In this document: one piece after another, positions 1-64,000 of the stretch
How positions within the stretch are numbered: the stretch's first letter is position 1
How the letters are laid out: every line of letters starts with the position of its first letter
From: Streptacidiphilus sp. P02-A3a
Lineage (GTDB): Bacteria; Actinomycetota; Actinomycetes; Streptomycetales; Streptomycetaceae
Length of the DNA: 64,000 nucleotides
Assembly (NCBI RefSeq): GCF_014084105.1
Contig: NZ_CP048289.1
Location: 7,325,922 to 7,389,921 of the forward strand
Direction: 5' to 3'
The notes under the pieces: generated by a model
The model's database searches: none
What the model was told of the DNA's origin: nothing
The model's input: only the letters and a program-made list of their open reading frames with translations
Made by a program: the position numbers and the translations under genes

Positions 1-497
1 TTGGGCACCCGCAGTTCCCGCCGGACGGCGGCGGCGGGCAGGGTGTCCAGCTGCGGGTGGGTGACCGTGTGCGCGCCGACCTCCAGACCGCAGTCGGTGA
101 CCTCCTTGAGCTGACCTAGCGTCATCATCGGTGCCGGTGGCAGCAGGCAGCGCGGGTCCGCGCCGCCGAGCGCGCCGGTGGTGAGGTACGCGGTGGCGGT
201 CAGTCCGCGCGCGGCCAGCGCGGGCGCGGTGAAGCCGGGCAGGTCGGCGAAGCCGTCGTCGATGGTGATCACCACCGGACGTGCGGGCAGCGGCGCCCGT
301 CCGGCCAGCGCCTCGGTCAGTCCGGTCGCGGTCAGCGGGGTCCGGCCGCTGTCCCGGACGGCGTCCAGTTGCGCGGCGAACTCCCCCGGCCGGACCGTGA
401 ACTGGGCGATCCAGGCGGGCGGGTCCTCCATCACCGCGTGGTAGAGCAGCACCGGTATCCGCGCGCCCACCGGTATCCGTTCCCTCGTCCCGGCCAT
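1..497 (-). CDS. Polysaccharide deacetylase (NodB/CE4 type), 3' end cut by window
   Basis: The reverse strand reads from an ATG at 497 and runs off the left edge. Two NodB-domain motifs are visible. TIDDGFAD matches motif 1, whose second Asp is the usual catalytic base. GAHTVTHP matches motif 2 (H-x3-H), which binds the metal. CE4 enzymes remove N-acetyl groups from polysaccharides. There is no obvious signal peptide after MAGTRERIPVG, so the protein may be cytoplasmic or the true start may differ. A G-rich stretch precedes the ATG. It is the last gene of a minus-strand polysaccharide operon, after the flippase. Substrate and C-terminus cannot be judged. Confidence 0.85.
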   Translation of the reverse strand, partial: MAGTRERIPVGARIPVLLYHAVMEDPPAWIAQFTVRPGEFAAQLDAVRDSGRTPLTATGLTEALAGRAPLPARPVVITIDDGFADLPGFTAPALAARGLTATAYLTTGALGGADPRCLLPPAPMMTLGQLKEVTDCGLEVGAHTVTHPQLDTLPAAAVRRELRVP

Positions 498-551
498 CGC
501 CGCCCCCCGACCACTCGCCCGTCCCCGGCGCTCCCCGGGTCACGCCCACGC

Positions 552-2021
552 TCAGTGTTCCTCCTCCGCCGGGGTCCGATCCCGTTGCTGCGGAATCGTC
601 ATCCGCGGCAGCGGTGGCGGTGCCGGGGTCCGTGGCGGGCGCGGCAGCCAGGAGTCCCGGAACACCAGCAGCGCCGCGGCCACCAGTACTTGGGTGACCA
701 GCCAGGCCAGGCCCATACCGGCCAGGCCGAACCTCGGCACGAGGACCTGGAACAGGCCGAACACCAGGGCGCAGGTGGCTCCGTAGACCACCACCACCAT
801 CACCGCCCGGCGGCGCACCCGGTAGGCGGCCAGCGCGGTGGCGATGATCAGGTTGGGCAGCGAGGAGAGCGCCAGCAGCCGCAGCAGGGCGGTGGCGTGG
901 CCCGGGTAGTCCGAGCCGAACAGCCGCAGCACCAGCGGCGCGGCGGCGATCAGCGCGGCGGCCCCGCCCAGCAGCAGCGCCCCGGTGCCGCGCAGTACCG
1001 TCCGCACCGCCTTCGCCAGCCGCTTCGGGTCGCCCGCGGACTCGACCACGATCGACGAGCCCATGTTGATGCTGATCACGTACAGCATGGTGGTGATCAC
1101 CCAGCTGATGGAGAAGTAGGCGCTGTCCCTGGCTCCGAGCGTGTCCAGGATCAGCACCTGCGGCAGGGTGGAGGCGGCCAGCCAGAACAGTCCGCCGACG
1201 TAGGTGGCGGCGGTGAAGCGGACCAGTCCGGCGGTGGACTCGGCCGGGATCAGGTGCAGCCCGGTGACGTCGCCCGGCTGGGCGTCCCGGGCCCAGGAGG
1301 GTCGCCGCTCCATCCGGCTGACCTCGCGTTCCCGGGCCGGGATGGCGAAGCCGAAGAGGTAGGTGTTGACGTAGAGCAGGGCCAGCAGCAGCGCCACCGT
1401 CCAGGACAGCAGGATGCCGGAGTCGCGCACGGACAGCGCGAACAGGGCGACCGCCACCAGCTTGGAGAGGGAGAAGAGCAGCTGCTCGCCGAGTACCCAG
1501 CTGGGTCGGCGCAGGCCGGTCAGTACGCCGTCCTGGAGGATGAAGATGCCGTAGGCGACCACCGCGACCACGAACACCGTGCCGGTCAGCGGGGTGTGCA
1601 GGAAGCCCAGCCCGGGTGAGACCCAGGGGACCAGCAGCACGAAGCCGACCCCGACCAGCAGCGCCAGCGCGATCGAGGCCAGGTAGGCGCGGGTGACGAT
1701 GCGCCGGGTAGCGCTGCCCGCCGAGGGCGCGAAGCGCACCATCACGTCCGCGAGGTTCAGTTGGGACACCCCGCCGAGGAACATCACCATGGAGACGGCG
1801 GAGTAGTTCCGGCCCACGGTGCTGGTGGAGTAGTGCAGTCCGGGCCCGACCACGGACCAGTAGGCGGCGCCGAGCACCGAGGAGGCCAGCGAGGCCAGGG
1901 TCAGCACCACGCCGTTGCGCAGCAGCGGGTCGCCGCCGAGGAACCGCCCCAGCAGCGGCAGCCCGGCCAGCCGCTGGGCCACCGTGCTGGTGCGCCGCCT
2001 CCGGTTCCGGTTCTCTCCCAC
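552..2021 (-). CDS. Polysaccharide flippase (Wzx/MATE-like membrane protein)
   Basis: A 489-residue polytopic membrane protein with about 12 hydrophobic segments spread from residue ~38 to ~455. A basic N-terminus (NRNRRRRTS) and a Pro-rich tail flank them. Composition and spacing fit the MVF/MATE oligosaccharide-flippase superfamily, which moves lipid-linked glycans across the membrane. The start is GTG, preceded by a strong GGAGGGGGG. It lies between the PRTase-like gene and the deacetylase and runs with two GT2 genes, so export of a surface or extracellular polysaccharide is the likely role. The exact substrate is unknown. Confidence 0.8.
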   Translation of the reverse strand: MGENRNRRRRTSTVAQRLAGLPLLGRFLGGDPLLRNGVVLTLASLASSVLGAAYWSVVGPGLHYSTSTVGRNYSAVSMVMFLGGVSQLNLADVMVRFAPSAGSATRRIVTRAYLASIALALLVGVGFVLLVPWVSPGLGFLHTPLTGTVFVVAVVAYGIFILQDGVLTGLRRPSWVLGEQLLFSLSKLVAVALFALSVRDSGILLSWTVALLLALLYVNTYLFGFAIPAREREVSRMERRPSWARDAQPGDVTGLHLIPAESTAGLVRFTAATYVGGLFWLAASTLPQVLILDTLGARDSAYFSISWVITTMLYVISINMGSSIVVESAGDPKRLAKAVRTVLRGTGALLLGGAAALIAAAPLVLRLFGSDYPGHATALLRLLALSSLPNLIIATALAAYRVRRRAVMVVVVYGATCALVFGLFQVLVPRFGLAGMGLAWLVTQVLVAAALLVFRDSWLPRPPRTPAPPPLPRMTIPQQRDRTPAEEEH

Positions 2022-2059
2022 CGCGAACCCCCCTCCTGCCCGGTGGTCGGGCCCGCTGG

Positions 2060-3268
2060 TCAGCCGCCGTCGGCAAGGATCCGCCGTTCGGCCCGACCGG
2101 CGATGAGGATTCCGTCGACCACGCCCAGGTCCCCCGGGGCGGTCGGCGGCTCCTGGCCGAGCGGCAGCCCCCGGGCGGTCAGCCGCAGCGTCCGCCGACC
2201 GCCGTCGGGGTCCGCCACCCGCGCGGTGAACTCGACGCTGTGGTGCGCCCGTTCGGTGCGCTCACCGGCGCCGTCGAACGGGTCCAGGGAGAGCAGTTCG
2301 GTGCCGCCCGGCAGCAGTCCGGCGACGGCCGCGCCGAGTCGCTCGCGGCCGAGCAGCCGGTGGATCCGCCAGTCCGCGGCGGGCAGCACCACGGTCGGGT
2401 AGCGGCGCAGCAGCCGGGGCTGCCCGGTCCGGTCGGTCAGCGCCGGATAGGCGGGGACGATCCGGTCGCGGGCGAACCCGGCGTCGGTGAAGCGGGCGGC
2501 GACGGAGGCCAGCGCGGCGCCGGACCGCGGTGGCGCGCCGAGCAGCAGCACCAGGCCGCCGACCCGGCGCAGCGAGTCCGGCAGCCGGGGCTCCTCGGGC
2601 AGCAGCGGGCCGCCGGGCCGGGTGGTGCGGGCGACCACGTGCTGGTACTCCAGTCGGCCGAGGGCGGCGGCGACCAGCGGCGCCAGGTAGCCGCCGGACG
2701 AGCGCAGGCCGAGGACCAGCAGTGGGCGCTCCCGGTCCGGGTGCCGCTCGGCGAAGCGCCGGGCGAGGGCGACCGCGTCCTCCGGTCGCAGGTCGAGGTC
2801 GCGGAAGCCGGAGGGGACGTGCAGCAGCGCGCCGTCGAGCAGCCGCGCGGTGTGCGGCGGGACGCCGGAACGCAGGTCCTCCACCGTGGTCCGGACGCTG
2901 AGCAGGATCCCGGCGGCGTCCTCCTCGGTGTCCCCGAGCACCGCCTCGGCCAGCACGTTGGCCAGGTCGCGGAGCAGCACGTGCCACTCGGACAGGCCGA
3001 GCCGGCCGCGGACGGCGGTGGCGGAGGTCTCCAGCAGCCGCCGCAGCGAGCCGATCCCGCCGCGCGGCGGGAGCAGCCGCAGGGCGGGCTGCGCGGGCAG
3101 CGCGGAGGTGCCCTGGAGCCGGTCGGCGACGATCTGCGCGGCCCCGGCGGCGTGCAGGAAGGCGTCCAGGGCCCGGCCGCCGTCGGCGGCGGCGACCAGC
3201 CGCTCCAGGACCGCGCGCAGTTCCACGGCGGGCCGACCCGGAGGCCGGATCCGCTGGTCAGTGGCCAT
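2060..3268 (-). CDS. Conserved hypothetical with phosphoribosyltransferase-like core
   Basis: A 402-residue soluble protein whose 5' end overlaps the upstream glycosyltransferase by 11 nt. Residues ~185-290 look like a type I PRTase fold: a strand leading into GLRSSGGYLAPLVAAAL, then a hydrophobic strand and GAPPRSGAALASVAA where the PRPP-binding loop would be. The acidic pair normally found there (DD before PP.TG) reads GA here. Catalysis is therefore doubtful and the fold assignment is an inference. Nothing else is recognised. Its fixed position inside a GT/flippase operon suggests a job in polysaccharide assembly or precursor supply. Confidence 0.6.
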   Translation of the reverse strand: MATDQRIRPPGRPAVELRAVLERLVAAADGGRALDAFLHAAGAAQIVADRLQGTSALPAQPALRLLPPRGGIGSLRRLLETSATAVRGRLGLSEWHVLLRDLANVLAEAVLGDTEEDAAGILLSVRTTVEDLRSGVPPHTARLLDGALLHVPSGFRDLDLRPEDAVALARRFAERHPDRERPLLVLGLRSSGGYLAPLVAAALGRLEYQHVVARTTRPGGPLLPEEPRLPDSLRRVGGLVLLLGAPPRSGAALASVAARFTDAGFARDRIVPAYPALTDRTGQPRLLRRYPTVVLPAADWRIHRLLGRERLGAAVAGLLPGGTELLSLDPFDGAGERTERAHHSVEFTARVADPDGGRRTLRLTARGLPLGQEPPTAPGDLGVVDGILIAGRAERRILADGG

Positions 3269-4631
3269 GCCGACGCGCCTCCCAGGGCAGTGGTGTTCCG
3301 TGGACCAGGCGTCGGCTGCGCAGGTAGCCGAGCGGGCCGTAGAGCAGGCCCCGGCGCTGGAGCCGGGACAGCCGCTCGGGCCAGGCGTGCGCGTGCCGGG
3401 GCTCGGCCGGGCCGCCGCCGACCGGCTCCGGCCTGGCGCCGGTGTGGCGCAGCGCGTAGCGGATGCCGCCGGGCAGTCGGCGCAGCAGCGCGGGCAGCAT
3501 CCGCGGCTCCCGGGCGACGGCCGCGGTCAGGTAGGCGCCGAGGCCCGCGCCGTAGCCGAAGGCCTGGGCGTCCAGGTCCTCCGGGCGGTCCCGGTGGTGG
3601 TGCCAGACCAGGGCCCGCGGCTGGTAGACCAGGTGGTGGCCGTTGACCACGGCCCGGAAGAAGGACAGCAGGTCGTCGCCGCCCCGGGCCGGGGTGCCGG
3701 TGCCGGTGGCCGGGTCGAAGCCGCCGAGGTCGCGCAGGGCCCGGGTGCGGAAGGCCATGTTGGCGCCGGAGCCGAAGCGTCCGGCGGTGAACGGGAACAG
3801 CGGCTCGTCCGGCGGCGGGCGGTCGAGCCGCCAGGCGCGGCGCCGGAAGCCCTTGGTGAAGCCGCCGTGGGCCTCCAGCATGACCTGGGTCCTGGTGCGC
3901 AGCCGGGCGGGCAGGATCAGTCCGGTGACGCAGCCGACGGCGGGGTCGGCCGCGCTGCCGTCGGCGTCGGCGAAGGCCGCCACCAGCGCCCGCAGCCAGT
4001 CCGGGTCGAGCACCACGTCGTCGTCGGTGAAGGCGGTGATCTCGCCGAGGGACTCGGCCAGGCCGCGGTTGTGGGCGGCGGCGAGGCCGCGGACCGGCTC
4101 CCGGACGTAGCGGACCCGGTCGGCGTGGCGCTGCCGGACCAGGGTGCGGGTGGCGTCGGTGACCGGGTCGTTGTCGACCACCACCACCTCGATCCGCGGG
4201 TAGCGCAGCGCGGCCACCGAGTCCAGGCAGCGGGCGAGCGGTTCCGGCCGCTCGCGGGTGGCGATCACCACTGTGACCAGCGGCTGGTACGGCTCGGCCA
4301 CCGGCGTCGCCGCGGCGGACTCCGCGGCGGCGCGGCGCAGTTCCGGTCCCAGCTCGCGGCGGGCTGCCTCGGCCAGCAGCCGCGCCGGGTCCTCGGACTC
4401 GCCGACGGTGGCCTGGACCAGGCCGACCGGGTGTCCGCCGACCCGGGCCAGGGCGAGCACCCGTCCGGCCGGTACCGGGCCCGGTTCGCCGACCCGGCGC
4501 AGTACCGGCGCCTGTCCGCCGTCGCCGAGTTCCAGTTCGGCGACCTCGATCGGGGCGTGGTCGGGGTTCAGCCGCAGCGGCGGCCCGGGTGCGGCCGCCG
4601 GGTCCGGTGGCCGCGGCTCGGTCTGCTTCAC
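3258..4631 (-). CDS. Glycosyltransferase family 2
   Basis: A 457-residue protein. An N-terminal ~110-residue extension precedes a GT-A domain starting at VTVVIATRERPEPLARCLDS. The metal/nucleotide-sugar motif is visible as FTDDDVVLDPDWL, followed by RGGDDLLSFFRAVV, which resembles the ED acceptor/base region. No membrane segments are seen, so it probably works on the cytoplasmic face. The ATG overlaps the stop of the upstream GT2 gene (ATGA), showing translational coupling. It is part of the minus-strand polysaccharide operon. Sugar donor and acceptor cannot be predicted. Confidence 0.85.
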   Translation of the reverse strand: MKQTEPRPPDPAAAPGPPLRLNPDHAPIEVAELELGDGGQAPVLRRVGEPGPVPAGRVLALARVGGHPVGLVQATVGESEDPARLLAEAARRELGPELRRAAAESAAATPVAEPYQPLVTVVIATRERPEPLARCLDSVAALRYPRIEVVVVDNDPVTDATRTLVRQRHADRVRYVREPVRGLAAAHNRGLAESLGEITAFTDDDVVLDPDWLRALVAAFADADGSAADPAVGCVTGLILPARLRTRTQVMLEAHGGFTKGFRRRAWRLDRPPPDEPLFPFTAGRFGSGANMAFRTRALRDLGGFDPATGTGTPARGGDDLLSFFRAVVNGHHLVYQPRALVWHHHRDRPEDLDAQAFGYGAGLGAYLTAAVAREPRMLPALLRRLPGGIRYALRHTGARPEPVGGGPAEPRHAHAWPERLSRLQRRGLLYGPLGYLRSRRLVHGTPLPWEARRHGH

Positions 4632-5497
4632 CGGGCGGCCCCCAGCGGCCGTCCGTTGCGCTCGCGGAGCAGGGTGCGCAGCACCCGGTGCCCGTCGCGG
4701 AAGGTCCGCAGGTTGGACTGGCCGGTGCGGCGCGGGAGTTCCAGCGTCGGCACCTCGGCCACCCGCAGCCCGGCGAGCAGCGCCCGGACGGTGATCTCGG
4801 TCTCTATCTCGAATCCGGAGGACCGCAGGTCGAGCTGGTCCAGGACGTTGCGGTTGAAGGCGACGAAGCCGTAGCAGAGGTCGGTCAGGGTGCTCTGGTA
4901 CATCACGTTGACCAGCGCCAGCAGGCCCCGGTTGCCCAGCCGGCGCAGCATGGTGATGTCCAGCGAACCGCCGCCGCCGGTGAACCGGGAGCCCTTGACC
5001 AGGTCGAAGCCGCTCTCCAGGAAGTGGATGTAGCGGGGGATCTCGCGCGGCGACATGGAGCCGTCGGCGTCGATCATGACGATGTAGTCGCCCTTGGCGG
5101 CGAGGAAGCCGGTGCGCAGGGCGCTGCCCTTGCCGGGGCCCTGCTGCGGGACGATCCGCAGCGAGGGGAGGGTGGCCCGGGCCATCTCCAGGGTGGCGTC
5201 GGTGGACTCGCCGTCGACCAGGATCACCTCGTCCACGCAGTCCGGGATCCGGTTCAGCACCCAGCCGATGTTGGCGGCCTCGTTCCGGGCCGGGACGATG
5301 ACGCTGACCGTCCCCCGGGGCGTCTCCCGCTCGTGGCGCCGGGTGGGCTCACCGGCGGCGGTGGCGGCCGGGGCGGGCTGGGTGGCGGGGGCGGCGACCG
5401 GGTCGCGCCGCTCGGTCGGGTCGACCTCCCAGCGTTCGGCCACACGTTCGGCCAGACCGGCGGACCGTTGGGCGGTATTGGACATGGGCACATTCAT
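4628..5497 (-). CDS. Glycosyltransferase family 2 (dolichyl-phosphate mannosyltransferase-like)
   Basis: The GT2 domain starts at VSVIVPARNEAANIGWVLN. It has the VDGESTDAT nucleotide-binding region and the DADGSMSP metal motif, and PGKGSALRTGF lies between them. The C-terminal part carries NLRTFRDGHRVLRTLL, as in DPM1/UDP-sugar polyprenol-phosphate transferases. I chose the ATG at 5497 (MNVPMSNTAQRS, 289 aa) because GAGG sits 8 nt upstream. An in-frame ATG at 5563 (MTEQTDV) and the ORF limit at 5632 are alternatives. It is the first gene of the polysaccharide operon and may charge or extend a lipid-linked glycan. Confidence 0.82.
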   Translation of the reverse strand: MNVPMSNTAQRSAGLAERVAERWEVDPTERRDPVAAPATQPAPAATAAGEPTRRHERETPRGTVSVIVPARNEAANIGWVLNRIPDCVDEVILVDGESTDATLEMARATLPSLRIVPQQGPGKGSALRTGFLAAKGDYIVMIDADGSMSPREIPRYIHFLESGFDLVKGSRFTGGGGSLDITMLRRLGNRGLLALVNVMYQSTLTDLCYGFVAFNRNVLDQLDLRSSGFEIETEITVRALLAGLRVAEVPTLELPRRTGQSNLRTFRDGHRVLRTLLRERNGRPLGAAR

Positions 5498-6099
5498 GAA
5501 CGGCACCTCGGTTCCCCCCACGGCACTGGACCGCGACTTTCGAACGTCCGTTTGTTCGGTCATGACACCTGCTCCGCGTGCCGTTCCCCGCAGTAATTCG
5601 ACCCGCAGAGTTCCCCCTGTCCTTCGCGCCACAATTCCGGACTTCTACCCGCCTGAATACCCGGCGGTCCTGGAAATGATCACGGTCGCCGCCCGCGCGG
5701 AATCCGCTCCCCACGGCCGCCTTGTTGGAAACGGTACCCGTGGCCGAGTACCGGTGTAAGGGATTTCACGGCAGTCACTGCCCGAATTCCCAGGTCGGCG
5801 CACATCAGCACGCTTCGACAACGCCTTTACCCTCCCTACCCACGGGAACCCCGATCGGAGGCGGCGCATCCGGCCGCGGGCCGTCGCCCGCCACCGGCAC
5901 CGCCGCTGATGATCAGTCAGTTCGGCTCCGCTGCCCGATCCATGCTGCTACGGATGGGTCCCGATGTCATGGGATCCACCTGATTCGGCGGCATCCGGGG
6001 CCGGTGTCCGCGAAAGCCGTTCGGTGCGGGCGCGCCCCCGGCATCATGGAGCGCGCGGACCGCATCATGGGGCGCGGGGGACCAAGCAGAGGGGCTGCC
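5498..6099. other. Divergent intergenic region between glycosyltransferase and ATP-grasp genes
   Basis: About 600 bp separates the two divergent starts chosen here. It is less GC-rich near 5560-5660 than the flanks. The sequence is open in several frames, but none looks coding. Alternative upstream starts of both genes (5563/5632 and 6046) fall inside it. It should hold the promoters for the polysaccharide operon and the ATP-grasp gene. No clear operator or hairpin was seen. Confidence 0.5.
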
Positions 6100-7458
6100 T
6101 TGGACATCGGCCTTGATCCACGGACACCGGTACTGATCGTCAAACTGGGCCACTATCCGCTGCACCACGGCGGGGTCGGCGCGATCCGCAGCCTCGGCCG
6201 GGCCGGGGTGCCGGTCTACGCGATCACCGAGGACCGGGCCACCCCGGCCGCGCTCTCCCGCTATCTGCGCGGACGCTTCGTCTGGCCGACCACCGCCGCC
6301 GAGCCGACCGCCGAGTTGGTCGCCGGGCTGACCCGGATCGGCCGCCGGATCCGGGCCGGCGAGGGTCACCGCGCCGTCGCGCTGCCCACCGACGACGAGG
6401 CCGCCGTCCTGCTCGCCGAGCACGCCGCGGAGTTGGCGCCGTACCTGCTGATGCCCCGGATCCCGCCCGGGCTGCCGCGCGCGCTGGCCGGAAAGCAGTC
6501 GCTGCACCAGCTCTGCCTGGAGCACCAGGTGGCCACCCCGCGCTCGGCGGTGCCCGAGTCGTACGACCAACTCGCTTCCGTCGCAGAAGAGTTGATCTTC
6601 CCGCTGGTGGCCAAGAACGCCGACCCGTACGCCCGGCTGAGCGATCCGGCGGTCGGCTCCACCACGCTGCTGCCGGACCGGGCCGCGCTGGAGCGGCTGG
6701 CCGAGAGCTGGTCCGGCTCCGCGCCGCCCCGGGTGCTGCTCCAGGAGTACCTGCCGATGGAGCACTGCGAGGACTGGATCGCGCACCTCCACCGCGCCGG
6801 GGGCGGCGACGGCGGGACCCCGCGCGACTCCCGCGCGGACAACCCGGACCTGGTCTTCACCGGCGTCAAGGTCCGTGCCTGGCCGCCGCGCGGCGGGGTC
6901 ACCGCCCACGCCTACTCCGCCGCCAACCGGGCGCTGGCCGAGGAGAGCGCCCGGTTCTGCCGCGCCGTCGGCTTCCGCGGCATCTGCGACCTGGACTGGC
7001 GGTTCGACCGCCGCGACGGCCGCTACAAGCTGCTGGACTTCAACCCCAGGCTGGGCGCGCAGTTCCGGCTGTTCGAGACCGGCCCGGGGGTGGACCTGGT
7101 CCGCGCGCTGCACCTGGACCTCACCGGCCGCCCGGTGCCCAGGGGCGAGCAGTTGCAGGGGCGCAGCTTCACCGTGGAGATCCTGGACGCCCCGGCCCGG
7201 GTCGCCGCGCGCCGCGGCCACCGCTCGGCCCAGCTGCCCGGTGGCCGGTCGGCGCCGCCGTCCGGCGGGCGCGGGCGGCTGCGGGAGCTCGCCTGGGCGG
7301 CGCCGGACGACCCGCTGCCGGCGCTGTCGGCGGTGGTCCGCTCGGCCGGTCCGGCGGCGAACCGGCTGCGCGACGCGGTCCGCGCGCTGCTGCCGGAGCG
7401 GCGCCGCCAGGACCCGCGCGAGCAGCGACGTGGGGCAGGACACACCCCCTCCGGTTGA
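6100..7458 (+). CDS. ATP-grasp domain protein (carboxylate-amine ligase type)
   Basis: The best start is a TTG at 6100 with AGAGGGG ending 5 nt upstream. An in-frame ATG at 6046 has no clear ribosome site. From TTG the protein is 452 aa. Residues ~7-100 form a pre-ATP-grasp domain (PVLIVKLGHYPLHHGGVGAI). Then come PLVAKNADPY, LLQEYLPMEHCEDW and DLDWRFD...YKLLDFNPRLGAQFRLF, which match the ATP- and Mg-binding elements of ATP-grasp ligases. The acid and amine substrates are unknown. It is divergent from the polysaccharide operon and may modify a glycan or lipid. The C-terminal ~90 residues are Arg/Pro-rich and likely disordered. Confidence 0.8.
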   Translation: MDIGLDPRTPVLIVKLGHYPLHHGGVGAIRSLGRAGVPVYAITEDRATPAALSRYLRGRFVWPTTAAEPTAELVAGLTRIGRRIRAGEGHRAVALPTDDEAAVLLAEHAAELAPYLLMPRIPPGLPRALAGKQSLHQLCLEHQVATPRSAVPESYDQLASVAEELIFPLVAKNADPYARLSDPAVGSTTLLPDRAALERLAESWSGSAPPRVLLQEYLPMEHCEDWIAHLHRAGGGDGGTPRDSRADNPDLVFTGVKVRAWPPRGGVTAHAYSAANRALAEESARFCRAVGFRGICDLDWRFDRRDGRYKLLDFNPRLGAQFRLFETGPGVDLVRALHLDLTGRPVPRGEQLQGRSFTVEILDAPARVAARRGHRSAQLPGGRSAPPSGGRGRLRELAWAAPDDPLPALSAVVRSAGPAANRLRDAVRALLPERRRQDPREQRRGAGHTPSG

Positions 7459-7480
7459 CTGCCCCGCGCGGGGCGTGGTG

Positions 7481-7640
7481 GGATTCCGAGGCCTGATACG
7501 GCGGCATTGATGAGGAAGTCCGGTTCGATTCCGGCGCGGTCCCGCCACTGTCACCGGCTGGTCCGCACCGGAGCGCGGACCGGCCCGCAAGCCAGGAACT
7601 CTGGCCGCCGTCACCACGATCCGGGGCGCGGACCCCGAGT
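7481..7640 (+). ncRNA. Cobalamin (AdoCbl) riboswitch upstream of the cob operon
   Basis: The conserved core reads GCGCGGTCCCGCCACTGT at about 7534-7551, followed by a 7-bp hairpin GGTCCGC/GCGGACC (7560-7582). The B12-box-like AAGCCAGGAACTC lies near 7589-7601. These are hallmark cobalamin-riboswitch elements in the right order. It precedes cobI by about 80 nt, so B12 should repress the whole corrin operon. The downstream GAGGAC near 7641-7646 could be the sequestered ribosome site. The exact 5' and 3' limits are estimates. Confidence 0.9.
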
Positions 7641-7653
7641 GAGGACTGCCGCC

Positions 7654-7722
7654 ATGCGCCCAGCCGGGCCCCCGTCCACCGTTGCCGCCACCGCCCGCCG
7701 TACCGCCGCGGCCGCTCGGTGA
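7654..7722 (+). CDS. Possible 22-residue leader ORF coupled to cobI
   Basis: An ATG at 7654 sits 7-8 nt after GAGGAC and opens a 22-codon frame rich in Ala, Arg and Pro (MRPAGPPSTV...). Its TGA at 7720-7722 overlaps the GTG start of cobI as GTGA. cobI itself has no good ribosome site, so translation through this short ORF could deliver ribosomes to cobI under riboswitch control. Whether the peptide is made is unknown. It could equally be part of a longer 5' leader. Confidence 0.4.
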   Translation: MRPAGPPSTVAATARRTAAAAR

Positions 7723-8468
7723 CCCGCGACGCGATACCCACGGGCCCGCGCCTGGTGGGCCTCGGCATGGGCCCCGGCGATCCGGAGCTGGTCACCGTCA
7801 AGGCGGTGCGGCTGCTGGCCGAGGCCGAGGTGGTGGTGGTGCCGGTGCTGGACAGCGGCGAGACCGGCCGGGCCGAGGCCACCGTGCTGCACCACACCGC
7901 CGGTGCCAAGATCGAGCGGATCGTGTTCGCGCTGAACGAGCGGCAGGACCGCGCCCGGCGCGAGGCGGCCTGGGACGCGGCCGGGGCGCGGGTGGCCGAA
8001 CTGCTGCGCGCGCACCGGATGGTGGCCTTCGCCACCATCGGCGACCCGAACGTCTACTCGACCTTCACCTACCTGGCGCAGACGCTGACCGCGCTGGTCC
8101 CCGGCCTGGTGGTGGAGACCGTCCCCGGCATCACCGCGATGCAGGACCTGGCCGCGCGCAGCGGCACGGTGCTCGCCGAGGGCACCGAACCGCTCACCCT
8201 GGTCCCGGTCACCGCGGGCGCGGCCGTGCTCCGGCAGGCCCTGGACGGCCCCGGCACCGTCGTCGCCTACAAGTTCGGTCGCCACGCGGCCGAGGTCGCG
8301 CGGGCCCTGGCCGACGCCGGTCGGGACGGCAACGCCGTCTGGGGGGCCTCGCTGGGCCTGCCGGACGAGCGGATCCGCGCCGCCGGGGAACCGCTCGACG
8401 GTCCGCTCCCCTACCTGTCCACCCTGATCGCCCCGGCGGTCCGCACCACCCGTGGAGGCAAGCTGTGA
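7719..8468 (+). CDS. cobI: Precorrin-2 C20-methyltransferase
   Basis: A 249-residue SAM-dependent tetrapyrrole methylase. The N-terminal loop LVGLGMGPGDPELVTVKAVR is the family's GxGxGDP SAM site. Next comes FATIGDPNVYSTFTYL, the precorrin-2 C20 signature region, and then ETVPGITAMQDLAA. It methylates C20 of precorrin-2 (or cobalt-factor II) to give the tri-methylated ring in cobalamin synthesis. The GTG start lacks a strong ribosome site and overlaps a short upstream ORF by 4 nt. It is the first structural gene after the riboswitch. Confidence 0.93.
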   Translation: MTRDAIPTGPRLVGLGMGPGDPELVTVKAVRLLAEAEVVVVPVLDSGETGRAEATVLHHTAGAKIERIVFALNERQDRARREAAWDAAGARVAELLRAHRMVAFATIGDPNVYSTFTYLAQTLTALVPGLVVETVPGITAMQDLAARSGTVLAEGTEPLTLVPVTAGAAVLRQALDGPGTVVAYKFGRHAAEVARALADAGRDGNAVWGASLGLPDERIRAAGEPLDGPLPYLSTLIAPAVRTTRGGKL

Positions 8469-9292
8469 GCACGCCCAGCCAGAGTGGAACGACCGGGAAG
8501 GTCACCTTCGTCGGCGCCGGGCCCGGCGCCGCCGACCTGCTGACCTTCCGTGCGGCCCGCGCCATCGCCGAGGCCGACACCGTGATCTGGGCCGCCAGCC
8601 TGGTGCAGGCCGAGGTGCTGGAGCACGCCCGGGCCGACGCCGAGGTGCTGGACTCCTCGCTGGTCCCGATGGAGGACGTGCTCGCGGTGTACCGGCGCGC
8701 CGCCGCCGAGGGCCGCCGGGTGGCCCGGATCCACTCCGGCGACCCCTCCCTGTGGGGCGCGGTCCAGGAGCAGTTGGACCGCTGCCGGGAGCTGGGCCTG
8801 GACACCGAGATCGTGCCCGGTGTCTCCTCCTTCTCGGCGGTCGCCGCGATCGCCCAGCGCGAGCTGACCATCCCCGAGGTCGCCCAGAGCGTGATCCTCA
8901 CCCGGCTCGGCGGCGGCAAGACGCCGATGCCGCCCGGCGAGGAGGTCCGCGACTTCGCCCGGCACGGCACCACCATGGCGGTGTTCCTGTCGGCGGCGCG
9001 GGCGAAGCAGCTGGTGGAGGAGCTGACCGAGGGCGGCTATCCGGCGGACACCCCGGTGGTGATCGCCTATCAGGCGACCTGGCCGGACGAGCTGGTGCTG
9101 CGCGGCACCCTGGCGACGCTGGAGGCGCAGGTCAAGGAGCACCGGCTGTGGAAGCACACGCTGTTCCTGGTCGGCCCGGCGCTGGACGCCACCGGGACCC
9201 GCTCGCACCTGTACCACCCCGGTCACTTCCACGGCTTCCGCCGTGCCGATCCCGACGCCCGCCGCGCCCTGCGTGCCGCCGCCAAGCCGTGA
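8465..9292 (+). CDS. cobM: Precorrin-4 C11-methyltransferase
   Basis: A 275-residue tetrapyrrole methylase with KVTFVGAGPGAADLLTFRA, then RIHSGDPSLWGAVQEQLD, PGVSSFSAVAAIAQRELT and LTRLGGGKTPMP, which match CobM/CbiF. It adds the C11 methyl group after ring contraction. The start is the GTG at 8465 in a GTGA overlap with cobI, with GGAGG 6 nt upstream. The frame is open further upstream only as antisense-like sequence. It is in the riboswitch-controlled corrin operon. Confidence 0.94.
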   Translation: MSTPSQSGTTGKVTFVGAGPGAADLLTFRAARAIAEADTVIWAASLVQAEVLEHARADAEVLDSSLVPMEDVLAVYRRAAAEGRRVARIHSGDPSLWGAVQEQLDRCRELGLDTEIVPGVSSFSAVAAIAQRELTIPEVAQSVILTRLGGGKTPMPPGEEVRDFARHGTTMAVFLSAARAKQLVEELTEGGYPADTPVVIAYQATWPDELVLRGTLATLEAQVKEHRLWKHTLFLVGPALDATGTRSHLYHPGHFHGFRRADPDARRALRAAAKP

Positions 9293-10671
9293 CCCGGCCC
9301 GCTGCTGTGGGCGACACCGCTGTGGACGACGCCGCTCCGGTCGACGCCGCTCCGGTCAGCGCCGGTGACGTCCGCGCGCCGCGGATCGCCGTGCTCGGCG
9401 CGGCGCTGGCCGCGGACCACCGCGAGCTGATCGCCGGGGCCGCGCTGGTGCTCGGCGCCCGCCGCCACCTCGACGCGGCAGGCGTGCGCCCCGAGCGCGC
9501 GCTGGCGTTGGGCCCGCTCGCGCCCGCGCTGGACGCCCTGGACGCGCTGCTGGCGGCCGAGCCGCAGGCCCGGGCGGTGGTGCTGGCCTCCGGCGACCCG
9601 GGGTTCTTCGGCATCGTCCGCGCCCTCGCGGAGCGCTTCGGCCCGGACGCGCTGGACGTCCGCCCGGGCACCAGCAGCATCGCCGAGGCCTTCGCCCGGC
9701 TCGGCCTGCCCTGGGACGACGCGGTCGTGGTCAGCGCCCACGGCCGGGACCCGCGACCGGCGTTCAACGTCTGCCGGGCCCGGCGGAAGACCGCGGTGCT
9801 GACCGCGCCGGGCGCCGGACCGGCCGAGTTGGGCGCGGCGCTGCTGGCCACCCCGGGCATCGAGCGGCGGCTGGTGGTCGCCCGCGACCTGGGTTCGGCG
9901 CGGGAGCGGATCGAGCGGGTCACCCCGGCGCAGGCGGCGGCCCGGGACTGGCCGGGCGTGCACGTGCTGCTCTGCCTGGCCGTCGACGGCCCGGCCGTCG
10001 GCCCGGTCCGGTCCGTGGCCGGTGACCTGGGCGGGCCGCCCGGCGGTTGGGCGCTGGCCGAGGAGCGGTTCGAGCACCGGGACGCGATGGTCACCAAGGC
10101 CGAGGTCAGGGCGCTGGCGCTGGCCAGGCTCGGGCCCCGGCTCGGCGAGCTGGTCTGGGACGTGGGCGCGGGCAGCGGCTCGGTCGCCGTCGAGTGCGCC
10201 CGGCTGGGCGCGGCGGTGGTGGCCGTGGAGCGCGCCGAGGACGGCGTGCGCCGGGTGCGCGCCAACGCGCGGGCGCACGATGTGGACGTGAGCGTGGTGC
10301 ACGGAAGCGCACCAACGGCGCTCGCCGGACTGCCCGCGCCGGACGCGGTGTTCATCGGCGGCGGCGGCGCCGACCTGCCGGACATCGTCGCCGCCTGCGC
10401 CGAGCGCGCCCGGCGCACGGTGGTGGTCACCCTGGCGGCGGTGGACCGGGTCCCCGGCGTCCGCGCGGCGCTGCTGGCGTCCGGATTCACCGCCGAGGGG
10501 GTGCAGCTCCAGGCCTCCCGGCTGGCCCCGCTGCCGGGCGGGGTCACCCGGCTCGCCGCCACCAACCCGGTCTTCGTGCTCTGGGGCTCCCGCCCCCCGC
10601 CCGACCCGCGGCCCAGGGCACCGCACGCGCACCACACCAGAGTTGTCGAACCGTCAGGAGACACGTTGTGA
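9289..10671 (+). CDS. cobL: Precorrin-6Y C5,15-methyltransferase, decarboxylating (CbiE-CbiT fusion)
   Basis: A 460-residue two-domain protein. Residues ~30-250 are the CbiE-like tetrapyrrole methylase (VLASGDPGFFGIVRAL, RPGTSSIAEAFARLGL, VVSAHGRDPRPAF). Residues ~265-450 are the CbiT-like Rossmann methylase, with VWDVGAGSGSVAVECARL as SAM motif I and FIGGGGADLPDIV downstream. Together they methylate C5 and C15 and remove the C12 acetate carboxyl. The GTG start overlaps the cobM stop as GTGA. The last ~25 residues are Pro/His-rich. Confidence 0.93.
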   Translation: MTRPAAVGDTAVDDAAPVDAAPVSAGDVRAPRIAVLGAALAADHRELIAGAALVLGARRHLDAAGVRPERALALGPLAPALDALDALLAAEPQARAVVLASGDPGFFGIVRALAERFGPDALDVRPGTSSIAEAFARLGLPWDDAVVVSAHGRDPRPAFNVCRARRKTAVLTAPGAGPAELGAALLATPGIERRLVVARDLGSARERIERVTPAQAAARDWPGVHVLLCLAVDGPAVGPVRSVAGDLGGPPGGWALAEERFEHRDAMVTKAEVRALALARLGPRLGELVWDVGAGSGSVAVECARLGAAVVAVERAEDGVRRVRANARAHDVDVSVVHGSAPTALAGLPAPDAVFIGGGGADLPDIVAACAERARRTVVVTLAAVDRVPGVRAALLASGFTAEGVQLQASRLAPLPGGVTRLAATNPVFVLWGSRPPPDPRPRAPHAHHTRVVEPSGDTL

Positions 10672-12386
10672 TTGGCCTGATCGCGGCCACCGCCGCCGGC
10701 CGCCGCGCCGCCGACCGGCTGGCCGCGTCGCTCGGCGACTGCCGGGTGTACCAGGAGGCGTCGGTCGCCGAGTCGGTACGCCTGGCCTGGTCCCAGTGCG
10801 AGCAGTTGGTCTGCTTCCTGGCGACCGGCGCGACCGTGCGGTTGATCGCGCCGCTGCTCGCGGACAAGCACCGCGACCCGGGTGTGGTCTGCGTGGACGA
10901 GGCCGGACGCTTCGCGGTCGCCCTGGTCGGCGGGCACGACGGCGGCGCGAACCAGCTGGCCGGGCGGGTCGCCGAGGCGCTGGAGGCGCAGGCCGTGGTG
11001 ACCACGGCCACCGACGCGATGGGCGTCCCCGGGCTGGACACCCTCGGCTGGCCGGTCACCGGCGAGGTCGCGGCGGTGAGCCGGGCCCTGCTGGACGGCG
11101 CGCCGGTGGCCCTGGCCGCCGACCGCCCGTACCCGCTCCCGGCGCTGCCCGCCAACGTCCAGCCGGACCCGGCGGACCCGGCGGCGGTGATCCACGTCAG
11201 CGACCGGACGACGCCGTGGTCGGCGCAGGACCCGGCGCTGCCCCGGGTGGTGCTGCGCCCGCGCAGCCTGGTGGTCGGCGTCGGCGCCAGCCGGGGCGTC
11301 ACCGCCGAGGAGGTGCTCGGCCTGGTCCGCGACGCGCTCGCGGACGCCGGACTCAGCCCGGCCTCACTGCACAGCCTGGCCAGCGTCGACGCCAAGGCCG
11401 GGGAGCAGGGCCTGGTCGAGGCCGCCCGCGCGCTCGGCGTGGAGCTGCTGACCTTCGGCGCGGAGGCCCTGGCCGCCGTCCCGGTGCCCAACCCCTCCGC
11501 CGCGCCGCTGGCCGCCGTCGGCACCCCCAGCGTCGCCGAGGCGGCCGCCGTGCTCGGCGCGGACGGTGGCGAACTGCTGGTCCCCAAGCGGAAGTCGGCG
11601 CCCGAGGGCCGGGCCGCGAGGTGCACCGTCGCGGTCGCCCGGCGACCGCCGCGCGGACGGCTGGCCGTGGTCGGCCTCGGCCCCGGCGCGCGGGACCTGC
11701 TCACCGAGCGCGCCCGCGCCGAGCTGCGCCGCGCCTCGGTCGTCGTCGGCCTGGACCAGTACGTCGACCAGATCCGCGACCTGCTCCGCCCCGGCACCCG
11801 GATCGAGGCCACCGGCCTGGGCGCGGAGGAGGAGCGCGCCCGCAGCGCGGTCCGGCTGGCGCAGCAGGGCCTGGCGGTGGCGCTGATCGGCAGCGGCGAC
11901 GCGGGCGTGTACGCCATGGCCTCCCCGGCGCTGGCCGAGGCGGGCGCGGACATCGACGTGGTCGGCGTCGCCGGGGTCACCGCCGCCCTGGCCGCCTCCT
12001 CGCTGCTGGGCGCGCCGCTGGGGCACGACCACGTCTCGATCAGCCTGTCCGACCTGCACACCCCGTGGGAGGTGATCGAGCGCCGGGTCCGCGCCGCCGC
12101 CTCCGCCGACCTGGTGGTGACCTTCTACAACCCGCGCAGCCGGGGCCGGGACTGGCAGCTGCCCAAGGCGCTGGCGCTGCTCGCGGAGCACCGCGACCCG
12201 CGGACCACGCCGGTCGGCGTCGCCCACTCGGTCTCCCGTCCCGACCAGTGGCACACGGTCACCACCCTGGCCGAGGTGGACGTCACCACCGTCGACATGA
12301 CGACCGTGGTGGTCGTCGGCAACACCGCCTCGCGAACGGTCGCGGGCCGGATGGTCACACCGCGCGGCTACCGGTGGCAGGAATGA
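10668..12386 (+). CDS. cobJ: CbiG-CobJ fusion: precorrin-5A hydrolase-like plus precorrin-3B C17-methyltransferase
   Basis: A 572-residue fusion. Residues 1-~320 are CbiG-like: FLATGATVRLIAPLLADKHRDPGV, VALVGGHDGGANQLA and VVGVGASRGVTAEEVL. Residues ~335-572 are CobJ/CbiH: LAVVGLGPGARDLLTERA, GLDQYVDQI, ALIGSGDAGVYAMASPAL and VTFYNPRSRGRDWQL. CbiG opens the delta-lactone that releases the C20 unit, and CobJ contracts the ring by C17 methylation. The GTG at 10668 overlaps the cobL stop (GTGA), with CAGGAG about 7 nt upstream. CbiG is usually linked to the cobalt-early route, so the fusion bears on which pathway is used. Confidence 0.92.
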   Translation: MIGLIAATAAGRRAADRLAASLGDCRVYQEASVAESVRLAWSQCEQLVCFLATGATVRLIAPLLADKHRDPGVVCVDEAGRFAVALVGGHDGGANQLAGRVAEALEAQAVVTTATDAMGVPGLDTLGWPVTGEVAAVSRALLDGAPVALAADRPYPLPALPANVQPDPADPAAVIHVSDRTTPWSAQDPALPRVVLRPRSLVVGVGASRGVTAEEVLGLVRDALADAGLSPASLHSLASVDAKAGEQGLVEAARALGVELLTFGAEALAAVPVPNPSAAPLAAVGTPSVAEAAAVLGADGGELLVPKRKSAPEGRAARCTVAVARRPPRGRLAVVGLGPGARDLLTERARAELRRASVVVGLDQYVDQIRDLLRPGTRIEATGLGAEEERARSAVRLAQQGLAVALIGSGDAGVYAMASPALAEAGADIDVVGVAGVTAALAASSLLGAPLGHDHVSISLSDLHTPWEVIERRVRAAASADLVVTFYNPRSRGRDWQLPKALALLAEHRDPRTTPVGVAHSVSRPDQWHTVTTLAEVDVTTVDMTTVVVVGNTASRTVAGRMVTPRGYRWQE

Positions 12387-12394
12387 GGAACCAG

Positions 12395-13012
12395 ATGAGT
12401 CCCCGCCAGGTCCACCCGATCGAGCGCGAGTCCTACCGGCGGCTGCGGTCCCGGGTGGACACCAGCGGCATGTCGCCGCTGCGCCGCGCGGTGGCGGAGC
12501 GGGTGGTCCACTCCAGCGCCGACCTCGGCTACCTGGACGACCTGGTGCTGCCGGAGGAGCCGGTGCTGCGGGCCGCCGCCGCCGCGCTCGCCGACGGCGC
12601 GCCGCTGGTCGCGGACGTGGAGATGGTCGCCGCCGGGATCACCGCGCGCCGCGCGCTGTGCCGGGTCAGGGACGCCAAGGGCGATCCGGCGACCGGCCTG
12701 ACCCGCTCGGCCGCCGCCGTCCGGCTGGCGCTGGCCGAGGTCGGCCCGGGCGCGGTGTGGGTGATCGGCTGCGCGCCGACCGCGCTGGAGGAGCTGCTGC
12801 GTCTGGACGCCCGTCCGGCGCTGGTGATCGGGCTGCCGGTGGGCTTCGTCGGCGCGGCCGAGTCCAAGGCCGCGCTGCGGGCCTCCGGACTGCCCGGGGT
12901 CAGCAACATCTCCGAGAAGGGCGGTTCGGCGGTCGCCGCCGCCGCCGCGAACGCGCTGCTCTACCCCGACCTGTACACCGACCCCCAGTTCCTGCCCGAG
13001 GAGAACTCATGA
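12395..13012 (+). CDS. cobH: Precorrin-8X methylmutase
   Basis: A 205-residue CobH/CbiC protein: HPIERESYRRLRSRVD at the N-terminus, ADLGYLDDLVL, ADVEMVAAGI, VWVIGCAPTALEELL and GLPVGFVGAAESKAAL. It moves the C11 methyl to C12, giving hydrogenobyrinate or its cobalt form. I chose the ATG at 12395 because GAGGA lies 5 nt upstream. An ATG at 12383 overlapping the cobJ stop (ATGA) is an alternative adding four residues (MRNQ). Confidence 0.93.
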   Translation: MSPRQVHPIERESYRRLRSRVDTSGMSPLRRAVAERVVHSSADLGYLDDLVLPEEPVLRAAAAALADGAPLVADVEMVAAGITARRALCRVRDAKGDPATGLTRSAAAVRLALAEVGPGAVWVIGCAPTALEELLRLDARPALVIGLPVGFVGAAESKAALRASGLPGVSNISEKGGSAVAAAAANALLYPDLYTDPQFLPEENS

Positions 13013-13914
13013 CCACCACCGCGACTCCCCCGGCCCTGCTGGTGGTCGGCCACGGCACCCGGGACGACGAGGGCGCGGAGGCGTTCCGGGCGTTCGTCGC
13101 CGGGCTGAGCGAGCGGCTGCCGCAGACCCCGGTCGGCGGCGGCTTCATCGAGCTGTCGCCGCCGCCGCTGGCCGACGCCGTCAGCGAACTGGTCCAGGCC
13201 GGGGCCACCCGCTTCGCCGCGGTGCCGCTGGTGCTGGTCTCCGCCGGGCACGCCAAGGGCGACATACCGGCCGCGCTGGTGCGCGAACGCGAGCGGCACC
13301 CCGGCACCTCGTTCAGCTACGGACGTCCGCTGGGCCCGCACCCGGCGCTGCTGACCGTGCTGGAGCGGCGCCTGGACGAGGTGCTGCCGCCCGAACTCCG
13401 CTCCGGGACAACGGTGTTGCTGGTCGGCCGGGGCTCGACCGACCCGGACGCCAACGCCGAGGTCGCCAAGGTGGCCCGACTGCTCTGGGAGGGCCGGGGG
13501 TTGGCCGGAGTGGAGACCGCCTTCGTCTCCCTGGCCGCCCCTGACGTTCCGTCAGGTCTGGACCGCTGCCGACTGCTCGGCGCCGAACGGGTGGTGGTAC
13601 TGCCGTACTTCCTGTTCGCCGGGATCCTGCCGACCCGGGTCCGGCAGCAGGCCGCCGACTGGGCCGCCGCCCACCCCGGGACCGACCTGCGGGTGGCCGA
13701 TGTCATGGGCGCCACCGACGAGTTGGCCGACCTGGTGGTCGAGCGCTACCGCGAGGCCCTGGCCGGGGACCTGCGGATGAACTGCGACACCTGCGTCTAC
13801 CGGATCGCCATGCCCGGATTCGAGGAGCGGGTCGGCGCCGAACAGCGCCCGCACCACCACCCGGACGACCCCTCGCACAGCCACGGCCACGGCCCGCACG
13901 CCCATGCCCACTGA
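13009..13914 (+). CDS. cbiX: Sirohydrochlorin chelatase (CbiX type, two-domain) with His-rich tail
   Basis: A 301-residue protein with two CbiX repeats. ALLVVGHGTRDDEGAEAFR with VPLVLVSAGHAKGDIP is the N-terminal domain, with metal-binding His residues. LLVGRGSTDPDANAEV with LPYFLFAGILPTRV is the second. The C-terminus is MNCDTCVYRIAMPGF followed by a metal-binding run of His residues (HHHPDDPSHSHGHGPHAHAH). It inserts cobalt (or nickel/iron) into sirohydrochlorin. The ATG overlaps the cobH stop, with GAGGAG upstream. Its presence with CbiG points to an early-cobalt pathway. Confidence 0.9.
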   Translation: MTTTATPPALLVVGHGTRDDEGAEAFRAFVAGLSERLPQTPVGGGFIELSPPPLADAVSELVQAGATRFAAVPLVLVSAGHAKGDIPAALVRERERHPGTSFSYGRPLGPHPALLTVLERRLDEVLPPELRSGTTVLLVGRGSTDPDANAEVAKVARLLWEGRGLAGVETAFVSLAAPDVPSGLDRCRLLGAERVVVLPYFLFAGILPTRVRQQAADWAAAHPGTDLRVADVMGATDELADLVVERYREALAGDLRMNCDTCVYRIAMPGFEERVGAEQRPHHHPDDPSHSHGHGPHAHAH

Positions 13915-14974
13915 CCCGACCGCCCCCGACTCCCCCGCTCCCGGACCGGACCTGCGGCACCACGGCGACCTGGAGGTCGGCGGCGGCCTGGTCGACCTGG
14001 CCGTGAACGTCCGCACCGGCACGCCGCCGGACTGGCTGCGGGAACGGCTGGCCGCGTCCCTGGGCGGCCTGGCCGCCTACCCCGACGGCCACGCCGCCCG
14101 CGCGGCGGTGGCCCGCCGACACCGCCGCGACCCGGCCGAGGTGCTGCTCACCGCGGGCGCGGCCGAGGCGTTCGTACTGCTCGCGCGCGCCCTGCGGCCA
14201 CGCCACGCGCTGGTGGTCCACCCGCAGTTCACCGAGCCCGAGGCGGCGCTGCGGGACGCCGGACACCAGGTGCGGCGCCTGCTGCTGCGCCCGGAGGACG
14301 GCTTCCGGCTGGATCCGGCGCGGGTGCCGGAGGCGGCGGACCTGGTCGTGGTCGGCAACCCGACCAACCCCACCTCGGTCCTGCACCCGGCCGCCGACCT
14401 GGCCGCACTGGCCCGCCCCGGGCGGATCCTGGTGGTGGACGAGGCCTTCGCGGACACCGTCCCCGGCGAGCCGGAGAGCCTGGCCGGGCGTACCGGCGTG
14501 CCGGGACTGGTGGTGCTGCGCAGCCTGACCAAGACCTGGGGCCTGGCCGGGCTGCGGATCGGCTACCTGCTGGCCGCGGCCGAGACGGTGGCGCTGCTGG
14601 GCGCGGCGCAGCCGCTGTGGCCGGTCTCCACCCCGGCGCTGGTCGCGGCCGAGGCGTGCAGCGGTCCGGCGGCGCTGGCGCAGGAGGCCGCCGCCGCCGT
14701 CACCACCACCGGGAACCGGGCGCACCTGCTGGACGGCCTGGCCCGGATCCCGGGCGTCGAGGTGCACGGCGTGCCCACCGCGTCCTTCGTGCTGATCCGG
14801 CTGGACGGCGCGGACTCGGTCCGCGAGCGGCTGCGGACGCTCGGCTTCGCCGTCCGCCGGGGGGACAGCTTTCCCGGTCTGGGCCCCGATTGGCTGCGGA
14901 TCGCGGTCCGCGACCGGGAGACCACCGATGCCTTCCTGAAGGCCTTGGAGAGCGCGGTGGAGTCGCACATCTAG
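13904..14974 (+). CDS. cobC: Threonine-phosphate decarboxylase / cobyric acid decarboxylase-like aminotransferase
   Basis: A 356-residue class I/II PLP enzyme. It has the TAGAAEAFVLLARAL cofactor-binding region, GNPTNPTSV and VDEAFADTVPGEPESLAG. The PLP lysine is in RSLTKTWGLAGLRIGYLL. In cobalamin synthesis CobC/CobD supplies the aminopropanol (phosphate) arm. Its ATG lies inside the region encoding the His tail of cbiX, an 11-nt overlap, so it is the last gene of the operon. A histidinol-phosphate aminotransferase-like role is the main alternative, but the context favours cobalamin. Confidence 0.85.
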   Translation: MPTDPTAPDSPAPGPDLRHHGDLEVGGGLVDLAVNVRTGTPPDWLRERLAASLGGLAAYPDGHAARAAVARRHRRDPAEVLLTAGAAEAFVLLARALRPRHALVVHPQFTEPEAALRDAGHQVRRLLLRPEDGFRLDPARVPEAADLVVVGNPTNPTSVLHPAADLAALARPGRILVVDEAFADTVPGEPESLAGRTGVPGLVVLRSLTKTWGLAGLRIGYLLAAAETVALLGAAQPLWPVSTPALVAAEACSGPAALAQEAAAAVTTTGNRAHLLDGLARIPGVEVHGVPTASFVLIRLDGADSVRERLRTLGFAVRRGDSFPGLGPDWLRIAVRDRETTDAFLKALESAVESHI

Positions 14975-14990
14975 GTTCATATATCTGAAC
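14975..14990. promoter_or_regulatory. Candidate IclR-type operator upstream of PL8 lyase
   Basis: GTTCATATATCTGAAC is an inverted repeat with 5-bp arms (GTTCA/TGAAC). On the minus strand it reads GTTCAG-N6-GAAC. The same GTTCAG half-site and 16-bp length occur twice between the aldehyde dehydrogenase and iclR genes, and a weaker form lies upstream of udh. It is 87 bp before the lyase ATG. Binding by the IclR protein is an inference. Confidence 0.55.
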
Positions 14991-15077
14991 ATCGTCCAGA
15001 CTCTTGACTCCGACCCCTTCCCGGTCGTGTCATGTCCTCAATCGACATGCCCGCGCAGCGATGTGAGGACGGACGTC

Positions 15078-17537
15078 ATGGACGACAGCACCCCCCTCAG
15101 CACCACCCTGCACCGTCGGCACCTGCTGGGCGCAGGCGCGGCCACGGCCGGCGCCGCCGTGCTCGGCGGCCTCGGCGGCGGCACCGCCCGGGCCGCCACC
15201 ACCCGGGCCGCCACGCGCCCGAGCTCGCCCGCGCCCACGACCACACCCCCGGGCGGCTCGCCGGACCCGTACGACCAGTTGCGGGCCACCTGGGCGGACA
15301 TCCTCACCGGTGGCAGCGCGGTCGACCCGGCCGCCCCGGACTACGCCGCCGCCATCGGCTACCTCGACGGCCTGGCCGCCGCCGACGCCGCGCTCTACGA
15401 CACCTCGGCCGCGCCCGCCTCGGTCTACACCGACCTCCCGTTCGTCCGGATCGAGAACATCAGCCTCAGCTACGGGCGGCTCCTCACCACCGCGCTGGCC
15501 TGGGCGACCCCGGGTTCGACGCAGTACCAGGACCCGGCCGCGCTGACCCGGATCCTGGGCTCACTGGCGCTGATCAACCGCGACTACTACAACGCCACCG
15601 CCGCGCAGGTCGGCAACTGGTACCACTGGGAGATCGCCGCCCCGCAGGACCTGGTGAACATCTGCGCCCTGCTCGGCCCCGCGCTGCCCGCCGCCGACCT
15701 GGCCGCCTACCTGGCCACCGTCGCGGTCTTCGCGCCCGACCCCACCACGCAGCAGCAGGGCACCGTGGTCACCACCGGGGCGAACCGCACCGACCTGAGC
15801 CAGATCGTGGTCATGCGCGGCATCCTCGGCCGGGACCCGGCCCTGATCACCCTCGGCCGGGACGCCCTCTCCGGCGCCTTCCCCTACGTCACCACCTCGG
15901 ACGGCTTCTACCGCGACGGCGGCTTCATCCAGCACAGCGTCATCCCCTACAACGGCCACTACGCGTACGTGGTGCTGGGCGACATCAGCCAACTGCTGGT
16001 GCTGCTGACCGGCAGCGCCTGGCCGATCACCGACCCCAACCTGTCGGTGGTGCTGGACGCGGTGGACCTCGGCTACGCCCCCTTCATGCAGGACGGCCTG
16101 GTGATGGACGTGGTCCGGGGCCGCTTCCTGTCCCGGCAGGGCGAGAGCGACCACGACGCCGGGCACTTCATCACCGAGGCGATCGCCCGGATCACCCCGT
16201 TCGGCTCGCGCGAGCAGCAACGGCGCTGGAAGGCGCAGATCAAGGGCTGGGTGCGGCGGGAGACCTTCGCCCGGATCTCGGCCACGGCCACTCCGGAGCG
16301 GATCTCGCTGCTGAAGACGGTACTGGACGACGACCGGGTCCCGGCGGCCCCGGCCCCGACCGGGCACCTGCAACTGCCCTCGGTCGAGCGCGTGGTGCAC
16401 CGCCGCCCGGGCTGGGCCTGGACGGTCGGCCTGTCCAGCAGCCGGATCGCCCGGCTGGAGGCCATCAACGGCGAGAACCAGAACGGCTGGCACACCGGCG
16501 ACGGCGCGACCTACCTCTACGACTCCGACAACGGCCAGTACACCGACAACTTCTGGCCCACCGTCGATGCCACCCGGCTGCCCGGCGTCACCGCCGACAC
16601 GCTGCCGCTGGCCCCGGGCGCGGGCAGCGACTCGCTGCCGCCGACCAGCTGGTCCGGTGGCGCGGTCCTGGACGGGAGTTGGGGCGCCGTCGGCCTCGAC
16701 CTGGTGCCGTTCGGCTCGCCGCTGCGCGCCAGGAAGTCGTGGTTCTGCCTGGACGACGGCGTGGTGGCGCTCGGCGCGGGCATCACCGGCAGCAGCGGCC
16801 ACACCGTGGAGACCACCCTGGAGAACCGCAACCTGCACCCGGCCGGACGCAACGCGCTGACCGTCGACGGCCGACCGCAGCCCGTCGTGGACGGCTGGAA
16901 CTCGGCCTTCCCGAACGCCGGTTGGGTGCACCTGGAAGGCGTCGGCGGCTATCTGCTGCCGCCCGGCGCGGCCGGGACCGCGGTACTGCGGGCCGTGCGC
17001 GAGCAGCGGACCGGGAGTTGGGCGGCCATCGACAACGGCCCCAGCACCGCCGGTTCGTCCGCGCCCTGCACCAACGCCTATGTCACGCTGTGGCTGGACC
17101 ACGGCGTGGACCCGGTCGACGGCAGCTACGTCTATGTGGTGCTGCCGGGCGCCGACCCGGCCGAAACCGCCCGCAGGGCAGGGCGGGCGGACCTCGTCGT
17201 CCTCTCCAACACCCCTGCCCTGCAGGCGATCCACTCCTCACCGGAGGAGCTCACGGCCGCCAACTTCTTCACCGCGGGCGCTCTCCCCTCCGTGAGCACC
17301 AGCGGTCCGGCGTCCGTGTTGCTGCGTGCGGCCGGTGGACGGCTCCGACTGGCCGTCAGCGATCCGACCTCCAGCCAGAGTTCGCTCGCGGTCACCCTCC
17401 CCGAGGCGACCGGCTACCGCCGTTGGGTCAGCGACGACCCCGGCGTCACGGTGGACCTCAGCGGCAGCGCCCCGGTGGTCACCCTGGACCTGACCCAGGG
17501 CCTGCCCGGGACCTCCCGCACCGTGCAGCTCTCCTGA
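15078..17537 (+). CDS. Polysaccharide lyase family 8 (hyaluronate/chondroitin/xanthan lyase type), Tat-exported
   Basis: An 819-residue secreted enzyme. The N-terminus has a Tat signal (HRRHLLGAGAATAGAAVLGG, cleavage near GGTARA|A). The alpha-domain has the substrate-cleft NWYHWEIAAPQDLVN. The catalytic His/Tyr segment is FIQHSVIPYNGHYAYV, and the Arg segment RGRFLSRQGESDHDAGH follows. NGENQNGWHTGDGATYLY marks the beta-sandwich part. PL8 enzymes cleave uronic-acid polymers by beta-elimination. The ATG at 15078 follows GAGGACGG. The precise polymer cannot be read from sequence. A candidate IclR operator lies upstream. Confidence 0.88.
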   Translation: MDDSTPLSTTLHRRHLLGAGAATAGAAVLGGLGGGTARAATTRAATRPSSPAPTTTPPGGSPDPYDQLRATWADILTGGSAVDPAAPDYAAAIGYLDGLAAADAALYDTSAAPASVYTDLPFVRIENISLSYGRLLTTALAWATPGSTQYQDPAALTRILGSLALINRDYYNATAAQVGNWYHWEIAAPQDLVNICALLGPALPAADLAAYLATVAVFAPDPTTQQQGTVVTTGANRTDLSQIVVMRGILGRDPALITLGRDALSGAFPYVTTSDGFYRDGGFIQHSVIPYNGHYAYVVLGDISQLLVLLTGSAWPITDPNLSVVLDAVDLGYAPFMQDGLVMDVVRGRFLSRQGESDHDAGHFITEAIARITPFGSREQQRRWKAQIKGWVRRETFARISATATPERISLLKTVLDDDRVPAAPAPTGHLQLPSVERVVHRRPGWAWTVGLSSSRIARLEAINGENQNGWHTGDGATYLYDSDNGQYTDNFWPTVDATRLPGVTADTLPLAPGAGSDSLPPTSWSGGAVLDGSWGAVGLDLVPFGSPLRARKSWFCLDDGVVALGAGITGSSGHTVETTLENRNLHPAGRNALTVDGRPQPVVDGWNSAFPNAGWVHLEGVGGYLLPPGAAGTAVLRAVREQRTGSWAAIDNGPSTAGSSAPCTNAYVTLWLDHGVDPVDGSYVYVVLPGADPAETARRAGRADLVVLSNTPALQAIHSSPEELTAANFFTAGALPSVSTSGPASVLLRAAGGRLRLAVSDPTSSQSSLAVTLPEATGYRRWVSDDPGVTVDLSGSAPVVTLDLTQGLPGTSRTVQLS

Positions 17538-17544
17538 CGGCCAA

Positions 17545-18594
17545 TCAGGAGCGCCTGCGACGAGCGTAGAACACCCCGCCCGCACCGGCCCCGACCAGGA
17601 CCAGCGCCACTCCGCCGATCATCGGGGCGTCACTGCCGCCCCCGGTCTCGGCCAGGTCGGTACCACTGGCCGGGTCGCCGGTCGCGGCGGCGGGCCGCGC
17701 CGTCACCGCGCCGGAGGCCGACCCGCCAGGCGTGGCGCCCGCCCCCGCTGTCGCCGAGGTCGAGGCCGACGGCGACGCCGGGGCCGAGGCCGAGGCCGAA
17801 GGCCCGGACGACGACGAAGGCGAAGGCGTCGCCGAGTCGGAGGGGGCGGCGGAGCCGGAGGGCGCGCCCCCGCCGGTGGCACCCGCGCCCTCGTGGCAGC
17901 TCACCGCCGCGACCACGACCTGCCCGGTGACCTGCGCGACGTTCAGTCGCAGCGGGTTGATCGAGACGTCCAGCTCCAGCGCGGTGGCCGCCGCCGAGTG
18001 CGAGGTCACCGTCTTCCGGGACAGCCACAGGCTGACCTTGCCGACGCCGGGCACCGCCACCCGGGTCGGCCCGGCGGCGCTCAGCGAGACGTTCTCGCCC
18101 AGGACGTCCACGTTGCCGAGCACGTTGACCGAAGCGCTGGGCTGCCCGCCCGCCGGGCAGTCGGCCCTGGCGTGTACCGCGTCGATCCGCAGCAGCCCGG
18201 CGCCGAGCAGCCCGGGGACGTTCACCCGGGCGCTGACCAGGTCGACCGCCGCGTGCGAGCCGCCGCGGTCGGCGGTGGCCGAGCTGTGCCCGACCTTGGC
18301 GTCGACCAGCGATAGCGGCCCGTGGCCGACCCCGGCGACGGTGGCGGTCAGCAGGCTGCCCTGCTGGTCGCCGGGGGCCTGGATGGAGTTGAGCGTCACG
18401 TCGACGGGGATGTCCACGGTGCTGTTCAGCAGCCTCACGTCCAACCCGAGCCGGGCGGTGGTGGCCGAGGCCGTGCCGATCCCCGCCCCCGGAGTGCGGG
18501 CGGGGACGGCGGCGAACGCGGACGGCCCTGCGGCGAGCAGGGAGACCGCGGCCAGGGCACCGAAGGCGGTGGCTGAGCGGCGAATGGCATGCAT
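17545..18594 (-). CDS. SCO1860-like LAETG sortase-anchored secreted protein
   Basis: A 349-residue surface protein. The signal peptide covers MHAIRRSATAFGALAAVSLLAAG, with cleavage near AFA|A. A ~200-residue beta-rich ectodomain follows with two Cys (DCPAGG, SCHEGAG), then a ~70-residue Ser/Pro/Ala/Thr stalk. The sorting signal is LAETGG, a hydrophobic segment and YARRRRS, which fits actinobacterial class E sortase. In Streptomyces this family sits beside cobalamin genes, as here. Function is unknown. The ATG at 18594 is chosen over a GTG-like start six codons upstream because it begins a normal signal peptide. It converges on the lyase gene, 7 bp apart. Confidence 0.85.
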   Translation of the reverse strand: MHAIRRSATAFGALAAVSLLAAGPSAFAAVPARTPGAGIGTASATTARLGLDVRLLNSTVDIPVDVTLNSIQAPGDQQGSLLTATVAGVGHGPLSLVDAKVGHSSATADRGGSHAAVDLVSARVNVPGLLGAGLLRIDAVHARADCPAGGQPSASVNVLGNVDVLGENVSLSAAGPTRVAVPGVGKVSLWLSRKTVTSHSAAATALELDVSINPLRLNVAQVTGQVVVAAVSCHEGAGATGGGAPSGSAAPSDSATPSPSSSSGPSASASAPASPSASTSATAGAGATPGGSASGAVTARPAAATGDPASGTDLAETGGGSDAPMIGGVALVLVGAGAGGVFYARRRRS

Positions 18595-18820
18595 GTAGGA
18601 AAACCCCCACAAAGTGACTGGACACGCAGATACGCAAAGGGCACGCGGGTCGCATGGGACGGGCCCGGGTGCTCACCCCCGTACAGCGACACTGCGGAGC
18701 ACCCGGACGCGATCTCGGACTCGGCCTATCCTTACGAACCAACAGTCACTCTGGAAGCACACAGAGTCAGTTCACCCGAACGAGTGACAGAACCTCAGGT
18801 ATCCCGAATGTCAGGCCTGT

Positions 18821-19249
18821 TCAGGACAATAGGCTGGTCAACGCCGGGGTCGCCGCCGGGGTCACCGCGGCGTGGGTCAGCGGAGCAGCGGGAGCCTGCG
18901 GACCAGCCTGTCGACCCTGTCGCGCGGGCCGACGAGGCTGATCGCGCAGTAGCTCGTCCCCCTCGGCCACGGCCTCGGCCCGCAGCGCGTGCAGGGTGCC
19001 CGCTTCGGCGGCGAGGACCGAGCAGCCCGCCCAGGGCAGACCGGGGTGGGCGCCGCCGGAGGCGTCCTCGCCCTCGCGTCCGACCAGGTCGGGCGGGGTT
19101 TTGCCGACGGTCGCGGCCATGCAGGCGGCCGCGTTCACCAGGCGTCCGGCGGCAACGGTCTCATCGACGACGATGACCCACTTGAGTTTCGCCTTCCGGG
19201 TCGACAGGTCGGTACGAATGTCCTCGCTGGACAGCCGCGGAGTGGACAT
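18821..19249 (-). pseudogene. DUF2000 family gene, frameshifted and internally shortened
   Basis: The start and core are normal: KWVIVVDETVAAGRLVNAAACM, then GREGEDASGGAHPGLPWAGC, which define DUF2000. After about residue 95 the frame degenerates into an Arg/Pro/Ala run (RDQPRRPARQGRQ). The expected C-terminus, YCAISLVGPRDRVDRLV ending in a TGA at 18877-18879, is intact one frame away and starts right after the GDE codons. Around 30 residues that usually lie between the two parts also appear to be missing. An internal deletion with frameshift is the simplest reading. The ATG at 19249 follows AAGGAG. It is divergent from its usual Lrp partner. Confidence 0.75.
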
Positions 19250-19358
19250 GGGGGCTCCTTGGGGTGCTTCGCTCAACGGGTCAGGGGGCGGGCACCGGAC
19301 GGACCGGCAGCGATGGCCGTTCCGTTCTTCGTGCGCCCATGACCCGATATGCTAGATA

Positions 19359-19374
19359 AACATCCAGGAATGTT
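19359..19374. promoter_or_regulatory. Candidate Lrp/AsnC operator in divergent promoter
   Basis: AACATCCAGGAATGTT is an inverted repeat (AACAT/ATGTT, 6-bp spacer). It lies between the divergent DUF2000 and Lrp-type genes, 40 bp before the regulator's start. The surrounding DNA is AT-rich for this genome. Position suggests autoregulation and control of the DUF2000 gene. No binding data can be inferred beyond symmetry. Confidence 0.4.
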
Positions 19375-19413
19375 CATCGAACACCGAACTTCATATGGGA
19401 TAGCGGAGGAATC

Positions 19414-19872
19414 GTGGAACTTGATGCGGTGGACCGGGTCATTCTGCGGGAACTACAGCACGATGGACGGCAGACCAACCGCGATCTCGCCGCCAAGGCC
19501 GGGGTCTCTCCCTCCACCTCGCTGGAGCGGGTGCGGCTGATGCGTGAGCACGGCCTGATCACCGGCTATCACGCGGCGCTCGATCTTGAGGCGGCCGGGC
19601 GCCCAGTCCAGGCGCTCATCTCGGTTCGCATCCGGCCACCGGCCCGCCCGATCATCGAGGGATTCCGCGAGTGGGCGGCACAACTACCGGAAACCATCGG
19701 CTTGTTCGTCACAGCCGGCGCTCATGACTTCCTCATCCACATCGCCGTCCCGGATGTGAACGGGGTGTACGCCTTCGTCATCGACCGTCTCACCGACCGC
19801 CGCGAAGTCGCCGATGTGCAGACCACACTGGCCTTCGAGCACGTCCGGTCCTACAGCATCGAACCCCGCTGA
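19414..19872 (+). CDS. Lrp/AsnC family transcriptional regulator
   Basis: A 152-residue protein. The N-terminal winged HTH is DAVDRVILRELQHDGRQTNR...VSPSTSLERVRLM (residues ~4-50). A C-terminal RAM/AsnC ligand domain (~65-150) contains LISVRIRPPARP, FVTAGAHDFLIHIAVPD and TTLAFEHVRSYSI. The GTG start at 19414 has GGAGG 4 nt upstream. Lrp genes divergent from DUF2000 genes are common in actinomycetes, and the target here is broken. Likely effectors are amino acids, as for the family. Confidence 0.92.
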   Translation: MELDAVDRVILRELQHDGRQTNRDLAAKAGVSPSTSLERVRLMREHGLITGYHAALDLEAAGRPVQALISVRIRPPARPIIEGFREWAAQLPETIGLFVTAGAHDFLIHIAVPDVNGVYAFVIDRLTDRREVADVQTTLAFEHVRSYSIEPR

Positions 19873-19896
19873 TCGCCGCAACGCGCCACGGCGATC
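19871..19896. terminator. Hairpin between convergent genes
   Basis: GATCGCCG and CGGCGATC form an 8-bp stem with a 10-nt loop, beginning at the stop codon of the Lrp gene. It lies before the convergent hypothetical gene ending at 19906 and could terminate both. There is no U-tract, which is usual in streptomycetes. Confidence 0.45.
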
Positions 19897-19905
19897 CGGC
19901 CCGGC

Positions 19906-20775
19906 CTATCCCGCTGACTCGGCGGGGGCGAGCCGCCACCCGCCGTGCGCCAGGTCGAGCGTCGCCACGTGGTCGGCCCGCTCCGGCGGCGCCTGTCCGA
20001 GCCGCCACCGCCGCGGCAGGGCCGACAACGTGACGGTCACCGTGGTCCCGGACGCGGTCCCGACGACGCCGACCCAGTGCGGACTCTCACCGATCAGCCG
20101 CTCCGGCAGCGCGCTGTCCGGCTCCGGCACCCTCACGGACGCGGCTCCCCCGGCACCGATCAGAACGGAACCGGCCAGCAGCGCCAGAAGTCGGCCGAGG
20201 ACCGCCGCGGGCGCGGCCGGATCCGTCGATTCGACCAGCAGGTAGCAGTCGTCGTGCCCGGAGTACCGGAACCGCGACCCGTCGAGGCGAGCCAGGAGCG
20301 GCTCGTCGCCGGTGCCCGTGCCGATGACCAGGGCGAGCTCGTCGAGTTGCTCGGGAGTCACCCCCGCGGGCACGTCGACCAGCGACAGCTCGTAGGGCGA
20401 CCACTCACCGGTCAGGAACCCGGGCAGGCTGTCCCGGCGCATCACCAGGAACTCCTCGCCGAGCGCGATCGAGTCGGAGGCCCACGCCCCGACCGGGTGG
20501 ACGGCGCAGTCGACTCCCAGCTCCGCGGCGATCAGCGACGGCCGCCACTGCTGGTAGTCCCCGTCGAGGAAGCTGTTGGTCGCCAGGTTCACGACCACGA
20601 CCGTGTCGTTCGCCGTGCGGGTGAGCACATCGACCAGCTCTCCGGCCCGGGCCGCCGCCGCGCTGATCATCCACGAGCCGTCGGCCTCGCGGACGCTGAA
20701 ACTCAACGGGAACGGCAGCCGCCTCAGCCCGACACAGTTGACGCTGAACGCCCCGTGGCGCCCCACCTCGATCAC
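19906..20775 (-). CDS. Hypothetical protein
   Basis: A 289-residue soluble protein that I do not recognise. It starts at a GTG (VIEVGRHGAFSVNCVG) 14 bp after the ung stop, so the two are probably co-transcribed. The reading frame continues upstream inside ung but there is Pro/Arg-rich and antisense-like. Visible features are VVVVNLATNSFLDGDYQQW, HPVGAWASDSIALGEEFLVMRRD and SRFRYSGHDDCYLLVES. The C-terminal ~50 residues (TTVTVTLSALPRRWRLG) look like a separate beta-rich unit. No motif gives a function. The ribosome site is weak. Confidence 0.6.
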   Translation of the reverse strand: MIEVGRHGAFSVNCVGLRRLPFPLSFSVREADGSWMISAAAARAGELVDVLTRTANDTVVVVNLATNSFLDGDYQQWRPSLIAAELGVDCAVHPVGAWASDSIALGEEFLVMRRDSLPGFLTGEWSPYELSLVDVPAGVTPEQLDELALVIGTGTGDEPLLARLDGSRFRYSGHDDCYLLVESTDPAAPAAVLGRLLALLAGSVLIGAGGAASVRVPEPDSALPERLIGESPHWVGVVGTASGTTVTVTLSALPRRWRLGQAPPERADHVATLDLAHGGWRLAPAESAG

Positions 20776-20789
20776 ACCCGGTCGCCCCG

Positions 20790-21467
20790 TCAGGGCAGGC
20801 GCCAGTCGACCGGCTGGCTGCCCTGCTTGACCAGCAGGTCGTTGGCGCGGCTGAACGGGCGGGAGCCGAAGAAGCCCCGGTCCGCCGACATCGGGCTCGG
20901 GTGGGCCGACTCGACGCAGGGGAAGGGGTCCAGCAGTGGGCGCAGGTTGCGGGCGTCCCGCCCCCAGAGGATCGCCACCAGCGGGGTGCCGCGGGCCACC
21001 AGCGCCCGGATCGCCTGCTCGGTCACGGCCTCCCAGCCCTTGCCCCGGTGCGCGGCGGGCTGCCGGGGCGCGGTGGTGAGCGCCCGGTTGAGCAGCAGCA
21101 CGCCGTGCCGGGTCCACGGGGTCAAGTCACCGTTGGTCGGCGCGGGCAGTTCCAGGTCCCGCTGGTACTCCTGGAACACGTTGACCAGACTGCCCGGCAG
21201 CGGCCGGACCTCGGGCCCCACCGAGAAACTCAGCCCGACCGCGTGACCCGGCGTCGGATAGGGGTCCTGACCCATGATCAGAACCCGTACCTGGTCGAAG
21301 GGTTGCTGAAAGGCCCGGAGCACGTTCGGTCCGGCGGGCAGGTAGGTCCGCCGGGCCGCGAGCTCCGCCCGCAGGAAGTCGCCCATCGCGGCGACCTGCC
21401 CGGCCACGGGGTCGAGGGCCTTCGCCCAGCCGGGTTCGACGATCTCACTCAAGGGTCGCGCAGCCAT
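20790..21467 (-). CDS. ung: Uracil-DNA glycosylase, family 1
   Basis: A 225-residue enzyme of normal length. The water-activating loop is [18 protein letters not shown], the uracil-specificity region [11 protein letters not shown], and the leucine-loop [19 protein letters not shown] carries the catalytic His. It removes uracil from DNA in base-excision repair. The ATG at 21467 ([18 protein letters not shown]) is in the usual position for the family. The downstream hypothetical gene follows after 14 bp. Confidence 0.96.
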
Positions 21468-21551
21468 GGGATCACTCTAATGCGCCAACCGGGGCCCACC
21501 GCCCCGGCGGACATTCATGACAAACCAGGATCACAGCGACAGACTGGGCCC

Positions 21552-22250
21552 ATGGTCGCCAAGCACGAGGAACCGCCGCACCAGCCGCACGGGTTCCTCC
21601 CCGCCGTCTGGACGTACGTCCGCAGCGCCCCCGGGACGTTCCTGTGGCTGCTGGCGCTGCTGTTCACCACCATCGCGATGCACCACATCAACCCGCGGTT
21701 CACCGACGAGTTCCTGCGCCGCCGCTCGACCAACCTGCACCAGCTGGCGCGGGACCCGATCCGGGTGCTGGCGGTGAGCACCCTCTGGCTGGACGGCGGC
21801 AGTTGGCTCGGCTACGTGGTGCTGTACAACCTCTTCCACGTGCCGGTCGAGCGCTGGCTCGGCACCCTGCGCTGGTTCCTGGTGATCGCCGCCGCCCACG
21901 TCGGCGCGACCTACCTGAGCGAGGGCGTGCTGTACTGGGCCATCCACCACGGCCGGGCCCCGGCCTCCGCAGTCAACACCCTTGATGTCGGCGTCAGTTA
22001 CGCCCTCGCCGGGGCGCAGGCCGTGCTCGCCTACCGGATCGCCACGCCCTGGCGCTACCCGTACGCCGCCGTGGTCGTGCTCTGGTACGGCAGCGCCCTG
22101 ATCAGCGGGCGCACCTTCACCGACGTCGGCCACCTCTCGGCCGCCCTGATCGGCTTCGCCGGCTACCCGTTGACCCGCAACCGGGGCCCCGCCTGGAACC
22201 CCGTCAGCTGGCTCCGCTCGCTGCGCCACCGGCGCCCGCAGCGCCACTGA
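21552..22250 (+). CDS. Rhomboid-like membrane protein
   Basis: A 232-residue protein with about six membrane segments between residues ~25 and ~210. VGVSYALAGAQAVLAY and DVGHLSAALIGFAGYPL sit where the catalytic Ser and His segments of rhomboid proteases lie. The canonical GxSG reads GVSYA, so protease activity is uncertain. Similar proteins in actinomycetes are called rhomboid-like (Rhomboid_2). It stands alone and is followed by a strong terminator shared with the convergent amidohydrolase gene. Confidence 0.75.
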   Translation: MVAKHEEPPHQPHGFLPAVWTYVRSAPGTFLWLLALLFTTIAMHHINPRFTDEFLRRRSTNLHQLARDPIRVLAVSTLWLDGGSWLGYVVLYNLFHVPVERWLGTLRWFLVIAAAHVGATYLSEGVLYWAIHHGRAPASAVNTLDVGVSYALAGAQAVLAYRIATPWRYPYAAVVVLWYGSALISGRTFTDVGHLSAALIGFAGYPLTRNRGPAWNPVSWLRSLRHRRPQRH

Positions 22251-22271
22251 CGTCACCCGACGGCGGTGCGG

Positions 22272-22305
22272 GCCGCCCGGCCCGGCGGTTGCCGGGCCGG
22301 GCGGC
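22272..22305. terminator. Strong bidirectional hairpin terminator
   Basis: A perfect 15-bp stem, GCCGCCCGGCCCGGC / GCCGGGCCGGGCGGC, with a GGTT loop, lies between convergent genes ending at 22250 (+) and 22312 (-). It has no U-tract but a very stable stem, as is common in high-GC actinomycetes. Confidence 0.85.
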
Positions 22306-22311
22306 GGCGGG

Positions 22312-23397
22312 TCAGCCGACCACGGTGCCGCGCAGCACGACCGCGGCCGGCGCGGCCAGGACGCGGACGTCGGCGCGCGGGTCCTCGGCGTAGACGACCA
22401 GGTCGGCCGGGGCGCCCTCGGTGAGGCCGGGGCGGCCGAGCCACTCCCGGGCGCCCCAGGTCGCGGCCGACAGCGCGGCCGTGACCGGCAGACCGGCCTT
22501 GACCAGCTCGGCGACCTCCGCTCCGACCAGGCCGTGCGGCAACGAGCCCCCGGCGTCGGTGCCGACGTAGACCGGCACGCCCGCCTGGTACGCCGCCGCC
22601 ACGGTCTCGTAGCGGCGGGCGTGCAGGGCGCGCATGTGCGCGGCGTACGCCGGGAACTTGGCGGCGCTGTCCGCGATCCGCGGGAAGGTGGCGATGTTGA
22701 CCAGGGTCGGCACGATGGCCACGCCGCGCTCCGCGAACAGCGGCACGGTCTCCTCGGTCAGCCCGGTCGCGTGCTCGACGCAGTCGATGCCCGCCTCGAC
22801 GAGGTCGACCAGCGAGTTCTCACTGAAGCAGTGCGCGGTCACCCGCGCGCCCTCGGCGTGCGCCGCCGCTATCGCCTCGTCCAGCGCCCAGCGCGGCCAG
22901 CAGGGCTCCAGGTCGCCGCGGTCGCGGTCGATCCAGTCGCCGACCAGCTTCACCCAGCCGTCCCCGCTGCGCGCCTCCGCCGTGACGTACGCGGCCAGGT
23001 CGCCCGGCTCGATCTCGTGGGCGAAGTTGCGGATGTAGCGGCGGGTGCGGGCGATGTGACGGCCCGCCCGGATGATCCGGGGCAGGTCCTCGCGGTCGTC
23101 CACCCAGCGGGTGTCGGCCGGTGATCCGGCGTCGCGCAGCAGCAGCGCCCCCGCCTCGCGGTCGGTCAGCGCCTGCTTCTCGCTGGTGGCGTCGTCCACC
23201 GCGCCGTGGGCGTCCAGGCCGACGTGGCAGTGGGCGTCGACCAGGCCGGGCAGTGCCCAGCCCCGGATCGTCCGGACCTCGCGGACCGCCGCCGGGCGGT
23301 CGAAGGTGATCCGGCCGCCGACCACCCACAGGTCGTCCCTGACCTCCTCCGGGCCGACCAGGATCCGGCCGCTGACACGCAGTGCCTCGCCGCTCAC
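22312..23397 (-). CDS. Amidohydrolase (imidazolonepropionase-like metal-dependent hydrolase)
   Basis: A 361-residue amidohydrolase. The N-terminal beta-sandwich leads to LPGLVDAHCHVGLD (HxH metal site). Then come WVKLVGD (likely carbamylated Lys), ARVTAHCFS, DCVEHATGL and YVGTDAGGSLPHGLV, giving the two His and Asp ligands of a binuclear centre. The C-terminus closes with LTEGAPADLVVYAEDPR. The substrate is unknown; the family includes cyclic amide and prolidase-like enzymes. The start overlaps the pepN stop by 4 nt, suggesting co-transcription with the aminopeptidase and a role in peptide or lactam breakdown. Confidence 0.88.
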   Translation of the reverse strand: MSGEALRVSGRILVGPEEVRDDLWVVGGRITFDRPAAVREVRTIRGWALPGLVDAHCHVGLDAHGAVDDATSEKQALTDREAGALLLRDAGSPADTRWVDDREDLPRIIRAGRHIARTRRYIRNFAHEIEPGDLAAYVTAEARSGDGWVKLVGDWIDRDRGDLEPCWPRWALDEAIAAAHAEGARVTAHCFSENSLVDLVEAGIDCVEHATGLTEETVPLFAERGVAIVPTLVNIATFPRIADSAAKFPAYAAHMRALHARRYETVAAAYQAGVPVYVGTDAGGSLPHGLVGAEVAELVKAGLPVTAALSAATWGAREWLGRPGLTEGAPADLVVYAEDPRADVRVLAAPAAVVLRGTVVG

Positions 23398-25883
23398 TTG
23401 GCGGCCTCGCGAACCCGCAGCGAGCGGCGCAGGTCGTCCACCTGGTCGGCGAGCGCGCGCCGGGTGGACGCCATCAGGTCGTCACGGCCCAGGCACTCCT
23501 CGGCCGCGGCCAGCGTGCCGGGTTCCGCCGCGTACGCCGGGAAGGCCTGGCGGCCCAGGAGTCGGGCCACCGCCGGTCCGCGTCGCGCGCCCGCCCCGGC
23601 CACCTCGGCGAAGTAGCGCAACGGTCGGTCGCCCAGCAGTTCGGCCTGCTCGGGCTGCCACAGGCCGCGGGTGGTGGCCGCGATGATGTAGTTGGAGGCG
23701 TCGCTGTGGAAGAGCATCTGCCAGGCCGCCTCCTTGGCCGCCTCGTCCGGCAGCGAGGCGCGGCAGCGGGCGGCGCCCTGCTCGCCGGTGGCGCTGGGGT
23801 CGCGGACCAGTTCCGCGTCGATGTCCGCGGGCCCGGCCGCACCGAGCACGGACAGCCGTGCCAGCAGCCGCCAGCGCAGCTCCGGGTCGAGCTCGGGACC
23901 GCCGGGGACGGTGTCCTCGTCCAGCCACTGCCGCAGCTCGGCGATCTCGACCGGGGTGTACGAGGCGTCGATCAGCCCGCGCACGGCCAGCAGCCGCAGC
24001 CCGGTGCCGTCCGGGCCGCCCTCGGTACGCCGCAGCAGCGCCCGGCAGACCCCGACCAGCACCGCCAGTCCGGCGGCCCGGCGCTCCGGCACCAGGTAGC
24101 AGTCGACGACGGTGGACCGGGCGTAGCCGAGCACCGCTTCGACGATGTGCGCGGACTCCTCACCGGGCAGGTGCGCGGCGACCAGGTCCAGGTACTCGGC
24201 CGGGTCGATCTCCGCGTCCCGGAGCATGTCCCGGGCGGCGTTCCAGATCACGGCCCGGGCGAGCGGGTCCGGGACCTCGCCGAGCGAGTCGCTGACGGTC
24301 CGCCAGGAGCGGTCGTCGAAGCGGATCTTGACGAAGCCGAGGTCGGTGTCGTTGAGCAGCAGCAGGTCGCGCTCGGAACCGCCGGGCTCGGGCAGCGGGT
24401 TGACCAGCTGCCCGGGCAGGTCCAGCGGGATCCTCGGCCCGGCGAACAGCCTTCCGTCCAGGGCCCGTTCGTAGACAGCGGCGGTGATCCGCTGCGGGCG
24501 CAGCACGCCGTCGGCGGAGGTGTGCCGGATGCCCTCGCCGTCGAACCGCAGGGTGTCCACGCCGGTGGTCCGCAACCAGGCGTCGGCCCAGGCGCGGACG
24601 TCGCGGTCGGTGACCCCGGACAGCGACTCCAGCAGGTCGTCCAGCGTGGCGTTGCCGAAGGCGTGCCGCTCGAAGTGCGCGTTGAGGCCCTTGAGGAAGG
24701 CCTCCTCGCCCAGGTACGCGGCGAGTTGGCGCAGCAGCGAGGCGCCCTTCGAGTAGGAGATGCCGTCGAAGTTCTGCAGTGCCTGCGCGGAGTCGGCGAC
24801 GTCCAGCGGGGCCACCGGGTGCGTGGACGGACGCTGGTCGGCGTCGTAGCCCCACGCCTTGCGGGAGCAGGCGAAGCCGGTCCACACCCCGCTGAAGCGG
24901 GTGGACTCGGCGACGGTGCTGTGGCCCAGGTACTCGGCGAAGGACTCGTTCAGCCAGAGGTCGTCCCACCAGCGCATGGTGACCAGGTCGCCGAACCACA
25001 TGTGCGCCATCTCGTGGGCGATCACTATGGCGCGCAACTCGCGCTCGTTGTCGGTGACGGCGGAGCGGAACACGAACTCGTCGCGGAAGGTGACGCAGCC
25101 CGGGTTCTCCATCGCCCCGGCGTTGAACTCCGGTACGAAGCACTGGTCGTAGGAGTCGAACGGGTAGCGGTGCTCGAAGATCCGGTGGTAGTGGTCGAAG
25201 CTCTTCTCGGTGGTGTCCAGGATCTCCGCGGCGTCGGCGTCCAGGTAGGGCGCGAGCGAGCGGCGACAGTGCAGGCCCAGCGGGATCCCGTCGTGCTCGC
25301 TGACCACGGAGTGCAGCGGCCCGGCGACGACGCAGAGCAGGTAGCTGCTGATCGGCGGGGTGGCCGCGAACTCCCAGCGGGCGCCCTCGTGGCTGGTCAC
25401 CCGGCTGTTGCCGACGACCGTCCACTCCTCCGGCGCGATCACGCTGACCTGGTGCACGGACTTGAGGTCGGGCTGGTCGAAGGCGGCGAAGATGCGCGGG
25501 CCGTCGTCCAGGAACGCCTGGGTGTAGACGTAGACCTCGCCGTCGGCCGGGTCGGTGAAGCGGTGCATGCCCTCGCCGGTGTGCGAGTAGGCCATGTCGG
25601 CCTCGATCAGCAGCTCGTTCTCGCTGTCCAGGGCGTCGAGCGGCAGCCGGCCGTCGACGAGCGCTCCCGGGTCGAGCTCGCGGCCGTTCAGCCGGGCCAG
25701 GCGCAGCACCGACGGCTTGACGTCGACGTAGGTCGCCGCACCTGGTTCGGTGCAGGCGAAGCGGATCACGGTGGTGGAGCCGAAGACCTCGTCCCCCCGG
25801 GTGAGGTCCAGTTCCACGGTGGTGCTGTGGACATCGAGAAGGCGGCGGCGGGCGACGGCATCGGCGCGAGTCAGTGCTGGCAT
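23394..25883 (-). CDS. pepN: Aminopeptidase N (M1 family)
   Basis: An 829-residue cytoplasmic zinc aminopeptidase, slightly short for actinobacterial PepN. It has NAGAMENPGCVTF (GAMEN substrate motif) and the zinc site VIAHEMAHMWFGDLVTMRWWDDLWLNES split as HExxH...E. A C-terminal ERAP1-like helical domain (~500-829) follows. It releases N-terminal residues from peptides. I chose the ATG at 25883 (MPALTRADAVARRRLLDV), the usual N-terminus. The long open frame upstream is not coding-like. It is followed by the amidohydrolase with a 4-nt overlap. Confidence 0.95.
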   Translation of the reverse strand: MPALTRADAVARRRLLDVHSTTVELDLTRGDEVFGSTTVIRFACTEPGAATYVDVKPSVLRLARLNGRELDPGALVDGRLPLDALDSENELLIEADMAYSHTGEGMHRFTDPADGEVYVYTQAFLDDGPRIFAAFDQPDLKSVHQVSVIAPEEWTVVGNSRVTSHEGARWEFAATPPISSYLLCVVAGPLHSVVSEHDGIPLGLHCRRSLAPYLDADAAEILDTTEKSFDHYHRIFEHRYPFDSYDQCFVPEFNAGAMENPGCVTFRDEFVFRSAVTDNERELRAIVIAHEMAHMWFGDLVTMRWWDDLWLNESFAEYLGHSTVAESTRFSGVWTGFACSRKAWGYDADQRPSTHPVAPLDVADSAQALQNFDGISYSKGASLLRQLAAYLGEEAFLKGLNAHFERHAFGNATLDDLLESLSGVTDRDVRAWADAWLRTTGVDTLRFDGEGIRHTSADGVLRPQRITAAVYERALDGRLFAGPRIPLDLPGQLVNPLPEPGGSERDLLLLNDTDLGFVKIRFDDRSWRTVSDSLGEVPDPLARAVIWNAARDMLRDAEIDPAEYLDLVAAHLPGEESAHIVEAVLGYARSTVVDCYLVPERRAAGLAVLVGVCRALLRRTEGGPDGTGLRLLAVRGLIDASYTPVEIAELRQWLDEDTVPGGPELDPELRWRLLARLSVLGAAGPADIDAELVRDPSATGEQGAARCRASLPDEAAKEAAWQMLFHSDASNYIIAATTRGLWQPEQAELLGDRPLRYFAEVAGAGARRGPAVARLLGRQAFPAYAAEPGTLAAAEECLGRDDLMASTRRALADQVDDLRRSLRVREAAK

Positions 25884-26028
25884 GGGATCATGCTGCCTCA
25901 TCGCCGCGCGCAGCACGAGCACCGAGGCACCGCCGACCGCCCGCTCACCTACGAGCGAAACGCGCGGCGGTGCGGCTCGGCGCCCGGTCACCGCCCGCTC
26001 AGCGCCCGGCCCCCGCTCCGCGCACCGG

Positions 26029-27561
26029 TCAGCGGAGCTGGAGGACGCCGTCCACCCGGCGCGGGACCCCGGCCGCGTCCCCGTCGCGGAGCTCCGGCGG
26101 GAGCAGCTCCCGCGGGACGCTCTGGTAGACCACCGGCCGCAGCCAGCGCTCGACGGCGGTGCCGCCGACCGAGGTGCTGGTGCTGGTGGTGGCCGGGTAC
26201 GGGCCGCCGTGGTGCATGGCCGGGGCGACCGCGACCCCGGTCGGCCAGCCGCCGAAGAGCACCCGCCCGGCCAGTCCGGCCAGCCGCTCCAGCAGCCCGG
26301 CGGCCTCCGGCTCGCCGGGCTCGGCGTGCAGGGTGGCGGTGAGGTTGCCGCCGAGGCCCGCGAGCACCGCGGCGACCTGGTCCAGGTCCTGGTAGCGGGC
26401 GAGCACGGTGACCGGCCCGAAGCACTCCTCCAGCAGCGCGCGGTGCTCCTCGCCCGCCAGCAGCGCGGCCGGGACGCTGACACAGCCGGGTCGCACCGCC
26501 TGCTCCTGCCCGGGCCCGGGCTGCGCCCCGGCCTGGACCGGCACGCTCACCCCGGGCAGCGCGGCCCGCTCGGCGAAGCCGGTGAGGAAGTTGTCCCGCA
26601 TCCGGCCGTCCAGCAGCGCACCGGCCGCGGCACCGGCCGTTGCCGAGACAAGTGCCTTCTCCAGCCGGTCGCCTGACGCACCCTCAGGCACGAGGACCAG
26701 GCCCGGCTTGGTGCAGAACTGGCCCATGCCCAGGGTGAACGAGCCACCGAGACCGGCGCCGATCTCCTCGGCGCGCTCGGCCGCCGCCCGCTCGGTGACC
26801 ACCACCGGGTTCAGGCTGCCGAGTTCGCCGTGGAAGGGGATCGGCACCGGGCGGGCCGCCGCCAGGTCGTACAGCGCCCGGCCGCCCGCGATCGAGCCGG
26901 TGAACCCGGCCGCGCTCACCAGCGGGTGCCGCACCAGGTCCACCCCGGCCTGCCGTCCGTGCACCAGTACCAGCACGTCGGCCGGGAGGCCGACGCTCTC
27001 GGCCGCCGCGCGCAGCGCCCCGGCCGTCAGTTCGGAGGTCTCCGGGTGGTCGGGGTGGGCCTTGGCCACGACCGGGCAGCCCGCCGCGAGCGCGCTGGCG
27101 GTGTCGCCGCCCGGGACGCTGAAGGCGAACGGGAAGTTGCTCGCCGCGAACACCGCGACCACGCCCAGCGGCACCTTCCAGCGGCGCAGGTCGGGCCGGG
27201 GCGCCGGGGCGGCCTGCGGGTCCGCGTGGTCGACCACGACGTCCAGGAAGGCGCCCTCGTCCACCACCTCGGCGAACGCCCGGAGCTGGTAGGCGGTGCG
27301 TGCCAGCTCACCGGTCAGCCGTGCGGTGCCCAGCGCGGTCTCCCGGTCGGCCGCCGCGATCAGGTCCGGGCCGCGCGCCTCCAACTGCTCGGCGGCGGCG
27401 CGCAGCAGCGCGGAGCGCGCGGAGCGGTCCGCGAGCGCCGGCAGCGCCGCGTGGGCGGCCCGTACCGCCCGGTCGACGTCGCCCGCCTCCGCCTCTACCG
27501 TGACCTGCACCGACCGGACTCCGGTCCGGGCGTCGACGCTCCACACTGGGACGGTGTTCAT
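26029..27561 (-). CDS. Alpha-ketoglutarate semialdehyde dehydrogenase-type aldehyde dehydrogenase
   Basis: A 510-residue ALDH. It carries FAASNFPFAFSVPGGDTASA, PVVAKAHPDHPETSEL, FHGELGSLNPVV (catalytic Glu) and MGQFCTKPGLVLVP (catalytic Cys). The NFPFAFS/GGDTASAL and AKAHP signatures fit the KGSADH (2,5-dioxovalerate dehydrogenase) group, which oxidises the last intermediate of uronate/aldarate or pentose oxidation to 2-oxoglutarate. The start is the ATG at 27561, with GGAGG 8 nt upstream. It is divergent from iclR, with two candidate operators between, and close to uronate dehydrogenase. Confidence 0.85.
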   Translation of the reverse strand: MNTVPVWSVDARTGVRSVQVTVEAEAGDVDRAVRAAHAALPALADRSARSALLRAAAEQLEARGPDLIAAADRETALGTARLTGELARTAYQLRAFAEVVDEGAFLDVVVDHADPQAAPAPRPDLRRWKVPLGVVAVFAASNFPFAFSVPGGDTASALAAGCPVVAKAHPDHPETSELTAGALRAAAESVGLPADVLVLVHGRQAGVDLVRHPLVSAAGFTGSIAGGRALYDLAAARPVPIPFHGELGSLNPVVVTERAAAERAEEIGAGLGGSFTLGMGQFCTKPGLVLVPEGASGDRLEKALVSATAGAAAGALLDGRMRDNFLTGFAERAALPGVSVPVQAGAQPGPGQEQAVRPGCVSVPAALLAGEEHRALLEECFGPVTVLARYQDLDQVAAVLAGLGGNLTATLHAEPGEPEAAGLLERLAGLAGRVLFGGWPTGVAVAPAMHHGGPYPATTSTSTSVGGTAVERWLRPVVYQSVPRELLPPELRDGDAAGVPRRVDGVLQLR

Positions 27562-27584
27562 CTTGGCGGCCTCCACACGCGAGT

Positions 27585-27600
27585 GTTCCATATTCTGAAC
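27585..27600. promoter_or_regulatory. Candidate IclR operator, site 1
   Basis: GTTCCATATTCTGAAC, read on the minus strand as GTTCAG-AATATG-GAAC. It lies 24 bp upstream of the aldehyde dehydrogenase start and 62 bp upstream of iclR. It has the same 16-bp length and GTTCAG half-site as the site before the PL8 lyase. Confidence 0.55.
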
Positions 27601-27603
27601 GCT

Positions 27604-27619
27604 GTCCACTACGCTGAAC
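27604..27619. promoter_or_regulatory. Candidate IclR operator, site 2
   Basis: On the minus strand this reads GTTCAG-CGTAGT-GGAC. It starts 19 bp from site 1, about two helical turns, so the two sites face the same side of the DNA. It is in the shared promoter region of the aldehyde dehydrogenase and iclR. The second half-site is imperfect. Confidence 0.45.
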
Positions 27620-27662
27620 ACCACCGACGATACGTCTCTCCAAGAAAAGGGGTCAACCCGCG

Positions 27663-28463
27663 ATGGCCCAGAGCTCTCCGCGTCCCGCCGCCGCCGACCT
27701 TCCCGGCGCGGGCGGCGCCCAGGTCAAGTCTGCCGTAAGGACCGTCGAGCTGCTGGAGTACTTCGCCGGCCGCCCCGGCATGCACAGCCTGGCCGAGGTG
27801 CAGGAGGCCGTCGGCTACCCGAAGAGCAGCCTCTACATGCTGCTGCGCACCCTGGTCGAGCTCGGCTGGGTGGAGACCGAGGCCACCGGCACCCGGTACG
27901 GCATCGGCGTGCGCGCGCTGCTGGTCGGCACCTCCTACATCGACGGTGACGAGGTGGTGGCCGCCGCCAAGGCCACGCTGGACCGGCTCGCCGACGACAC
28001 CACCGAGACCATCCACCTGGCCCGGCTCGACGGCGCGGACGTGATCTACCTGGCCACCAGGCAGTCGCAGCACTACCTGCGCCCGTTCACCCGGGTCGGC
28101 CGCAGGCTCCCGGCGCACTCGACCTCGCTGGGCAAGGCGCTGCTGGCGACCCGCACCGACGACGAGGTGCGCGCGCTGCTGCCGCAGCGGCTGGAGCCGC
28201 TGACCGAGCACACCCACACCGACCTGGACGCCCTGCTCGCGGACCTGCGGGAGATCCGCGAGCGCGGCTACTCGGTCGACGCCGAGGAGAACACGGTCGG
28301 CCTGCGCTGCTTCGGCATCGCCATCCCGTACCGGATCCCGGCCAGGGACGCGGTCAGCTGCTCGGTGCCGGTGGCCCGGCTCACCCCCGGGCGCGAGCAG
28401 ATGATCCGGGACGCCCTCTTCGCCGCCCGCGAGCGGCTGACTCTGGCCACCCGGCACCTGTGA
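27663..28463 (+). CDS. IclR family transcriptional regulator
   Basis: A 266-residue regulator. The N-terminal winged HTH (residues ~20-85) is VKSAVRTVELLEYFAG...YPKSSLYMLLRTLVELGWV. The C-terminal IclR effector domain (~95-260) has TIHLARLDGADVIYLA, RLPAHSTSLGKALLA and NTVGLRCFGIAIPYR. It lies between the KGSADH-type gene (divergent) and an unknown gene, with uronate dehydrogenase close by. Control of uronate oxidation by a sugar acid is the likely role. An A/G-rich AAAAGGGG precedes the ATG. Confidence 0.9.
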   Translation: MAQSSPRPAAADLPGAGGAQVKSAVRTVELLEYFAGRPGMHSLAEVQEAVGYPKSSLYMLLRTLVELGWVETEATGTRYGIGVRALLVGTSYIDGDEVVAAAKATLDRLADDTTETIHLARLDGADVIYLATRQSQHYLRPFTRVGRRLPAHSTSLGKALLATRTDDEVRALLPQRLEPLTEHTHTDLDALLADLREIRERGYSVDAEENTVGLRCFGIAIPYRIPARDAVSCSVPVARLTPGREQMIRDALFAARERLTLATRHL

Positions 28464-28494
28464 GCCGAGCGGCCGGTCCGGGCGGCGGCCGGTA

Positions 28495-29670
28495 CTACCG
28501 GAGCGCCGCCAACTGCCGTGCCACCTCGGCCAGATCCGCGTCCGAGGCCACCCCGGCGTGGTAGAGCCGCAGTTCGTCGGCCTCGGGCACGAGCAGCCGG
28601 GCCGGGTCGCCGCCCATGCCGGACACCACGGTGAGGTTGGCCGCGCGGAGCACCCCCGGCGCGGCCTTCGCCAGCCCCGGCAGGGCGTCGCGCACCGAGC
28701 CGGGACCGGTGCACGGCAGCACCAGCCCGTCCGCGCCGACCGCGTCGGCCAGCCCGTCGACGGTGACCCCGGCGTTCGCGCCGAGCCGGTGCGCGGACGG
28801 GTCGGCGTGCAGGAACACCCGGAAGCCGGGCCCGGCGGCGGCCCTGACCGCGCGGACGCAACCGCGCTGCAGGCTGCGGGCGCGCTCGGCGCGGTAGTCC
28901 AGGGTCAGCCCGGCCAGGTCCGCGCCGAGCAGCGCCTGCACCGCTGACCATTCGTCAGCACCGTTGCGGTAAACGGCCGGTGTCACCTCGCCCCGCCACA
29001 CCGGGGCCAGTGCGGCGCGCACCGCGGCGTCGAGGTCCGGTGCGCCCGCGTCCGCATAGGCCGCCGAGCAGACGTCGCAGAAGCAGAGCGACATCAGGTA
29101 CTGCGCGGCGCCGTCCAACGGGATGCCGCCGATCTTGTCGTGCGCGTGCAGGTGGGCCATCCCGTACCAGCCGCAGGACTCCAGCTCGGTCGCCACCGCG
29201 CCCGGACGAACCCCGGCCTCCACGGCCAACTCGGTGCAGTAGCGCACCACTTCGGGCCGGGCCACGCACAGCGCCCACGGATACCGGTCGCCGTAGGCGT
29301 TGCACACCGAGCTCTGCGGAAAGTCGTCGCCCAGGCGGGAGTTGTGCGCCAGCACCACCCAACTGCTGACCTCCAGACCGGCATCGGCCAGGGCCAGCGC
29401 CGCCTCACCCCACGGGTCCTCCCCCGGCAGCCACTCCTGCCGGTACGGCCGCAGGTCCTGGCCGGACCAGCGCCCGGCGGCGGCCGGGTAGTACACGGCG
29501 GCGTGCGGCGCGGTCACCACCCGGGTCACCGGGTGCCGCGGGGTGAGCGCGCGGACGCTGTGGTACGCCGAGGCCAGGGTCACCCCCTGGACCCCGAGCC
29601 CGGCCAGCCGGGCCGGGGCGGCGGGGTCACCGAGGACGTCCCAGGGGTAGAGGAAGGCAGAGCTGCGCAC
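28495..29670 (-). CDS. Unknown protein in uronate-oxidation locus (possible TIM-barrel)
   Basis: A 391-residue protein without signal peptide or membrane segments. Segments look like alternating strands and helices of a barrel: VQGVTLASAYHSVRAL, LEVSSWVVLAHNS and ATELESCGWYGMAHLHAHDK. A CFCDVCSAAYADAG motif and FRVFLHADPSAHRL follow. The CxxC pair at FCDVC could bind metal. I do not recognise the family; a glycosidase-like or epimerase-like fold is only a guess. The GTG start follows GAGGAG. It is divergent from udh and shares its promoter region, so a role in uronate use is inferred from context. Confidence 0.6.
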   Translation of the reverse strand: MRSSAFLYPWDVLGDPAAPARLAGLGVQGVTLASAYHSVRALTPRHPVTRVVTAPHAAVYYPAAAGRWSGQDLRPYRQEWLPGEDPWGEAALALADAGLEVSSWVVLAHNSRLGDDFPQSSVCNAYGDRYPWALCVARPEVVRYCTELAVEAGVRPGAVATELESCGWYGMAHLHAHDKIGGIPLDGAAQYLMSLCFCDVCSAAYADAGAPDLDAAVRAALAPVWRGEVTPAVYRNGADEWSAVQALLGADLAGLTLDYRAERARSLQRGCVRAVRAAAGPGFRVFLHADPSAHRLGANAGVTVDGLADAVGADGLVLPCTGPGSVRDALPGLAKAAPGVLRAANLTVVSGMGGDPARLLVPEADELRLYHAGVASDADLAEVARQLAALR

Positions 29671-29732
29671 GGGTTCTCCTCGGTGGACGACGGTCCGGCT
29701 GGTTGACGGTCTGGAGCGACGCCTTCTAGGCT

Positions 29733-29748
29733 AGCCATATATGTGAAT
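29733..29748. promoter_or_regulatory. Weaker candidate IclR site upstream of udh and the unknown gene
   Basis: AGCCATATATGTGAAT, read on the minus strand as ATTCAC-ATATAT-GGCT, matches 11 of 16 positions of the site before the PL8 lyase (shared TTCA-N-ATATATG). It lies in the 154-bp divergent region between the unknown gene and udh. The outer symmetry is weaker than in the other sites. Confidence 0.35.
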
Positions 29749-29749
29749 A

Positions 29750-29777
29750 GCATCCACATCCTTGCATCCACATCTTC
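29750..29777. repeat. 14-bp tandem direct repeat upstream of udh
   Basis: GCATCCACATC occurs at 29750-29760 and again at 29764-29774, giving a 14-bp period. It is 50-75 bp before the udh ATG and next to a candidate IclR site. It may be an activator or regulator site, or chance. Confidence 0.35.
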
Positions 29778-29824
29778 GATGGTCCCGCTTCGAGGCCATC
29801 GCCTGCCGCAGCCTGGGAGTCCGC

Positions 29825-30670
29825 ATGACCGCACCGAACCCGGCAGCCGCGACCCCGTCGCGCCCCGCGCCCCGCACTGTCCTGCTCACCGGCGCGGCCG
29901 GGGGCGTCGGCGGCTTCCTGCGCGAGAGCCTGCCCGGCTACGGCTACCAGCTTCGACTCACCGACCTCGCCCCGGTGCCCGGCGCGCCGGACGCGCTCCC
30001 GGTCGACCTGCGCGACCCGGACGCGGTCCGCGCGGCGGTGCGCGGCGTCGACGCGATCGTGCACCTCGGCGGCCTGTCGCTGGAGGACAGCTTCGAGAAC
30101 ATCCTGGAGGCCAACATCCGGGGCAGCTACCACCTGTACGAGGCGGCCCGGCTGGAGGGGGTCCGCCGGGTGGTCTTCGCCAGCAGCAACCACGCCGTCG
30201 GCTTCGTCCCGCGCCCGGAGCAGCCCGGGCCGGACGCGCTGCCGGTGGACGTCCCGCTGCGCCCGGACACCTACTACGGCCTGTCCAAGTGCTTCGGCGA
30301 GTCGCTGGCCTCGCTGTACGCCGACAAGTACGGCGTGGAGACGGTCTCCATCCGGATCGGCTCCTGCTTCGCCGTCCCCAGGGACACCCGGATGCTGTCC
30401 ACCTGGCTCAGCCCGGCCGACGCCGCCCGGCTGTTCCACGCCGCGCTGACCGCGTCGCGGGTGCACCACAGCGTGGTCTACGGGATCTCCGCGAACACCC
30501 GGGGCTGGTGGGATCTGGCCCCGGCCCGGGCTCTCGGCTACGACCCGCAGGACGACTCCGAGCGGTACGCGGCCGAGGTCGTCGCCGCCCACGGCGAGCT
30601 GGTCCCGGGCAGCCCGGAGTACCGGTTCCTCGGCGGGGCCTTCACCGGGACGGAGCCGGAACGCCCCTGA
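29825..30670 (+). CDS. udh: Uronate dehydrogenase (NAD-dependent, SDR family)
   Basis: A 281-residue extended SDR. It has VLLTGAAGGVGGFLRESL (NAD-binding Gly motif), IVHLGGLSLEDSFENIL, VFASSNHAVGF, YYGLSKCFGESLA (catalytic Tyr-x3-Lys) and SIRIGSCFAVPRDTRMLSTW. The last segments closely match the known Agrobacterium uronate dehydrogenase as I recall it. It oxidises D-galacturonate or D-glucuronate to aldaro-lactone, the first step of the oxidative pathway whose last step fits the nearby KGSADH-type enzyme. The ATG at 29825 follows GGGAG. The N-terminal ~12 residues are a low-complexity extension. Confidence 0.88.
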   Translation: MTAPNPAAATPSRPAPRTVLLTGAAGGVGGFLRESLPGYGYQLRLTDLAPVPGAPDALPVDLRDPDAVRAAVRGVDAIVHLGGLSLEDSFENILEANIRGSYHLYEAARLEGVRRVVFASSNHAVGFVPRPEQPGPDALPVDVPLRPDTYYGLSKCFGESLASLYADKYGVETVSIRIGSCFAVPRDTRMLSTWLSPADAARLFHAALTASRVHHSVVYGISANTRGWWDLAPARALGYDPQDDSERYAAEVVAAHGELVPGSPEYRFLGGAFTGTEPERP

Positions 30671-30744
30671 GCACCGGCGGCTGCGACTACGGTGGGCGGT
30701 ACGCGCGGGCAGAGCCGGGCCGAACCGAACCTTGGAGGGACACC

Positions 30745-32079
30745 GTGTCCTCAGTCCTCACCCCGGGCGGCAACACGCCGCTGACCAGCAGCCGAGTGAC
30801 CGTGGACGTGGCTGCCGCCAAGGCGCTGGACGTGTCCGCGCTGCTGGTCACCGCGAGCGGCAAGGTCCGCTCCGACGCCGACTTCGTCTTCTTCAACGCG
30901 CCGGAAGGACCCGGCGTGCGCTACTCCACCGCCGGGATAGTGGTGGACACCGGGCTGGTGCCGAGCGAGATCGACCGGGTGGTGGTGACCGCGAGCCTGG
31001 ACGACGCAACGGCGACCTTCGCGGGCACCGAGCCCACCGCGACCGTCCGCGACAGCGCGACCGGCGAGGAGCTGGCGGTCTTCACCCCGCCCCGGCTGAG
31101 CCTGGAGACGGCGCTGGTCGTGGTGGAGCTGTACCGGCGCGGCGGCCAGTGGAAGCTGCGCGCGGTGGGGCAGGGGTACGCGAACGGCCTGGCCGGAATC
31201 GCCACGGACTTCGGCGTCAGCGTCGACGACCCCGACCCGACCCCCGCCGCCGAGCCGCCGGTGACCCCGCCCCCGGGCTTCGGGCCGCCCGTCGGCTACG
31301 GCGACGCGCCCGGCTACAGCGCCCCGCCGGTCCAGCCGCCCGCCCCCTCGCAGGGCTGGATCCCGACCTCCGTGCCCGTGGCCGGAGCCGGGCCCGAGCC
31401 CGCCGCCTGGCAGCCGCCCGCGCCCTCGTCCCTGCCCGGCGGCCCCCAGCAGTACGCCGCCCCGACCCCGGCAGCGGCTCCGGCCGCTCCGGCGTCCGAC
31501 GGCCGGGTGACCCTCGACAAGGGACGGGTCTCGCTCACCAAGGGCGGCTCGGTCTCCCTGGTCAAGAACGGCGCCCCGATGCTCACCTCGGTCCGGATGG
31601 GCCTCGGCTGGGAGCCCGCCTTCGGTGGCCGGGACATCGACCTCGACGCCTCCGTCATCGCCTACGACAGCAGGCGCAAGGAACTGGACAAGGTCTGGTT
31701 CATGCACCTGCACGCGTTCGACGCGGCGATCCAGCACGCCGGGGACAACCTCACCGGCAAGGGCGCGGGCGACGACGAGGCGATCACCGTCCACCTGCAG
31801 TCCCTGCCCGCGCAGGTCACCGGCCTGGTCTTCACCGTCAACTCCTTCAGCGGGCAGCGCTTCACCGACGTCGCCAAGGCCTACTGCCGCCTGCTGGACG
31901 CCACCAGCGGCGCGGAGCTGGTCCGCTTCGACCTCACCCACGCCGAGCCGCACACCGGCGTGCTGATGTGCAAGCTGGTCCGGATGCCGAGCGGCGAATG
32001 GGTGATGACCGCGCTGGAGGAGTACGTGGACGCCAAGACCGTCCGCGGCATGGTGAAGCCGGGCGCCCACGCCCTCTGA
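30745..32079 (+). CDS. Tandem TerD-domain stress protein
   Basis: A 444-residue protein with two TerD-like domains. Domain 1 (~3-160) has ADFVFFNAPEGPGVRY and LVVVELYRRGGQWKLRAVGQGY. A Pro/Ala/Gly linker of ~90 residues follows. Domain 2 (~255-440) has LGWEPAFGGRDIDLDASVIAYD, GDNLTGKGAGDDEAITVHL and FTVNSFSGQRFTDVAKAYCRL, with the acidic calcium-binding residues. TerD proteins are linked to tellurite and other stresses, often around membrane-associated complexes. The GTG start follows GGAGGG. It is a single-gene unit here. Confidence 0.88.
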   Translation: MSSVLTPGGNTPLTSSRVTVDVAAAKALDVSALLVTASGKVRSDADFVFFNAPEGPGVRYSTAGIVVDTGLVPSEIDRVVVTASLDDATATFAGTEPTATVRDSATGEELAVFTPPRLSLETALVVVELYRRGGQWKLRAVGQGYANGLAGIATDFGVSVDDPDPTPAAEPPVTPPPGFGPPVGYGDAPGYSAPPVQPPAPSQGWIPTSVPVAGAGPEPAAWQPPAPSSLPGGPQQYAAPTPAAAPAAPASDGRVTLDKGRVSLTKGGSVSLVKNGAPMLTSVRMGLGWEPAFGGRDIDLDASVIAYDSRRKELDKVWFMHLHAFDAAIQHAGDNLTGKGAGDDEAITVHLQSLPAQVTGLVFTVNSFSGQRFTDVAKAYCRLLDATSGAELVRFDLTHAEPHTGVLMCKLVRMPSGEWVMTALEEYVDAKTVRGMVKPGAHAL

Positions 32080-32179
32080 ACACGCCCCCTGCGCGCGCCC
32101 CCGGGACCGCCCGCATTCCTCATACGACGTTCATGCTGGTCCGCACGGGATTGTCAGTGCCCACTGCGAAGATGAGCAG

Positions 32180-32485
32180 GTGTCAGCGAACCGGTTCCCG
32201 GCGGAGCTCGTGCGTGCCCAGCAGCAGGTGTGGGCGTACGAGGCGGCTTCGCGTGCCTTCGTCCTCGACGGTCCGGACAGCCCGGTCGGCTGCTGGCCGC
32301 TGCCCCGGCAGACGGAGTACCGGCGGCTGCGGGAGTCCCTGCGCCAGGCCCGGCAACAGGTCGAGCGGCATCCGCTGACGGCCGCCGCCATCGCCGACCA
32401 CCGCTGGTCGGCGATGGCCCGGGCGCTGGCCCGGACCGCCGCCGACGCCCCGCCCGCCCCGGCGCCGGAGCGCACGGCAGCCTGA
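32180..32485 (+). CDS. Small hypothetical protein
   Basis: A 101-residue, mostly helical, basic protein (FPAELVRAQQQVWAYEAASRAF, YRRLRESLRQARQQVERH). There is no signal peptide or known motif. The GTG start has only a weak AG-rich site. Composition and third-position GC look coding. It ends with an Ala/Pro tail. Function unknown. Confidence 0.5.
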   Translation: MSANRFPAELVRAQQQVWAYEAASRAFVLDGPDSPVGCWPLPRQTEYRRLRESLRQARQQVERHPLTAAAIADHRWSAMARALARTAADAPPAPAPERTAA

Positions 32486-32538
32486 CCCGCGGCCGCTCGT
32501 GCGCCTCCGGGAAGGCCGCGCCGTGCCGACGGGCCGGA

Positions 32539-33021
32539 TCAGCGCTCCTGCGGCTCGCCGATGGCGCGGCTCCAGAGTGCCGCGATCGTCCTGGCCTCCT
32601 CGTCGAGCTCCAGCTGGTGCGCCCGGGTCGACAGGACTCCCGGCAGCACCGTGCACCGCCGCGCCGCCCCGGACTGCTCCACCACGCACACCTGGCTGCG
32701 CCCGCCCCCCGGCCGCACCACCCCGACCGACCGGATGTCCGACCAGGCGATGGTCCGGTCGCGCAGCAGCGTCCGCACGGTGATGCCGGACGCGGCCACC
32801 GTCGTCGACCCCACATAGGGTCCGACCCGGACGGCGGCCCGCGCCACCACGGCCACGACCACCACCGCGCCCACCACCTGCCTGACCATGATCCCCGTCG
32901 AGTCCGGCGGGGTGCTCAGGGCCCAGGCGTCGAAGACCAGCGCGAGCGCCGTCAGCGCCCCGAGGACGGACCAGCCGGCCACCCGGGTCTGCCGGTCGCC
33001 GACGTAGATGGTTGCGTGCAT
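32539..33021 (-). CDS. PH domain-containing small membrane protein
   Basis: A 160-residue protein. Two membrane segments lie at ~17-35 and ~46-65, followed by a bacterial PH-like domain: GPYVGSTTVAASGITVRTLLRDRTIAW split around WSDIRSVGVVRPG. This is the arrangement of the actinobacterial low-molecular-weight antigen 6 type. Its role is unknown. The start is the ATG at 33021 (MHATIYVGD). The longer open frame upstream is antisense to the VOC gene and not supported. Confidence 0.75.
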   Translation of the reverse strand: MHATIYVGDRQTRVAGWSVLGALTALALVFDAWALSTPPDSTGIMVRQVVGAVVVVAVVARAAVRVGPYVGSTTVAASGITVRTLLRDRTIAWSDIRSVGVVRPGGGRSQVCVVEQSGAARRCTVLPGVLSTRAHQLELDEEARTIAALWSRAIGEPQER

Positions 33022-33189
33022 GGGGACGAGGATAGTGACGGTGTCCACCACTGGATACGGGCCAACGAGCTGTCTGCGGCCTGTGTCCGGTGCGGGCGGC
33101 GCGCGGATGGGCGAGTGCCGGTAGCGGGATGGCGGGTGAGCGGACAGGGTGGTGGCCGTGGGGGCCGTTCCGTTGTGGAGGCTTGCGTC

Positions 33190-33978
33190 ATGCCCGAGGT
33201 AACCGAACCGTACAAGCCCGGCACGCCGTGCTGGATCGACCTCATGGTCCCGGATCAGCAAGCGGCACTCGACTTCTACCGCGACCTGTTCGGCTGGCAG
33301 GGCGAGGTCGGGCCGCCGGAGACCGGGGGCTACGCGGTCTGCACGGTGGAGGGGAAGGCCGTCGCGGGCATCATGGCCGCGATGTCGCCGGACGGCGGGC
33401 CCACGCCGCCGACCGTGTGGACGACCTACCTGGCGACCGCCGACGTGGACGCCACCGTGCAGAAGATCAACGCCGCCGGGGGCACGGTGCTGATGCCCGG
33501 GGTGGACGTGACGACGATCGGCCGGATGGCGGTCGCGGCCGACCCCACCGGCGGCGCCTTCGGCCTGTGGCAGGCCCGGGACTTCGGCGGTGCGGGGCTG
33601 GTCAACGAGCCCGGTGCGCTGCTGTGGAACGAGCTCGTCAGCACTGACGTCAAGGTCGCCTCGGCGTTCTACGCGGCCGTGCTCGGCATCGAGGCCGCGC
33701 CGATGGAGGGTTCGGAGGGCTACTTCTCGCTCAGCGTCGACGGCCGGGCCGTCGGCGGCCTGCAGGGGGTCGAGCACCTGCCGCCCGGCACACCGTCGCA
33801 CTGGCTGGTCTACTTCGCCGTGGACGACACCGACAGCACCGTGGACGCGCTGATCCGCGCCGGTGGCAACGTGCTGGTGCCGCCGTTCGACATGGTCGCC
33901 GGCCGGATGGCGGTGGTGCAGGACCCGCAGGGCGCCGCCTTCGCCGTGCTCAAGCCGAAGCCGATGACCACGGGCTGA
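33190..33978 (+). CDS. VOC family protein with two glyoxalase-like domains
   Basis: A 262-residue protein made of two VOC modules. Module 1 (~10-125) has PCWIDLMVPDQQAALDFYRDLFGW and GRMAVAADPTGGAFGLW. Module 2 (~140-257) has LLWNELVSTDVKVASAFYAAVLGIE and GRMAVVQDPQGAAFAVLK. Paired modules like this are common in streptomycetes as glyoxalase/bleomycin-resistance-like proteins of unknown substrate. The ATG at 33190 has GGAGG 9 nt upstream. Confidence 0.88.
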   Translation: MPEVTEPYKPGTPCWIDLMVPDQQAALDFYRDLFGWQGEVGPPETGGYAVCTVEGKAVAGIMAAMSPDGGPTPPTVWTTYLATADVDATVQKINAAGGTVLMPGVDVTTIGRMAVAADPTGGAFGLWQARDFGGAGLVNEPGALLWNELVSTDVKVASAFYAAVLGIEAAPMEGSEGYFSLSVDGRAVGGLQGVEHLPPGTPSHWLVYFAVDDTDSTVDALIRAGGNVLVPPFDMVAGRMAVVQDPQGAAFAVLKPKPMTTG

Positions 33979-33990
33979 GCCCCGCGCCGG

Positions 33991-34031
33991 GCGTCCCCGC
34001 GTGCCCTCCCCCGAGGAGGACGCGGGGACGC
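33991..34031. terminator. Bidirectional hairpin terminator
   Basis: A 12-bp stem, GCGTCCCCGCGT / ACGCGGGGACGC, with a 17-nt loop that can pair further (CCTCCCCCGAGG). It lies between the convergent VOC gene (ends 33978) and P450 gene (ends 34037). Confidence 0.75.
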
Positions 34032-34036
34032 TGCGG

Positions 34037-35281
34037 CTACCACATCACCGGGAGCCGCTCCGGCAGCCGCTTCATGAATCCGGTACGCCAGACCAACTGC
34101 TGGACCGGGACCGCGAGTCGCAGCTCCGGCAGCCGCTCCAGCAGGACCTCCAGGGCGATCTCGGCGTGGCGCCTGCCGAGGGCCGTCGCCGGGCAGTAGT
34201 GCCGGCCGCCGCCGAAGGACAGGTGCGCGGAGCTGTTCTCGCGGTCGAGGTCCATCCGCTCCGGGTCGGCGAACACCTCCGGGTCGAAGTTGGCGCCCTC
34301 GACCAGCACCAGCACCAACTCGCCCTTCTTGACCTCGACTTCACCGAGGGTGACGTCCTCAAGCGCGAGCCGTGGCAGGCCGTCGCCGATGGACAGGTTG
34401 ATCCGCAGCAACTCCTCGACCGCCACCGGGATCCGGCTCGGGTCCTGCCGCAACTGGGCGGCCACCTCCGGGTGCTGGATCAGCGAGAAGACCGCCATGG
34501 TCAGGAACGCCGAGGTGGAGATGACACCCGCGCCGAACATGGTGACCCCGACCGTGGCCAGCATCCCGTCGGTGAGGTGGGCGTAGTCCGGGTTCCCCCG
34601 CAGCGCGGCGATCTCCGCCATCAGGCCAGTAGTTGACGGATCGTCAAGTCGATCCACCATGTACGCCATGTCCCGGTCCCAGTTCAGCTCGGCACCGGCG
34701 ACCGGGCAGGCCGAGTTCATGAACGCGATGTCCAGGCTGGCCGCCAGCCGGGGCGCGTCCCGCTGCGGGATGCCGAGGATCCGGCAGTGCATCCCCTCCG
34801 AGTACGGGTTGGCGAAGGCGGACCGCAGATCCACCGGCGCGCCCTGCCCCAGCAGCCCGTCGACCAGCTCGGACGCGTACCCGCGCAGCCACTCCTCCAG
34901 ACCGTCGGACTTCGGGTTGATCGCCTTGAGCACCGCCTTGCGCAGGCCCACGCCGGTGATGTTGCCCATGTTGTTGACCACCTCGGGCGGGATGGTCAGC
35001 GCGTACTGCCGCGGCACGCCCGGCGCCGAGGTCTCCTTCAGGCTGAACCGCGGGTCCTCCAGCACCTGCTTGCACAGCGCGTGCGAGGACACCAGCCAGG
35101 CCGGGTCACCGGCGATGGTCCGCACCCGCTTCACCGGCTCCTGCCGCAACTCGGTTATCTCCGCGGGCAGTCGGTCCCCACGCCAGGAGAACGGGAAGTC
35201 CGGCGGGGCCGCGTCGGCACCGCCGGGCGGGGTGTAGGGGCAGGTCGCGCGGGACTGGTCGGGCAGCGTGTCAACGGGCAT
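34037..35281 (-). CDS. Cytochrome P450, CYP121-like (mycocyclosin synthase type)
   Basis: A 414-residue P450. The heme Cys is C363 in [13 protein letters not shown]. The I-helix reads [17 protein letters not shown] (~245-260) and the ERR-type EELLRIN is at ~289. Segments [28 protein letters not shown] and the C-terminal PERLPVMW match M. tuberculosis CYP121 (Rv2276), which couples the two Tyr rings of cyclo(Tyr-Tyr). The residue aligned with CYP121 Arg386 is Lys404. Its ATG overlaps the cyclodipeptide synthase gene by 11 nt, with AGGAG upstream. It has a ~25-residue N-terminal extension. Confidence 0.9.
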
Positions 35282-36032
35282 CGGTGGCTCCTTGTGCTCC
35301 GTGAACGGGGGTGACGACGGCGTGGCCCTGGTTCCGCGAGGCCCGCAGCCCGGAGCCGCGGGAGTACAGGAGTTCGGCCATCGGCAGGAGTTGGTGGTAG
35401 CAGTTGAGGGAGGAGGGGACCCCCAGGATCGCCGGGGAGTCGAGGAACAACGGCGCTTCCGCGCAGACGTACTGGAGGCAGACCTCGCGCTGCCGCGCGG
35501 TCGCCGCCTTTCCGTCCAGCACCTTGGCGGAGAGGAAGGAGTCCACCAGCGCGTCGCAGGTCGCCCGGAACTCCGGGTCGCTCCGCAGCAGCGCGGACAG
35601 GTGGCGGTGCAGGGCCTGGTAGGCGGGGTTCGCCTGGAAGTCCGACATGGCGTGGGCACGGAGCCGTCCGCCCTGGGGGCCGACGGTCTCGACCGCGCCG
35701 GTCACCTTGGCCCGGACGCCGCGCAGGTTCTTGACCGCCTTCCGCCGGGCGTCGTCGGCGGTGTAGCCCAGCGTCCGGTACATCTCGGCCACGTACAGGT
35801 CGGTGTAGACCAGGTCGACCTCACGGAAGTTCGCGGTGCCCCAGCGGGCGAGGTCGATGACGCGCTGGGCCGAGAAATAGCTGTTCCCCGGGGAGACGCC
35901 GATCACGGCGTGGTCGCCCTCGGCCCGGATGACCTGGCAGTGCGGGGTGTACGGCTGGACCTCGAAGAAATCGTCTGCTTTCACCACCGGTGTGCGGGAC
36001 TGAATCTCGAAGATGTCGGTCGCTGTCGTCAA
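35271..36032 (-). CDS. Cyclodipeptide synthase, NYH subfamily (Rv2275-like, cyclo(Tyr-Tyr) predicted)
   Basis: A 253-residue CDPS that uses two aminoacyl-tRNAs to make a diketopiperazine. [17 protein letters not shown] holds the catalytic Ser47 and Asn50. [17 protein letters not shown] holds Tyr188 and Glu192. [17 protein letters not shown] holds Tyr212-His213, so it is of the NYH type. [13 protein letters not shown] is the basic tRNA-contact helix. [15 protein letters not shown] near the end is shared with Rv2275. The first codon is TTG at 36032 with AAGGA about 10 nt upstream. It is followed by the overlapping P450 gene. The product specificity is inferred from similarity to Rv2275. Confidence 0.92.
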
Positions 36033-36436
36033 CGGAGAGCGTCCTTCGCGTGCGTCGCTAGTCCCTGGGAGCCCCGTGCTCCCGGTGTGGCGACGACACG
36101 AGTAGTTAACGGGCGGGCGCGGAGAGTGTCAACGGGCGACCGGGGCGCAGGGGGCCAGAGTCACCCAGAAACATACACATGCGGCCCGGCCCGGATTCCG
36201 CACCGGAAATGCCTGGTCGGCGGCGCACCGAAGCTCCACGATTCCGTTGCCGCAGACACACGTACGGAGCATCGGCCGATTCGGGCGCCCGGGGCGGCCG
36301 GTATCGATCGCTCCCGCCACGAATGTTCGTGTGTTTCCACAGTCCGCGGCGGCCGGGAAACCCCGGTGCGCCGGACCCGGGCGGACCGGCATGATCGAGC
36401 CCGGGCCCGAGGCGGCGGCGGGCGGAGGGGGTCATC
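36033..36436. other. Divergent intergenic region upstream of CDPS and nucleotidyltransferase genes
   Basis: About 400 bp without a supportable gene. Several short overlapping open frames exist on both strands but none has coding-like composition and a ribosome site. The segment near 36040-36125 would hold the CDPS promoter, and 36380-36436 the GGAGGGGG that precedes the next gene. No clear operator was seen. Confidence 0.5.
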
Positions 36437-37195
36437 GTGAACGTGCTGTTGTCCGGAGTCGTCGGCTCCACCGCGTACGGGCTGGCGCACGCCGGATCCG
36501 ACCTGGACCAGTTGGGCGTCTACGCCGCGCCCACGGTCGACCTGCTGGGGATCCACCGGCCGCGCAGCGAGTCGGTGGTGACCACCCACCCGGACCGCAC
36601 CCTGCACGAGGCCGCCAAGTGGTGCCGCCTCGCGCTGACCAGCAACCCGACCGCCAGCGAACTGCTGTGGCTGCCGAGCGAGCTGTACCAGGTGGTCACC
36701 CCGCTCGGCGCGGAGCTGATCGAACTGCGGCCCGGCTTCGCCGGCGCCGGATGCGTGCGCAGCGCCTATCTCGGCTACTGCAGTCAGCAGTTGCGCAAGA
36801 TCAAGGCGCGCGGGGACAGGGCCCGCGCGGCCGGGGACCCGGACGGCGCGGACCGGCTCCGGTCCGCGAAGGCAGCCAGGCACCTGGTGCGGCTGACCCT
36901 CCAGGGCACCGGACTGCACCGCACCGGCGAGCTGCTGATCCGGCTCCCCGATCCGGAGCGGGTGCGCGAGCTGGGCGAGCGGATCGCCGAGCGTCCGGAG
37001 GTCGGCGACCAGCTGCTGCGCGAGGCCGAGGAAGCGTTCGACCGCCCCGGGGTGCTGCCCGCCGAACCGGACACGGCCGCCGCCGAGGCCTGGCTGCGCC
37101 GGGTGCGCGCGGCGTTCTACCCGGACCGGGCCGCACCCGGACCGGCGGGCCCCGGCGTGCGACCCGTCCCGGACTGGGCGAGGCTGGAGGCATGA
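36437..37195 (+). CDS. Nucleotidyltransferase (DNA polymerase beta superfamily, YcgL-like)
   Basis: A 252-residue protein. LLSGVVGSTAYGLAHAGSDLDQLGVY at the N-terminus is the GSxxxG...D-x-D nucleotidyltransferase motif, though the second Asp is followed by QLG rather than the usual D-x-R/L. NPTASELLWLP and the helical RSAKAARHLVRLTLQGTGL match the predicted nucleotidyltransferases linked to RNA repair and to phage defence. The substrate is unknown. The GTG start has GGAGGGGG upstream. It is coupled by a 4-nt overlap to a 76-residue partner. Confidence 0.8.
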   Translation: MNVLLSGVVGSTAYGLAHAGSDLDQLGVYAAPTVDLLGIHRPRSESVVTTHPDRTLHEAAKWCRLALTSNPTASELLWLPSELYQVVTPLGAELIELRPGFAGAGCVRSAYLGYCSQQLRKIKARGDRARAAGDPDGADRLRSAKAARHLVRLTLQGTGLHRTGELLIRLPDPERVRELGERIAERPEVGDQLLREAEEAFDRPGVLPAEPDTAAAEAWLRRVRAAFYPDRAAPGPAGPGVRPVPDWARLEA

Positions 37196-37422
37196 CCTCC
37201 GCCGATCCCGCCCTCGCGCCCGTGTACATCTCCGCCTACCTCGCCGACGAACGGCACCGGGAGGTCCGGGTGGTGCGGCACGACGGCGCGGTCATCCCCG
37301 AGCCCTGCGCCAGCCAGGAGCAGTTCGAAGCCTTCGTCGAACAGCACCGCCCCGGCACCGACCTGGGCGATCCGCTCCAGGTCTACTGGGTGGACCACCC
37401 CGGCGAGTGGACCGGCATCTGA
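37192..37422 (+). CDS. Small conserved protein coupled to the nucleotidyltransferase
   Basis: A 76-residue acidic protein. Its ATG overlaps the upstream stop (ATGA), with GGAGG just before. It has VRVVRHDGAVIPEP, FEAFVEQHRPGTDL and a closing VYWVDHPGEWTG. The product of the gene at 43426 shares this layout (RILRHDG, FVEYVERARPLTDL, VQWADRPEEW), so the two are paralogues. Function unknown. The coupling suggests it binds or modulates the nucleotidyltransferase. Confidence 0.75.
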   Translation: MTSADPALAPVYISAYLADERHREVRVVRHDGAVIPEPCASQEQFEAFVEQHRPGTDLGDPLQVYWVDHPGEWTGI

Positions 37423-37498
37423 ACCCGGCCGCGCCGGTAGGGTCGCGGGGTCACCCCCGGCATCGGGGCCGGCAACCCCGTCACGATCGGAGCGAGTC

Positions 37499-38401
37499 AT
37501 GAAGGCAGTGCGTTTCCACCGGTTCGGCGGTCCGGAGGTGCTGGAGCTCGTGGATCTCCCCGATCCGCGTCCGGGCCCCGGCCAGGTCCGGATCGCGGTG
37601 CGCGCGGCCGGGGTGAACGCGAGCGACTGGAAGAAGCGCCAGGGCCTGATGGACGAGGAGCTGCCGCAGACCCTCGGCTACGAGGCCGCGGGCGTGGTCG
37701 ACGAGCTCGGTGCGGGCGTGCTGGACGTGGCCGTCGGCGACCGGGTGTTCGGCTTCTGCCTCGACGGGGCGGCCCAGGCGGAACTGGCCGTGCTGGCCCA
37801 CTACGCGCCGGTCCCGCCGTCACTCGACTTCGCGGGCGCCGCCGCGCTGCCCGCCGCCGTCGAGACGGCCACCCGGGCGCTCGACCGGCTCGGCGTCGGG
37901 AGCGGCAGCACACTGCTGGTCAACGGCGCCTCCGGCAGCGTGGGCAGCGCCGCGGTACAGCTGGCGCTGGGGCGCGGGGCGCGGGTGATCGGCACCGCCG
38001 GTCCGGCGAACCAGGAGTACCTTCGCTCGCTGGGGGCCGAGCCGGTCGGCTACGGCGAGGGCATGGTGGAGCGGGTGCGCGCGCTCGCGCCCGACGGCGT
38101 CGACCTGGCGCTGGACGTGGCCGGGAGCGGCGTGCTGCCCGAGCTCATCGCGCTCGCGGGCGGCCCCGGGCAGGTGCTGACCGTCGCCGACTTCGTCGGC
38201 GCGCGGGACCACGGCGTGCGCTTCAGCCGGGGGGACGACGGCCGCGCGCTCCACGCGCTCGCCGGGATCGGCGAGCTGATCGAGGCCGGACGCTTCTCGC
38301 TGCCGGTCGCCGGAACCTTCCCGCTCGCCGACGTCGCCCGAGCGCACCGCGCCGGGGAGGCCGGTCACGCCCGCGGCAAGCTCGTCCTCCTGGTCGGCTG
38401 A
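37499..38401 (+). CDS. NADP-dependent oxidoreductase (quinone oxidoreductase/MDR family)
   Basis: A 300-residue medium-chain reductase without zinc-ligand motifs. The GroES-like N-terminal part is MKAVRFHRFGGPEVLELVDLP and GVNASDWKKRQGL. The Rossmann site is LLVNGASGSVGSAAVQLA, with YGEGMVERVR and VDLALDVAGSG downstream. It likely reduces quinones or enones with NADPH. It is a single gene, and the ATG at 37499 is preceded by GGAGCG. Confidence 0.88.
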   Translation: MKAVRFHRFGGPEVLELVDLPDPRPGPGQVRIAVRAAGVNASDWKKRQGLMDEELPQTLGYEAAGVVDELGAGVLDVAVGDRVFGFCLDGAAQAELAVLAHYAPVPPSLDFAGAAALPAAVETATRALDRLGVGSGSTLLVNGASGSVGSAAVQLALGRGARVIGTAGPANQEYLRSLGAEPVGYGEGMVERVRALAPDGVDLALDVAGSGVLPELIALAGGPGQVLTVADFVGARDHGVRFSRGDDGRALHALAGIGELIEAGRFSLPVAGTFPLADVARAHRAGEAGHARGKLVLLVG

Positions 38402-38408
38402 CCCGCCC

Positions 38409-38458
38409 GACGGCCGCGCGGGCGCACCGCAGGCACGGACCACCCGGGAGCGGCCGTC
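38409..38458. terminator. Weak hairpin between convergent genes
   Basis: GACGGCCGC and GCGGCCGTC (9 bp) pair across a 32-nt loop between the oxidoreductase gene (+) and the ABC permease gene (-). The long loop makes this a weaker candidate than the other hairpins here. Confidence 0.35.
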
Positions 38459-38469
38459 CCGGAGCGGCC

Positions 38470-39417
38470 TCAGTCCTTGCTCAGGCGGGTATCCAGGGCG
38501 TTGTGGACGGCGTCGCCGATCAGGTTGAACGCGACCACGGTCACGATCAGGATGATCGCGGGCGGGTACACCAGCCACCAGTAGCCGTCGAACAGGTAGT
38601 TGAGGCCGTCCGACAGCATCGTGCCCCAGTCCGCGTGCGGCGGCGCCAGACCGAGGCCGAGGAAGCTCAGCGTCGACAGGCTGAGGATGGCGTCGGCGAC
38701 GGTGAAGGTGGCGCTGACGATGATCACGCCGACGCAGTTGGGCACCAGGTGCCGGAGCACCACCCGCCAGCGGGTGGCCCCCATCATGGTGGCCGCCTGC
38801 ACGAAGTCCAGGGTGCGCAGGGACAGCACCTCGCCGCGGACCAGCCTGGCCACGCCGATCCAGGAGAGCAGCGACAGCAGGATGATGATCAGCCACAGGT
38901 TCGGGGTGAACAGGTTCACCAGGATCAGCAGCAGCACCAGGCTGGGGACGGCCAGCAGGGTGTCGATGACCCGCATCATGAAGGCGTCCACCACGCCGCC
39001 GACCAGACCGGCGAACGCGCCGTAGAGCGTGCCGAGCACCGTGGTGGCGACGGCCACGGCGAAGCCGAGTTCCAGTGAGGACTGGCCGCCCTGCATCAGT
39101 CGGCCCAGGACGTCGTAGCCGGAGGCGTCGGTACCGAGCGGATGGCTGCCGCTGGGCGGCAGTTCGGCGAGGTCGAGCCGGACGGTGACCTGGTTGGTGT
39201 GGTACACCAACGGCCCCAGGAAGCACACCAGGGCGATCGCAGCGACGGTCAGTACGCCCGCGGCGGCCAGCCAGTTGTGGACGAGCGCCTGCCGGATGAG
39301 CCGGCCGGAGCCGGTGCGCTCCGCGAGCGTGCCCGCCTCGTCCGCCTCGGGGCGGCCGAGCGGGCCGACCGGTTCGGAGCGTTCGGCGGTGTGCGTGCGG
39401 AGTTCAGGTGCTGGCAT
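38470..39417 (-). CDS. ABC transporter permease, DppC/OppC type
   Basis: A 315-residue inner-membrane permease. An N-terminal cytoplasmic tail of ~40 residues comes first, then TM1 (WLAAAGVLTVAAIALVCFLG). SHPLGTDASGYDVLGRLMQGG marks the OppC family. The EAA-type loop is FVQAATMMGATRWRVVLRHLVPN, followed by the DWGTMLSDG segment. It imports peptides, nickel or oligosaccharides with the co-encoded permease and binding protein. The ATG at 39417 overlaps the upstream permease gene by 14 nt. No ATPase genes follow. Confidence 0.9.
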   Translation of the reverse strand: MPAPELRTHTAERSEPVGPLGRPEADEAGTLAERTGSGRLIRQALVHNWLAAAGVLTVAAIALVCFLGPLVYHTNQVTVRLDLAELPPSGSHPLGTDASGYDVLGRLMQGGQSSLELGFAVAVATTVLGTLYGAFAGLVGGVVDAFMMRVIDTLLAVPSLVLLLILVNLFTPNLWLIIILLSLLSWIGVARLVRGEVLSLRTLDFVQAATMMGATRWRVVLRHLVPNCVGVIIVSATFTVADAILSLSTLSFLGLGLAPPHADWGTMLSDGLNYLFDGYWWLVYPPAIILIVTVVAFNLIGDAVHNALDTRLSKD

Positions 39418-40357
39418 AGCGGATCCGTGGGTCGAGGAGGCTGTAGAGGATGTCGGCGACCAGGTTCCCGGCGACCGTGGCGACACCGACAACGAGCGTG
39501 GATCCCAGCAGGATCGGGTAGTCGTGGCTGGTGGCGGCCTGGAAGAAGAGCAGCCCCATGCCCGGGTAGTTGAACACCTCTTCGGCGATCACCGCTCCGG
39601 CCACGATCCCCGGGGCGGACAGCCCGAGGACGGTGATGATCGGCAGCATCGAGTTCCGCAGCACGTGCCGCAGCAGCACCAGCCGCTTGGGCAGGCCCTT
39701 CGCGCGGACCACCCGGATGTAGTCCTGGGCCAGCGCGTCGATCGCCGAGGACCGCATGTACCGGCTGTAGCCGGAGAAGCTGCCCAGGGCCATGGTCGCC
39801 ACCGGTAGTACCAGGCCGCGTGGATCGGCCAGGATGCCGCTCACCGACACCGCCTGCGGCGCCTCCGGCGGCAGCAGGTGCAGCTGCACGCAGAAGACCG
39901 CGATCAACAGCAGCGCGAAGAAGAAGTCCGGCATGGAGTACAGCACGAACGCCACCGCGGTGAGCGTGTTGTCGGCGACCCCGCCGCGTCGCACCGCCTG
40001 CCCGATGCCCAGTGGCAGGGCGATCGCCAGGGAGAGCACGGTGGAGATCCCCACCAGCACCGCGTCCCGCGGCACCCGCTGGGCGATCAGCGTGGACACC
40101 GGCTGCTGCAACGAGTAGGACGTACCGAGGTTCCCCTCGCAGACCTGCTTCACATAGGTGATGAACTGCCGGTACAGCGGCTGGTCCAGCCCGTTGACGC
40201 TGTTGAAGATGGCGATCCGGCCGGGCGTGGCCCGCACCCCCAGGGTGGCACGGGCCGCGCTGCCTGGCTCCAGGTGGAGCATGACGAAGGTCAGGACCAT
40301 CACGCCGATGACGACGCCGACCGCTTGACCGAATCGCCGCAGGAGATAACTGCTCAC
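39404..40357 (-). CDS. ABC transporter permease, DppB/OppB type
   Basis: A 317-residue permease starting at GTG 40357 (SSYLLRRFGQAVGVVIGVMV), in a GTGA overlap with the binding-protein stop. VLTFVMLHLEPGSAA and FNSVNGLDQPLYRQFITYVKQ are typical of the OppB family. The EAA loop is YIRVVRAKGLPKRLVLLRHVLRNS, followed by AEEVFNYPGMGLLFFQA. The pair with the downstream OppC-type gene forms the membrane channel of a peptide/nickel-type importer. Confidence 0.9.
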   Translation of the reverse strand: MSSYLLRRFGQAVGVVIGVMVLTFVMLHLEPGSAARATLGVRATPGRIAIFNSVNGLDQPLYRQFITYVKQVCEGNLGTSYSLQQPVSTLIAQRVPRDAVLVGISTVLSLAIALPLGIGQAVRRGGVADNTLTAVAFVLYSMPDFFFALLLIAVFCVQLHLLPPEAPQAVSVSGILADPRGLVLPVATMALGSFSGYSRYMRSSAIDALAQDYIRVVRAKGLPKRLVLLRHVLRNSMLPIITVLGLSAPGIVAGAVIAEEVFNYPGMGLLFFQAATSHDYPILLGSTLVVGVATVAGNLVADILYSLLDPRIRYAST

Positions 40358-42201
40358 TTGGTGAAGTACCAGATTTCCGGGTTGAGGCCGCCCGAGAACG
40401 GGTTGAGCGGGGTGACGCCCTGCAGCTTCTTCCGGTAGACCAGGACGGACTCCTGGTTCGGCAGCCACAGCCACGGCAACTGCTCGGCCGTGTAGTCCTC
40501 GTAGGCGAAGAACGACGAGGTCTGCGAGCCGTACTCGGTGGCGTTGATCAGCTGGTCCAGCTTCGGGTCGGAGAAGCCGCCGGAGTTGTTGTCGCCGGTG
40601 CTGTTGAAGAATCCGTCCCCGGCCGGGTAGAGCGGGTAGGGGTCGTAGCCGTAGTCCACCAGCTGCCAGCCGCAGGTGGCCACCGGGTGCGAGGCGGCGG
40701 TGCAGGAGCCCATCGCGCCGATGAGCGTGTTGAAGGGCTCGGCCTTGAGGTTGACGGTGACCCCGTCCTGGGCCTCCGAGGACTGGATGGCCGCCTCCTG
40801 CTCGTCGGTGGCGGCGTTGCCGGAGGAGTAGAGGAGCTGGAAGGTCAGCGGCTCACCGGCGGTGATCCCGGCGCCGCACTGGGACGGCCCGGTCCCCGGG
40901 GACTGGCAGACGGTCTTGCCGCCCGGGACCACCTTCCAGCCGTGAGCCCGCAGCAGGGCACTCGCCTTGGACGGGTCGTACGGGTAGGGCCCGCCGGACT
41001 TCTCCAGCGGCGAGGCCCAGGGACCGGTCGCCTGCAGCGGGACCGGTCCGTTCCCCGGGTCGGCGTAGCCGCCGTAGACCTTGGAGACGATCTGCGGGCG
41101 GTCGATCAGGTCCTCCAGCGCCTGGCGGACGTAGAGCTGCTGGAGTTCCGGTCCCACCCGCGCGTTGTAGAGGTTGGGGATGATTCCGGCCACGCCGGGC
41201 ACCGGGATGCTGGCCACCGAGTAGCCGTCCGCCTCCAGCGCTCCGGCCTGCTTGACGTCGTTCAGCGGCAACCCGCCCACGTCCAGCGAGCCGCCCGAGC
41301 GCAGCACGTTGAGCTCGGCGGTGTCGGTGGTGAACGGGGTCTCCACGACGCTGGAGACGATGGGCTTGTCCGCCCCGGAGTAGTGCGTGTTGGGCACGTA
41401 GCTGTAGTAGCCGTCGGTGCGGAACGCCGACAGGGACCAGGGCCCGTCGACCACCTTCCACAGCGGGTTGGTGGCGAACGTGGCCATGTCGCCGCCCTCC
41501 TTCTGCAGGAAGGCGTACACCGCCTTGGCACCGGCCGTGGTCCGGTCGGCGTTGCCGACCGCGCCCGTGGCCGTGGTCCGGTCCCAGGCGTGCTGCGGCA
41601 GCAGCGGGATCTGGCTGAGGACGTCGTCGGTGAAGAAGCTCGGGTTGTACGAACGGGTGAGGTCCAGCACGACGGTGTGGGCGTCGGGCGTCGTCACCTT
41701 CGACACGTCGTCGGGGAAGAGTCCGGGCACGTAGCCGACCCAGTTGGAGGCGTTGGCCTTCAGCAGGTTGTAGACGAAGGTGAAGTCCCGGCTGGTGATC
41801 GGCTGGCCGTCGGACCAGTCCCAGTCCTTCAGGTCGATGGTGACCTGCTTGTCGCCGTTCCCGTAGACGATCGAACTGGTCAGGCTCTCCTGCGGGTTGA
41901 TCACCGACTGGGCGCCGTCGCCGGAGTACACCAGGAAGGGCCACATGCCCTGGGTGAGGTTGACGTTGTAGCCGTCGGTGTTGGTCGCGGGTGCGAGCGG
42001 GAAGATGAAGTTGGGCGACGCGGCGACCTCGGCGATGGTGACCGTCCCACCCCGCTCTGCCTGCCCCTTGGGCGCCGAGCTGACCGAATTCCCGTTTCCT
42101 ATCGCGCCGCTGGATCCGGAGCTGCCACCGCTGCACGCCGCCATGGCCATCGCCAGAGTCAGTGCGACCGACGTGACGGCCAGGTGGCGGGTGATTCTCA
42201 T
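40354..42201 (-). CDS. Extracellular solute-binding lipoprotein (SBP family 5, peptide type)
   Basis: A 615-residue lipoprotein. MRITRHLAVTSVALTLAMAM leads to the lipobox MAAC|SGG, with a Ser/Gly linker after the Cys. The mature part is family 5: TDGYNVNLTQGMWPFLVY, DWDWSDGQPITSRDFTFVYN and LYVRQALEDLIDRPQIV. It carries ligand to the two permeases encoded downstream. I chose the ATG at 42201 as the natural signal-peptide start. The frame stays open to 42252. The ribosome site is weak. Ligand unknown. Confidence 0.88.
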   Translation of the reverse strand: MRITRHLAVTSVALTLAMAMAACSGGSSGSSGAIGNGNSVSSAPKGQAERGGTVTIAEVAASPNFIFPLAPATNTDGYNVNLTQGMWPFLVYSGDGAQSVINPQESLTSSIVYGNGDKQVTIDLKDWDWSDGQPITSRDFTFVYNLLKANASNWVGYVPGLFPDDVSKVTTPDAHTVVLDLTRSYNPSFFTDDVLSQIPLLPQHAWDRTTATGAVGNADRTTAGAKAVYAFLQKEGGDMATFATNPLWKVVDGPWSLSAFRTDGYYSYVPNTHYSGADKPIVSSVVETPFTTDTAELNVLRSGGSLDVGGLPLNDVKQAGALEADGYSVASIPVPGVAGIIPNLYNARVGPELQQLYVRQALEDLIDRPQIVSKVYGGYADPGNGPVPLQATGPWASPLEKSGGPYPYDPSKASALLRAHGWKVVPGGKTVCQSPGTGPSQCGAGITAGEPLTFQLLYSSGNAATDEQEAAIQSSEAQDGVTVNLKAEPFNTLIGAMGSCTAASHPVATCGWQLVDYGYDPYPLYPAGDGFFNSTGDNNSGGFSDPKLDQLINATEYGSQTSSFFAYEDYTAEQLPWLWLPNQESVLVYRKKLQGVTPLNPFSGGLNPEIWYFTK

Positions 42202-42806
42202 TCGGAGTATCGCCTTCCATTTCTTGAATGCGCTTAGGCAGGGGGTATTCACGGCATGGTGTGGAGGGTGCCACCCCGCTACCGGGTGACAGCAGCAAAC
42301 TTCACCATGAATCCCCCGGCAGCGCGCCGGGAAATCATGTGATATGCATCACTCTTTCTCTTTTTCGGGCTAATTTTGCGACGCATCCCGAGAGTGTCTG
42401 ATAAAGAGCCTTTTTACAGTGGGCAATGCTCCCGAAACAATAGGAATGCGGACCGCCGCCGCGCACCCCCGGGCAATCTCCCCGCCGCCCGGCCAAGTGC
42501 GCTGCCCAGCAACGCGGATGGACTCGAAATCGCCGAACTGCCGTCCCCAGGGGGGCGATCGGACCGGGGCCCGCCCACCGACCGCCGCAACAATGCCTTC
42601 ATGAACGGCGTCGCCACGGCATGCCCCCGGAGTCCCACCGGCGCACCGCGGGTATGACCCAGGCCACATGTCGCTCTTGCCTGGATTTTCCGGATACCTC
42701 CGATCCAGAGATCCGAGCGGCCGCGCCGACACCCAGTGCCGCATGGCGTTCTCGTCCACCCGAAAGAGTGACGAATGCCGTCCGCCGAGCTGGGCAGGTG
42801 TGCTCC
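42202..42806. other. Long intergenic region upstream of the peptide transporter
   Basis: About 600 bp with no supportable gene. 42330-42430 is clearly AT-richer than the surroundings (TGATATGCATCACTC, CTTTTTACAG) and is a good place for the transporter promoter and its controls. Overlapping open frames on both strands have no good ribosome sites. No strong symmetric operator was found. Confidence 0.5.
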
Positions 42807-43046
42807 ATGAACATCAAGCTCCCCAAGGCCGACAAGTCCGACCAGACCACCGCCCTGCGCCGCGTCCAGGAAGCCACCGCGGCGCACGCCCGGACACGGC
42901 GTGATCTCGATGACGCGATCGCCGACGCGACCGCCGCCGGGGTGCAGCCCGAGGCCCTGCAGCAGGTCGGGCAGGTCGAACCCGGGCACGGGAAACACGC
43001 TGGTGAGGTGGATATCGAGCTGGCCGGGCTCGCGGTCGCCGACTGA
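42807..43046 (+). CDS. Small hypothetical protein
   Basis: A 79-residue protein. KLPKADKSDQTTALRRVQEAT and RTRRDLDDAIADATAAGVQPEALQQVGQV look like a helical unit resembling the small HTH-like proteins common in streptomycetes. The C-terminal third is acidic and unstructured. No ribosome site of note precedes the ATG. It is the first of three small plus-strand genes. Function unknown. Confidence 0.45.
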   Translation: MNIKLPKADKSDQTTALRRVQEATAAHARTRRDLDDAIADATAAGVQPEALQQVGQVEPGHGKHAGEVDIELAGLAVAD

Positions 43047-43112
43047 GGTGGTGACGCACCGCGCCACCGACGCCCAGGTGCGACGCCCCCGGCCCGGGGA
43101 GACCCTGGGAGC

Positions 43113-43334
43113 ATGAGCATCCCCGACCCGACCGCGAGCCCCTCCCCGGACGTCGCCCACCTCACCCCGATGCGGCTCGCCGCCCTTGCCAGCCTCGCGT
43201 TCTCCCGCGCCGGCGGCACCCAAGTCGCGCTCCTCACCGACGCGGACGACAAGGGCGGGGACCTGGCGGTCGTGGAGACCGCCCTGTCGACCCGGCCCCC
43301 GATCCTCCACCCGACGGACCTGGCGGGCGGCTGA
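43113..43334 (+). CDS. Small hypothetical protein
   Basis: A 73-residue protein (HLTPMRLAALASLAFSRAGG, QVALLTDADDKGGDLAVVET). There is no signal or membrane segment of real length. GGGAG lies very close to the ATG, so the start is uncertain. Third-position GC is consistent with coding. Function unknown. Confidence 0.4.
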   Translation: MSIPDPTASPSPDVAHLTPMRLAALASLAFSRAGGTQVALLTDADDKGGDLAVVETALSTRPPILHPTDLAGG

Positions 43335-43425
43335 CCGGGCACGGCCGCGCCGCCGCGCCTGACCCGGCTGACCCGGCTGACCGCGCCCGGATGCGCGTCG
43401 CCCCGGCCGGGGCGACGCTGGCGGC

Positions 43426-43662
43426 ATGGACTCGTACCCGATGCCGACGCAACGGCAGCCGATCATCGTCGGCCCGTACACCGAGCAGGGCCGACTCGTG
43501 CGGATCCTGCGGCACGACGGCGTGACCACCGTGCCCGTGATGATCGCCTCGGGACGCGCCTTCGTCGAGTACGTCGAGCGCGCCCGGCCGCTCACCGACC
43601 TCAGCCCGCCGGACCAGCAGGTCCAGTGGGCCGACCGGCCCGAGGAATGGCCCGAAGGCTGA
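43426..43662 (+). CDS. Small conserved protein, paralogue of the 37192 gene product
   Basis: A 78-residue protein with RLVRILRHDGVTTVP, FVEYVERARPLTDLSPP and VQWADRPEEWPEG. These align throughout with the 76-residue protein coupled to the nucleotidyltransferase 6 kb upstream. Here there is no nucleotidyltransferase next to it. Function unknown. The convergent proline dehydrogenase gene ends 16 bp downstream. Confidence 0.6.
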   Translation: MDSYPMPTQRQPIIVGPYTEQGRLVRILRHDGVTTVPVMIASGRAFVEYVERARPLTDLSPPDQQVQWADRPEEWPEG

Positions 43663-43677
43663 CCTGCCGCCGCTCGG

Positions 43678-44607
43678 TCAGCCGCGACCGGCGAGGGCGC
43701 GGAGGAAGAAGGTCAGGTTCGCCGGGCGCTCGGCCAGACGGCGCATGAAGTAGCCGTACCACTCGCCGCCGTAGGGCAGGTAGATGCGCATGGTGGCACC
43801 GCTGTCGACGATCCGCTGCTGCTCCTCCGGCCGGATGCCGTACAGCATCTGGTACTCGAAGCTGTCGGCCTTCCGCTCCCGCCACTCGGCGAGCTGGCCC
43901 GCGATCCGGATCATGCGCGGGTCGTGCGAGGCGACCATCGGGTAACCCTCGCCACCCATCAGCACCTTGAGGCAGCGGACGTACGAGAGGTCCACCTCCC
44001 GCCGCCCCTGGAAGGCGACCGACTCCGGCTCCTGGTACGCGCCCTTGCACAGCCGGACCCGCGAGCCCGGTCCGGAGAAGTCCGCGCAGTCGGCCTCGGT
44101 GCGGCGCAGGTAGGCCTGCAGCACCACGCCCAACCACGGGTAGTCGGCCCGCAGTTCGCGGGCGATGCCGAGGGTGGAGTCGGTGGTGGTGTGGTCCTCC
44201 ATGTCCAGGGTGACCGTGGTACCGGCGTCGGCCGCCGCCGCGCAGATCCGGCGGGCGTTGTCGAGGGCGATCCGCTCGCCGTCCTGGGGCAGGAACTGGC
44301 CGACTGCGGAGAGCTTGACCGAGACCTCGGCGCGCTCGGCGAGGCCGGTCTCCTTGAGCGCGGCGAGCAGCCGCTCGTAGGCGGCGGCGGTCCCGGCGGC
44401 CTGGGCGGCGTCGCGGGTGTCCTCGCCGAGGTGGTCGAGGGTGATCCGGCGGCCCGCGCCGACGAGCTCGTCGGTGACGGCGACCGCCTCGTCCAGCTCG
44501 TCCCCGGCGATGAAGCGGCGGACGATGGCGCGGGTGGGCGGCAGCGCCTCGATGACCTGGCGGGCGCGCGGCGCGCGGGAGGCGGCGAGGAGAGTGGTAC
44601 GGAGCAT
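43678..44607 (-). CDS. putB: Proline dehydrogenase (monofunctional)
   Basis: A 309-residue FAD enzyme, the usual length for monofunctional actinobacterial ProDH. It has SVKLSAVGQFL, RVRLCKGAYQEPE (flavin and substrate contacts), FEYQMLYGIRPEEQQR and the C-terminal IYLPYGGEWYGYFMRRLAE, whose Arg-Arg binds the proline carboxylate. It oxidises proline to pyrroline-5-carboxylate. The ATG at 44607 follows AGGAG. It is second in the operon after the P5C dehydrogenase gene, with a hairpin between them. Confidence 0.94.
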   Translation of the reverse strand: MLRTTLLAASRAPRARQVIEALPPTRAIVRRFIAGDELDEAVAVTDELVGAGRRITLDHLGEDTRDAAQAAGTAAAYERLLAALKETGLAERAEVSVKLSAVGQFLPQDGERIALDNARRICAAAADAGTTVTLDMEDHTTTDSTLGIARELRADYPWLGVVLQAYLRRTEADCADFSGPGSRVRLCKGAYQEPESVAFQGRREVDLSYVRCLKVLMGGEGYPMVASHDPRMIRIAGQLAEWRERKADSFEYQMLYGIRPEEQQRIVDSGATMRIYLPYGGEWYGYFMRRLAERPANLTFFLRALAGRG

Positions 44608-44707
44608 CTGGACTCCTGGGCAGGTACAGGTCACGCGGGCAGCTGGGCCGGTGGCGGGCGGGCGGTGCGGGACGGCGGGCGGTGCGGGAGCGAGCGGGTG
44701 CCGGGGT

Positions 44708-44749
44708 GGCCCGGGCCGTGCCCCCAAGGGGTGGGGCACCGCCCGGGCC
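44708..44749. terminator. Stable hairpin between pruA and proline dehydrogenase genes
   Basis: A 17-bp stem with one central mismatch. GGCCCGGGCCGTGCCCC pairs with GGGGCACCGCCCGGGCC around an 8-nt loop. It lies in the 157-bp gap after pruA, before the proline dehydrogenase start. It may partly terminate transcription or protect the upstream mRNA, giving more P5C dehydrogenase than proline dehydrogenase. Confidence 0.7.
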
Positions 44750-44764
44750 GGGAGTTCCAGCAGG

Positions 44765-46396
44765 TCAGCCCATGTGCGGGTAGCGGTAGTCGGTCGGCGG
44801 CACGAAGGTCTCCTTGATGGAGCGGGTCGAGGTCCAGCGCAGCAGGTTCTGCGCCGCGCCCGCCTTGTCGTTGGTGCCCGAGGCCCGGCCGCCGCCGAAG
44901 GGCTGCTGGCCGACGACCGCGCCGGTCGGCTTGTCGTTGATGTAGAAGTTGCCCGCCGAGAAGCGCAGCCGCTCCATGGTGGCCGCGATCGCGGCCCGGT
45001 CCCGGGCGATGACGGCGCCGGTCAGCGCGTAGCCGGAGACCGCGTCCAGCTGGTCCAGCACCTCCTCGTAGCGCTCGTCCTCGAAGACGTGCACCGCGAG
45101 CACCGGGCCGAAGTACTCCTCGTGGAAGTACTCGGCCGACGGGTCCGCGCAGACCAGCACGGTCGGCCGGACGAAGTAGCCCTCGGCGTCGTCGTAGCGG
45201 CCGCCGGCCAGCACCTCGACCTGCGGATCGGCCAGGGCCCGGTCGATCGCGGCCTTGTTCTTGGCGAAGGCCCGGTCGTCGATCACCGCGCCGATGAAGT
45301 TGCCCAGGTCGGTGACGTCGCCCATGGTCAGCGACTCCACCTCGTCCCGGAACGCGTCCTTGAGCTGTGCCCAGAGCGAGGCCGGGAGGTACGCGCGGGA
45401 GAGCGCCGAGCACTTCTGGCCCTGGTACTCGAACGCGCCCCGGGTCATCGCGGTCTTCAGCACCGCCGGGTCGGCCGAGGGGTGGGCGACCAGGAAGTCC
45501 TTGCCGCCGGTCTCGCCGACGACGCGCGGGTAGCTGCGGTAGCCGGTGATGTTCTCGCCGACCGTGCGCCACAGGTGCTGGAAGGTCCGGGTGGAGCCGG
45601 TGAAGTGGATCCCGGCCAGGTCCCGGCTGTTCAGCGCGACCTCGGAGACGGCCAGGCCGTCGCCGGTCACCATGTTGATCACCCCGGCCGGGAGCCCGGC
45701 CTCCTCCAGCAGGTCCATCAGCAGCTGCGCCGAGTACTGCTGGGTCGGGGACGGCTTCCAGACCACGGTGTTGCCCATCAGCGCCGGCGCGGTCGGCAGG
45801 TTCCCGGCGATGGCGGTGAAGTTGAACGGCGTGATCGCGTAGACGAAGCCCTCCAGCGGGCGGTGGTCGCTGCGGTTCCACACCCCCGGCGAGGACTGCG
45901 GCTGCTCGGCCAGGATCTGCCGGGCGAAGTGCACGTTGAAGCGCCAGAAGTCGACCAGCTCGCAGGGGCAGTCGATCTCGGCCTGCTGGGCGGTCTTCGA
46001 CTGGCCCAGCATGGTGGCCGCGACCAGGGTCTCCCGCCAGGGGCCCGAGGCCAGGTCGGCGGCGCGCAGGAAGATCGCGGCGCGGTCGTCGAAGGAGAGC
46101 GCGCGCCACGCGGGCGCGGCGGCCAGGGCCGCGTCCACGGCCTGCTGCGCGTCCTCGCGGGTGGCGTTGCGCATGGTGCCGAGCACGGCGGCGTGCCGGT
46201 GCGGCTGGACGACGTCGATCGGCTCGCCCCGGCCCAGTCGGCGTTCCCCGCCGACGGCCATGGTCAGCTCGACCGGCTCCTGTCCGCCGAGCCGCTTCAG
46301 CTCCGCCTCCAGCCGGGTGCGCTCCGGGCTGCCCGGCGCGTAGCTGTGCACGGGCTCGTTCACCGGCGCGGGAATCTGGGTCACAGCGTCCAACAC
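44765..46396 (-). CDS. pruA: L-glutamate gamma-semialdehyde (1-pyrroline-5-carboxylate) dehydrogenase
   Basis: A 543-residue ALDH4-type enzyme. It has FVYAITPFNFTAIAGNLPTA, NTVVWKPSPTQQYSA, RVVGETGGKDFLVAHPSA (catalytic Glu), FEYQGQKCSALSRAYLP (catalytic Cys) and FYINDKPTGAVVGQQPFGG. It oxidises the proline dehydrogenase product to glutamate. The start is GTG at 46396, with GAGGGAG upstream. It is divergent from the PucR regulator and first in the proline catabolic operon. Confidence 0.95.
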   Translation of the reverse strand: MLDAVTQIPAPVNEPVHSYAPGSPERTRLEAELKRLGGQEPVELTMAVGGERRLGRGEPIDVVQPHRHAAVLGTMRNATREDAQQAVDAALAAAPAWRALSFDDRAAIFLRAADLASGPWRETLVAATMLGQSKTAQQAEIDCPCELVDFWRFNVHFARQILAEQPQSSPGVWNRSDHRPLEGFVYAITPFNFTAIAGNLPTAPALMGNTVVWKPSPTQQYSAQLLMDLLEEAGLPAGVINMVTGDGLAVSEVALNSRDLAGIHFTGSTRTFQHLWRTVGENITGYRSYPRVVGETGGKDFLVAHPSADPAVLKTAMTRGAFEYQGQKCSALSRAYLPASLWAQLKDAFRDEVESLTMGDVTDLGNFIGAVIDDRAFAKNKAAIDRALADPQVEVLAGGRYDDAEGYFVRPTVLVCADPSAEYFHEEYFGPVLAVHVFEDERYEEVLDQLDAVSGYALTGAVIARDRAAIAATMERLRFSAGNFYINDKPTGAVVGQQPFGGGRASGTNDKAGAAQNLLRWTSTRSIKETFVPPTDYRYPHMG

Positions 46397-46615
46397 GCGC
46401 GTTCTCCCTCGGTTGCGGATCAGGCTGTAGCGGGTCGCGTTGCTGATCTCAGTGCGGATCTCGGTGCGGTCACACGGATCATGCGGATCATGCGGTCGGG
46501 CGGCACGGATCGCGCGTCAGGACGACCGTACGGCCGGGCGTGGTCCGGCGTATGTGTCCGAGCAGCTAATGTCTGGCCCATACCCTTGTCCGATCAGCCA
46601 AACCAGGGAGTCGAC

Positions 46616-48199
46616 GTGTCCATCGAGCCACTGGCGATCGGCATCACCCTGCGTCAGCTGCTGATGTCCCTCGGCGAACCCCTGGCCGAGCTCCAGTGTG
46701 CGCCCGCCGGGTTGGAAGCGCAGGTCAGCGGCGTCTCACTGGCCGATCCCGAGGAGCCGCCGGGGGCCCGGACGGGTGATCTGGTGCTGGCGCTCGGGGT
46801 CCGCGGCCGGGCGGCGCTGCCGGTGCTCCGGGCCGCCGGACGGGACGGGGCGACGGCGGTCGCGGTGAAGCGCGAGCCGGGCGTGCGGACCACGCTGCTG
46901 CGCGAGGCCGCCGAGGAGGCGGGGGTGGCCCTGCTCTCGGTGCGCCCCGAGGCCCGCTGGGGGCAGCTGGACGCGCTGGCCCGGGCCGCTCTGGGCAGCG
47001 TCCAGCCCGCGCGTCCGGGCGAGGGCCTGGAGGAGGGCGACCTGTTCGCGCTGGCGCAGACCACGGCGGTGCTCACCGGCGGCATCGTCAGCATCGAGGA
47101 CACCGCGAACCGGATCCTGGCGTACTCCCGTTCGGCGGACTCCGACGAGCTGGACGACCTGCGGCGGCTGACCATCCTCGGCTGGCAGGGCCCGGAGCCG
47201 TACCTGGCGCAGCTGCGCGCCTGGGGTGTGTTCCAGCAGCTGCGCGCCTCCGACGCGGTGGTGGCCATCGACGCCCGCCCGGAGCTGGGGCTGCGCCGCC
47301 GCCTCGCGGTGGGCATCCGCTCCGGCGAACGGCAGCTGGGCACGATCTGGGTGCAGGAGGGCTCGCAGCCGCTGGCCGAGCGGGCCGATCAGGCGCTGCT
47401 CGGCGCGGCCCGGGTGGCCGCACTGCACCTGGTCCGGCCCCGCCGCGAGCCCAGCGCCGACCTACGGCTCACCCAGGCACTGCTGACCGGGCTGCTGGAC
47501 GGCGCCACCGGACCGCAGTCCCTGGCCGGGCACCTGCGGCTGGATCCGGGCAGCCCGGCGGCGGTGCTCGGCTTCGCGCTGCCCGGGTCGCTCGACCCGG
47601 CCCGGGCCGAGGCGGTCGGCCTGGTCTCGGTGCACACCGCCGCCCGGCACCGCGGCGCGGTGGTCACCACCATCGGCGACCGCGTCTACGTACTGCTGCC
47701 GGAGCTGGCCCGGGGCATCGCCCCGGCGGCGCTGCGCGGCTGGGCGCAGGAGATCACCGACGCCGCCCGGCACCACCTGGCCGCGCCGTTGCGCGGCGCG
47801 GTCGGCCGGGTGGTGCCCGCGCTGGCCGAGGCCGCCGGTTCCCGGCAGGAGGCCGACCGGGTGCTGGACGCCATGGCCGAGGGCCGGGTCGCGGCCGAGG
47901 TGGCGGCGCTGCCCGAGGTACTGGCGGAGGTACTGCTCGGCGAGACCCTGGCGCTGCTCGCCGACAACCCCGCCGTCCGCGATCCACGGCTCGTCGAACT
48001 CGCCAACGCCCAGCCGCAGTTGGCGACCTCGGTACTGGCCTGGCTGGATGCCTTCGGTGATGTCAGGGCCGCCGCCCAGCAGTTGCACATCCACCCCAAC
48101 ACCCTGCGCTACCGGGTGCGCCGCGCCGAGCAGGTCAGCGGGGTCGACCTGTCCCGCCCGGAGCAGCGACTGCTGGCCATGCTGCAACTCCGCCTGTGA
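46616..48199 (+). CDS. PucR family transcriptional regulator of proline catabolism
   Basis: A 527-residue PucR-type regulator. An N-terminal PucR ligand domain (~5-130) and a GGDEF-like central CdaR region come first. The C-terminal HTH_30 (~480-520) reads FGDVRAAAQQLHIHPNTLRYRVRRAE. The start is GTG at 46616, with AGGGAG upstream. Divergent pairing with proline dehydrogenase/P5C dehydrogenase matches proline-sensing PruR/PutR-type regulators of actinomycetes, so proline-dependent activation is likely. The 219-bp divergent gap should hold its operators. Confidence 0.88.
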   Translation: MSIEPLAIGITLRQLLMSLGEPLAELQCAPAGLEAQVSGVSLADPEEPPGARTGDLVLALGVRGRAALPVLRAAGRDGATAVAVKREPGVRTTLLREAAEEAGVALLSVRPEARWGQLDALARAALGSVQPARPGEGLEEGDLFALAQTTAVLTGGIVSIEDTANRILAYSRSADSDELDDLRRLTILGWQGPEPYLAQLRAWGVFQQLRASDAVVAIDARPELGLRRRLAVGIRSGERQLGTIWVQEGSQPLAERADQALLGAARVAALHLVRPRREPSADLRLTQALLTGLLDGATGPQSLAGHLRLDPGSPAAVLGFALPGSLDPARAEAVGLVSVHTAARHRGAVVTTIGDRVYVLLPELARGIAPAALRGWAQEITDAARHHLAAPLRGAVGRVVPALAEAAGSRQEADRVLDAMAEGRVAAEVAALPEVLAEVLLGETLALLADNPAVRDPRLVELANAQPQLATSVLAWLDAFGDVRAAAQQLHIHPNTLRYRVRRAEQVSGVDLSRPEQRLLAMLQLRL

Positions 48200-48211
48200 A
48201 CTGACATTCGG

Positions 48212-49405
48212 TCAGGTCTGCTGCCGGGCGTACCACTCCTGCCACAGCCCCAGGACGTCCGCCCGGGCCCGGAGGTTGCGGTGCATCCGCTCGCGCACGA
48301 ATTCCGGTCCCTGGCCGGGAAGTTGCCCGGCCTCGCCCATCCGCCGGGTCCAGTCCGCGCCCCAGGCGCGCTGCGCGGCCACGCTCGGTACCTCGCTGTC
48401 GAAGACGGTGTAGCGGATGCACTCCTCCACCGCCGCCGCACCGGCCGCTGTCCCGGGGAACCAGTCGGCCCGCTCGGCGAGCAGGACGACCTGGTTGACC
48501 AGTGCCGTCACCGCCTCGTTCGCGGTCGCGCGGTCCTCCCCCGCCAGCCGCATCTGCTGGCGTACCGTGCGCTCCCACAGCTCCCCGGCGACCGCGTGGT
48601 CGCCCCGAGGCGACCTCGGTTTGCGCCCCGCCCGCAGGTCGGCCTCCAGCTGGAGCGACTGCCGGACCGAGCGCTCGACCAGCTGCCGGTGCGCCTCCAG
48701 CCCCTGTACCGGCGGGAGTTCACGGTCCCGAACGGATACCGGACGGCCGCGGCGGGACCGGACCGCGTCCAACTCCCGCTGCCGCCCAAGGGCGTAGGGT
48801 TCCAACTCGACGGCGGTGCGCAAGCCGACGCGTTCCGGCGCGATCCCGCGCCCGATGACGGTGACCACCACCGGCTCCCCCGGGTGTCCGGCGGCGGCAG
48901 CGACGGCGTCAGCGACGGCGGCACCGGCGGCGGCACCGGCGGCATCACCGGCGGCGGTACCGCCGAGGCTGAGCCGGGCGGCCCAGAGCGGCCCCTCGGC
49001 GCGCAGCGCGGCACGGACCGGTACCCCGTCGACGTCGATCCAGACCTCGGACTCGGTGGTCGGCCCGGGCCCGGCGGCCTCGTCGACACCGGCGTGGCTG
49101 AAGATCCGGTCCCGCTCGTCCTCGACCACGTCCGCCAACGACTCCGCCCCGCCGTGCTCGGCGGTGGCCGCCCCGGTCATGGTCCGCACCGCGACGTACG
49201 GGCCCTCGGCGGCGAGCCAGGAGCCGTGCGAGAGGGCGACCTCCACCAGGGCGCCGTCGACGTGCTGGTAGCTGGGCAGCGCGGCGGCGTCGGCTCCGGG
49301 CTCGGTGGGCGCGTACACCGGGAACCCGCGTCCCGCGAGGCCGCGCAGGTCCTCCTCCGCGAGTTCGCGCCGGACATCGCGCCGACCGCTGGAATCCCTC
49401 CGCAC
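48212..49405 (-). CDS. Conserved hypothetical protein
   Basis: A 397-residue protein without signal peptide. The N-terminal half holds LRGLAGRGFPVYAPTEPGAD and EVWIDVDGVPVRAALRAEGPLWAARL. An Ala/Gly-rich stretch of ~25 residues and VVVTVIGRGIAPERVGLRT follow. The C-terminal ~170 residues are helical (LVERSVRQSLQLEADLRAG, WERTVRQQMRLAGEDRATANEAV). I do not recognise the family. The GTG at 49405 has GAGGGGGACGGC just upstream and is preferred to a TTG at 49468. Confidence 0.65.
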   Translation of the reverse strand: MRRDSSGRRDVRRELAEEDLRGLAGRGFPVYAPTEPGADAAALPSYQHVDGALVEVALSHGSWLAAEGPYVAVRTMTGAATAEHGGAESLADVVEDERDRIFSHAGVDEAAGPGPTTESEVWIDVDGVPVRAALRAEGPLWAARLSLGGTAAGDAAGAAAGAAVADAVAAAAGHPGEPVVVTVIGRGIAPERVGLRTAVELEPYALGRQRELDAVRSRRGRPVSVRDRELPPVQGLEAHRQLVERSVRQSLQLEADLRAGRKPRSPRGDHAVAGELWERTVRQQMRLAGEDRATANEAVTALVNQVVLLAERADWFPGTAAGAAAVEECIRYTVFDSEVPSVAAQRAWGADWTRRMGEAGQLPGQGPEFVRERMHRNLRARADVLGLWQEWYARQQT

Positions 49406-49481
49406 GCCGTCCCCCTCAGATCCGGTGCTGGTGCTCCCACCGTAGGCAGCACCAGCCGAGCCGGACAAGCGAGTTACCGGA

Positions 49482-51179
49482 TCAGCGGCCCTGCGATCCC
49501 GCCTTCGAGCGGGCCTTGTAGGCGGCCTTGCGGGCCTCCTTGGCCGTGGACTTGTCCGGGTGCAGTTCGCCGACGGCCTCCAACACCGCCGTGGTGTACG
49601 GGTGGTCGACCCGCCAGAGCTCGGCGAACAGCTCCTCAGTCCGCTGACTCTCCGTCACCCGCAGGATCAGCTCCCGGAATCCCTCCTCCTCGGTCGCCGA
49701 GTCGATCAACTGCGCCGCGATGGCGTCGATCTGACTCCACAACAGCACCGGGCGGCTCAACTCGGGCAGGTCCGGGGTCCCTTGACCGGTCAGCCAGGCG
49801 GTGGCCAGGCCCGCCAGTTCCGGGTCGGCCAGTACCTCGCGCACCGCCGGGGCGGCCGGGGCGCCGAGCTGGTCCAGGGCGGCACCGCAGAACATCCGCT
49901 TGACCGGGGCGACCAGGTCGTTGCCGCGGGAGGCGGCGAGCAGTTCGGCGGCGGCCGCCAGCGGCTCGCGGCCGATCAGCCACTCCCGGATCTCCTCCTG
50001 CGGCAGCACGTTGGAGGAGGCGCAGATCCCGGTCAGCAGTTCGACCGCGTCGCCCCGCGCGTGCTCGCCGACCAGCGGCGCCTGGTAGCCGTCCGCCAGC
50101 AGCCACTGCCGCACCCCGTGCACCCCGAGCGGGGTGAGCCGGGCCATGCCGAAGCGCGCGGCCTGGGCCTGGTTCAGCTCCTCGTCGGCGCCGTCGAGGA
50201 CGACCGTCTCGTCACCGCCGTCCTCCTCCTCGAACAGGGTGGGGTCGATCGGGCTGTAGTCGACCATCCCGATCGCGGCGAGGTCCTGCAGCATCGGGTC
50301 GAGCGCGACCATCACGGCGGTGATGTCGCCCAGCATCTCCTCGTCCGGGTCCTGTCCCTCGGGCGAGACCAGCAGCGCGGCGAGCACGCCGAGCGAGACC
50401 GTCTCCTCGGCCTCGGTGGCGGCGAAGGCGCTGGACTCGTAGAGCACCTGGAGCGCGTCGTCGAGCAGCCCCTGGGTCTCCTCCCGGGCCTCCTCCAGCT
50501 CCGCGTACTCGGCCTCGCTCTCGTCCTCGGCGGTCCGGGACGGGTCGTCCGGGACGCCGAGGTCGATCTCCGCCTCGACCGCGGTGCCGGCGACGATGGA
50601 GGCTGCGGTCTCCCAGACGTCCAGCACCGTCTCCGGGTCGGCCCGCTCCAGGTCGCCCAGCGCCTCCAGGCCGACCCCGGGCCGGGCCACCTCCGCCGCG
50701 GCGGACTCCGTGCCAGAAGACGCCGTGTCAGAAGACGCCGTGCCAGCGGCATCGGCGGCCGGGGCCCGGTCGGACTCCGTCGCGTCCGAGACCTCGATCA
50801 GCTCCAGGTCCACCGCCAGCGACCAGGCCTCGGCGACCCGGGCCAGGGCGACGTCCGCGTCGCCGTCGTCCGGCACCAGGTCCAGCGCCAGCGCGGCCTG
50901 GGTCTCCAGCTCCGCGCCCAGCTCGCCCCACTGGTCCACCGGGCGGAACGGCGCGACCCAGTGCGCCAGCCGGATGGCGTCCGCCAGCAGCGGGACCCGG
51001 AGCGCGGCGGCGGCCAGCTCCGCGACCGGCAGCAGCCGCACCGGCGGCACCACGATCAGCTCGGCGTCCTCGTCGTCGGCGGCGTCCCCGCCGACGGCCC
51101 CGTACAGGGTCTCCAGGTCGACGTCGGCCGGGAGCGATCCCGACGAGCTGTCACTCTTCTTACGGCTCGATCCCGCCAT
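49482..51179 (-). CDS. Conserved hypothetical protein
   Basis: A 565-residue, strongly acidic protein (long Glu/Asp runs such as EEEDGGDETVVLDGADEEL) with a basic Lys/Arg/Ala tail. It is mostly helical. VRLLPVAELAAAALRVPLLAD and RLTPLGVHGVRQWLLADGY resemble repeated winged-helix-like units. Conserved proteins like this exist in streptomycetes without a known role. The ATG at 51179 has AGGGAG about 10 nt upstream. It may be co-transcribed with the hypothetical gene 76 bp downstream. Confidence 0.65.
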   Translation of the reverse strand: MAGSSRKKSDSSSGSLPADVDLETLYGAVGGDAADDEDAELIVVPPVRLLPVAELAAAALRVPLLADAIRLAHWVAPFRPVDQWGELGAELETQAALALDLVPDDGDADVALARVAEAWSLAVDLELIEVSDATESDRAPAADAAGTASSDTASSGTESAAAEVARPGVGLEALGDLERADPETVLDVWETAASIVAGTAVEAEIDLGVPDDPSRTAEDESEAEYAELEEAREETQGLLDDALQVLYESSAFAATEAEETVSLGVLAALLVSPEGQDPDEEMLGDITAVMVALDPMLQDLAAIGMVDYSPIDPTLFEEEDGGDETVVLDGADEELNQAQAARFGMARLTPLGVHGVRQWLLADGYQAPLVGEHARGDAVELLTGICASSNVLPQEEIREWLIGREPLAAAAELLAASRGNDLVAPVKRMFCGAALDQLGAPAAPAVREVLADPELAGLATAWLTGQGTPDLPELSRPVLLWSQIDAIAAQLIDSATEEEGFRELILRVTESQRTEELFAELWRVDHPYTTAVLEAVGELHPDKSTAKEARKAAYKARSKAGSQGR

Positions 51180-51330
51180 GGCCGTGCTTCTCCCTCAACG
51201 CTTACCGCGACGCGACGGAACCGGCCCGCCACGCTCTGCCCCATCGACACTATCCCGCGGCGGCGGCGCGGGCGCAGTTGCTCACCCGGACGCGCCACGA
51301 GTCGGGCGCGATCAGCGAGGACACGACTGC

Positions 51331-51377
51331 GGACGACCGCCCCCAGCGGGCCCGAGGGGCGCTGGGGGCGGTCGTCC
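51331..51377. terminator. Very strong hairpin terminator
   Basis: A perfect 18-bp stem, GGACGACCGCCCCCAGCG / CGCTGGGGGCGGTCGTCC, with an 11-nt loop, 18 bp beyond the stop of the DUF1906-like gene on the minus strand. It should end transcription of the secreted-protein genes. Confidence 0.85.
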
Positions 51378-51394
51378 GTGCGAGTACGGGTCCG

Positions 51395-53923
51395 CTAGCC
51401 GAGGGCGGGGGTGCCGAAGTCGGTGGTGACGTCGGAGACGTGCCAGACACCGGCCTGGGAGTAGGTGTTGTCCAGGTCGCCGTTGGCCGTGGCCGCGGTC
51501 AGGAAGTCGACGTTGCCGTTCGGCTCCACATCCGCACCGATCGAACCCGACGCAGCCGGAGTACCCAGGCTGGACGTCAGGTCACTGGTGTGCCAGCCGT
51601 TGAAGTCGTTCGTGTTCATCACATCACCGTTGGCCGCGTTGATCGTCAGCCAGTCCACATCACCGTTCGGCTCCACCAACGCCGTCGGACCACCCGACAC
51701 CACCGGCGCACCGAACCCCGACGACACATCCGTCACATGCCACGCACCAGCCTCCTTGTACGTGTCGTACAGGTGCCCGTTCGCCGAAGCCACGCTCAGG
51801 AAGTCAACATTCCCGTTCGGCTCCACATCCGCACTCAACGACCCCTTCCCCACCGGAGTACCCAGGCTGGACGTCAGGTCACTGGTGTGCCAGCCGTTGA
51901 AGTCGTTCGTGTTCATCACATCACCGTTGGCCGCGTTGATCGTCAGCCAGTCCACATCACCGTTCGGCTCCACCAACGCCGTCGGACCACCCGACACCAC
52001 CGGCGCACCGAACCCCGACGACACATCCGTCACATGCCACGCACCAGCCTCCTTGTACGTGTTGTACAGGTGCCCGTTCGCCGCGTCCACCGTCAGGAAG
52101 TCAACATTCCCGTTCGGCTCCACATCCGCACTGATCGAACCCGACGCAGCCGGAGTCCCCAACGACGACGTCAAGTCACTGGTGTGCCAGCCGTTGTAGT
52201 CATTCGTGTTCATCACATGCCCGTTGGCCGCGTTGATCGTCAACCAGTCCACATCACCGTTCGGCTCCACCAGAGCCTTCGGCGTACCCTCCACCTCCGG
52301 CGCACCATAACTCGCAGTCACATCAGTGACATGCCACGCACCCGCCTCGTTGTACGTATCGATCAAGTGCTCATTCGCAGCATCGACAGTCAGAACGTCC
52401 ACATTCCCGTTCGGCTCCACCACCGTGTTCGACACCGGCGCGCTCCCCGCCACGAACACCGACGTCGCAGCCGACACCGCACCCCACTGACCAGCCGAAT
52501 TCTCCGCCTTGACCGAAACCGAATGCACCCCCGGAGTAACACCCGTCGTATTCCACGTCACCTGGTACGGCGAAGAAGTCGCCGTACCCACCACACTCCC
52601 GTCAACCAGGAACTCCACCTCACTCGCCGCACTCGACACACTCGCCGACAACGACACATCACCACGCAACACCGCACCAGACGCAACACCCGTCAACGAA
52701 GCCGTGGGCGGTGTACCGAGGGAGATGTCCAGATAGTCCTCGTCGATGGCGATCGACGATCCACCATAGGTCTGCGAGACGTTCCCTGCGTACTGGTGGG
52801 CGCGCTGATGGTTGCTCCAGTCGCCGCTGGGGATCACCGAATCGTTCGTGTCGGCCACGTTGTCCCAGTCGGCGTCCCACACTGCGTCCGGCTCGGGGTA
52901 TCCGGTACCGGTCTGGCTGACCAGGTCCTTCATCGCCGAGCTTGAGGAGCCGTAGACGCCCGACTCGTAGCCCTTGGCGTGCAACTCGTCGGTCCAGGCG
53001 GACAGGAAGCTGAGCACGCTGGCGCTGTAGGTGGACGAGTAGTTCTCCATGTCCTCGTAGATCAGCGTGCCCGGGCCGAACCCCAGGCCCTGTGCCTGGA
53101 CAACCGCGTCGTCGGCGGCGGCCGTGCCCTGGGTCGTGGGCGAGGTGATCTGGTCGGCGAAGAGTCCTGCGTAGGTCGGCATGAAGTGCCAGCCCGCCGA
53201 CGCTTGCTGCTGCACCCAGGCCGGGGTCAGGTCGGCCTGCTGGCAGCTCATTTCCGCGCCACCGATGTAGATCCCGACCGCGCTGTACGGTGAATCAGCC
53301 TTCCAGTTGGCCATGCTGCCGGCATCCGGCGCGGTGCAGGCGTCGAAACCCTCCCCGCTGTCGTTGGTGGATGCCGCGGCCAGGGCCTGGGCCTCGGCCA
53401 GCGGAGCTCGCGGGGCCACCTGAGCACGGACCTTGGGGGCACCCGTGGGTAGGGCGGCCTTGGCGAGGATGGCCCGGATGAGCTGCTTGTCCGTGTTGTA
53501 GGTTCCGGTCACTCGAACATTCGCACCGGTGGCCAGGTACTGGTGGTCAACGGACTGGTCCAGGGTTCCCTGCTCCGAAGCGGAGTTGGTGCTCGGTTGC
53601 ACCAGCAGCGCCTCGGTGCGCCCGAAGATGTTCGCCGGGCACTTCTGATCCGTGCCCGGGCTACCCAGATACAGGGCATGCTGGTCGAATCGGACGCAGG
53701 TGCTGGGGTGGGCCTTGAGGTTGATCACTGCCCAGGTGGCCGGGACGCTGAACCGGTGGCCGAGGTAGTTGACGGTCTTCGTCGGCGTGGTCTTCACGAC
53801 CGGGGACTTCGGGGCCGTGGGCTTCGGGGCCGCCTGTGCGGCGCCGACCGAAGTGGCCCCCAGTACGGCGACCACCGGAAGGACGGCGAGAGCGCCGCGA
53901 AGGGAGAGGCGTTGACCGAACAT
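51395..53923 (-). CDS. Secreted modular protein: DUF1906-like glycoside hydrolase-like domain, Ig-like domain, seven C-terminal repeats
   Basis: An 842-residue exported protein. The Sec signal is MFGQRLSLRGALAVLPVVAV with cleavage near AQA|A. Residues ~45-180 are an unknown domain. Residues ~190-405 match DUF1906/Rv2525c-like proteins: FDACTAPDAGSMANWK, VGIYIGG, FMPTYAG, TLIYEDMENY and SIAIDEDYLDISLG, a GH25-like barrel. An Ig-like domain (~408-500) follows. Then come seven ~48-residue repeats beginning VEPNG-[ND]-VD, the last ending FGTPALG. The C-terminal 436 codons are almost identical in DNA to those of the next secreted gene. A cell-wall or polysaccharide role is inferred. Confidence 0.85.
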   Translation of the reverse strand: MFGQRLSLRGALAVLPVVAVLGATSVGAAQAAPKPTAPKSPVVKTTPTKTVNYLGHRFSVPATWAVINLKAHPSTCVRFDQHALYLGSPGTDQKCPANIFGRTEALLVQPSTNSASEQGTLDQSVDHQYLATGANVRVTGTYNTDKQLIRAILAKAALPTGAPKVRAQVAPRAPLAEAQALAAASTNDSGEGFDACTAPDAGSMANWKADSPYSAVGIYIGGAEMSCQQADLTPAWVQQQASAGWHFMPTYAGLFADQITSPTTQGTAAADDAVVQAQGLGFGPGTLIYEDMENYSSTYSASVLSFLSAWTDELHAKGYESGVYGSSSSAMKDLVSQTGTGYPEPDAVWDADWDNVADTNDSVIPSGDWSNHQRAHQYAGNVSQTYGGSSIAIDEDYLDISLGTPPTASLTGVASGAVLRGDVSLSASVSSAASEVEFLVDGSVVGTATSSPYQVTWNTTGVTPGVHSVSVKAENSAGQWGAVSAATSVFVAGSAPVSNTVVEPNGNVDVLTVDAANEHLIDTYNEAGAWHVTDVTASYGAPEVEGTPKALVEPNGDVDWLTINAANGHVMNTNDYNGWHTSDLTSSLGTPAASGSISADVEPNGNVDFLTVDAANGHLYNTYKEAGAWHVTDVSSGFGAPVVSGGPTALVEPNGDVDWLTINAANGDVMNTNDFNGWHTSDLTSSLGTPVGKGSLSADVEPNGNVDFLSVASANGHLYDTYKEAGAWHVTDVSSGFGAPVVSGGPTALVEPNGDVDWLTINAANGDVMNTNDFNGWHTSDLTSSLGTPAASGSIGADVEPNGNVDFLTAATANGDLDNTYSQAGVWHVSDVTTDFGTPALG
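51397..52708. repeat. 1312-bp direct repeat, copy A (Ig-like plus seven-repeat module)
   Basis: Copy A aligns without gaps to 54076-55387 (offset 2679). The only difference I found is at 52394 (C; T in copy B), giving Val versus Ile. Identity includes synonymous sites and stops sharply at the start of the Ig-like domain and at the stop codon (TAG here, TGA in copy B). Codons are unusual for the genome (many TTG, GGT, GAT, CAT, ACT). Confidence 0.95.
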
Positions 53924-54073
53924 GTTTATGACACATCCTCAACAATGGGCATGTTGTGCCGGCCGATCGGTCGGCATCGATGAAAGGTCTCGCTGATGCG
54001 GACTCACTGAGCCGCCCGGGGACCGGTGCCGGCCGAGGTCGCGCTCGGACCGGCACCAGTCGTTTCGCTGTGG

Positions 54074-56608
54074 TCAGCCGAGGGCGGGGGTGCCGAAGTC
54101 GGTGGTGACGTCGGAGACGTGCCAGACACCGGCCTGGGAGTAGGTGTTGTCCAGGTCGCCGTTGGCCGTGGCCGCGGTCAGGAAGTCGACGTTGCCGTTC
54201 GGCTCCACATCCGCACCGATCGAACCCGACGCAGCCGGAGTACCCAGGCTGGACGTCAGGTCACTGGTGTGCCAGCCGTTGAAGTCGTTCGTGTTCATCA
54301 CATCACCGTTGGCCGCGTTGATCGTCAGCCAGTCCACATCACCGTTCGGCTCCACCAACGCCGTCGGACCACCCGACACCACCGGCGCACCGAACCCCGA
54401 CGACACATCCGTCACATGCCACGCACCAGCCTCCTTGTACGTGTCGTACAGGTGCCCGTTCGCCGAAGCCACGCTCAGGAAGTCAACATTCCCGTTCGGC
54501 TCCACATCCGCACTCAACGACCCCTTCCCCACCGGAGTACCCAGGCTGGACGTCAGGTCACTGGTGTGCCAGCCGTTGAAGTCGTTCGTGTTCATCACAT
54601 CACCGTTGGCCGCGTTGATCGTCAGCCAGTCCACATCACCGTTCGGCTCCACCAACGCCGTCGGACCACCCGACACCACCGGCGCACCGAACCCCGACGA
54701 CACATCCGTCACATGCCACGCACCAGCCTCCTTGTACGTGTTGTACAGGTGCCCGTTCGCCGCGTCCACCGTCAGGAAGTCAACATTCCCGTTCGGCTCC
54801 ACATCCGCACTGATCGAACCCGACGCAGCCGGAGTCCCCAACGACGACGTCAAGTCACTGGTGTGCCAGCCGTTGTAGTCATTCGTGTTCATCACATGCC
54901 CGTTGGCCGCGTTGATCGTCAACCAGTCCACATCACCGTTCGGCTCCACCAGAGCCTTCGGCGTACCCTCCACCTCCGGCGCACCATAACTCGCAGTCAC
55001 ATCAGTGACATGCCACGCACCCGCCTCGTTGTACGTATCGATCAAGTGCTCATTCGCAGCATCGACAGTCAGAATGTCCACATTCCCGTTCGGCTCCACC
55101 ACCGTGTTCGACACCGGCGCGCTCCCCGCCACGAACACCGACGTCGCAGCCGACACCGCACCCCACTGACCAGCCGAATTCTCCGCCTTGACCGAAACCG
55201 AATGCACCCCCGGAGTAACACCCGTCGTATTCCACGTCACCTGGTACGGCGAAGAAGTCGCCGTACCCACCACACTCCCGTCAACCAGGAACTCCACCTC
55301 ACTCGCCGCACTCGACACACTCGCCGACAACGACACATCACCACGCAACACCGCACCAGACGCAACACCCGTCAACGAAGCCGTGGGAATCGGCACAGGG
55401 GTGTCGCTGGGGTTGTGCAGCCACTCGACGGTTCCGCCCTCCCCGGTGACGTCCGCGACGTTCCAGTCAGTGACAGTGGCGGAGTTGTAGCCGTTCGAAT
55501 CGGGGAAGTTCTGGTCGACGAAGTAGACCGTGCCATTGCCGGAGGAGTTGACATCGGACTGGTAGACCACCCCGGTGTGTCCGTCATCGTTGGTGTTGAC
55601 GTTGAAGCTGAGAACGTCACCCGGCACCGGCGCGGTGGTGTCACCGTTGCTGTACAGGTCGAACATGCTGGAGTAGGCGTTGTAGGCGTTGGGCACGACC
55701 TGGTTGCCGTTGCCGCCCTTTCCGAGGAAGCCGTAGCGCTGGACCAGGTAACGGTCACTCAGGTCCGCGCACTGCCACTCGTCCTGCTCCACGCCGGGGA
55801 CGTCATCATGGATGGAGTTGTTGCCGCTGCAGTCCTGAAGGCCCATGAAGCTCTGGTTCTCGAGGGTTCCGCTCCCGTTGCAGGTCTGGGTCCACCAGGA
55901 GGGCATCCCCAGATTCGCGCCGAGCGGGACAGTGGCGTTCGTCCGGATGCCGAGGCGGGCCGGCGCCGGGGCGGCCTTCAGCTTGGCGAGGTCGACCGTG
56001 GTCTTGGCGCCACTGTCAGGGCTGGTGACCACCAGCTGAGCGCCGAACGCCTTGGGCAGGCGGCTCTGGTCGTGCTGAAGGTTGAAGACCCAGGTGCGGT
56101 TCCCCTGGTCCACCACCCACTGGACGGTCTCGATCGTGGTGACCGAGCCCTTCTTGCCGGTCATGTCGCCCTGGCTGTGCCGGACGACGCCGATGACCTT
56201 CTGACCGAAGATGGTAGCCACCGGACCCTTCTGGCTGCTGTGCAGCGCCGCCCGCCAGGCCGCGCTGTCACCCGCCTTCGAGACCGGGAACACCGACTCG
56301 GGCAGCTGCTGGCCGAAGGGGACGGCGGTGACCGAGAAGTAGCTGAAAGGCGAGTCCTGGACCGCGGAGGCGACCTGCACCCCGGTCCCCGGCGCGGCGA
56401 CAGAGAACGCGGCTGAGGGTATGTCCGGGCTGCTCACCTTCAGGGCCACATTGTCCAAGGTGAAGGCATGCACAGCGGCGTTCACCACCGCCGCCGGCTT
56501 CGCGACCGCGGCGAACGCCGCGGGGGCGGTGCCGAGCCCGATGCCGGCGGCGGTCACGACGGCGACGGACACCGCCAGGAGTTTGCTCGCATGGGATGAC
56601 GTAGGCAT
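54074..56608 (-). CDS. Secreted modular protein: CHAP-like amidase domain, Ig-like domain, seven C-terminal repeats
   Basis: An 844-residue exported protein. The signal covers ~1-34 (KLLAVSVAVVTAAGIGLG, cleavage near AFA|A). Residues ~40-235 are unknown. Residues ~238-400 look like a CHAP/NlpC-type Cys amidase, with candidate Cys280 in DEWQCADLSDRYL, PGDVLSFNVN and His344 in DDGHTGVVYQ. Then come the Ig-like domain (~409-500) and seven VEPNG repeats, identical to those of the neighbour but for one residue (Ile for Val). The ATG follows GGGAG. It lies 48 bp after the 104-residue gene and may share its transcript. A role in peptidoglycan cleavage is inferred. Confidence 0.85.
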   Translation of the reverse strand: MPTSSHASKLLAVSVAVVTAAGIGLGTAPAAFAAVAKPAAVVNAAVHAFTLDNVALKVSSPDIPSAAFSVAAPGTGVQVASAVQDSPFSYFSVTAVPFGQQLPESVFPVSKAGDSAAWRAALHSSQKGPVATIFGQKVIGVVRHSQGDMTGKKGSVTTIETVQWVVDQGNRTWVFNLQHDQSRLPKAFGAQLVVTSPDSGAKTTVDLAKLKAAPAPARLGIRTNATVPLGANLGMPSWWTQTCNGSGTLENQSFMGLQDCSGNNSIHDDVPGVEQDEWQCADLSDRYLVQRYGFLGKGGNGNQVVPNAYNAYSSMFDLYSNGDTTAPVPGDVLSFNVNTNDDGHTGVVYQSDVNSSGNGTVYFVDQNFPDSNGYNSATVTDWNVADVTGEGGTVEWLHNPSDTPVPIPTASLTGVASGAVLRGDVSLSASVSSAASEVEFLVDGSVVGTATSSPYQVTWNTTGVTPGVHSVSVKAENSAGQWGAVSAATSVFVAGSAPVSNTVVEPNGNVDILTVDAANEHLIDTYNEAGAWHVTDVTASYGAPEVEGTPKALVEPNGDVDWLTINAANGHVMNTNDYNGWHTSDLTSSLGTPAASGSISADVEPNGNVDFLTVDAANGHLYNTYKEAGAWHVTDVSSGFGAPVVSGGPTALVEPNGDVDWLTINAANGDVMNTNDFNGWHTSDLTSSLGTPVGKGSLSADVEPNGNVDFLSVASANGHLYDTYKEAGAWHVTDVSSGFGAPVVSGGPTALVEPNGDVDWLTINAANGDVMNTNDFNGWHTSDLTSSLGTPAASGSIGADVEPNGNVDFLTAATANGDLDNTYSQAGVWHVSDVTTDFGTPALG
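54076..55387. repeat. 1312-bp direct repeat, copy B
   Basis: Partner of 51397-52708, with one visible difference (T at 55073). It encodes the Ig-like domain and seven VEPNG repeats of the CHAP-like protein. The sequence outside both borders is unrelated, so the two genes are mosaics that share one C-terminal module. This suggests recent duplication or ongoing gene conversion. Confidence 0.95.
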
Positions 56609-56656
56609 GACATATCTCCCTAGATGGACTTGCGCGAAAGATCGGAGGGCGTTCGG

Positions 56657-56971
56657 TCAGAGTCTTTCGGGTGGCGCGGTGGCGTCCGGTCCGGTCGACT
56701 GCGGATCAGCACCGGGCAGGAATCCGGAGGCCAGCAGAGGTGAGGCGGCGTAGCAACGGCGCAGCAGTTCGAATGCTTGCTCCTCGGGACTGGCGAGCAG
56801 CCGCTCTCTGAAGAAGAACAGCAGGTGGACCCGGTCGGAGCAGCTGTGCGCACTGACGTGTTCGAGCTGGTCGGCCTGGGTGGCGTGGGCCCACAGAATG
56901 TCCAGGATCTGCCCCTTGGAGGGGATGTCCGCCCCGCCCGGATTCCGGCAGACCAGGGAGATGTGGACCAT
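56657..56971 (-). CDS. Small protein between the secreted peptide and the secreted hydrolase
   Basis: A 104-residue protein without signal peptide: HISLVCRNPGGADIPSKG, ILDILWAHATQADQLEHVS, SDRVHLLFFFRERLLASPEEQ and AFELLRRCYAAS. It looks like a compact alpha/beta ferredoxin-like unit with a disordered Pro/Ala tail. The start is ATG 56971; a GTG two codons upstream is possible. It begins 11 bp after the stop of the 54-residue peptide gene, so the two are almost surely co-transcribed. I do not know the family. Small proteins of this look occur beside TrmB/LuxR-type regulators in streptomycetes, as far as I recall. Confidence 0.6.
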   Translation of the reverse strand: MVHISLVCRNPGGADIPSKGQILDILWAHATQADQLEHVSAHSCSDRVHLLFFFRERLLASPEEQAFELLRRCYAASPLLASGFLPGADPQSTGPDATAPPERL

Positions 56972-56982
56972 GTGCACGCCGT

Positions 56983-57147
56983 TCAGCCCCAGGTCTGGTC
57001 TGCGGATGAGGCGGAGGCGCCGACCGACACGGAGACCGCAGCGGTCGGGTGGACGGCGGCCGAAGCAGCGAGGGCCTGTACGCCAAGAATGGCGACAAAT
57101 CCGGCGACAGCGAGGACAGCCGAACGAAGAAGAACGGAAGAGGACAT
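56983..57147 (-). CDS. 54-residue Sec-exported peptide precursor divergent from LuxR regulator
   Basis: Encodes a short precursor beginning MSSSVLLRSAVLAVAGFVAI, a classic signal peptide with likely cleavage at ALAASA|A, and ending SADQTWG. The mature part would be ~23 residues, rich in Ala, Ser and Val, with no Cys. AAAGGGAA lies 7 nt before the ATG. It is divergent from a TrmB/LuxR-type regulator and followed by a 104-residue gene. Size, export signal and position fit a secreted signalling peptide. That function is an inference and no homologue is named. Confidence 0.6.
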   Translation of the reverse strand: MSSSVLLRSAVLAVAGFVAILGVQALAASAAVHPTAAVSVSVGASASSADQTWG

Positions 57148-57443
57148 AGCGGTTCCCTTTCGGGGACACGGACACGTGGTCGGAACGGAGGTGAAGGCCT
57201 CGGGTCACCCCCGCCGACATCTGCCTGCCCTGCCGGCGACTGCCTTCTGCGGAAGACTCTGCCGCATCCGTGACCAGCGCAGAAGGGCTGTCGGGTGGCA
57301 CCGACCTGCCTGACACTTTGCTGCCAGCCGATAACCACACGTGGCCGAACTCTCGACCGAACCCGCTTGATCGCCGCCCTTGGCCCTGGGAAAATGACCG
57401 AATTGAAAAGTAGTCGTCCGGGCAATATCGCGACGGGGGAACA
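57148..57443. other. Divergent promoter region between peptide and regulator genes
   Basis: A 296-bp gap. The part near 57390-57430 (GAAAATGACCGAATTGAAAAG) is AT-rich for this genome and could hold promoter elements. GGGGGA precedes the regulator ATG. No strong inverted repeat was recognised, but the regulator would be expected to bind here. Confidence 0.45.
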
Positions 57444-58433
57444 ATGGTCACGCTCACCGCGCTGGGGCTCAGCGCAGACGCCGAGCAGGTTTACGCAACC
57501 ATGCTCGACAAACCCGACTTCGGCGTGGCTGAGCTGATCGCTTCGCTGGGCATCGGGGAGAGTAGGGTCCGTGACGCGTTGGACAGCCTGGCGGAGTTGA
57601 TGCTCGTCCGCGTCTCGCACGAGCGCCCCGGCCAACCACGTGCGGTCAAGCCCGAGTTGGGGCTGGCCAACATGCTGCTCCGGCAGGAGGCAGAGCTGGC
57701 CGAGCAACAGGCACGGGTGGCCGCCTCACGGGCGGCGGTCACCCGGCTGGTCGCCGCCCGGGCAGACAGTCAGAGCGCCGGTGGCGCACACGGCGAGCGC
57801 CTGCTGGGCATGGACGCGATCCAGGACCGGCTGGAGTGCATGACCCGCATCATGACCACGGAATGCATGGGAGTGCACCCCGGCGGCGCCCAGCGCCCCG
57901 AAGACCTCGCGGCCGGACGTCCGTTGAACGCCGAGGCCATGAGCCGCGGCGTGGTGTTCCGCACCCTCTACCAGGACAGCGTCCGTAACGACCCGGCGAC
58001 CATCGCCCACGCCAACTGGCTTCTGGAGCAGGGGGGTGAGGTCCGCACGGCACCGCTCGTCCCGCAGCGTCTGGTCATCAACGACCGGGCCCGCGCCCTG
58101 GTCCCGATCGACCCCGCCGACAGCCGCAAAGGTGCGCTCTACGTCACCGAACCCGGCCTGGTCAGCGCCCTGGTCGGGCTCTTCGAACAGGCGTGGGCCA
58201 CCGCCGTCCCGCTGGGTGCCACCCGCGCCCAGGATCCGGAAACCGGGCTGACCCGGACCGAGCAGGAGATCCTGCGGTTGCTCGGTCGCGGCATGACCGA
58301 CGAGGCCGTGGGGCACCGGCTCGGCATCTCGCTGCGCACAGTACGCCGCCAGGTCGCCTCGGTCATGGAGCGGCTGGAGGCCGCCAGCCGCTTCGAGGCC
58401 GGAATCAAGGCCACTCAGAAGGGGTGGATCTGA
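57444..58433 (+). CDS. LuxR-type regulator with N-terminal TrmB-like domain
   Basis: A 329-residue regulator. Residues ~3-70 form a TrmB-like winged helix (DAEQVYATMLDKPDFGVAEL, VRDALDSLAELMLVRVS). A helical linker (~75-105) is followed by a PLD-like sensor region with HPGGAQRPEDLAAGRPLNA and TLYQDSVRNDPATIAHANWL. The C-terminal LuxR HTH (~265-325) is LTRTEQEILRLLGRGMTDEAVGHRLGISLR. Streptomycetes hold many such regulators, mostly uncharacterised. This one is divergent from a secreted-peptide gene and probably controls it and the secreted proteins beyond. The ATG at 57444 follows GGGGGA. Confidence 0.85.
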   Translation: MVTLTALGLSADAEQVYATMLDKPDFGVAELIASLGIGESRVRDALDSLAELMLVRVSHERPGQPRAVKPELGLANMLLRQEAELAEQQARVAASRAAVTRLVAARADSQSAGGAHGERLLGMDAIQDRLECMTRIMTTECMGVHPGGAQRPEDLAAGRPLNAEAMSRGVVFRTLYQDSVRNDPATIAHANWLLEQGGEVRTAPLVPQRLVINDRARALVPIDPADSRKGALYVTEPGLVSALVGLFEQAWATAVPLGATRAQDPETGLTRTEQEILRLLGRGMTDEAVGHRLGISLRTVRRQVASVMERLEAASRFEAGIKATQKGWI

Positions 58434-58465
58434 AGCGGGAGGAGGCACGGAACCGGACAACGACC

Positions 58466-58500
58466 ACGCCGCGCCGTCCCGGGTGGGGGCGGCGCGGCGT
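58466..58500. terminator. Hairpin terminator between convergent regulator and suf genes
   Basis: An 11-bp perfect stem, ACGCCGCGCCG / CGGCGCGGCGT, with a 13-nt G-rich loop. It lies between the LuxR-type gene (ends 58433) and the last suf gene (ends 58519) and could serve both directions. Confidence 0.75.
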
Positions 58501-58518
58501 TCGCGGGTGGAGCGGGGG

Positions 58519-58911
58519 TCAGACGTTGAACCCCAGGGCGCGGAGCTGGTCGCGGCCGTCGGGAGTGATCTTGTCCGGGCCCCACGGCGGCATCCAGACC
58601 CAGTTGATCCGCAGGTCCTGGACCAGGCCGTCGGTGGCGGTCCGGGCCTGGTCCTCGATGACGTCGGTCAGCGGGCAGGCCGCCGAGGTGAGCGTCATGT
58701 CGATGGTGGCCACGTCGCCCTCGTCGATGTGGACGCCGTAGATCAGCCCGAGGTTGACCACGTCGATGCCCAGCTCCGGGTCGACCACGTCGAGCAGGGC
58801 CTCCATCAGGTCGTCCACGGCCACGGTCCCGGCCGTGGTCCCGACGAAGGGGCTCTCCGCCTCGGCGGGGGCGCCCCCGGCGGTCGCCTCGGTGTCAGCG
58901 GTGTCGGTCAT
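58519..58911 (-). CDS. sufT: SufT/MIP18-type Fe-S assembly factor (DUF59)
   Basis: A 130-residue protein. An acidic Ala/Thr-rich N-terminus (~30 residues) precedes the DUF59 domain: LLDVVDPELGIDVVNLGLIYGV, then TLTSAACPLTDVIEDQ with the conserved Cys, and WVWMPPWGPDKITPDGRDQL. SufT-type proteins help mature Fe-S proteins. The start overlaps the sufU stop by 4 nt. It is the last gene of the suf operon. Confidence 0.92.
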   Translation of the reverse strand: MTDTADTEATAGGAPAEAESPFVGTTAGTVAVDDLMEALLDVVDPELGIDVVNLGLIYGVHIDEGDVATIDMTLTSAACPLTDVIEDQARTATDGLVQDLRINWVWMPPWGPDKITPDGRDQLRALGFNV

Positions 58912-59363
58912 GCGCTCTCCCTCACAGGTGTGTCAGCCAGCGCCTGGGCGGTGGCGTCCTTCCAGGCCATCCAGCTCAGCAGGGCGCACTTCACCCGGGC
59001 CGGGTACTTGGAGACCCCGGCGAAGGCGATGGCGTCCTCCAGGACCTCCTCGTCGCCCTCGGCCTGGCCCTTGCTCTGCATCAGTTCCAGGAAGGCCTCC
59101 TGGATCTGCTGCGCCTCGCCCACGCTCTTGCCGACCAGCAGGTCGTTCAGCACCGAGGCGCTGGCCTGGCTGATCGAACAGCCCTGCGAGTCGTACGAGA
59201 CATCGGCGACGGTGCCGCCGTCCAGCCGCACCCGCAGGGTGATCTCGTCACCGCAGGTGGGGTTGACGTGGTGCACCTCGGCGTCACCGTCACGCAACCC
59301 CTTGCCGTGGGGGTGCTTGTAGTGGTCCAGGATGATCTCCTGGTACATCGAGTCCATCTTCAT
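58908..59363 (-). CDS. sufU: SufU sulfur-transfer/Fe-S scaffold protein
   Basis: A 151-residue protein with MYQEIILDHYKHPHGKG, NPTCGDEITLRVRLDGG, SYDSQGCSISQASASVL and RVKCALLSW, which carry the three Cys and Asp that bind zinc in SufU. It accepts persulfide sulfur from SufS. The gene lies 28 bp after sufS and overlaps sufT by 4 nt. Confidence 0.95.
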   Translation of the reverse strand: MKMDSMYQEIILDHYKHPHGKGLRDGDAEVHHVNPTCGDEITLRVRLDGGTVADVSYDSQGCSISQASASVLNDLLVGKSVGEAQQIQEAFLELMQSKGQAEGDEEVLEDAIAFAGVSKYPARVKCALLSWMAWKDATAQALADTPVRESA

Positions 59364-59391
59364 CGCGTCGCGCCTCCTCTCTGGGCCCGGC

Positions 59392-60669
59392 TCAGCCGAA
59401 GAAGTTGCGGACGTGGTGCAGCCCGTCGATCAGGCTGTCCACCTCCGCCGCCGTGGAGTACAGGTAGAAAGACGCCCGCGTGGTCGCCGGAATTCCGTAC
59501 CGCAGGCAGACCGGCCGCGCGCAGTGGTGGCCGACCCGGACCGCGATGCCCTGCTCGTCCAGCACCTGGCCGACGTCGTGCGGATGGATGTCGCCGAGCG
59601 TGAAGGAGATCGCCGCGCCCCGGTTCTCGGCCGTGGGCGGACCGATGATCTTCAGCTCGGGCACCTCGCGCAGCCGCTCCAGCGCGTACTCGGTGATCCG
59701 GTGCTCGTGCGCCGCGATCGCGTCCATGCCGACCGCCGTGAGGTAGTCGATGGCCGCGCCCAGGCCGATGGCCTGCGAGATCGGCGGGGTGCCGGCCTCG
59801 AACTTGTGCGGCGCCGGGGCGTAGGTGGACGAGCTCATCGACACGGTCTCGATCATCTCGCCGCCGCCCAGGAACGGCGGCAGGTCCTCCAGCAGCTCCT
59901 GGCGGCCCCAGAGCACGCCGATGCCGGTCGGGGCCAGCATCTTGTGGCCGGTGAAGGCGACGAAGTCGGCCTCCAGCGCCTGCACGTCCAGCGTCATGTG
60001 CGGCGCCGCCTGCGAGGCGTCGATGACCACCAGCGCGCCGACGTCCTGCGCCCGGCGGACGATCGCCTCGACCGGGTTGACCGTGCCCAGGATGTTGGAG
60101 ACCAGCACGAACGAGACCACCTTGGTCCGCTCGGTGATCACCTCGTCGATGTTGGACAGGTCGAGCCGACCGTCGTCGGTCAGCCCGAACCACTTCAGCT
60201 TCGCGCCGGTGCGCTGTGCCAGCAGCTGCCACGGGACGATGTTGGAGTGGTGCTCCATCTCCGTGATCACGATCTCGGAGTCCGGGCCGACCCGGTACGG
60301 CTCGTCGGCCCAACCGAGCATGTTGGCAACCAGGTTGAGCGACTCGGAGGCGTTCTTGGTGAACACCACCTCGTCCCGGCTCGGCGCGTTGACGAACTCG
60401 GCGACCTTGTCCCGGGCACCCTCGTAGAGCGCCGTGGCCTCCTCCGCGAGCGTGTGCACGCCCCGGTGGACGTTGGCGTTGTGCTGCTCGTAGTACGCGT
60501 TCATCGCGTCGAGCACCTGCCGGGGCTTCTGCGAGGTGGCCGCGTTGTCCAGGTAGACCAGCGGCTTGTCACCGTGCAGCACCCGCTGGAGCACCGGGAA
60601 GTCCTTGCGGATCGCGTCGGTGTCGAGGGCCGAGGGAACGACCGGGCCGGAACGGGGGGTGTGGATCAC
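59392..60669 (-). CDS. sufS: SufS cysteine desulfurase
   Basis: A 425-residue PLP enzyme: YLDNAATSQKPRQVLDAMNAYY, ITEMEHHSNIVPWQLLA, FTGHKMLAPTGIGVLWG (PLP Lys) and RVGHHCARPVCLRYG (active-site Cys on the short loop typical of SufS). It takes sulfur from cysteine for cluster assembly. The start is GTG at 60669, overlapping the sufC stop (GTGA). Confidence 0.96.
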   Translation of the reverse strand: MIHTPRSGPVVPSALDTDAIRKDFPVLQRVLHGDKPLVYLDNAATSQKPRQVLDAMNAYYEQHNANVHRGVHTLAEEATALYEGARDKVAEFVNAPSRDEVVFTKNASESLNLVANMLGWADEPYRVGPDSEIVITEMEHHSNIVPWQLLAQRTGAKLKWFGLTDDGRLDLSNIDEVITERTKVVSFVLVSNILGTVNPVEAIVRRAQDVGALVVIDASQAAPHMTLDVQALEADFVAFTGHKMLAPTGIGVLWGRQELLEDLPPFLGGGEMIETVSMSSSTYAPAPHKFEAGTPPISQAIGLGAAIDYLTAVGMDAIAAHEHRITEYALERLREVPELKIIGPPTAENRGAAISFTLGDIHPHDVGQVLDEQGIAVRVGHHCARPVCLRYGIPATTRASFYLYSTAAEVDSLIDGLHHVRNFFG

Positions 60670-61430
60670 TCGGACGCGCCGCCCTTCGCGTACTTCTCGT
60701 AGCCCTCGTTCTCCAGCTCGTCGGCCAGCTCGGGACCACCGGACTTGACGATCTTCCCGGCCGCGAACACGTGCACGTAGTCGGGGGTGATGTAGCGCAG
60801 GATGCGCGTGTAGTGGGTGATCAGCAGGGTGCCGACGTCACCGGTGGAACGCACCCGGTTGACGCCCTCGGAGACCACCCGCAGCGCGTCCACGTCGAGG
60901 CCGGAGTCGGTCTCGTCGAGGATCGCCACCTTCGGCTTGAGCAGCTCCATCTGCAGGATCTCGTGGCGCTTCTTCTCGCCGCCGGAGAAGCCCTCGTTGA
61001 CGTTGCGCTCGGCGAAGGCCGGGTCCATCTGGAGCTCGGACATGGCCTCCTTGACCTCCTTCACCCAGGTACGCAGCTTGGGCGCCTCGCCGCGGATGGC
61101 GGTGGCGGAGGTCCGCAGGAAGTTGGAGACCGAGACGCCGGGCACCTCGACCGGGTACTGCATGGCCAGGAACACCCCGGCCCGGGCCCGCTCGTCCACG
61201 GTCATCGCCAGGACGTCCTCGCCGTCCAGGGTGACCGAGCCGCCGGTGACCGTGTACTTGGGGTGGCCCGCGAGCGAGTACGCCAGGGTGGACTTGCCGG
61301 AGCCGTTCGGGCCCATGATGGCGTGCGTCTCGCCCTGCTTCACGGTGAGGTCGACCCCGCGCAGGATCTCCCGGGGGCCGTTCTCGGTCTCGACGGAGAC
61401 GTGCAGGTCGGTGATTTCAAGGGTAGCCAT
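60666..61430 (-). CDS. sufC: SufC Fe-S assembly ATPase
   Basis: A 254-residue ABC-type ATPase: Walker A GPNGSGKSTLAYSLAG, signature FSGGEKKRHEILQM and Walker B ILDETDSGLDVDALRVV. It drives the SufBCD scaffold. The ATG at 61430 (MATLEITDLHVS) is chosen; the frame stays open only slightly further upstream. The gene lies 4 bp after the Rieske gene. Confidence 0.96.
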   Translation of the reverse strand: MATLEITDLHVSVETENGPREILRGVDLTVKQGETHAIMGPNGSGKSTLAYSLAGHPKYTVTGGSVTLDGEDVLAMTVDERARAGVFLAMQYPVEVPGVSVSNFLRTSATAIRGEAPKLRTWVKEVKEAMSELQMDPAFAERNVNEGFSGGEKKRHEILQMELLKPKVAILDETDSGLDVDALRVVSEGVNRVRSTGDVGTLLITHYTRILRYITPDYVHVFAAGKIVKSGGPELADELENEGYEKYAKGGASE

Positions 61431-61434
61431 GGGC

Positions 61435-61770
61435 TCAGGACTCCTGGGTGACGGAGACGAGCACATCGTCCCCTTCGATCTTTACGGGGTACACGGGGAC
61501 GGGACGGGTGGCCGGCAGGCCGGAAGGCTTTCCGGTGCGCAGGTCGAAGCTGGAGCCGTGCAGCCAGCACTCGATCGAGCAGCCGTCCACCTCGCCCTCG
61601 GAGAGCGAGACGTTGGCGTGGGAGCAGATGTCGTTGATGGCGAACACCTCGCCCTCGGCGAGCACCACCGACACCGCGACGCCGCCGACGACGACCCGGG
61701 TCGGGCTGTCGGCCTCCAGCTCGCTCAACGCGGCGACCCGGACGAAGCCTTCCGTTGCTTCCGTGGTCAT
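61435..61770 (-). CDS. Rieske-type ferredoxin in the suf operon
   Basis: A 111-residue Rieske protein. The [2Fe-2S] ligands are in NDICSHANVSL and IECWLHGSSFDLRTG (C-x-H ... C-x2-H), with EVDGC between. Proteins like this are regular members of actinobacterial suf operons, annotated as non-heme iron oxygenase ferredoxin subunits, and may supply electrons or test cluster loading. The ATG at 61770 overlaps the sufD stop (ATGA). Confidence 0.93.
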   Translation of the reverse strand: MTTEATEGFVRVAALSELEADSPTRVVVGGVAVSVVLAEGEVFAINDICSHANVSLSEGEVDGCSIECWLHGSSFDLRTGKPSGLPATRPVPVYPVKIEGDDVLVSVTQES

Positions 61771-62999
61771 GCGACGGAGGCCTCCAGTTCCGCGTCGATC
61801 CTCTCGATCAGGCGGTCCTGGAGCTCGGGCAGGCCGATCTGCTGGACCAGCTCCGCGAAGAAGCCGCGGACCACCAGCCGCCGCGCCTCGTCGGCCGGGA
61901 TGCCGCGGGACTGGAGGTAGAACAGCTGCTCGTCGTCGAACCGGCCGGTGGCCGAGGCGTGCCCGGCGCCGACGATCTCGCCGGTCTCGATCTCCAGGTT
62001 CGGGACCGAGTCCACCCGGGCGCCGTCGGTGAGCACCAGGTTGCGGTTCAGCTCGTAGGTCTCGGTGCCCTCGGCGGCGGCCCGGATCAGCACGTCGCCG
62101 ATCCACACCGCGCGGGCGTCCCGGCCCTGCAACGCGCCCTTGTAGGCGACGTTGCTGCGGCAGTGCGGGGTGTCGTGGTCGATGAACAGCCGGTGTTCGA
62201 GGTGCTGCCCGGCGTCGGCGAAGTACAGGCCGTACAGGTCGGCCTCGCCGCCGGTGGAGCCGTAGACCACCCGCGGGTGCAGCCGCACCAGGTCGCCGCC
62301 GAAGGTGATCACCACGGACTTGAACGAGGCGTCGCGGCCGATCAGCGCGGTGTGCTGGGCGACGTGCACGGCGGTGTCGTCCCAGTCCTGCACGGAGACC
62401 ACGGTGAGCTTGGCGCCGTCGCCGATCAGGTACTCGACGTTGGCGGCGAGCACGGCGTCGCCGGTGTGCTCGATGACCACCAGCGCCTCGGCGAACGCGC
62501 CCAGCTCGACCACCTGGTGGCCGTAGGCGGCGCCGCCCTGGCCCGCGACCGAGATCCGGATCGGCTCGGTCAGGATGGTGTCGCGCGGCACCGAGACCAC
62601 GCCGGCCTTCTGGAAGCCGCTGAACGCCTGGGCGGCGACCCGGTCGACCGGCTTCCCGGACTTGCCGACCCGCGGGTCGGTGCGGTCCACCAGCTCGACG
62701 GTGACCCCGGCCGGGGCGCTGACGTCGACCTTGACCGCCGCGTCGTCGGCGACGGCGGTTCCGTCGTGCAGACCGCGCAGCCGCGCCAGCGGGGTGAACC
62801 GCCAGTTCTCCTCGCGGCCGTTGGGGACCGGGAAGTCGGCCACGTCGTAGGACGCGACCGCGTCGACCCGGGCGTCCACGGGGTGGGCGGTCTCGCGACC
62901 GGTCCCGGGCCCGGCGAGCTGCGCGCCGGTCCCGGTGGTGCCGACCTCGATGGAGCCGGCCGTGGTCGAGCCGCCGGGAATGTTGGTGGCCTCAGCCAT
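61767..62999 (-). CDS. sufD: SufD Fe-S assembly scaffold protein
   Basis: A 410-residue beta-helix protein: REENWRFTPLARLRGLHDG near the N-terminus, QHTALIGRDASFKSVVITFGG and FIDHDTPHCRSNVAYKGALQGRD split across the core. The C-terminus is GHASATGRFDDEQLFYLQSRGI. It forms the SufBC2D complex with SufB and SufC. The first ~40 residues are a low-complexity extension. The gene lies 54 bp after sufB. Confidence 0.95.
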   Translation of the reverse strand: MAEATNIPGGSTTAGSIEVGTTGTGAQLAGPGTGRETAHPVDARVDAVASYDVADFPVPNGREENWRFTPLARLRGLHDGTAVADDAAVKVDVSAPAGVTVELVDRTDPRVGKSGKPVDRVAAQAFSGFQKAGVVSVPRDTILTEPIRISVAGQGGAAYGHQVVELGAFAEALVVIEHTGDAVLAANVEYLIGDGAKLTVVSVQDWDDTAVHVAQHTALIGRDASFKSVVITFGGDLVRLHPRVVYGSTGGEADLYGLYFADAGQHLEHRLFIDHDTPHCRSNVAYKGALQGRDARAVWIGDVLIRAAAEGTETYELNRNLVLTDGARVDSVPNLEIETGEIVGAGHASATGRFDDEQLFYLQSRGIPADEARRLVVRGFFAELVQQIGLPELQDRLIERIDAELEASVA

Positions 63000-63053
63000 T
63001 GCTCGTGCTGCTCTCTTTCGTAACGGACGTCTAAGTGGACGGGCGGGGCCGGG

Positions 63054-64000
63054 TCAGCCGACCGAGCCCTCCATCTGCAGCTCGATCAGCCGGTTGAGCT
63101 CCAGCGCGTACTCCATCGGGAGCTCCTTGGCGATCGGCTCGACGAATCCGCGCACGATCATCGCCATCGCCTCGAACTCGGTCATGCCCCGGCTCATCAG
63201 GTAGAACAGCTGGTCCTCGCTGACCTTCGAGACCGTGGCCTCGTGGCCCATGGACACGTCGTCCTCGCGGACGTCCACGTAGGGGTAGGTGTCCGAGCGG
63301 GAGATCGTGTCCACCAGCAGCGCGTCGCACAGGACGTTCGACTTGGCGCCCTTGGAGCCCTCGCCGATCTCGATCAGACCGCGGTAGCTGGTCCGGCCGC
63401 CGCCCCGGGCCACCGACTTGGAGACGATGTTGGAGGAGGTGTTGGGCGCCATGTGGACCATCTTGGCCCCGGCGTCCTGGTGCTGGCCGGCGCCCGCGAA
63501 GGCGATCGACAGGGTCTCGCCCTTGGCGTGCTCGCCCATCAGGTACACGGCCGGGTACTTCATGGTGACCTTGGAGCCGATGTTGCCGTCGACCCACTCC
63601 ATGGTCGCGCCCTCGTGCGCGACGGCACGCTTGGTCACCAGGTTGTAGACGTTGTTCGACCAGTTCTGGATGGTCGTGTAGCGGCAGCGGCCGCCCTTCT
63701 TGACGATGATCTCCACCACCGCGCTGTGCAGCGAGTCGGAGGAGTAGATCGGGGCGGTGCAGCCCTCGACGTAGTGGACGTAGGCGTCCTCGTCGACGAT
63801 GATCAGCGTCCGCTCGAACTGGCCCATGTTCTCGGTGTTGATCCGGAAGTAGGCCTGCAGCGGGATGTCCACGTGCACGCCCTTCGGCACGTAGATGAAC
63901 GATCCGCCGGACCACACCGCGCTGTTCAGCGAGGCGAACTTGTTGTCGCCGACCGGGATGACCGTGCCGAAGTACTCCTGGAACAGCTCCGGGTGCGTCT
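63054..64000 (-). CDS. sufB: SufB Fe-S assembly scaffold protein, 5' end cut by window
   Basis: The frame is open to the right edge ([20 protein letters not shown]), so the N-terminal ~150 residues lie outside. The visible part has [49 protein letters not shown] (conserved Cys) and [21 protein letters not shown]. The C-terminus is [22 protein letters not shown]. SufB is the cluster-building subunit of SufBCD. It is the first suf gene visible here; an upstream regulator gene would be off-window. Confidence 0.96.

Follow-up and report, generated by a model that had tools for sequence, protein, structure and literature searches.

Tryptophan-motif mini-proteins suggest an undescribed signalling route between antibiotic-making streptomycetes

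Among the closest described counterparts of the locus reported here is the RRNPP quorum sensing of Firmicutes (PlcR-PapR, ComR, AloR), for which PMC10075063 gives five criteria: a propeptide of 10-100 residues, Sec export, a receptor of 250-500 residues, peptide-binding TPR repeats, and adjacent genes. The same source describes the signals of Actinomycetota as typically enzyme-made small molecules. Streptomycetes are said in PMC3924187 to signal by peptides that they import via ABC transporters, and the BldK-type uptake of Streptomyces coelicolor treated there resembles our system in combining streptomycete peptide signalling with import, the latter presumed in our case.

We analysed a window of 64,000 nucleotides from Streptacidiphilus sp. 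P02-A3a, in which four of the five RRNPP features are found in the module formed by the propeptide gene (P0002) and its regulator (P0001). The propeptide lies within the 10-100 residue range (that of locus L263 and some other relatives exceed 100 residues) and carries, by hydropathy score, a signal peptide of Sec type, P0001 falls inside the receptor range, and the two genes are adjacent; the fifth feature is absent, with no TPR repeats in P0001 in Pfam at E 1. Set against the RRNPP systems as PMC10075063 presents them, the shared traits are a small Sec-exported propeptide adjoining a cytoplasmic regulator of 250-500 residues, a conserved unit at the C-terminus, and target genes nearby, whereas the regulator here resembles TrmBL2 and bears a LuxR HTH at its C-terminus in place of TPR repeats, many precursors are multi-copy, an extra conserved gene (P0003) is present, and the hosts are Actinomycetota. 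Like the Gram-positive LuxR solos described in PMC5539150 and PMC4748050, P0001 has a LuxR-type HTH and no cognate signal synthase, but it differs from them in its adjacent candidate ligand gene and its TrmB-like sensor domain. In the comparison with TrmB/TrmBL2 (PDB 5box, 5bpi), residues 4-255 of P0001 cover the whole TrmBL2 chain, but P0001 adds the LuxR HTH, and its genetic linkage is to an exported peptide rather than to sugar genes.

Table 1. Features of the locus, in window coordinates.
Feature	Position	Strand	Description and basis
Regulator P0001	57444..58433	+	329 aa; Pfam
Propeptide P0002	56983..57147	-	54 aa: signal peptide, linker, W-tail; translation
Conserved tail codons SADQTWG	56986..57006	-	Predicted signal unit, mature ends approximate; tail identity in family
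P0003	56657..56971	-	104 aa; undescribed conserved family adjoining propeptide
P0004, secreted	54074..56608	-	844 aa; CHAP-like region (residues 277-368), Ig-like Big_7, repeat region
P0005, secreted	51395..53923	-	842 aa; Rv2525c-like glycoside-hydrolase-type domain (residues 206-397), Big_7, repeat region
Operator-like dyad TGGCAGCAAA-N11-GTCGGTGCCA	57296..57326	-	Divergent promoter; family consensus match
Strong hairpin between P0004 and P0005	54021..54061	-	Fold
Terminator-like hairpin 3' of P0005	51331..51377	-	Fold

The original prediction, made from the letters of the window, had described a TrmB/LuxR-type regulator gene divergent from a 54-codon signal-peptide ORF ending in SADQTWG, and Pfam, the translation and the hydropathy score confirm this, with 296 bp between the two divergent neighbours. 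The coordinates likewise place the start of the 104-residue gene 11 bp beyond the mini-peptide stop, as had been reported. The strong terminator said to close the gene set was borne out by folding of a 91-nt stretch past P0005 (51310-51400; -62.3 kcal/mol, z -6.06). The further expectation of a single transcript for the whole set, reaching down to 51395, is doubtful, because a second strong hairpin separates the two secreted genes (141-nt stretch 53940-54080; z -4.73).

Two Pfam families score above their cut-offs in P0001: TrmB (PF01978) at 29.8 bits against 25.6, and GerE/LuxR (PF00196) at 37.4 against 23.5. The protein is laid out as a TrmB winged helix (residues 4-71), a long helix (70-111), an alpha/beta domain (118-253) and the C-terminal LuxR HTH (269-319). 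The TrmB-type effector region is matched too, since a profile of P0001 built from 74 homologues aligns TrmBL2 over residues 4-255 (E 2.7e-17), and the alpha/beta domain is present in the AF2 model (pLDDT 92.4, pTM 0.69). The TrmB-type receptor fold is not known to bind peptides, which counts against a peptide ligand. A phage-borne version of the system was rejected, as P0001 had no match among 50,697 records of a phage collection at E 1e-10.

We sampled 124 loci via homologues of P0003, calling Sec-type signal peptides by the same hydropathy-based score that was applied to P0002. The mini-protein proved to be one of a widespread family: a short signal-peptide ORF lies upstream of the P0003 homologue in 103 of these loci, and in 82 of the 103 a TrmB/LuxR regulator lies divergently no more than 2.5 kb away; conservation of the short ORF beside homologous regulators had been set beforehand as a refutation test, and the ORF proved to be conserved. 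Two observations count against the pheromone reading given below: the remaining 21 entries show no propeptide by the ORF rule used, and at the closest paralogous locus in the window genome P0003 is kept and a propeptide was not seen. In addition to this system, five further signal-peptide ORFs with a W-tail lie near TrmB/LuxR paralogues in that genome.

The mini-proteins end in variants of a tryptophan motif (for example SLGWGG, LTWG and GIGWD), and this tail is their conserved part, a point that the original prediction had proposed to check: identity is 0.55 in the WG class and 0.67 in the WD class, versus 0.18 and 0.13 in the linker. The motif is present in two to five copies in 18 of the 103 mini-proteins, and in nine copies in L263, a relative without P0003. 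A test of synonymous substitution in the tail lent support neither way, being uninformative because the tail codons are nearly fixed. As judged from these sequence features, the mini-protein architecture is a propheromone layout. As a control we used 1.77 Mb of locus sequence, in which 76 of 155 short signal-peptide-like ORFs lying no more than 1.5 kb from a P0003 homologue end in W[GD] with no or one further residue, versus 9 of 274 elsewhere; this control and the tandem units led us to reject chance or annotation artefact as the source of the short ORF. By eye, the nine ORFs outside P0003 neighbourhoods look like additional members of the family or a duplicated copy.

Linkage was also examined in a direct sample of 85 regulators, taken by regulator. 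A W-tail signal-peptide ORF lies divergently upstream of 15 of them (about 12 once three doubtful ORFs are removed), and the other three positions gave 1, 4 and 3; most of the distant TrmB/LuxR regulators have no such partner, which weighs against the pheromone reading. Motif class changes 8 times on the regulator tree, versus 32.6 when shuffled, so that motif class and regulator appear to be co-inherited, a pattern that linkage alone would give. No regulator positions were found that switch consistently with WG and WD, a further point against. Positions 53, 180 and 245 were considered as specificity positions and rejected, as they match partially and fail in some lineages.

The divergent promoters share a dyad, TGKCACCAAG-N11-CTTGGTGMCA, which is found at 15/20 or better in 29 of 66 intergenic regions (0.8 when shuffled). 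The window copy matches the family consensus at 16/20 (p about 0.001 versus shuffles, with a matrix trained without the window site) and precedes the propeptide start by 148 bp and the regulator start by 117 bp. No other match occurs in the window when up to 3 mismatches are allowed, a tolerance at which chance alone would give 1.1. A genome-wide scan with a window-fitted pattern gave 4 matches at up to 2 mismatches, versus 11 for the reversed control, and the only exact match was the window site to which the pattern had been fitted. Because there is no second convincing copy in the genome, any regulon looks local. The search for an operator before P0005 returned only the stem of the hairpin that separates P0004 from P0005.

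The P0003 profile matches 91 of 200 Streptomycetaceae genomes, and we found no sequence relative in Pfam, NCBIfam or the PDB that holds across its members; P0003 is possibly a cytoplasmic partner of the propeptide or the regulator. The gene 3' of P0003 appears secreted in 68 of 87 loci, compared with a background of 279 of 1161, in keeping with the original inclusion of secreted genes in the locus.

What was computed, then, comprises the anatomy, the conserved tail and free linker, the tandem units, the regulator linkage and co-inheritance, the dyad, and the secreted neighbours. With a probability of roughly 0.6, we interpret the locus as a self-contained, autoinducing module in which a TrmB/LuxR receptor reads a peptide pheromone, RRNPP-like in its working but with an unrelated receptor. 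The propeptide would be exported by Sec, and proteolysis would free the C-terminal W-unit, here probably within SADQTWG, which would build up outside the cell. An oligopeptide permease may then bring the unit back in, where it would bind the divergently encoded regulator at its TrmB-type alpha/beta domain; the regulator would act at the dyad and switch, in a direction that we can only presume, the operon of propeptide, P0003 and secreted hydrolase. The earlier suggestion that the exported peptide is a signal or regulator ligand, with the hydrolases as its output, thus holds up in part: the ORF, its conserved tail and the usually secreted neighbours favour it, and the doubtful single transcript does not.

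It is unlikely, in our estimation, that the W-peptide is instead an effector (antimicrobial, or one that binds carbohydrate, metal or the wall) or belongs to the ribosomal natural products, with the regulator only controlling production and P0003 serving as an immunity or processing protein. Ribosomal natural products also include multi-core precursors, CxxC[WG] tails end 8 of the 103 mini-proteins, one locus (L216) carries a pair of ATP-grasp genes behind its regulator, and in another (L309) a YcaO-like gene lies about 2.3 kb out from the side of the locus that carries the P0003-like gene. However, Pfam detected a modification enzyme neither in the window set nor in ten downstream proteins, the propeptide keeps to a single family of regulators, and the unit is very short with basic residues apparently not in excess, unlike typical antimicrobial peptides.

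The tight spacing from propeptide stop to P0003 start (mostly 4-12 bases) and the cytoplasmic fold of the one-component regulator would also suit a regulator that senses something other than the peptide, beside a leader-type ORF, coupled to P0003, that reports export or translation and whose nascent or unexported form either P0003 or the regulator would detect intracellularly. We hold this to be improbable: a leader ORF would not be expected to combine a free linker with a C-terminal unit that is conserved and repeated, and the ORF is also found where the surrounding stretch has no P0003 match (L229, L230, L257, L263, L266). The unit is nearly always C-terminal, with the last W at most two residues from the end in 83 of 103 mini-proteins, as would befit a sorting, anchoring or stability tag on a small secreted protein of unrelated job, for which the regulator linkage would mean control only; such a terminal tag leaves the internal tandem copies with variable spacers unexplained, and we think it very improbable.

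The pheromone reading, if true, would supply ligands for some of the many LuxR solos of actinobacteria. For each of numerous regulators of LuxR type it predicts a linear peptide that is short enough to synthesize, and this makes the question directly testable. Antibiotic producers would have a language of linear peptides, genetically encoded and with several channels in each genome, and it would offer a way to act on their secreted wall hydrolases and on other genes linked to the module. The original prediction could name no described system of such composition, and our literature search, whose scope excluded preprints and most subscription papers, likewise found no description of the module or of the motif strings. 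We put at slightly better than even the chances that this is a new class of bacterial peptide quorum sensing, in which genetically encoded, often multi-copy W-motif propheromones and TrmB/LuxR one-component receptors form several parallel channels per genome and control secreted wall-lytic and carbohydrate-binding proteins.

We also note the domains of the two secreted proteins of the window. The CHAP-like Cys amidase proposed for P0004 stands in part: the protein is secreted, the CHAP-like region matches the LytN cell-wall hydrolase weakly (E 0.0083) and contains Cys and His motifs (QCADLSD, GHTGVV), but Pfam gave no match to the CHAP domain, and the assignment is a weak one. The DUF1906-like domain proposed for P0005 was recovered by Pfam as the Rv2525c-like glycoside-hydrolase domain PF08924 (E 8.2e-47), the family formerly called DUF1906.

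Short ORFs around homologues of the window's TrmB/LuxR regulator (P0001, 329 aa) and of the 104-aa gene beside its propeptide (P0003) encode proteins that begin with a signal peptide and run through a free linker to a conserved end. For each P0003 entry we took the best upstream signal-peptide ORF, ignoring its tail, and merged duplicates. Such an ORF was present in 103 of 124 entries and absent from 21. The tails fell into WG (58), WD (31), CxxC (8) and other (6) classes, the last including some wrongly chosen ORFs. The last tryptophan lay one or two residues from the end in 83 of the 103, and three had none. Mean pairwise identity was 0.55 in the tail versus 0.18 in the linker for the WG class (57 rows), and 0.67 versus 0.13 for the WD class (17 rows). 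By pattern count, 18 of the 103 precursors carry at least two units; a nineteenth, at L087, was dropped because the wrong ORF had been chosen. No description of the family was found in the literature that our search reached; one may exist among preprints and subscription papers. Several members are annotated as hypothetical proteins (see table), and the propeptide ORF of the plasmid locus L307 has no annotation.

P0001 (57444-58433, + strand) aligned with TrmBL2 over residues 4-255 (E 2.7e-17, profile of 74 homologues), and its AF2 model (pLDDT 92.4, pTM 0.69) places a long helix (70-111) and an alpha/beta domain (118-253) between the winged helix and the C-terminal HTH. The 54-aa propeptide (P0002), P0003 and the secreted proteins P0004 and P0005 are all divergent to it. 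Among P0003 members no consistent Pfam or NCBIfam family was found, nor any PDB relative by sequence. At E 1e-4 the P0003 profile matched 91 of 200 Streptomycetaceae genomes, and many of these encode two to six copies. A single-protein search at E 1e-3 matched 25 of 100 relatives, which included 9 of the 15 genomes from other families in the same order; in a class-wide draw 13 of 296 genomes matched at E 1e-6, and two of these lie outside the family.

A divergent regulator lies within 2.5 kb of the propeptide in 82 of the 103 loci; in the other 21 it is far away or outside the stretch (17), on the same strand (3) or convergent (1). A quick tree built from 86 regulators required 8 changes of motif class, against a shuffled mean of 32.6 with 0 of 200 shuffles as low. 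Because linkage alone predicts such agreement, we take this as stable pairing and not as recognition; a search for regulator positions switching with WG or WD found none that was consistent. At L083 a five-GAGWD precursor sits about 3 kb from the P0003 homologue, with the regulator in between, and distances within the module therefore vary.

Short signal-peptide-like ORFs in 1.77 Mb of fetched loci provided a control: 76 of 155 within 1.5 kb of P0003 ended in W[GD] with no more than one residue after it, versus 9 of 274 elsewhere, and by eye these nine are either additional family members located near other regulators or a duplicated copy. Because P0003 had served as bait, we also sampled regulators directly, looking in 25 genomes, around 85 regulators with enough flank, for signal-peptide ORFs with a tryptophan in the last nine residues. 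One lay divergently upstream of 15 (5 of 15 close and 10 of 70 distant regulators), although three of these (L228, L233, L251) look spurious; other positions gave one (upstream, same strand), four (downstream, same strand) and three (downstream, opposite strand), and two downstream cases (L100, L014) look genuine. By this test the majority of distant TrmB/LuxR regulators are without a W-tail partner.

The regulator-propeptide intergenic regions have in common an operator-like dyad, TGKCACCAAG-N11-CTTGGTGMCA, matched at 15 or more of 20 positions in 29 of 66 non-redundant regions (0.8 in dinucleotide shuffles); spacings of 5-10 and 12-17 gave 0-6 regions. Since the seed came from the tested sequences, we trained a separate matrix on 15 sites from 22 regions with regulators less closely related to P0001 (including a few WG-tail loci, among them the same-genus L076). 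In the test set of 44 other regions, 21 scored above the 99% null and 26 above the 95% null; in 27 the best site was 140-165 bp upstream of the ATG, versus 8% in shuffles. The window's dyad, outside the training set, has p of about 0.001 against single-base shuffles. It is the window's sole match to the fitted pattern at up to three mismatches, with 1.1 expected by chance; genome-wide, up to two mismatches gave 4 matches versus 11 for the reversed control, the window site being the only exact one. In the WG clade a second inverted repeat, GCGTC-N8-GACGC (8 of 44 regions) or GCGCC-N8-GGCGC (7 of 44), lies between dyad and propeptide start; its paired letters co-vary, and it may therefore be a leader hairpin or another protein's site.

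The first gene after P0003, identified by a simple ORF rule in 87 loci, scored as secreted in 68, versus 279 of 1161 genes of fetched loci L135-L213. Pfam searches of ten such genes gave CHAP (2), FG-GAP (3), NLPC_P60 and a ricin-type lectin (one each, slightly below cut-off) and RHS repeats in one 2068-residue protein; for four, no convincing Pfam family was found. Six GIGWD-type loci (L192, L196, L200, L203, L204, L209) have secreted-scoring proteins of 2064-2077 residues downstream of P0003, and the one scanned, from L192, has RHS repeats. In the window, 48 bases with no stable structure separate P0003 from P0004. P0004 and P0005 have a 1311-bp C-terminal repeat region in common, whose two copies differ once internally and twice in the stop codon; GC3 of the region is 0.78, versus 0.87 and 0.90 in the 5' parts, and it looks like a recent duplication or gene conversion.

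The simplest reading, to which we give a probability of about 0.6, is an autoinducing peptide-pheromone module. Our computations establish its precursor architecture, a unit that is both conserved and repeated, its pairing with a single regulator family, a conserved site in the divergent promoter and a secreted output. Proteolysis would release the W-unit from the propeptide, and the freed peptide would be imported and bind the regulator, with activation following. The module would work like RRNPP systems and has four of the five properties listed in PMC10075063; it lacks the TPR repeats and is therefore not a member. Peptide signalling is used by S. coelicolor, as PMC3924187 states; our comparisons also draw on PMC4748050 and PMC5539150.

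Features and precursor tails
Feature	Position	Strand	Remark
P0001 TrmB winged helix	residues 4-71	+	Pfam
P0001 LuxR/GerE HTH	residues 269-319	+	Pfam
Dyad	57296-57326		
Terminator-like hairpin, strong	54021-54061	-	between P0004 and P0005; 141-nt stretch z -4.73
Repeat, P0005 copy	51395-52705	-	
Repeat, P0004 copy	54074-55384	-	
L078 paralogous locus	6990-7360		near 9.25 Mb
L083 precursor	3654-3935		
L305 plasmid system	1258-4741		
L307 plasmid system	1425-4750		
L171			GIGWD x3
L195			SIGWD x3
L204			GSIGWD x4
L193			GIGWD x5
L154 and L187			SLGWG x3 each
L263			DSTW x9; regulator locus, no P0003 match in fetched stretch
L266			DITW x2; as L263
L230			DSIW x2; as L263
L302			DDSGWQ x2; genome of another family, same class
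WP_266637118			GIGWD x3; annotated hypothetical protein
WP_304381994			DDVTWGG; annotated hypothetical protein
WP_331734796			DGFGW x3; annotated hypothetical protein
WP_331741917			DDMGWG; annotated hypothetical protein
WP_257858317			DDLGWQ; annotated hypothetical protein
WP_327348933			TTGWQ; annotated hypothetical protein

The window's own genome (9.33 Mb, single contig) holds five more W-tail ORFs near regulator paralogues (L005/L100, L007/L102, L008/L103, L013/L104 and L014). Its closest paralogous locus, L078 (68%), retains regulator and P0003; no signal-peptide ORF was found between them, and no propeptide is seen there. Of the ten plasmid loci viewed, all but H31 were scanned for a propeptide; seven have one, and none was found at H26 or H5. 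Two plasmid-borne systems, L305 and L307, have a larger gene set in common: propeptide (DGFGW x3, DGYGW), P0003-like gene, two enzymes that are cupin-like by eye, a protein of roughly 95 residues and an MFS transporter.
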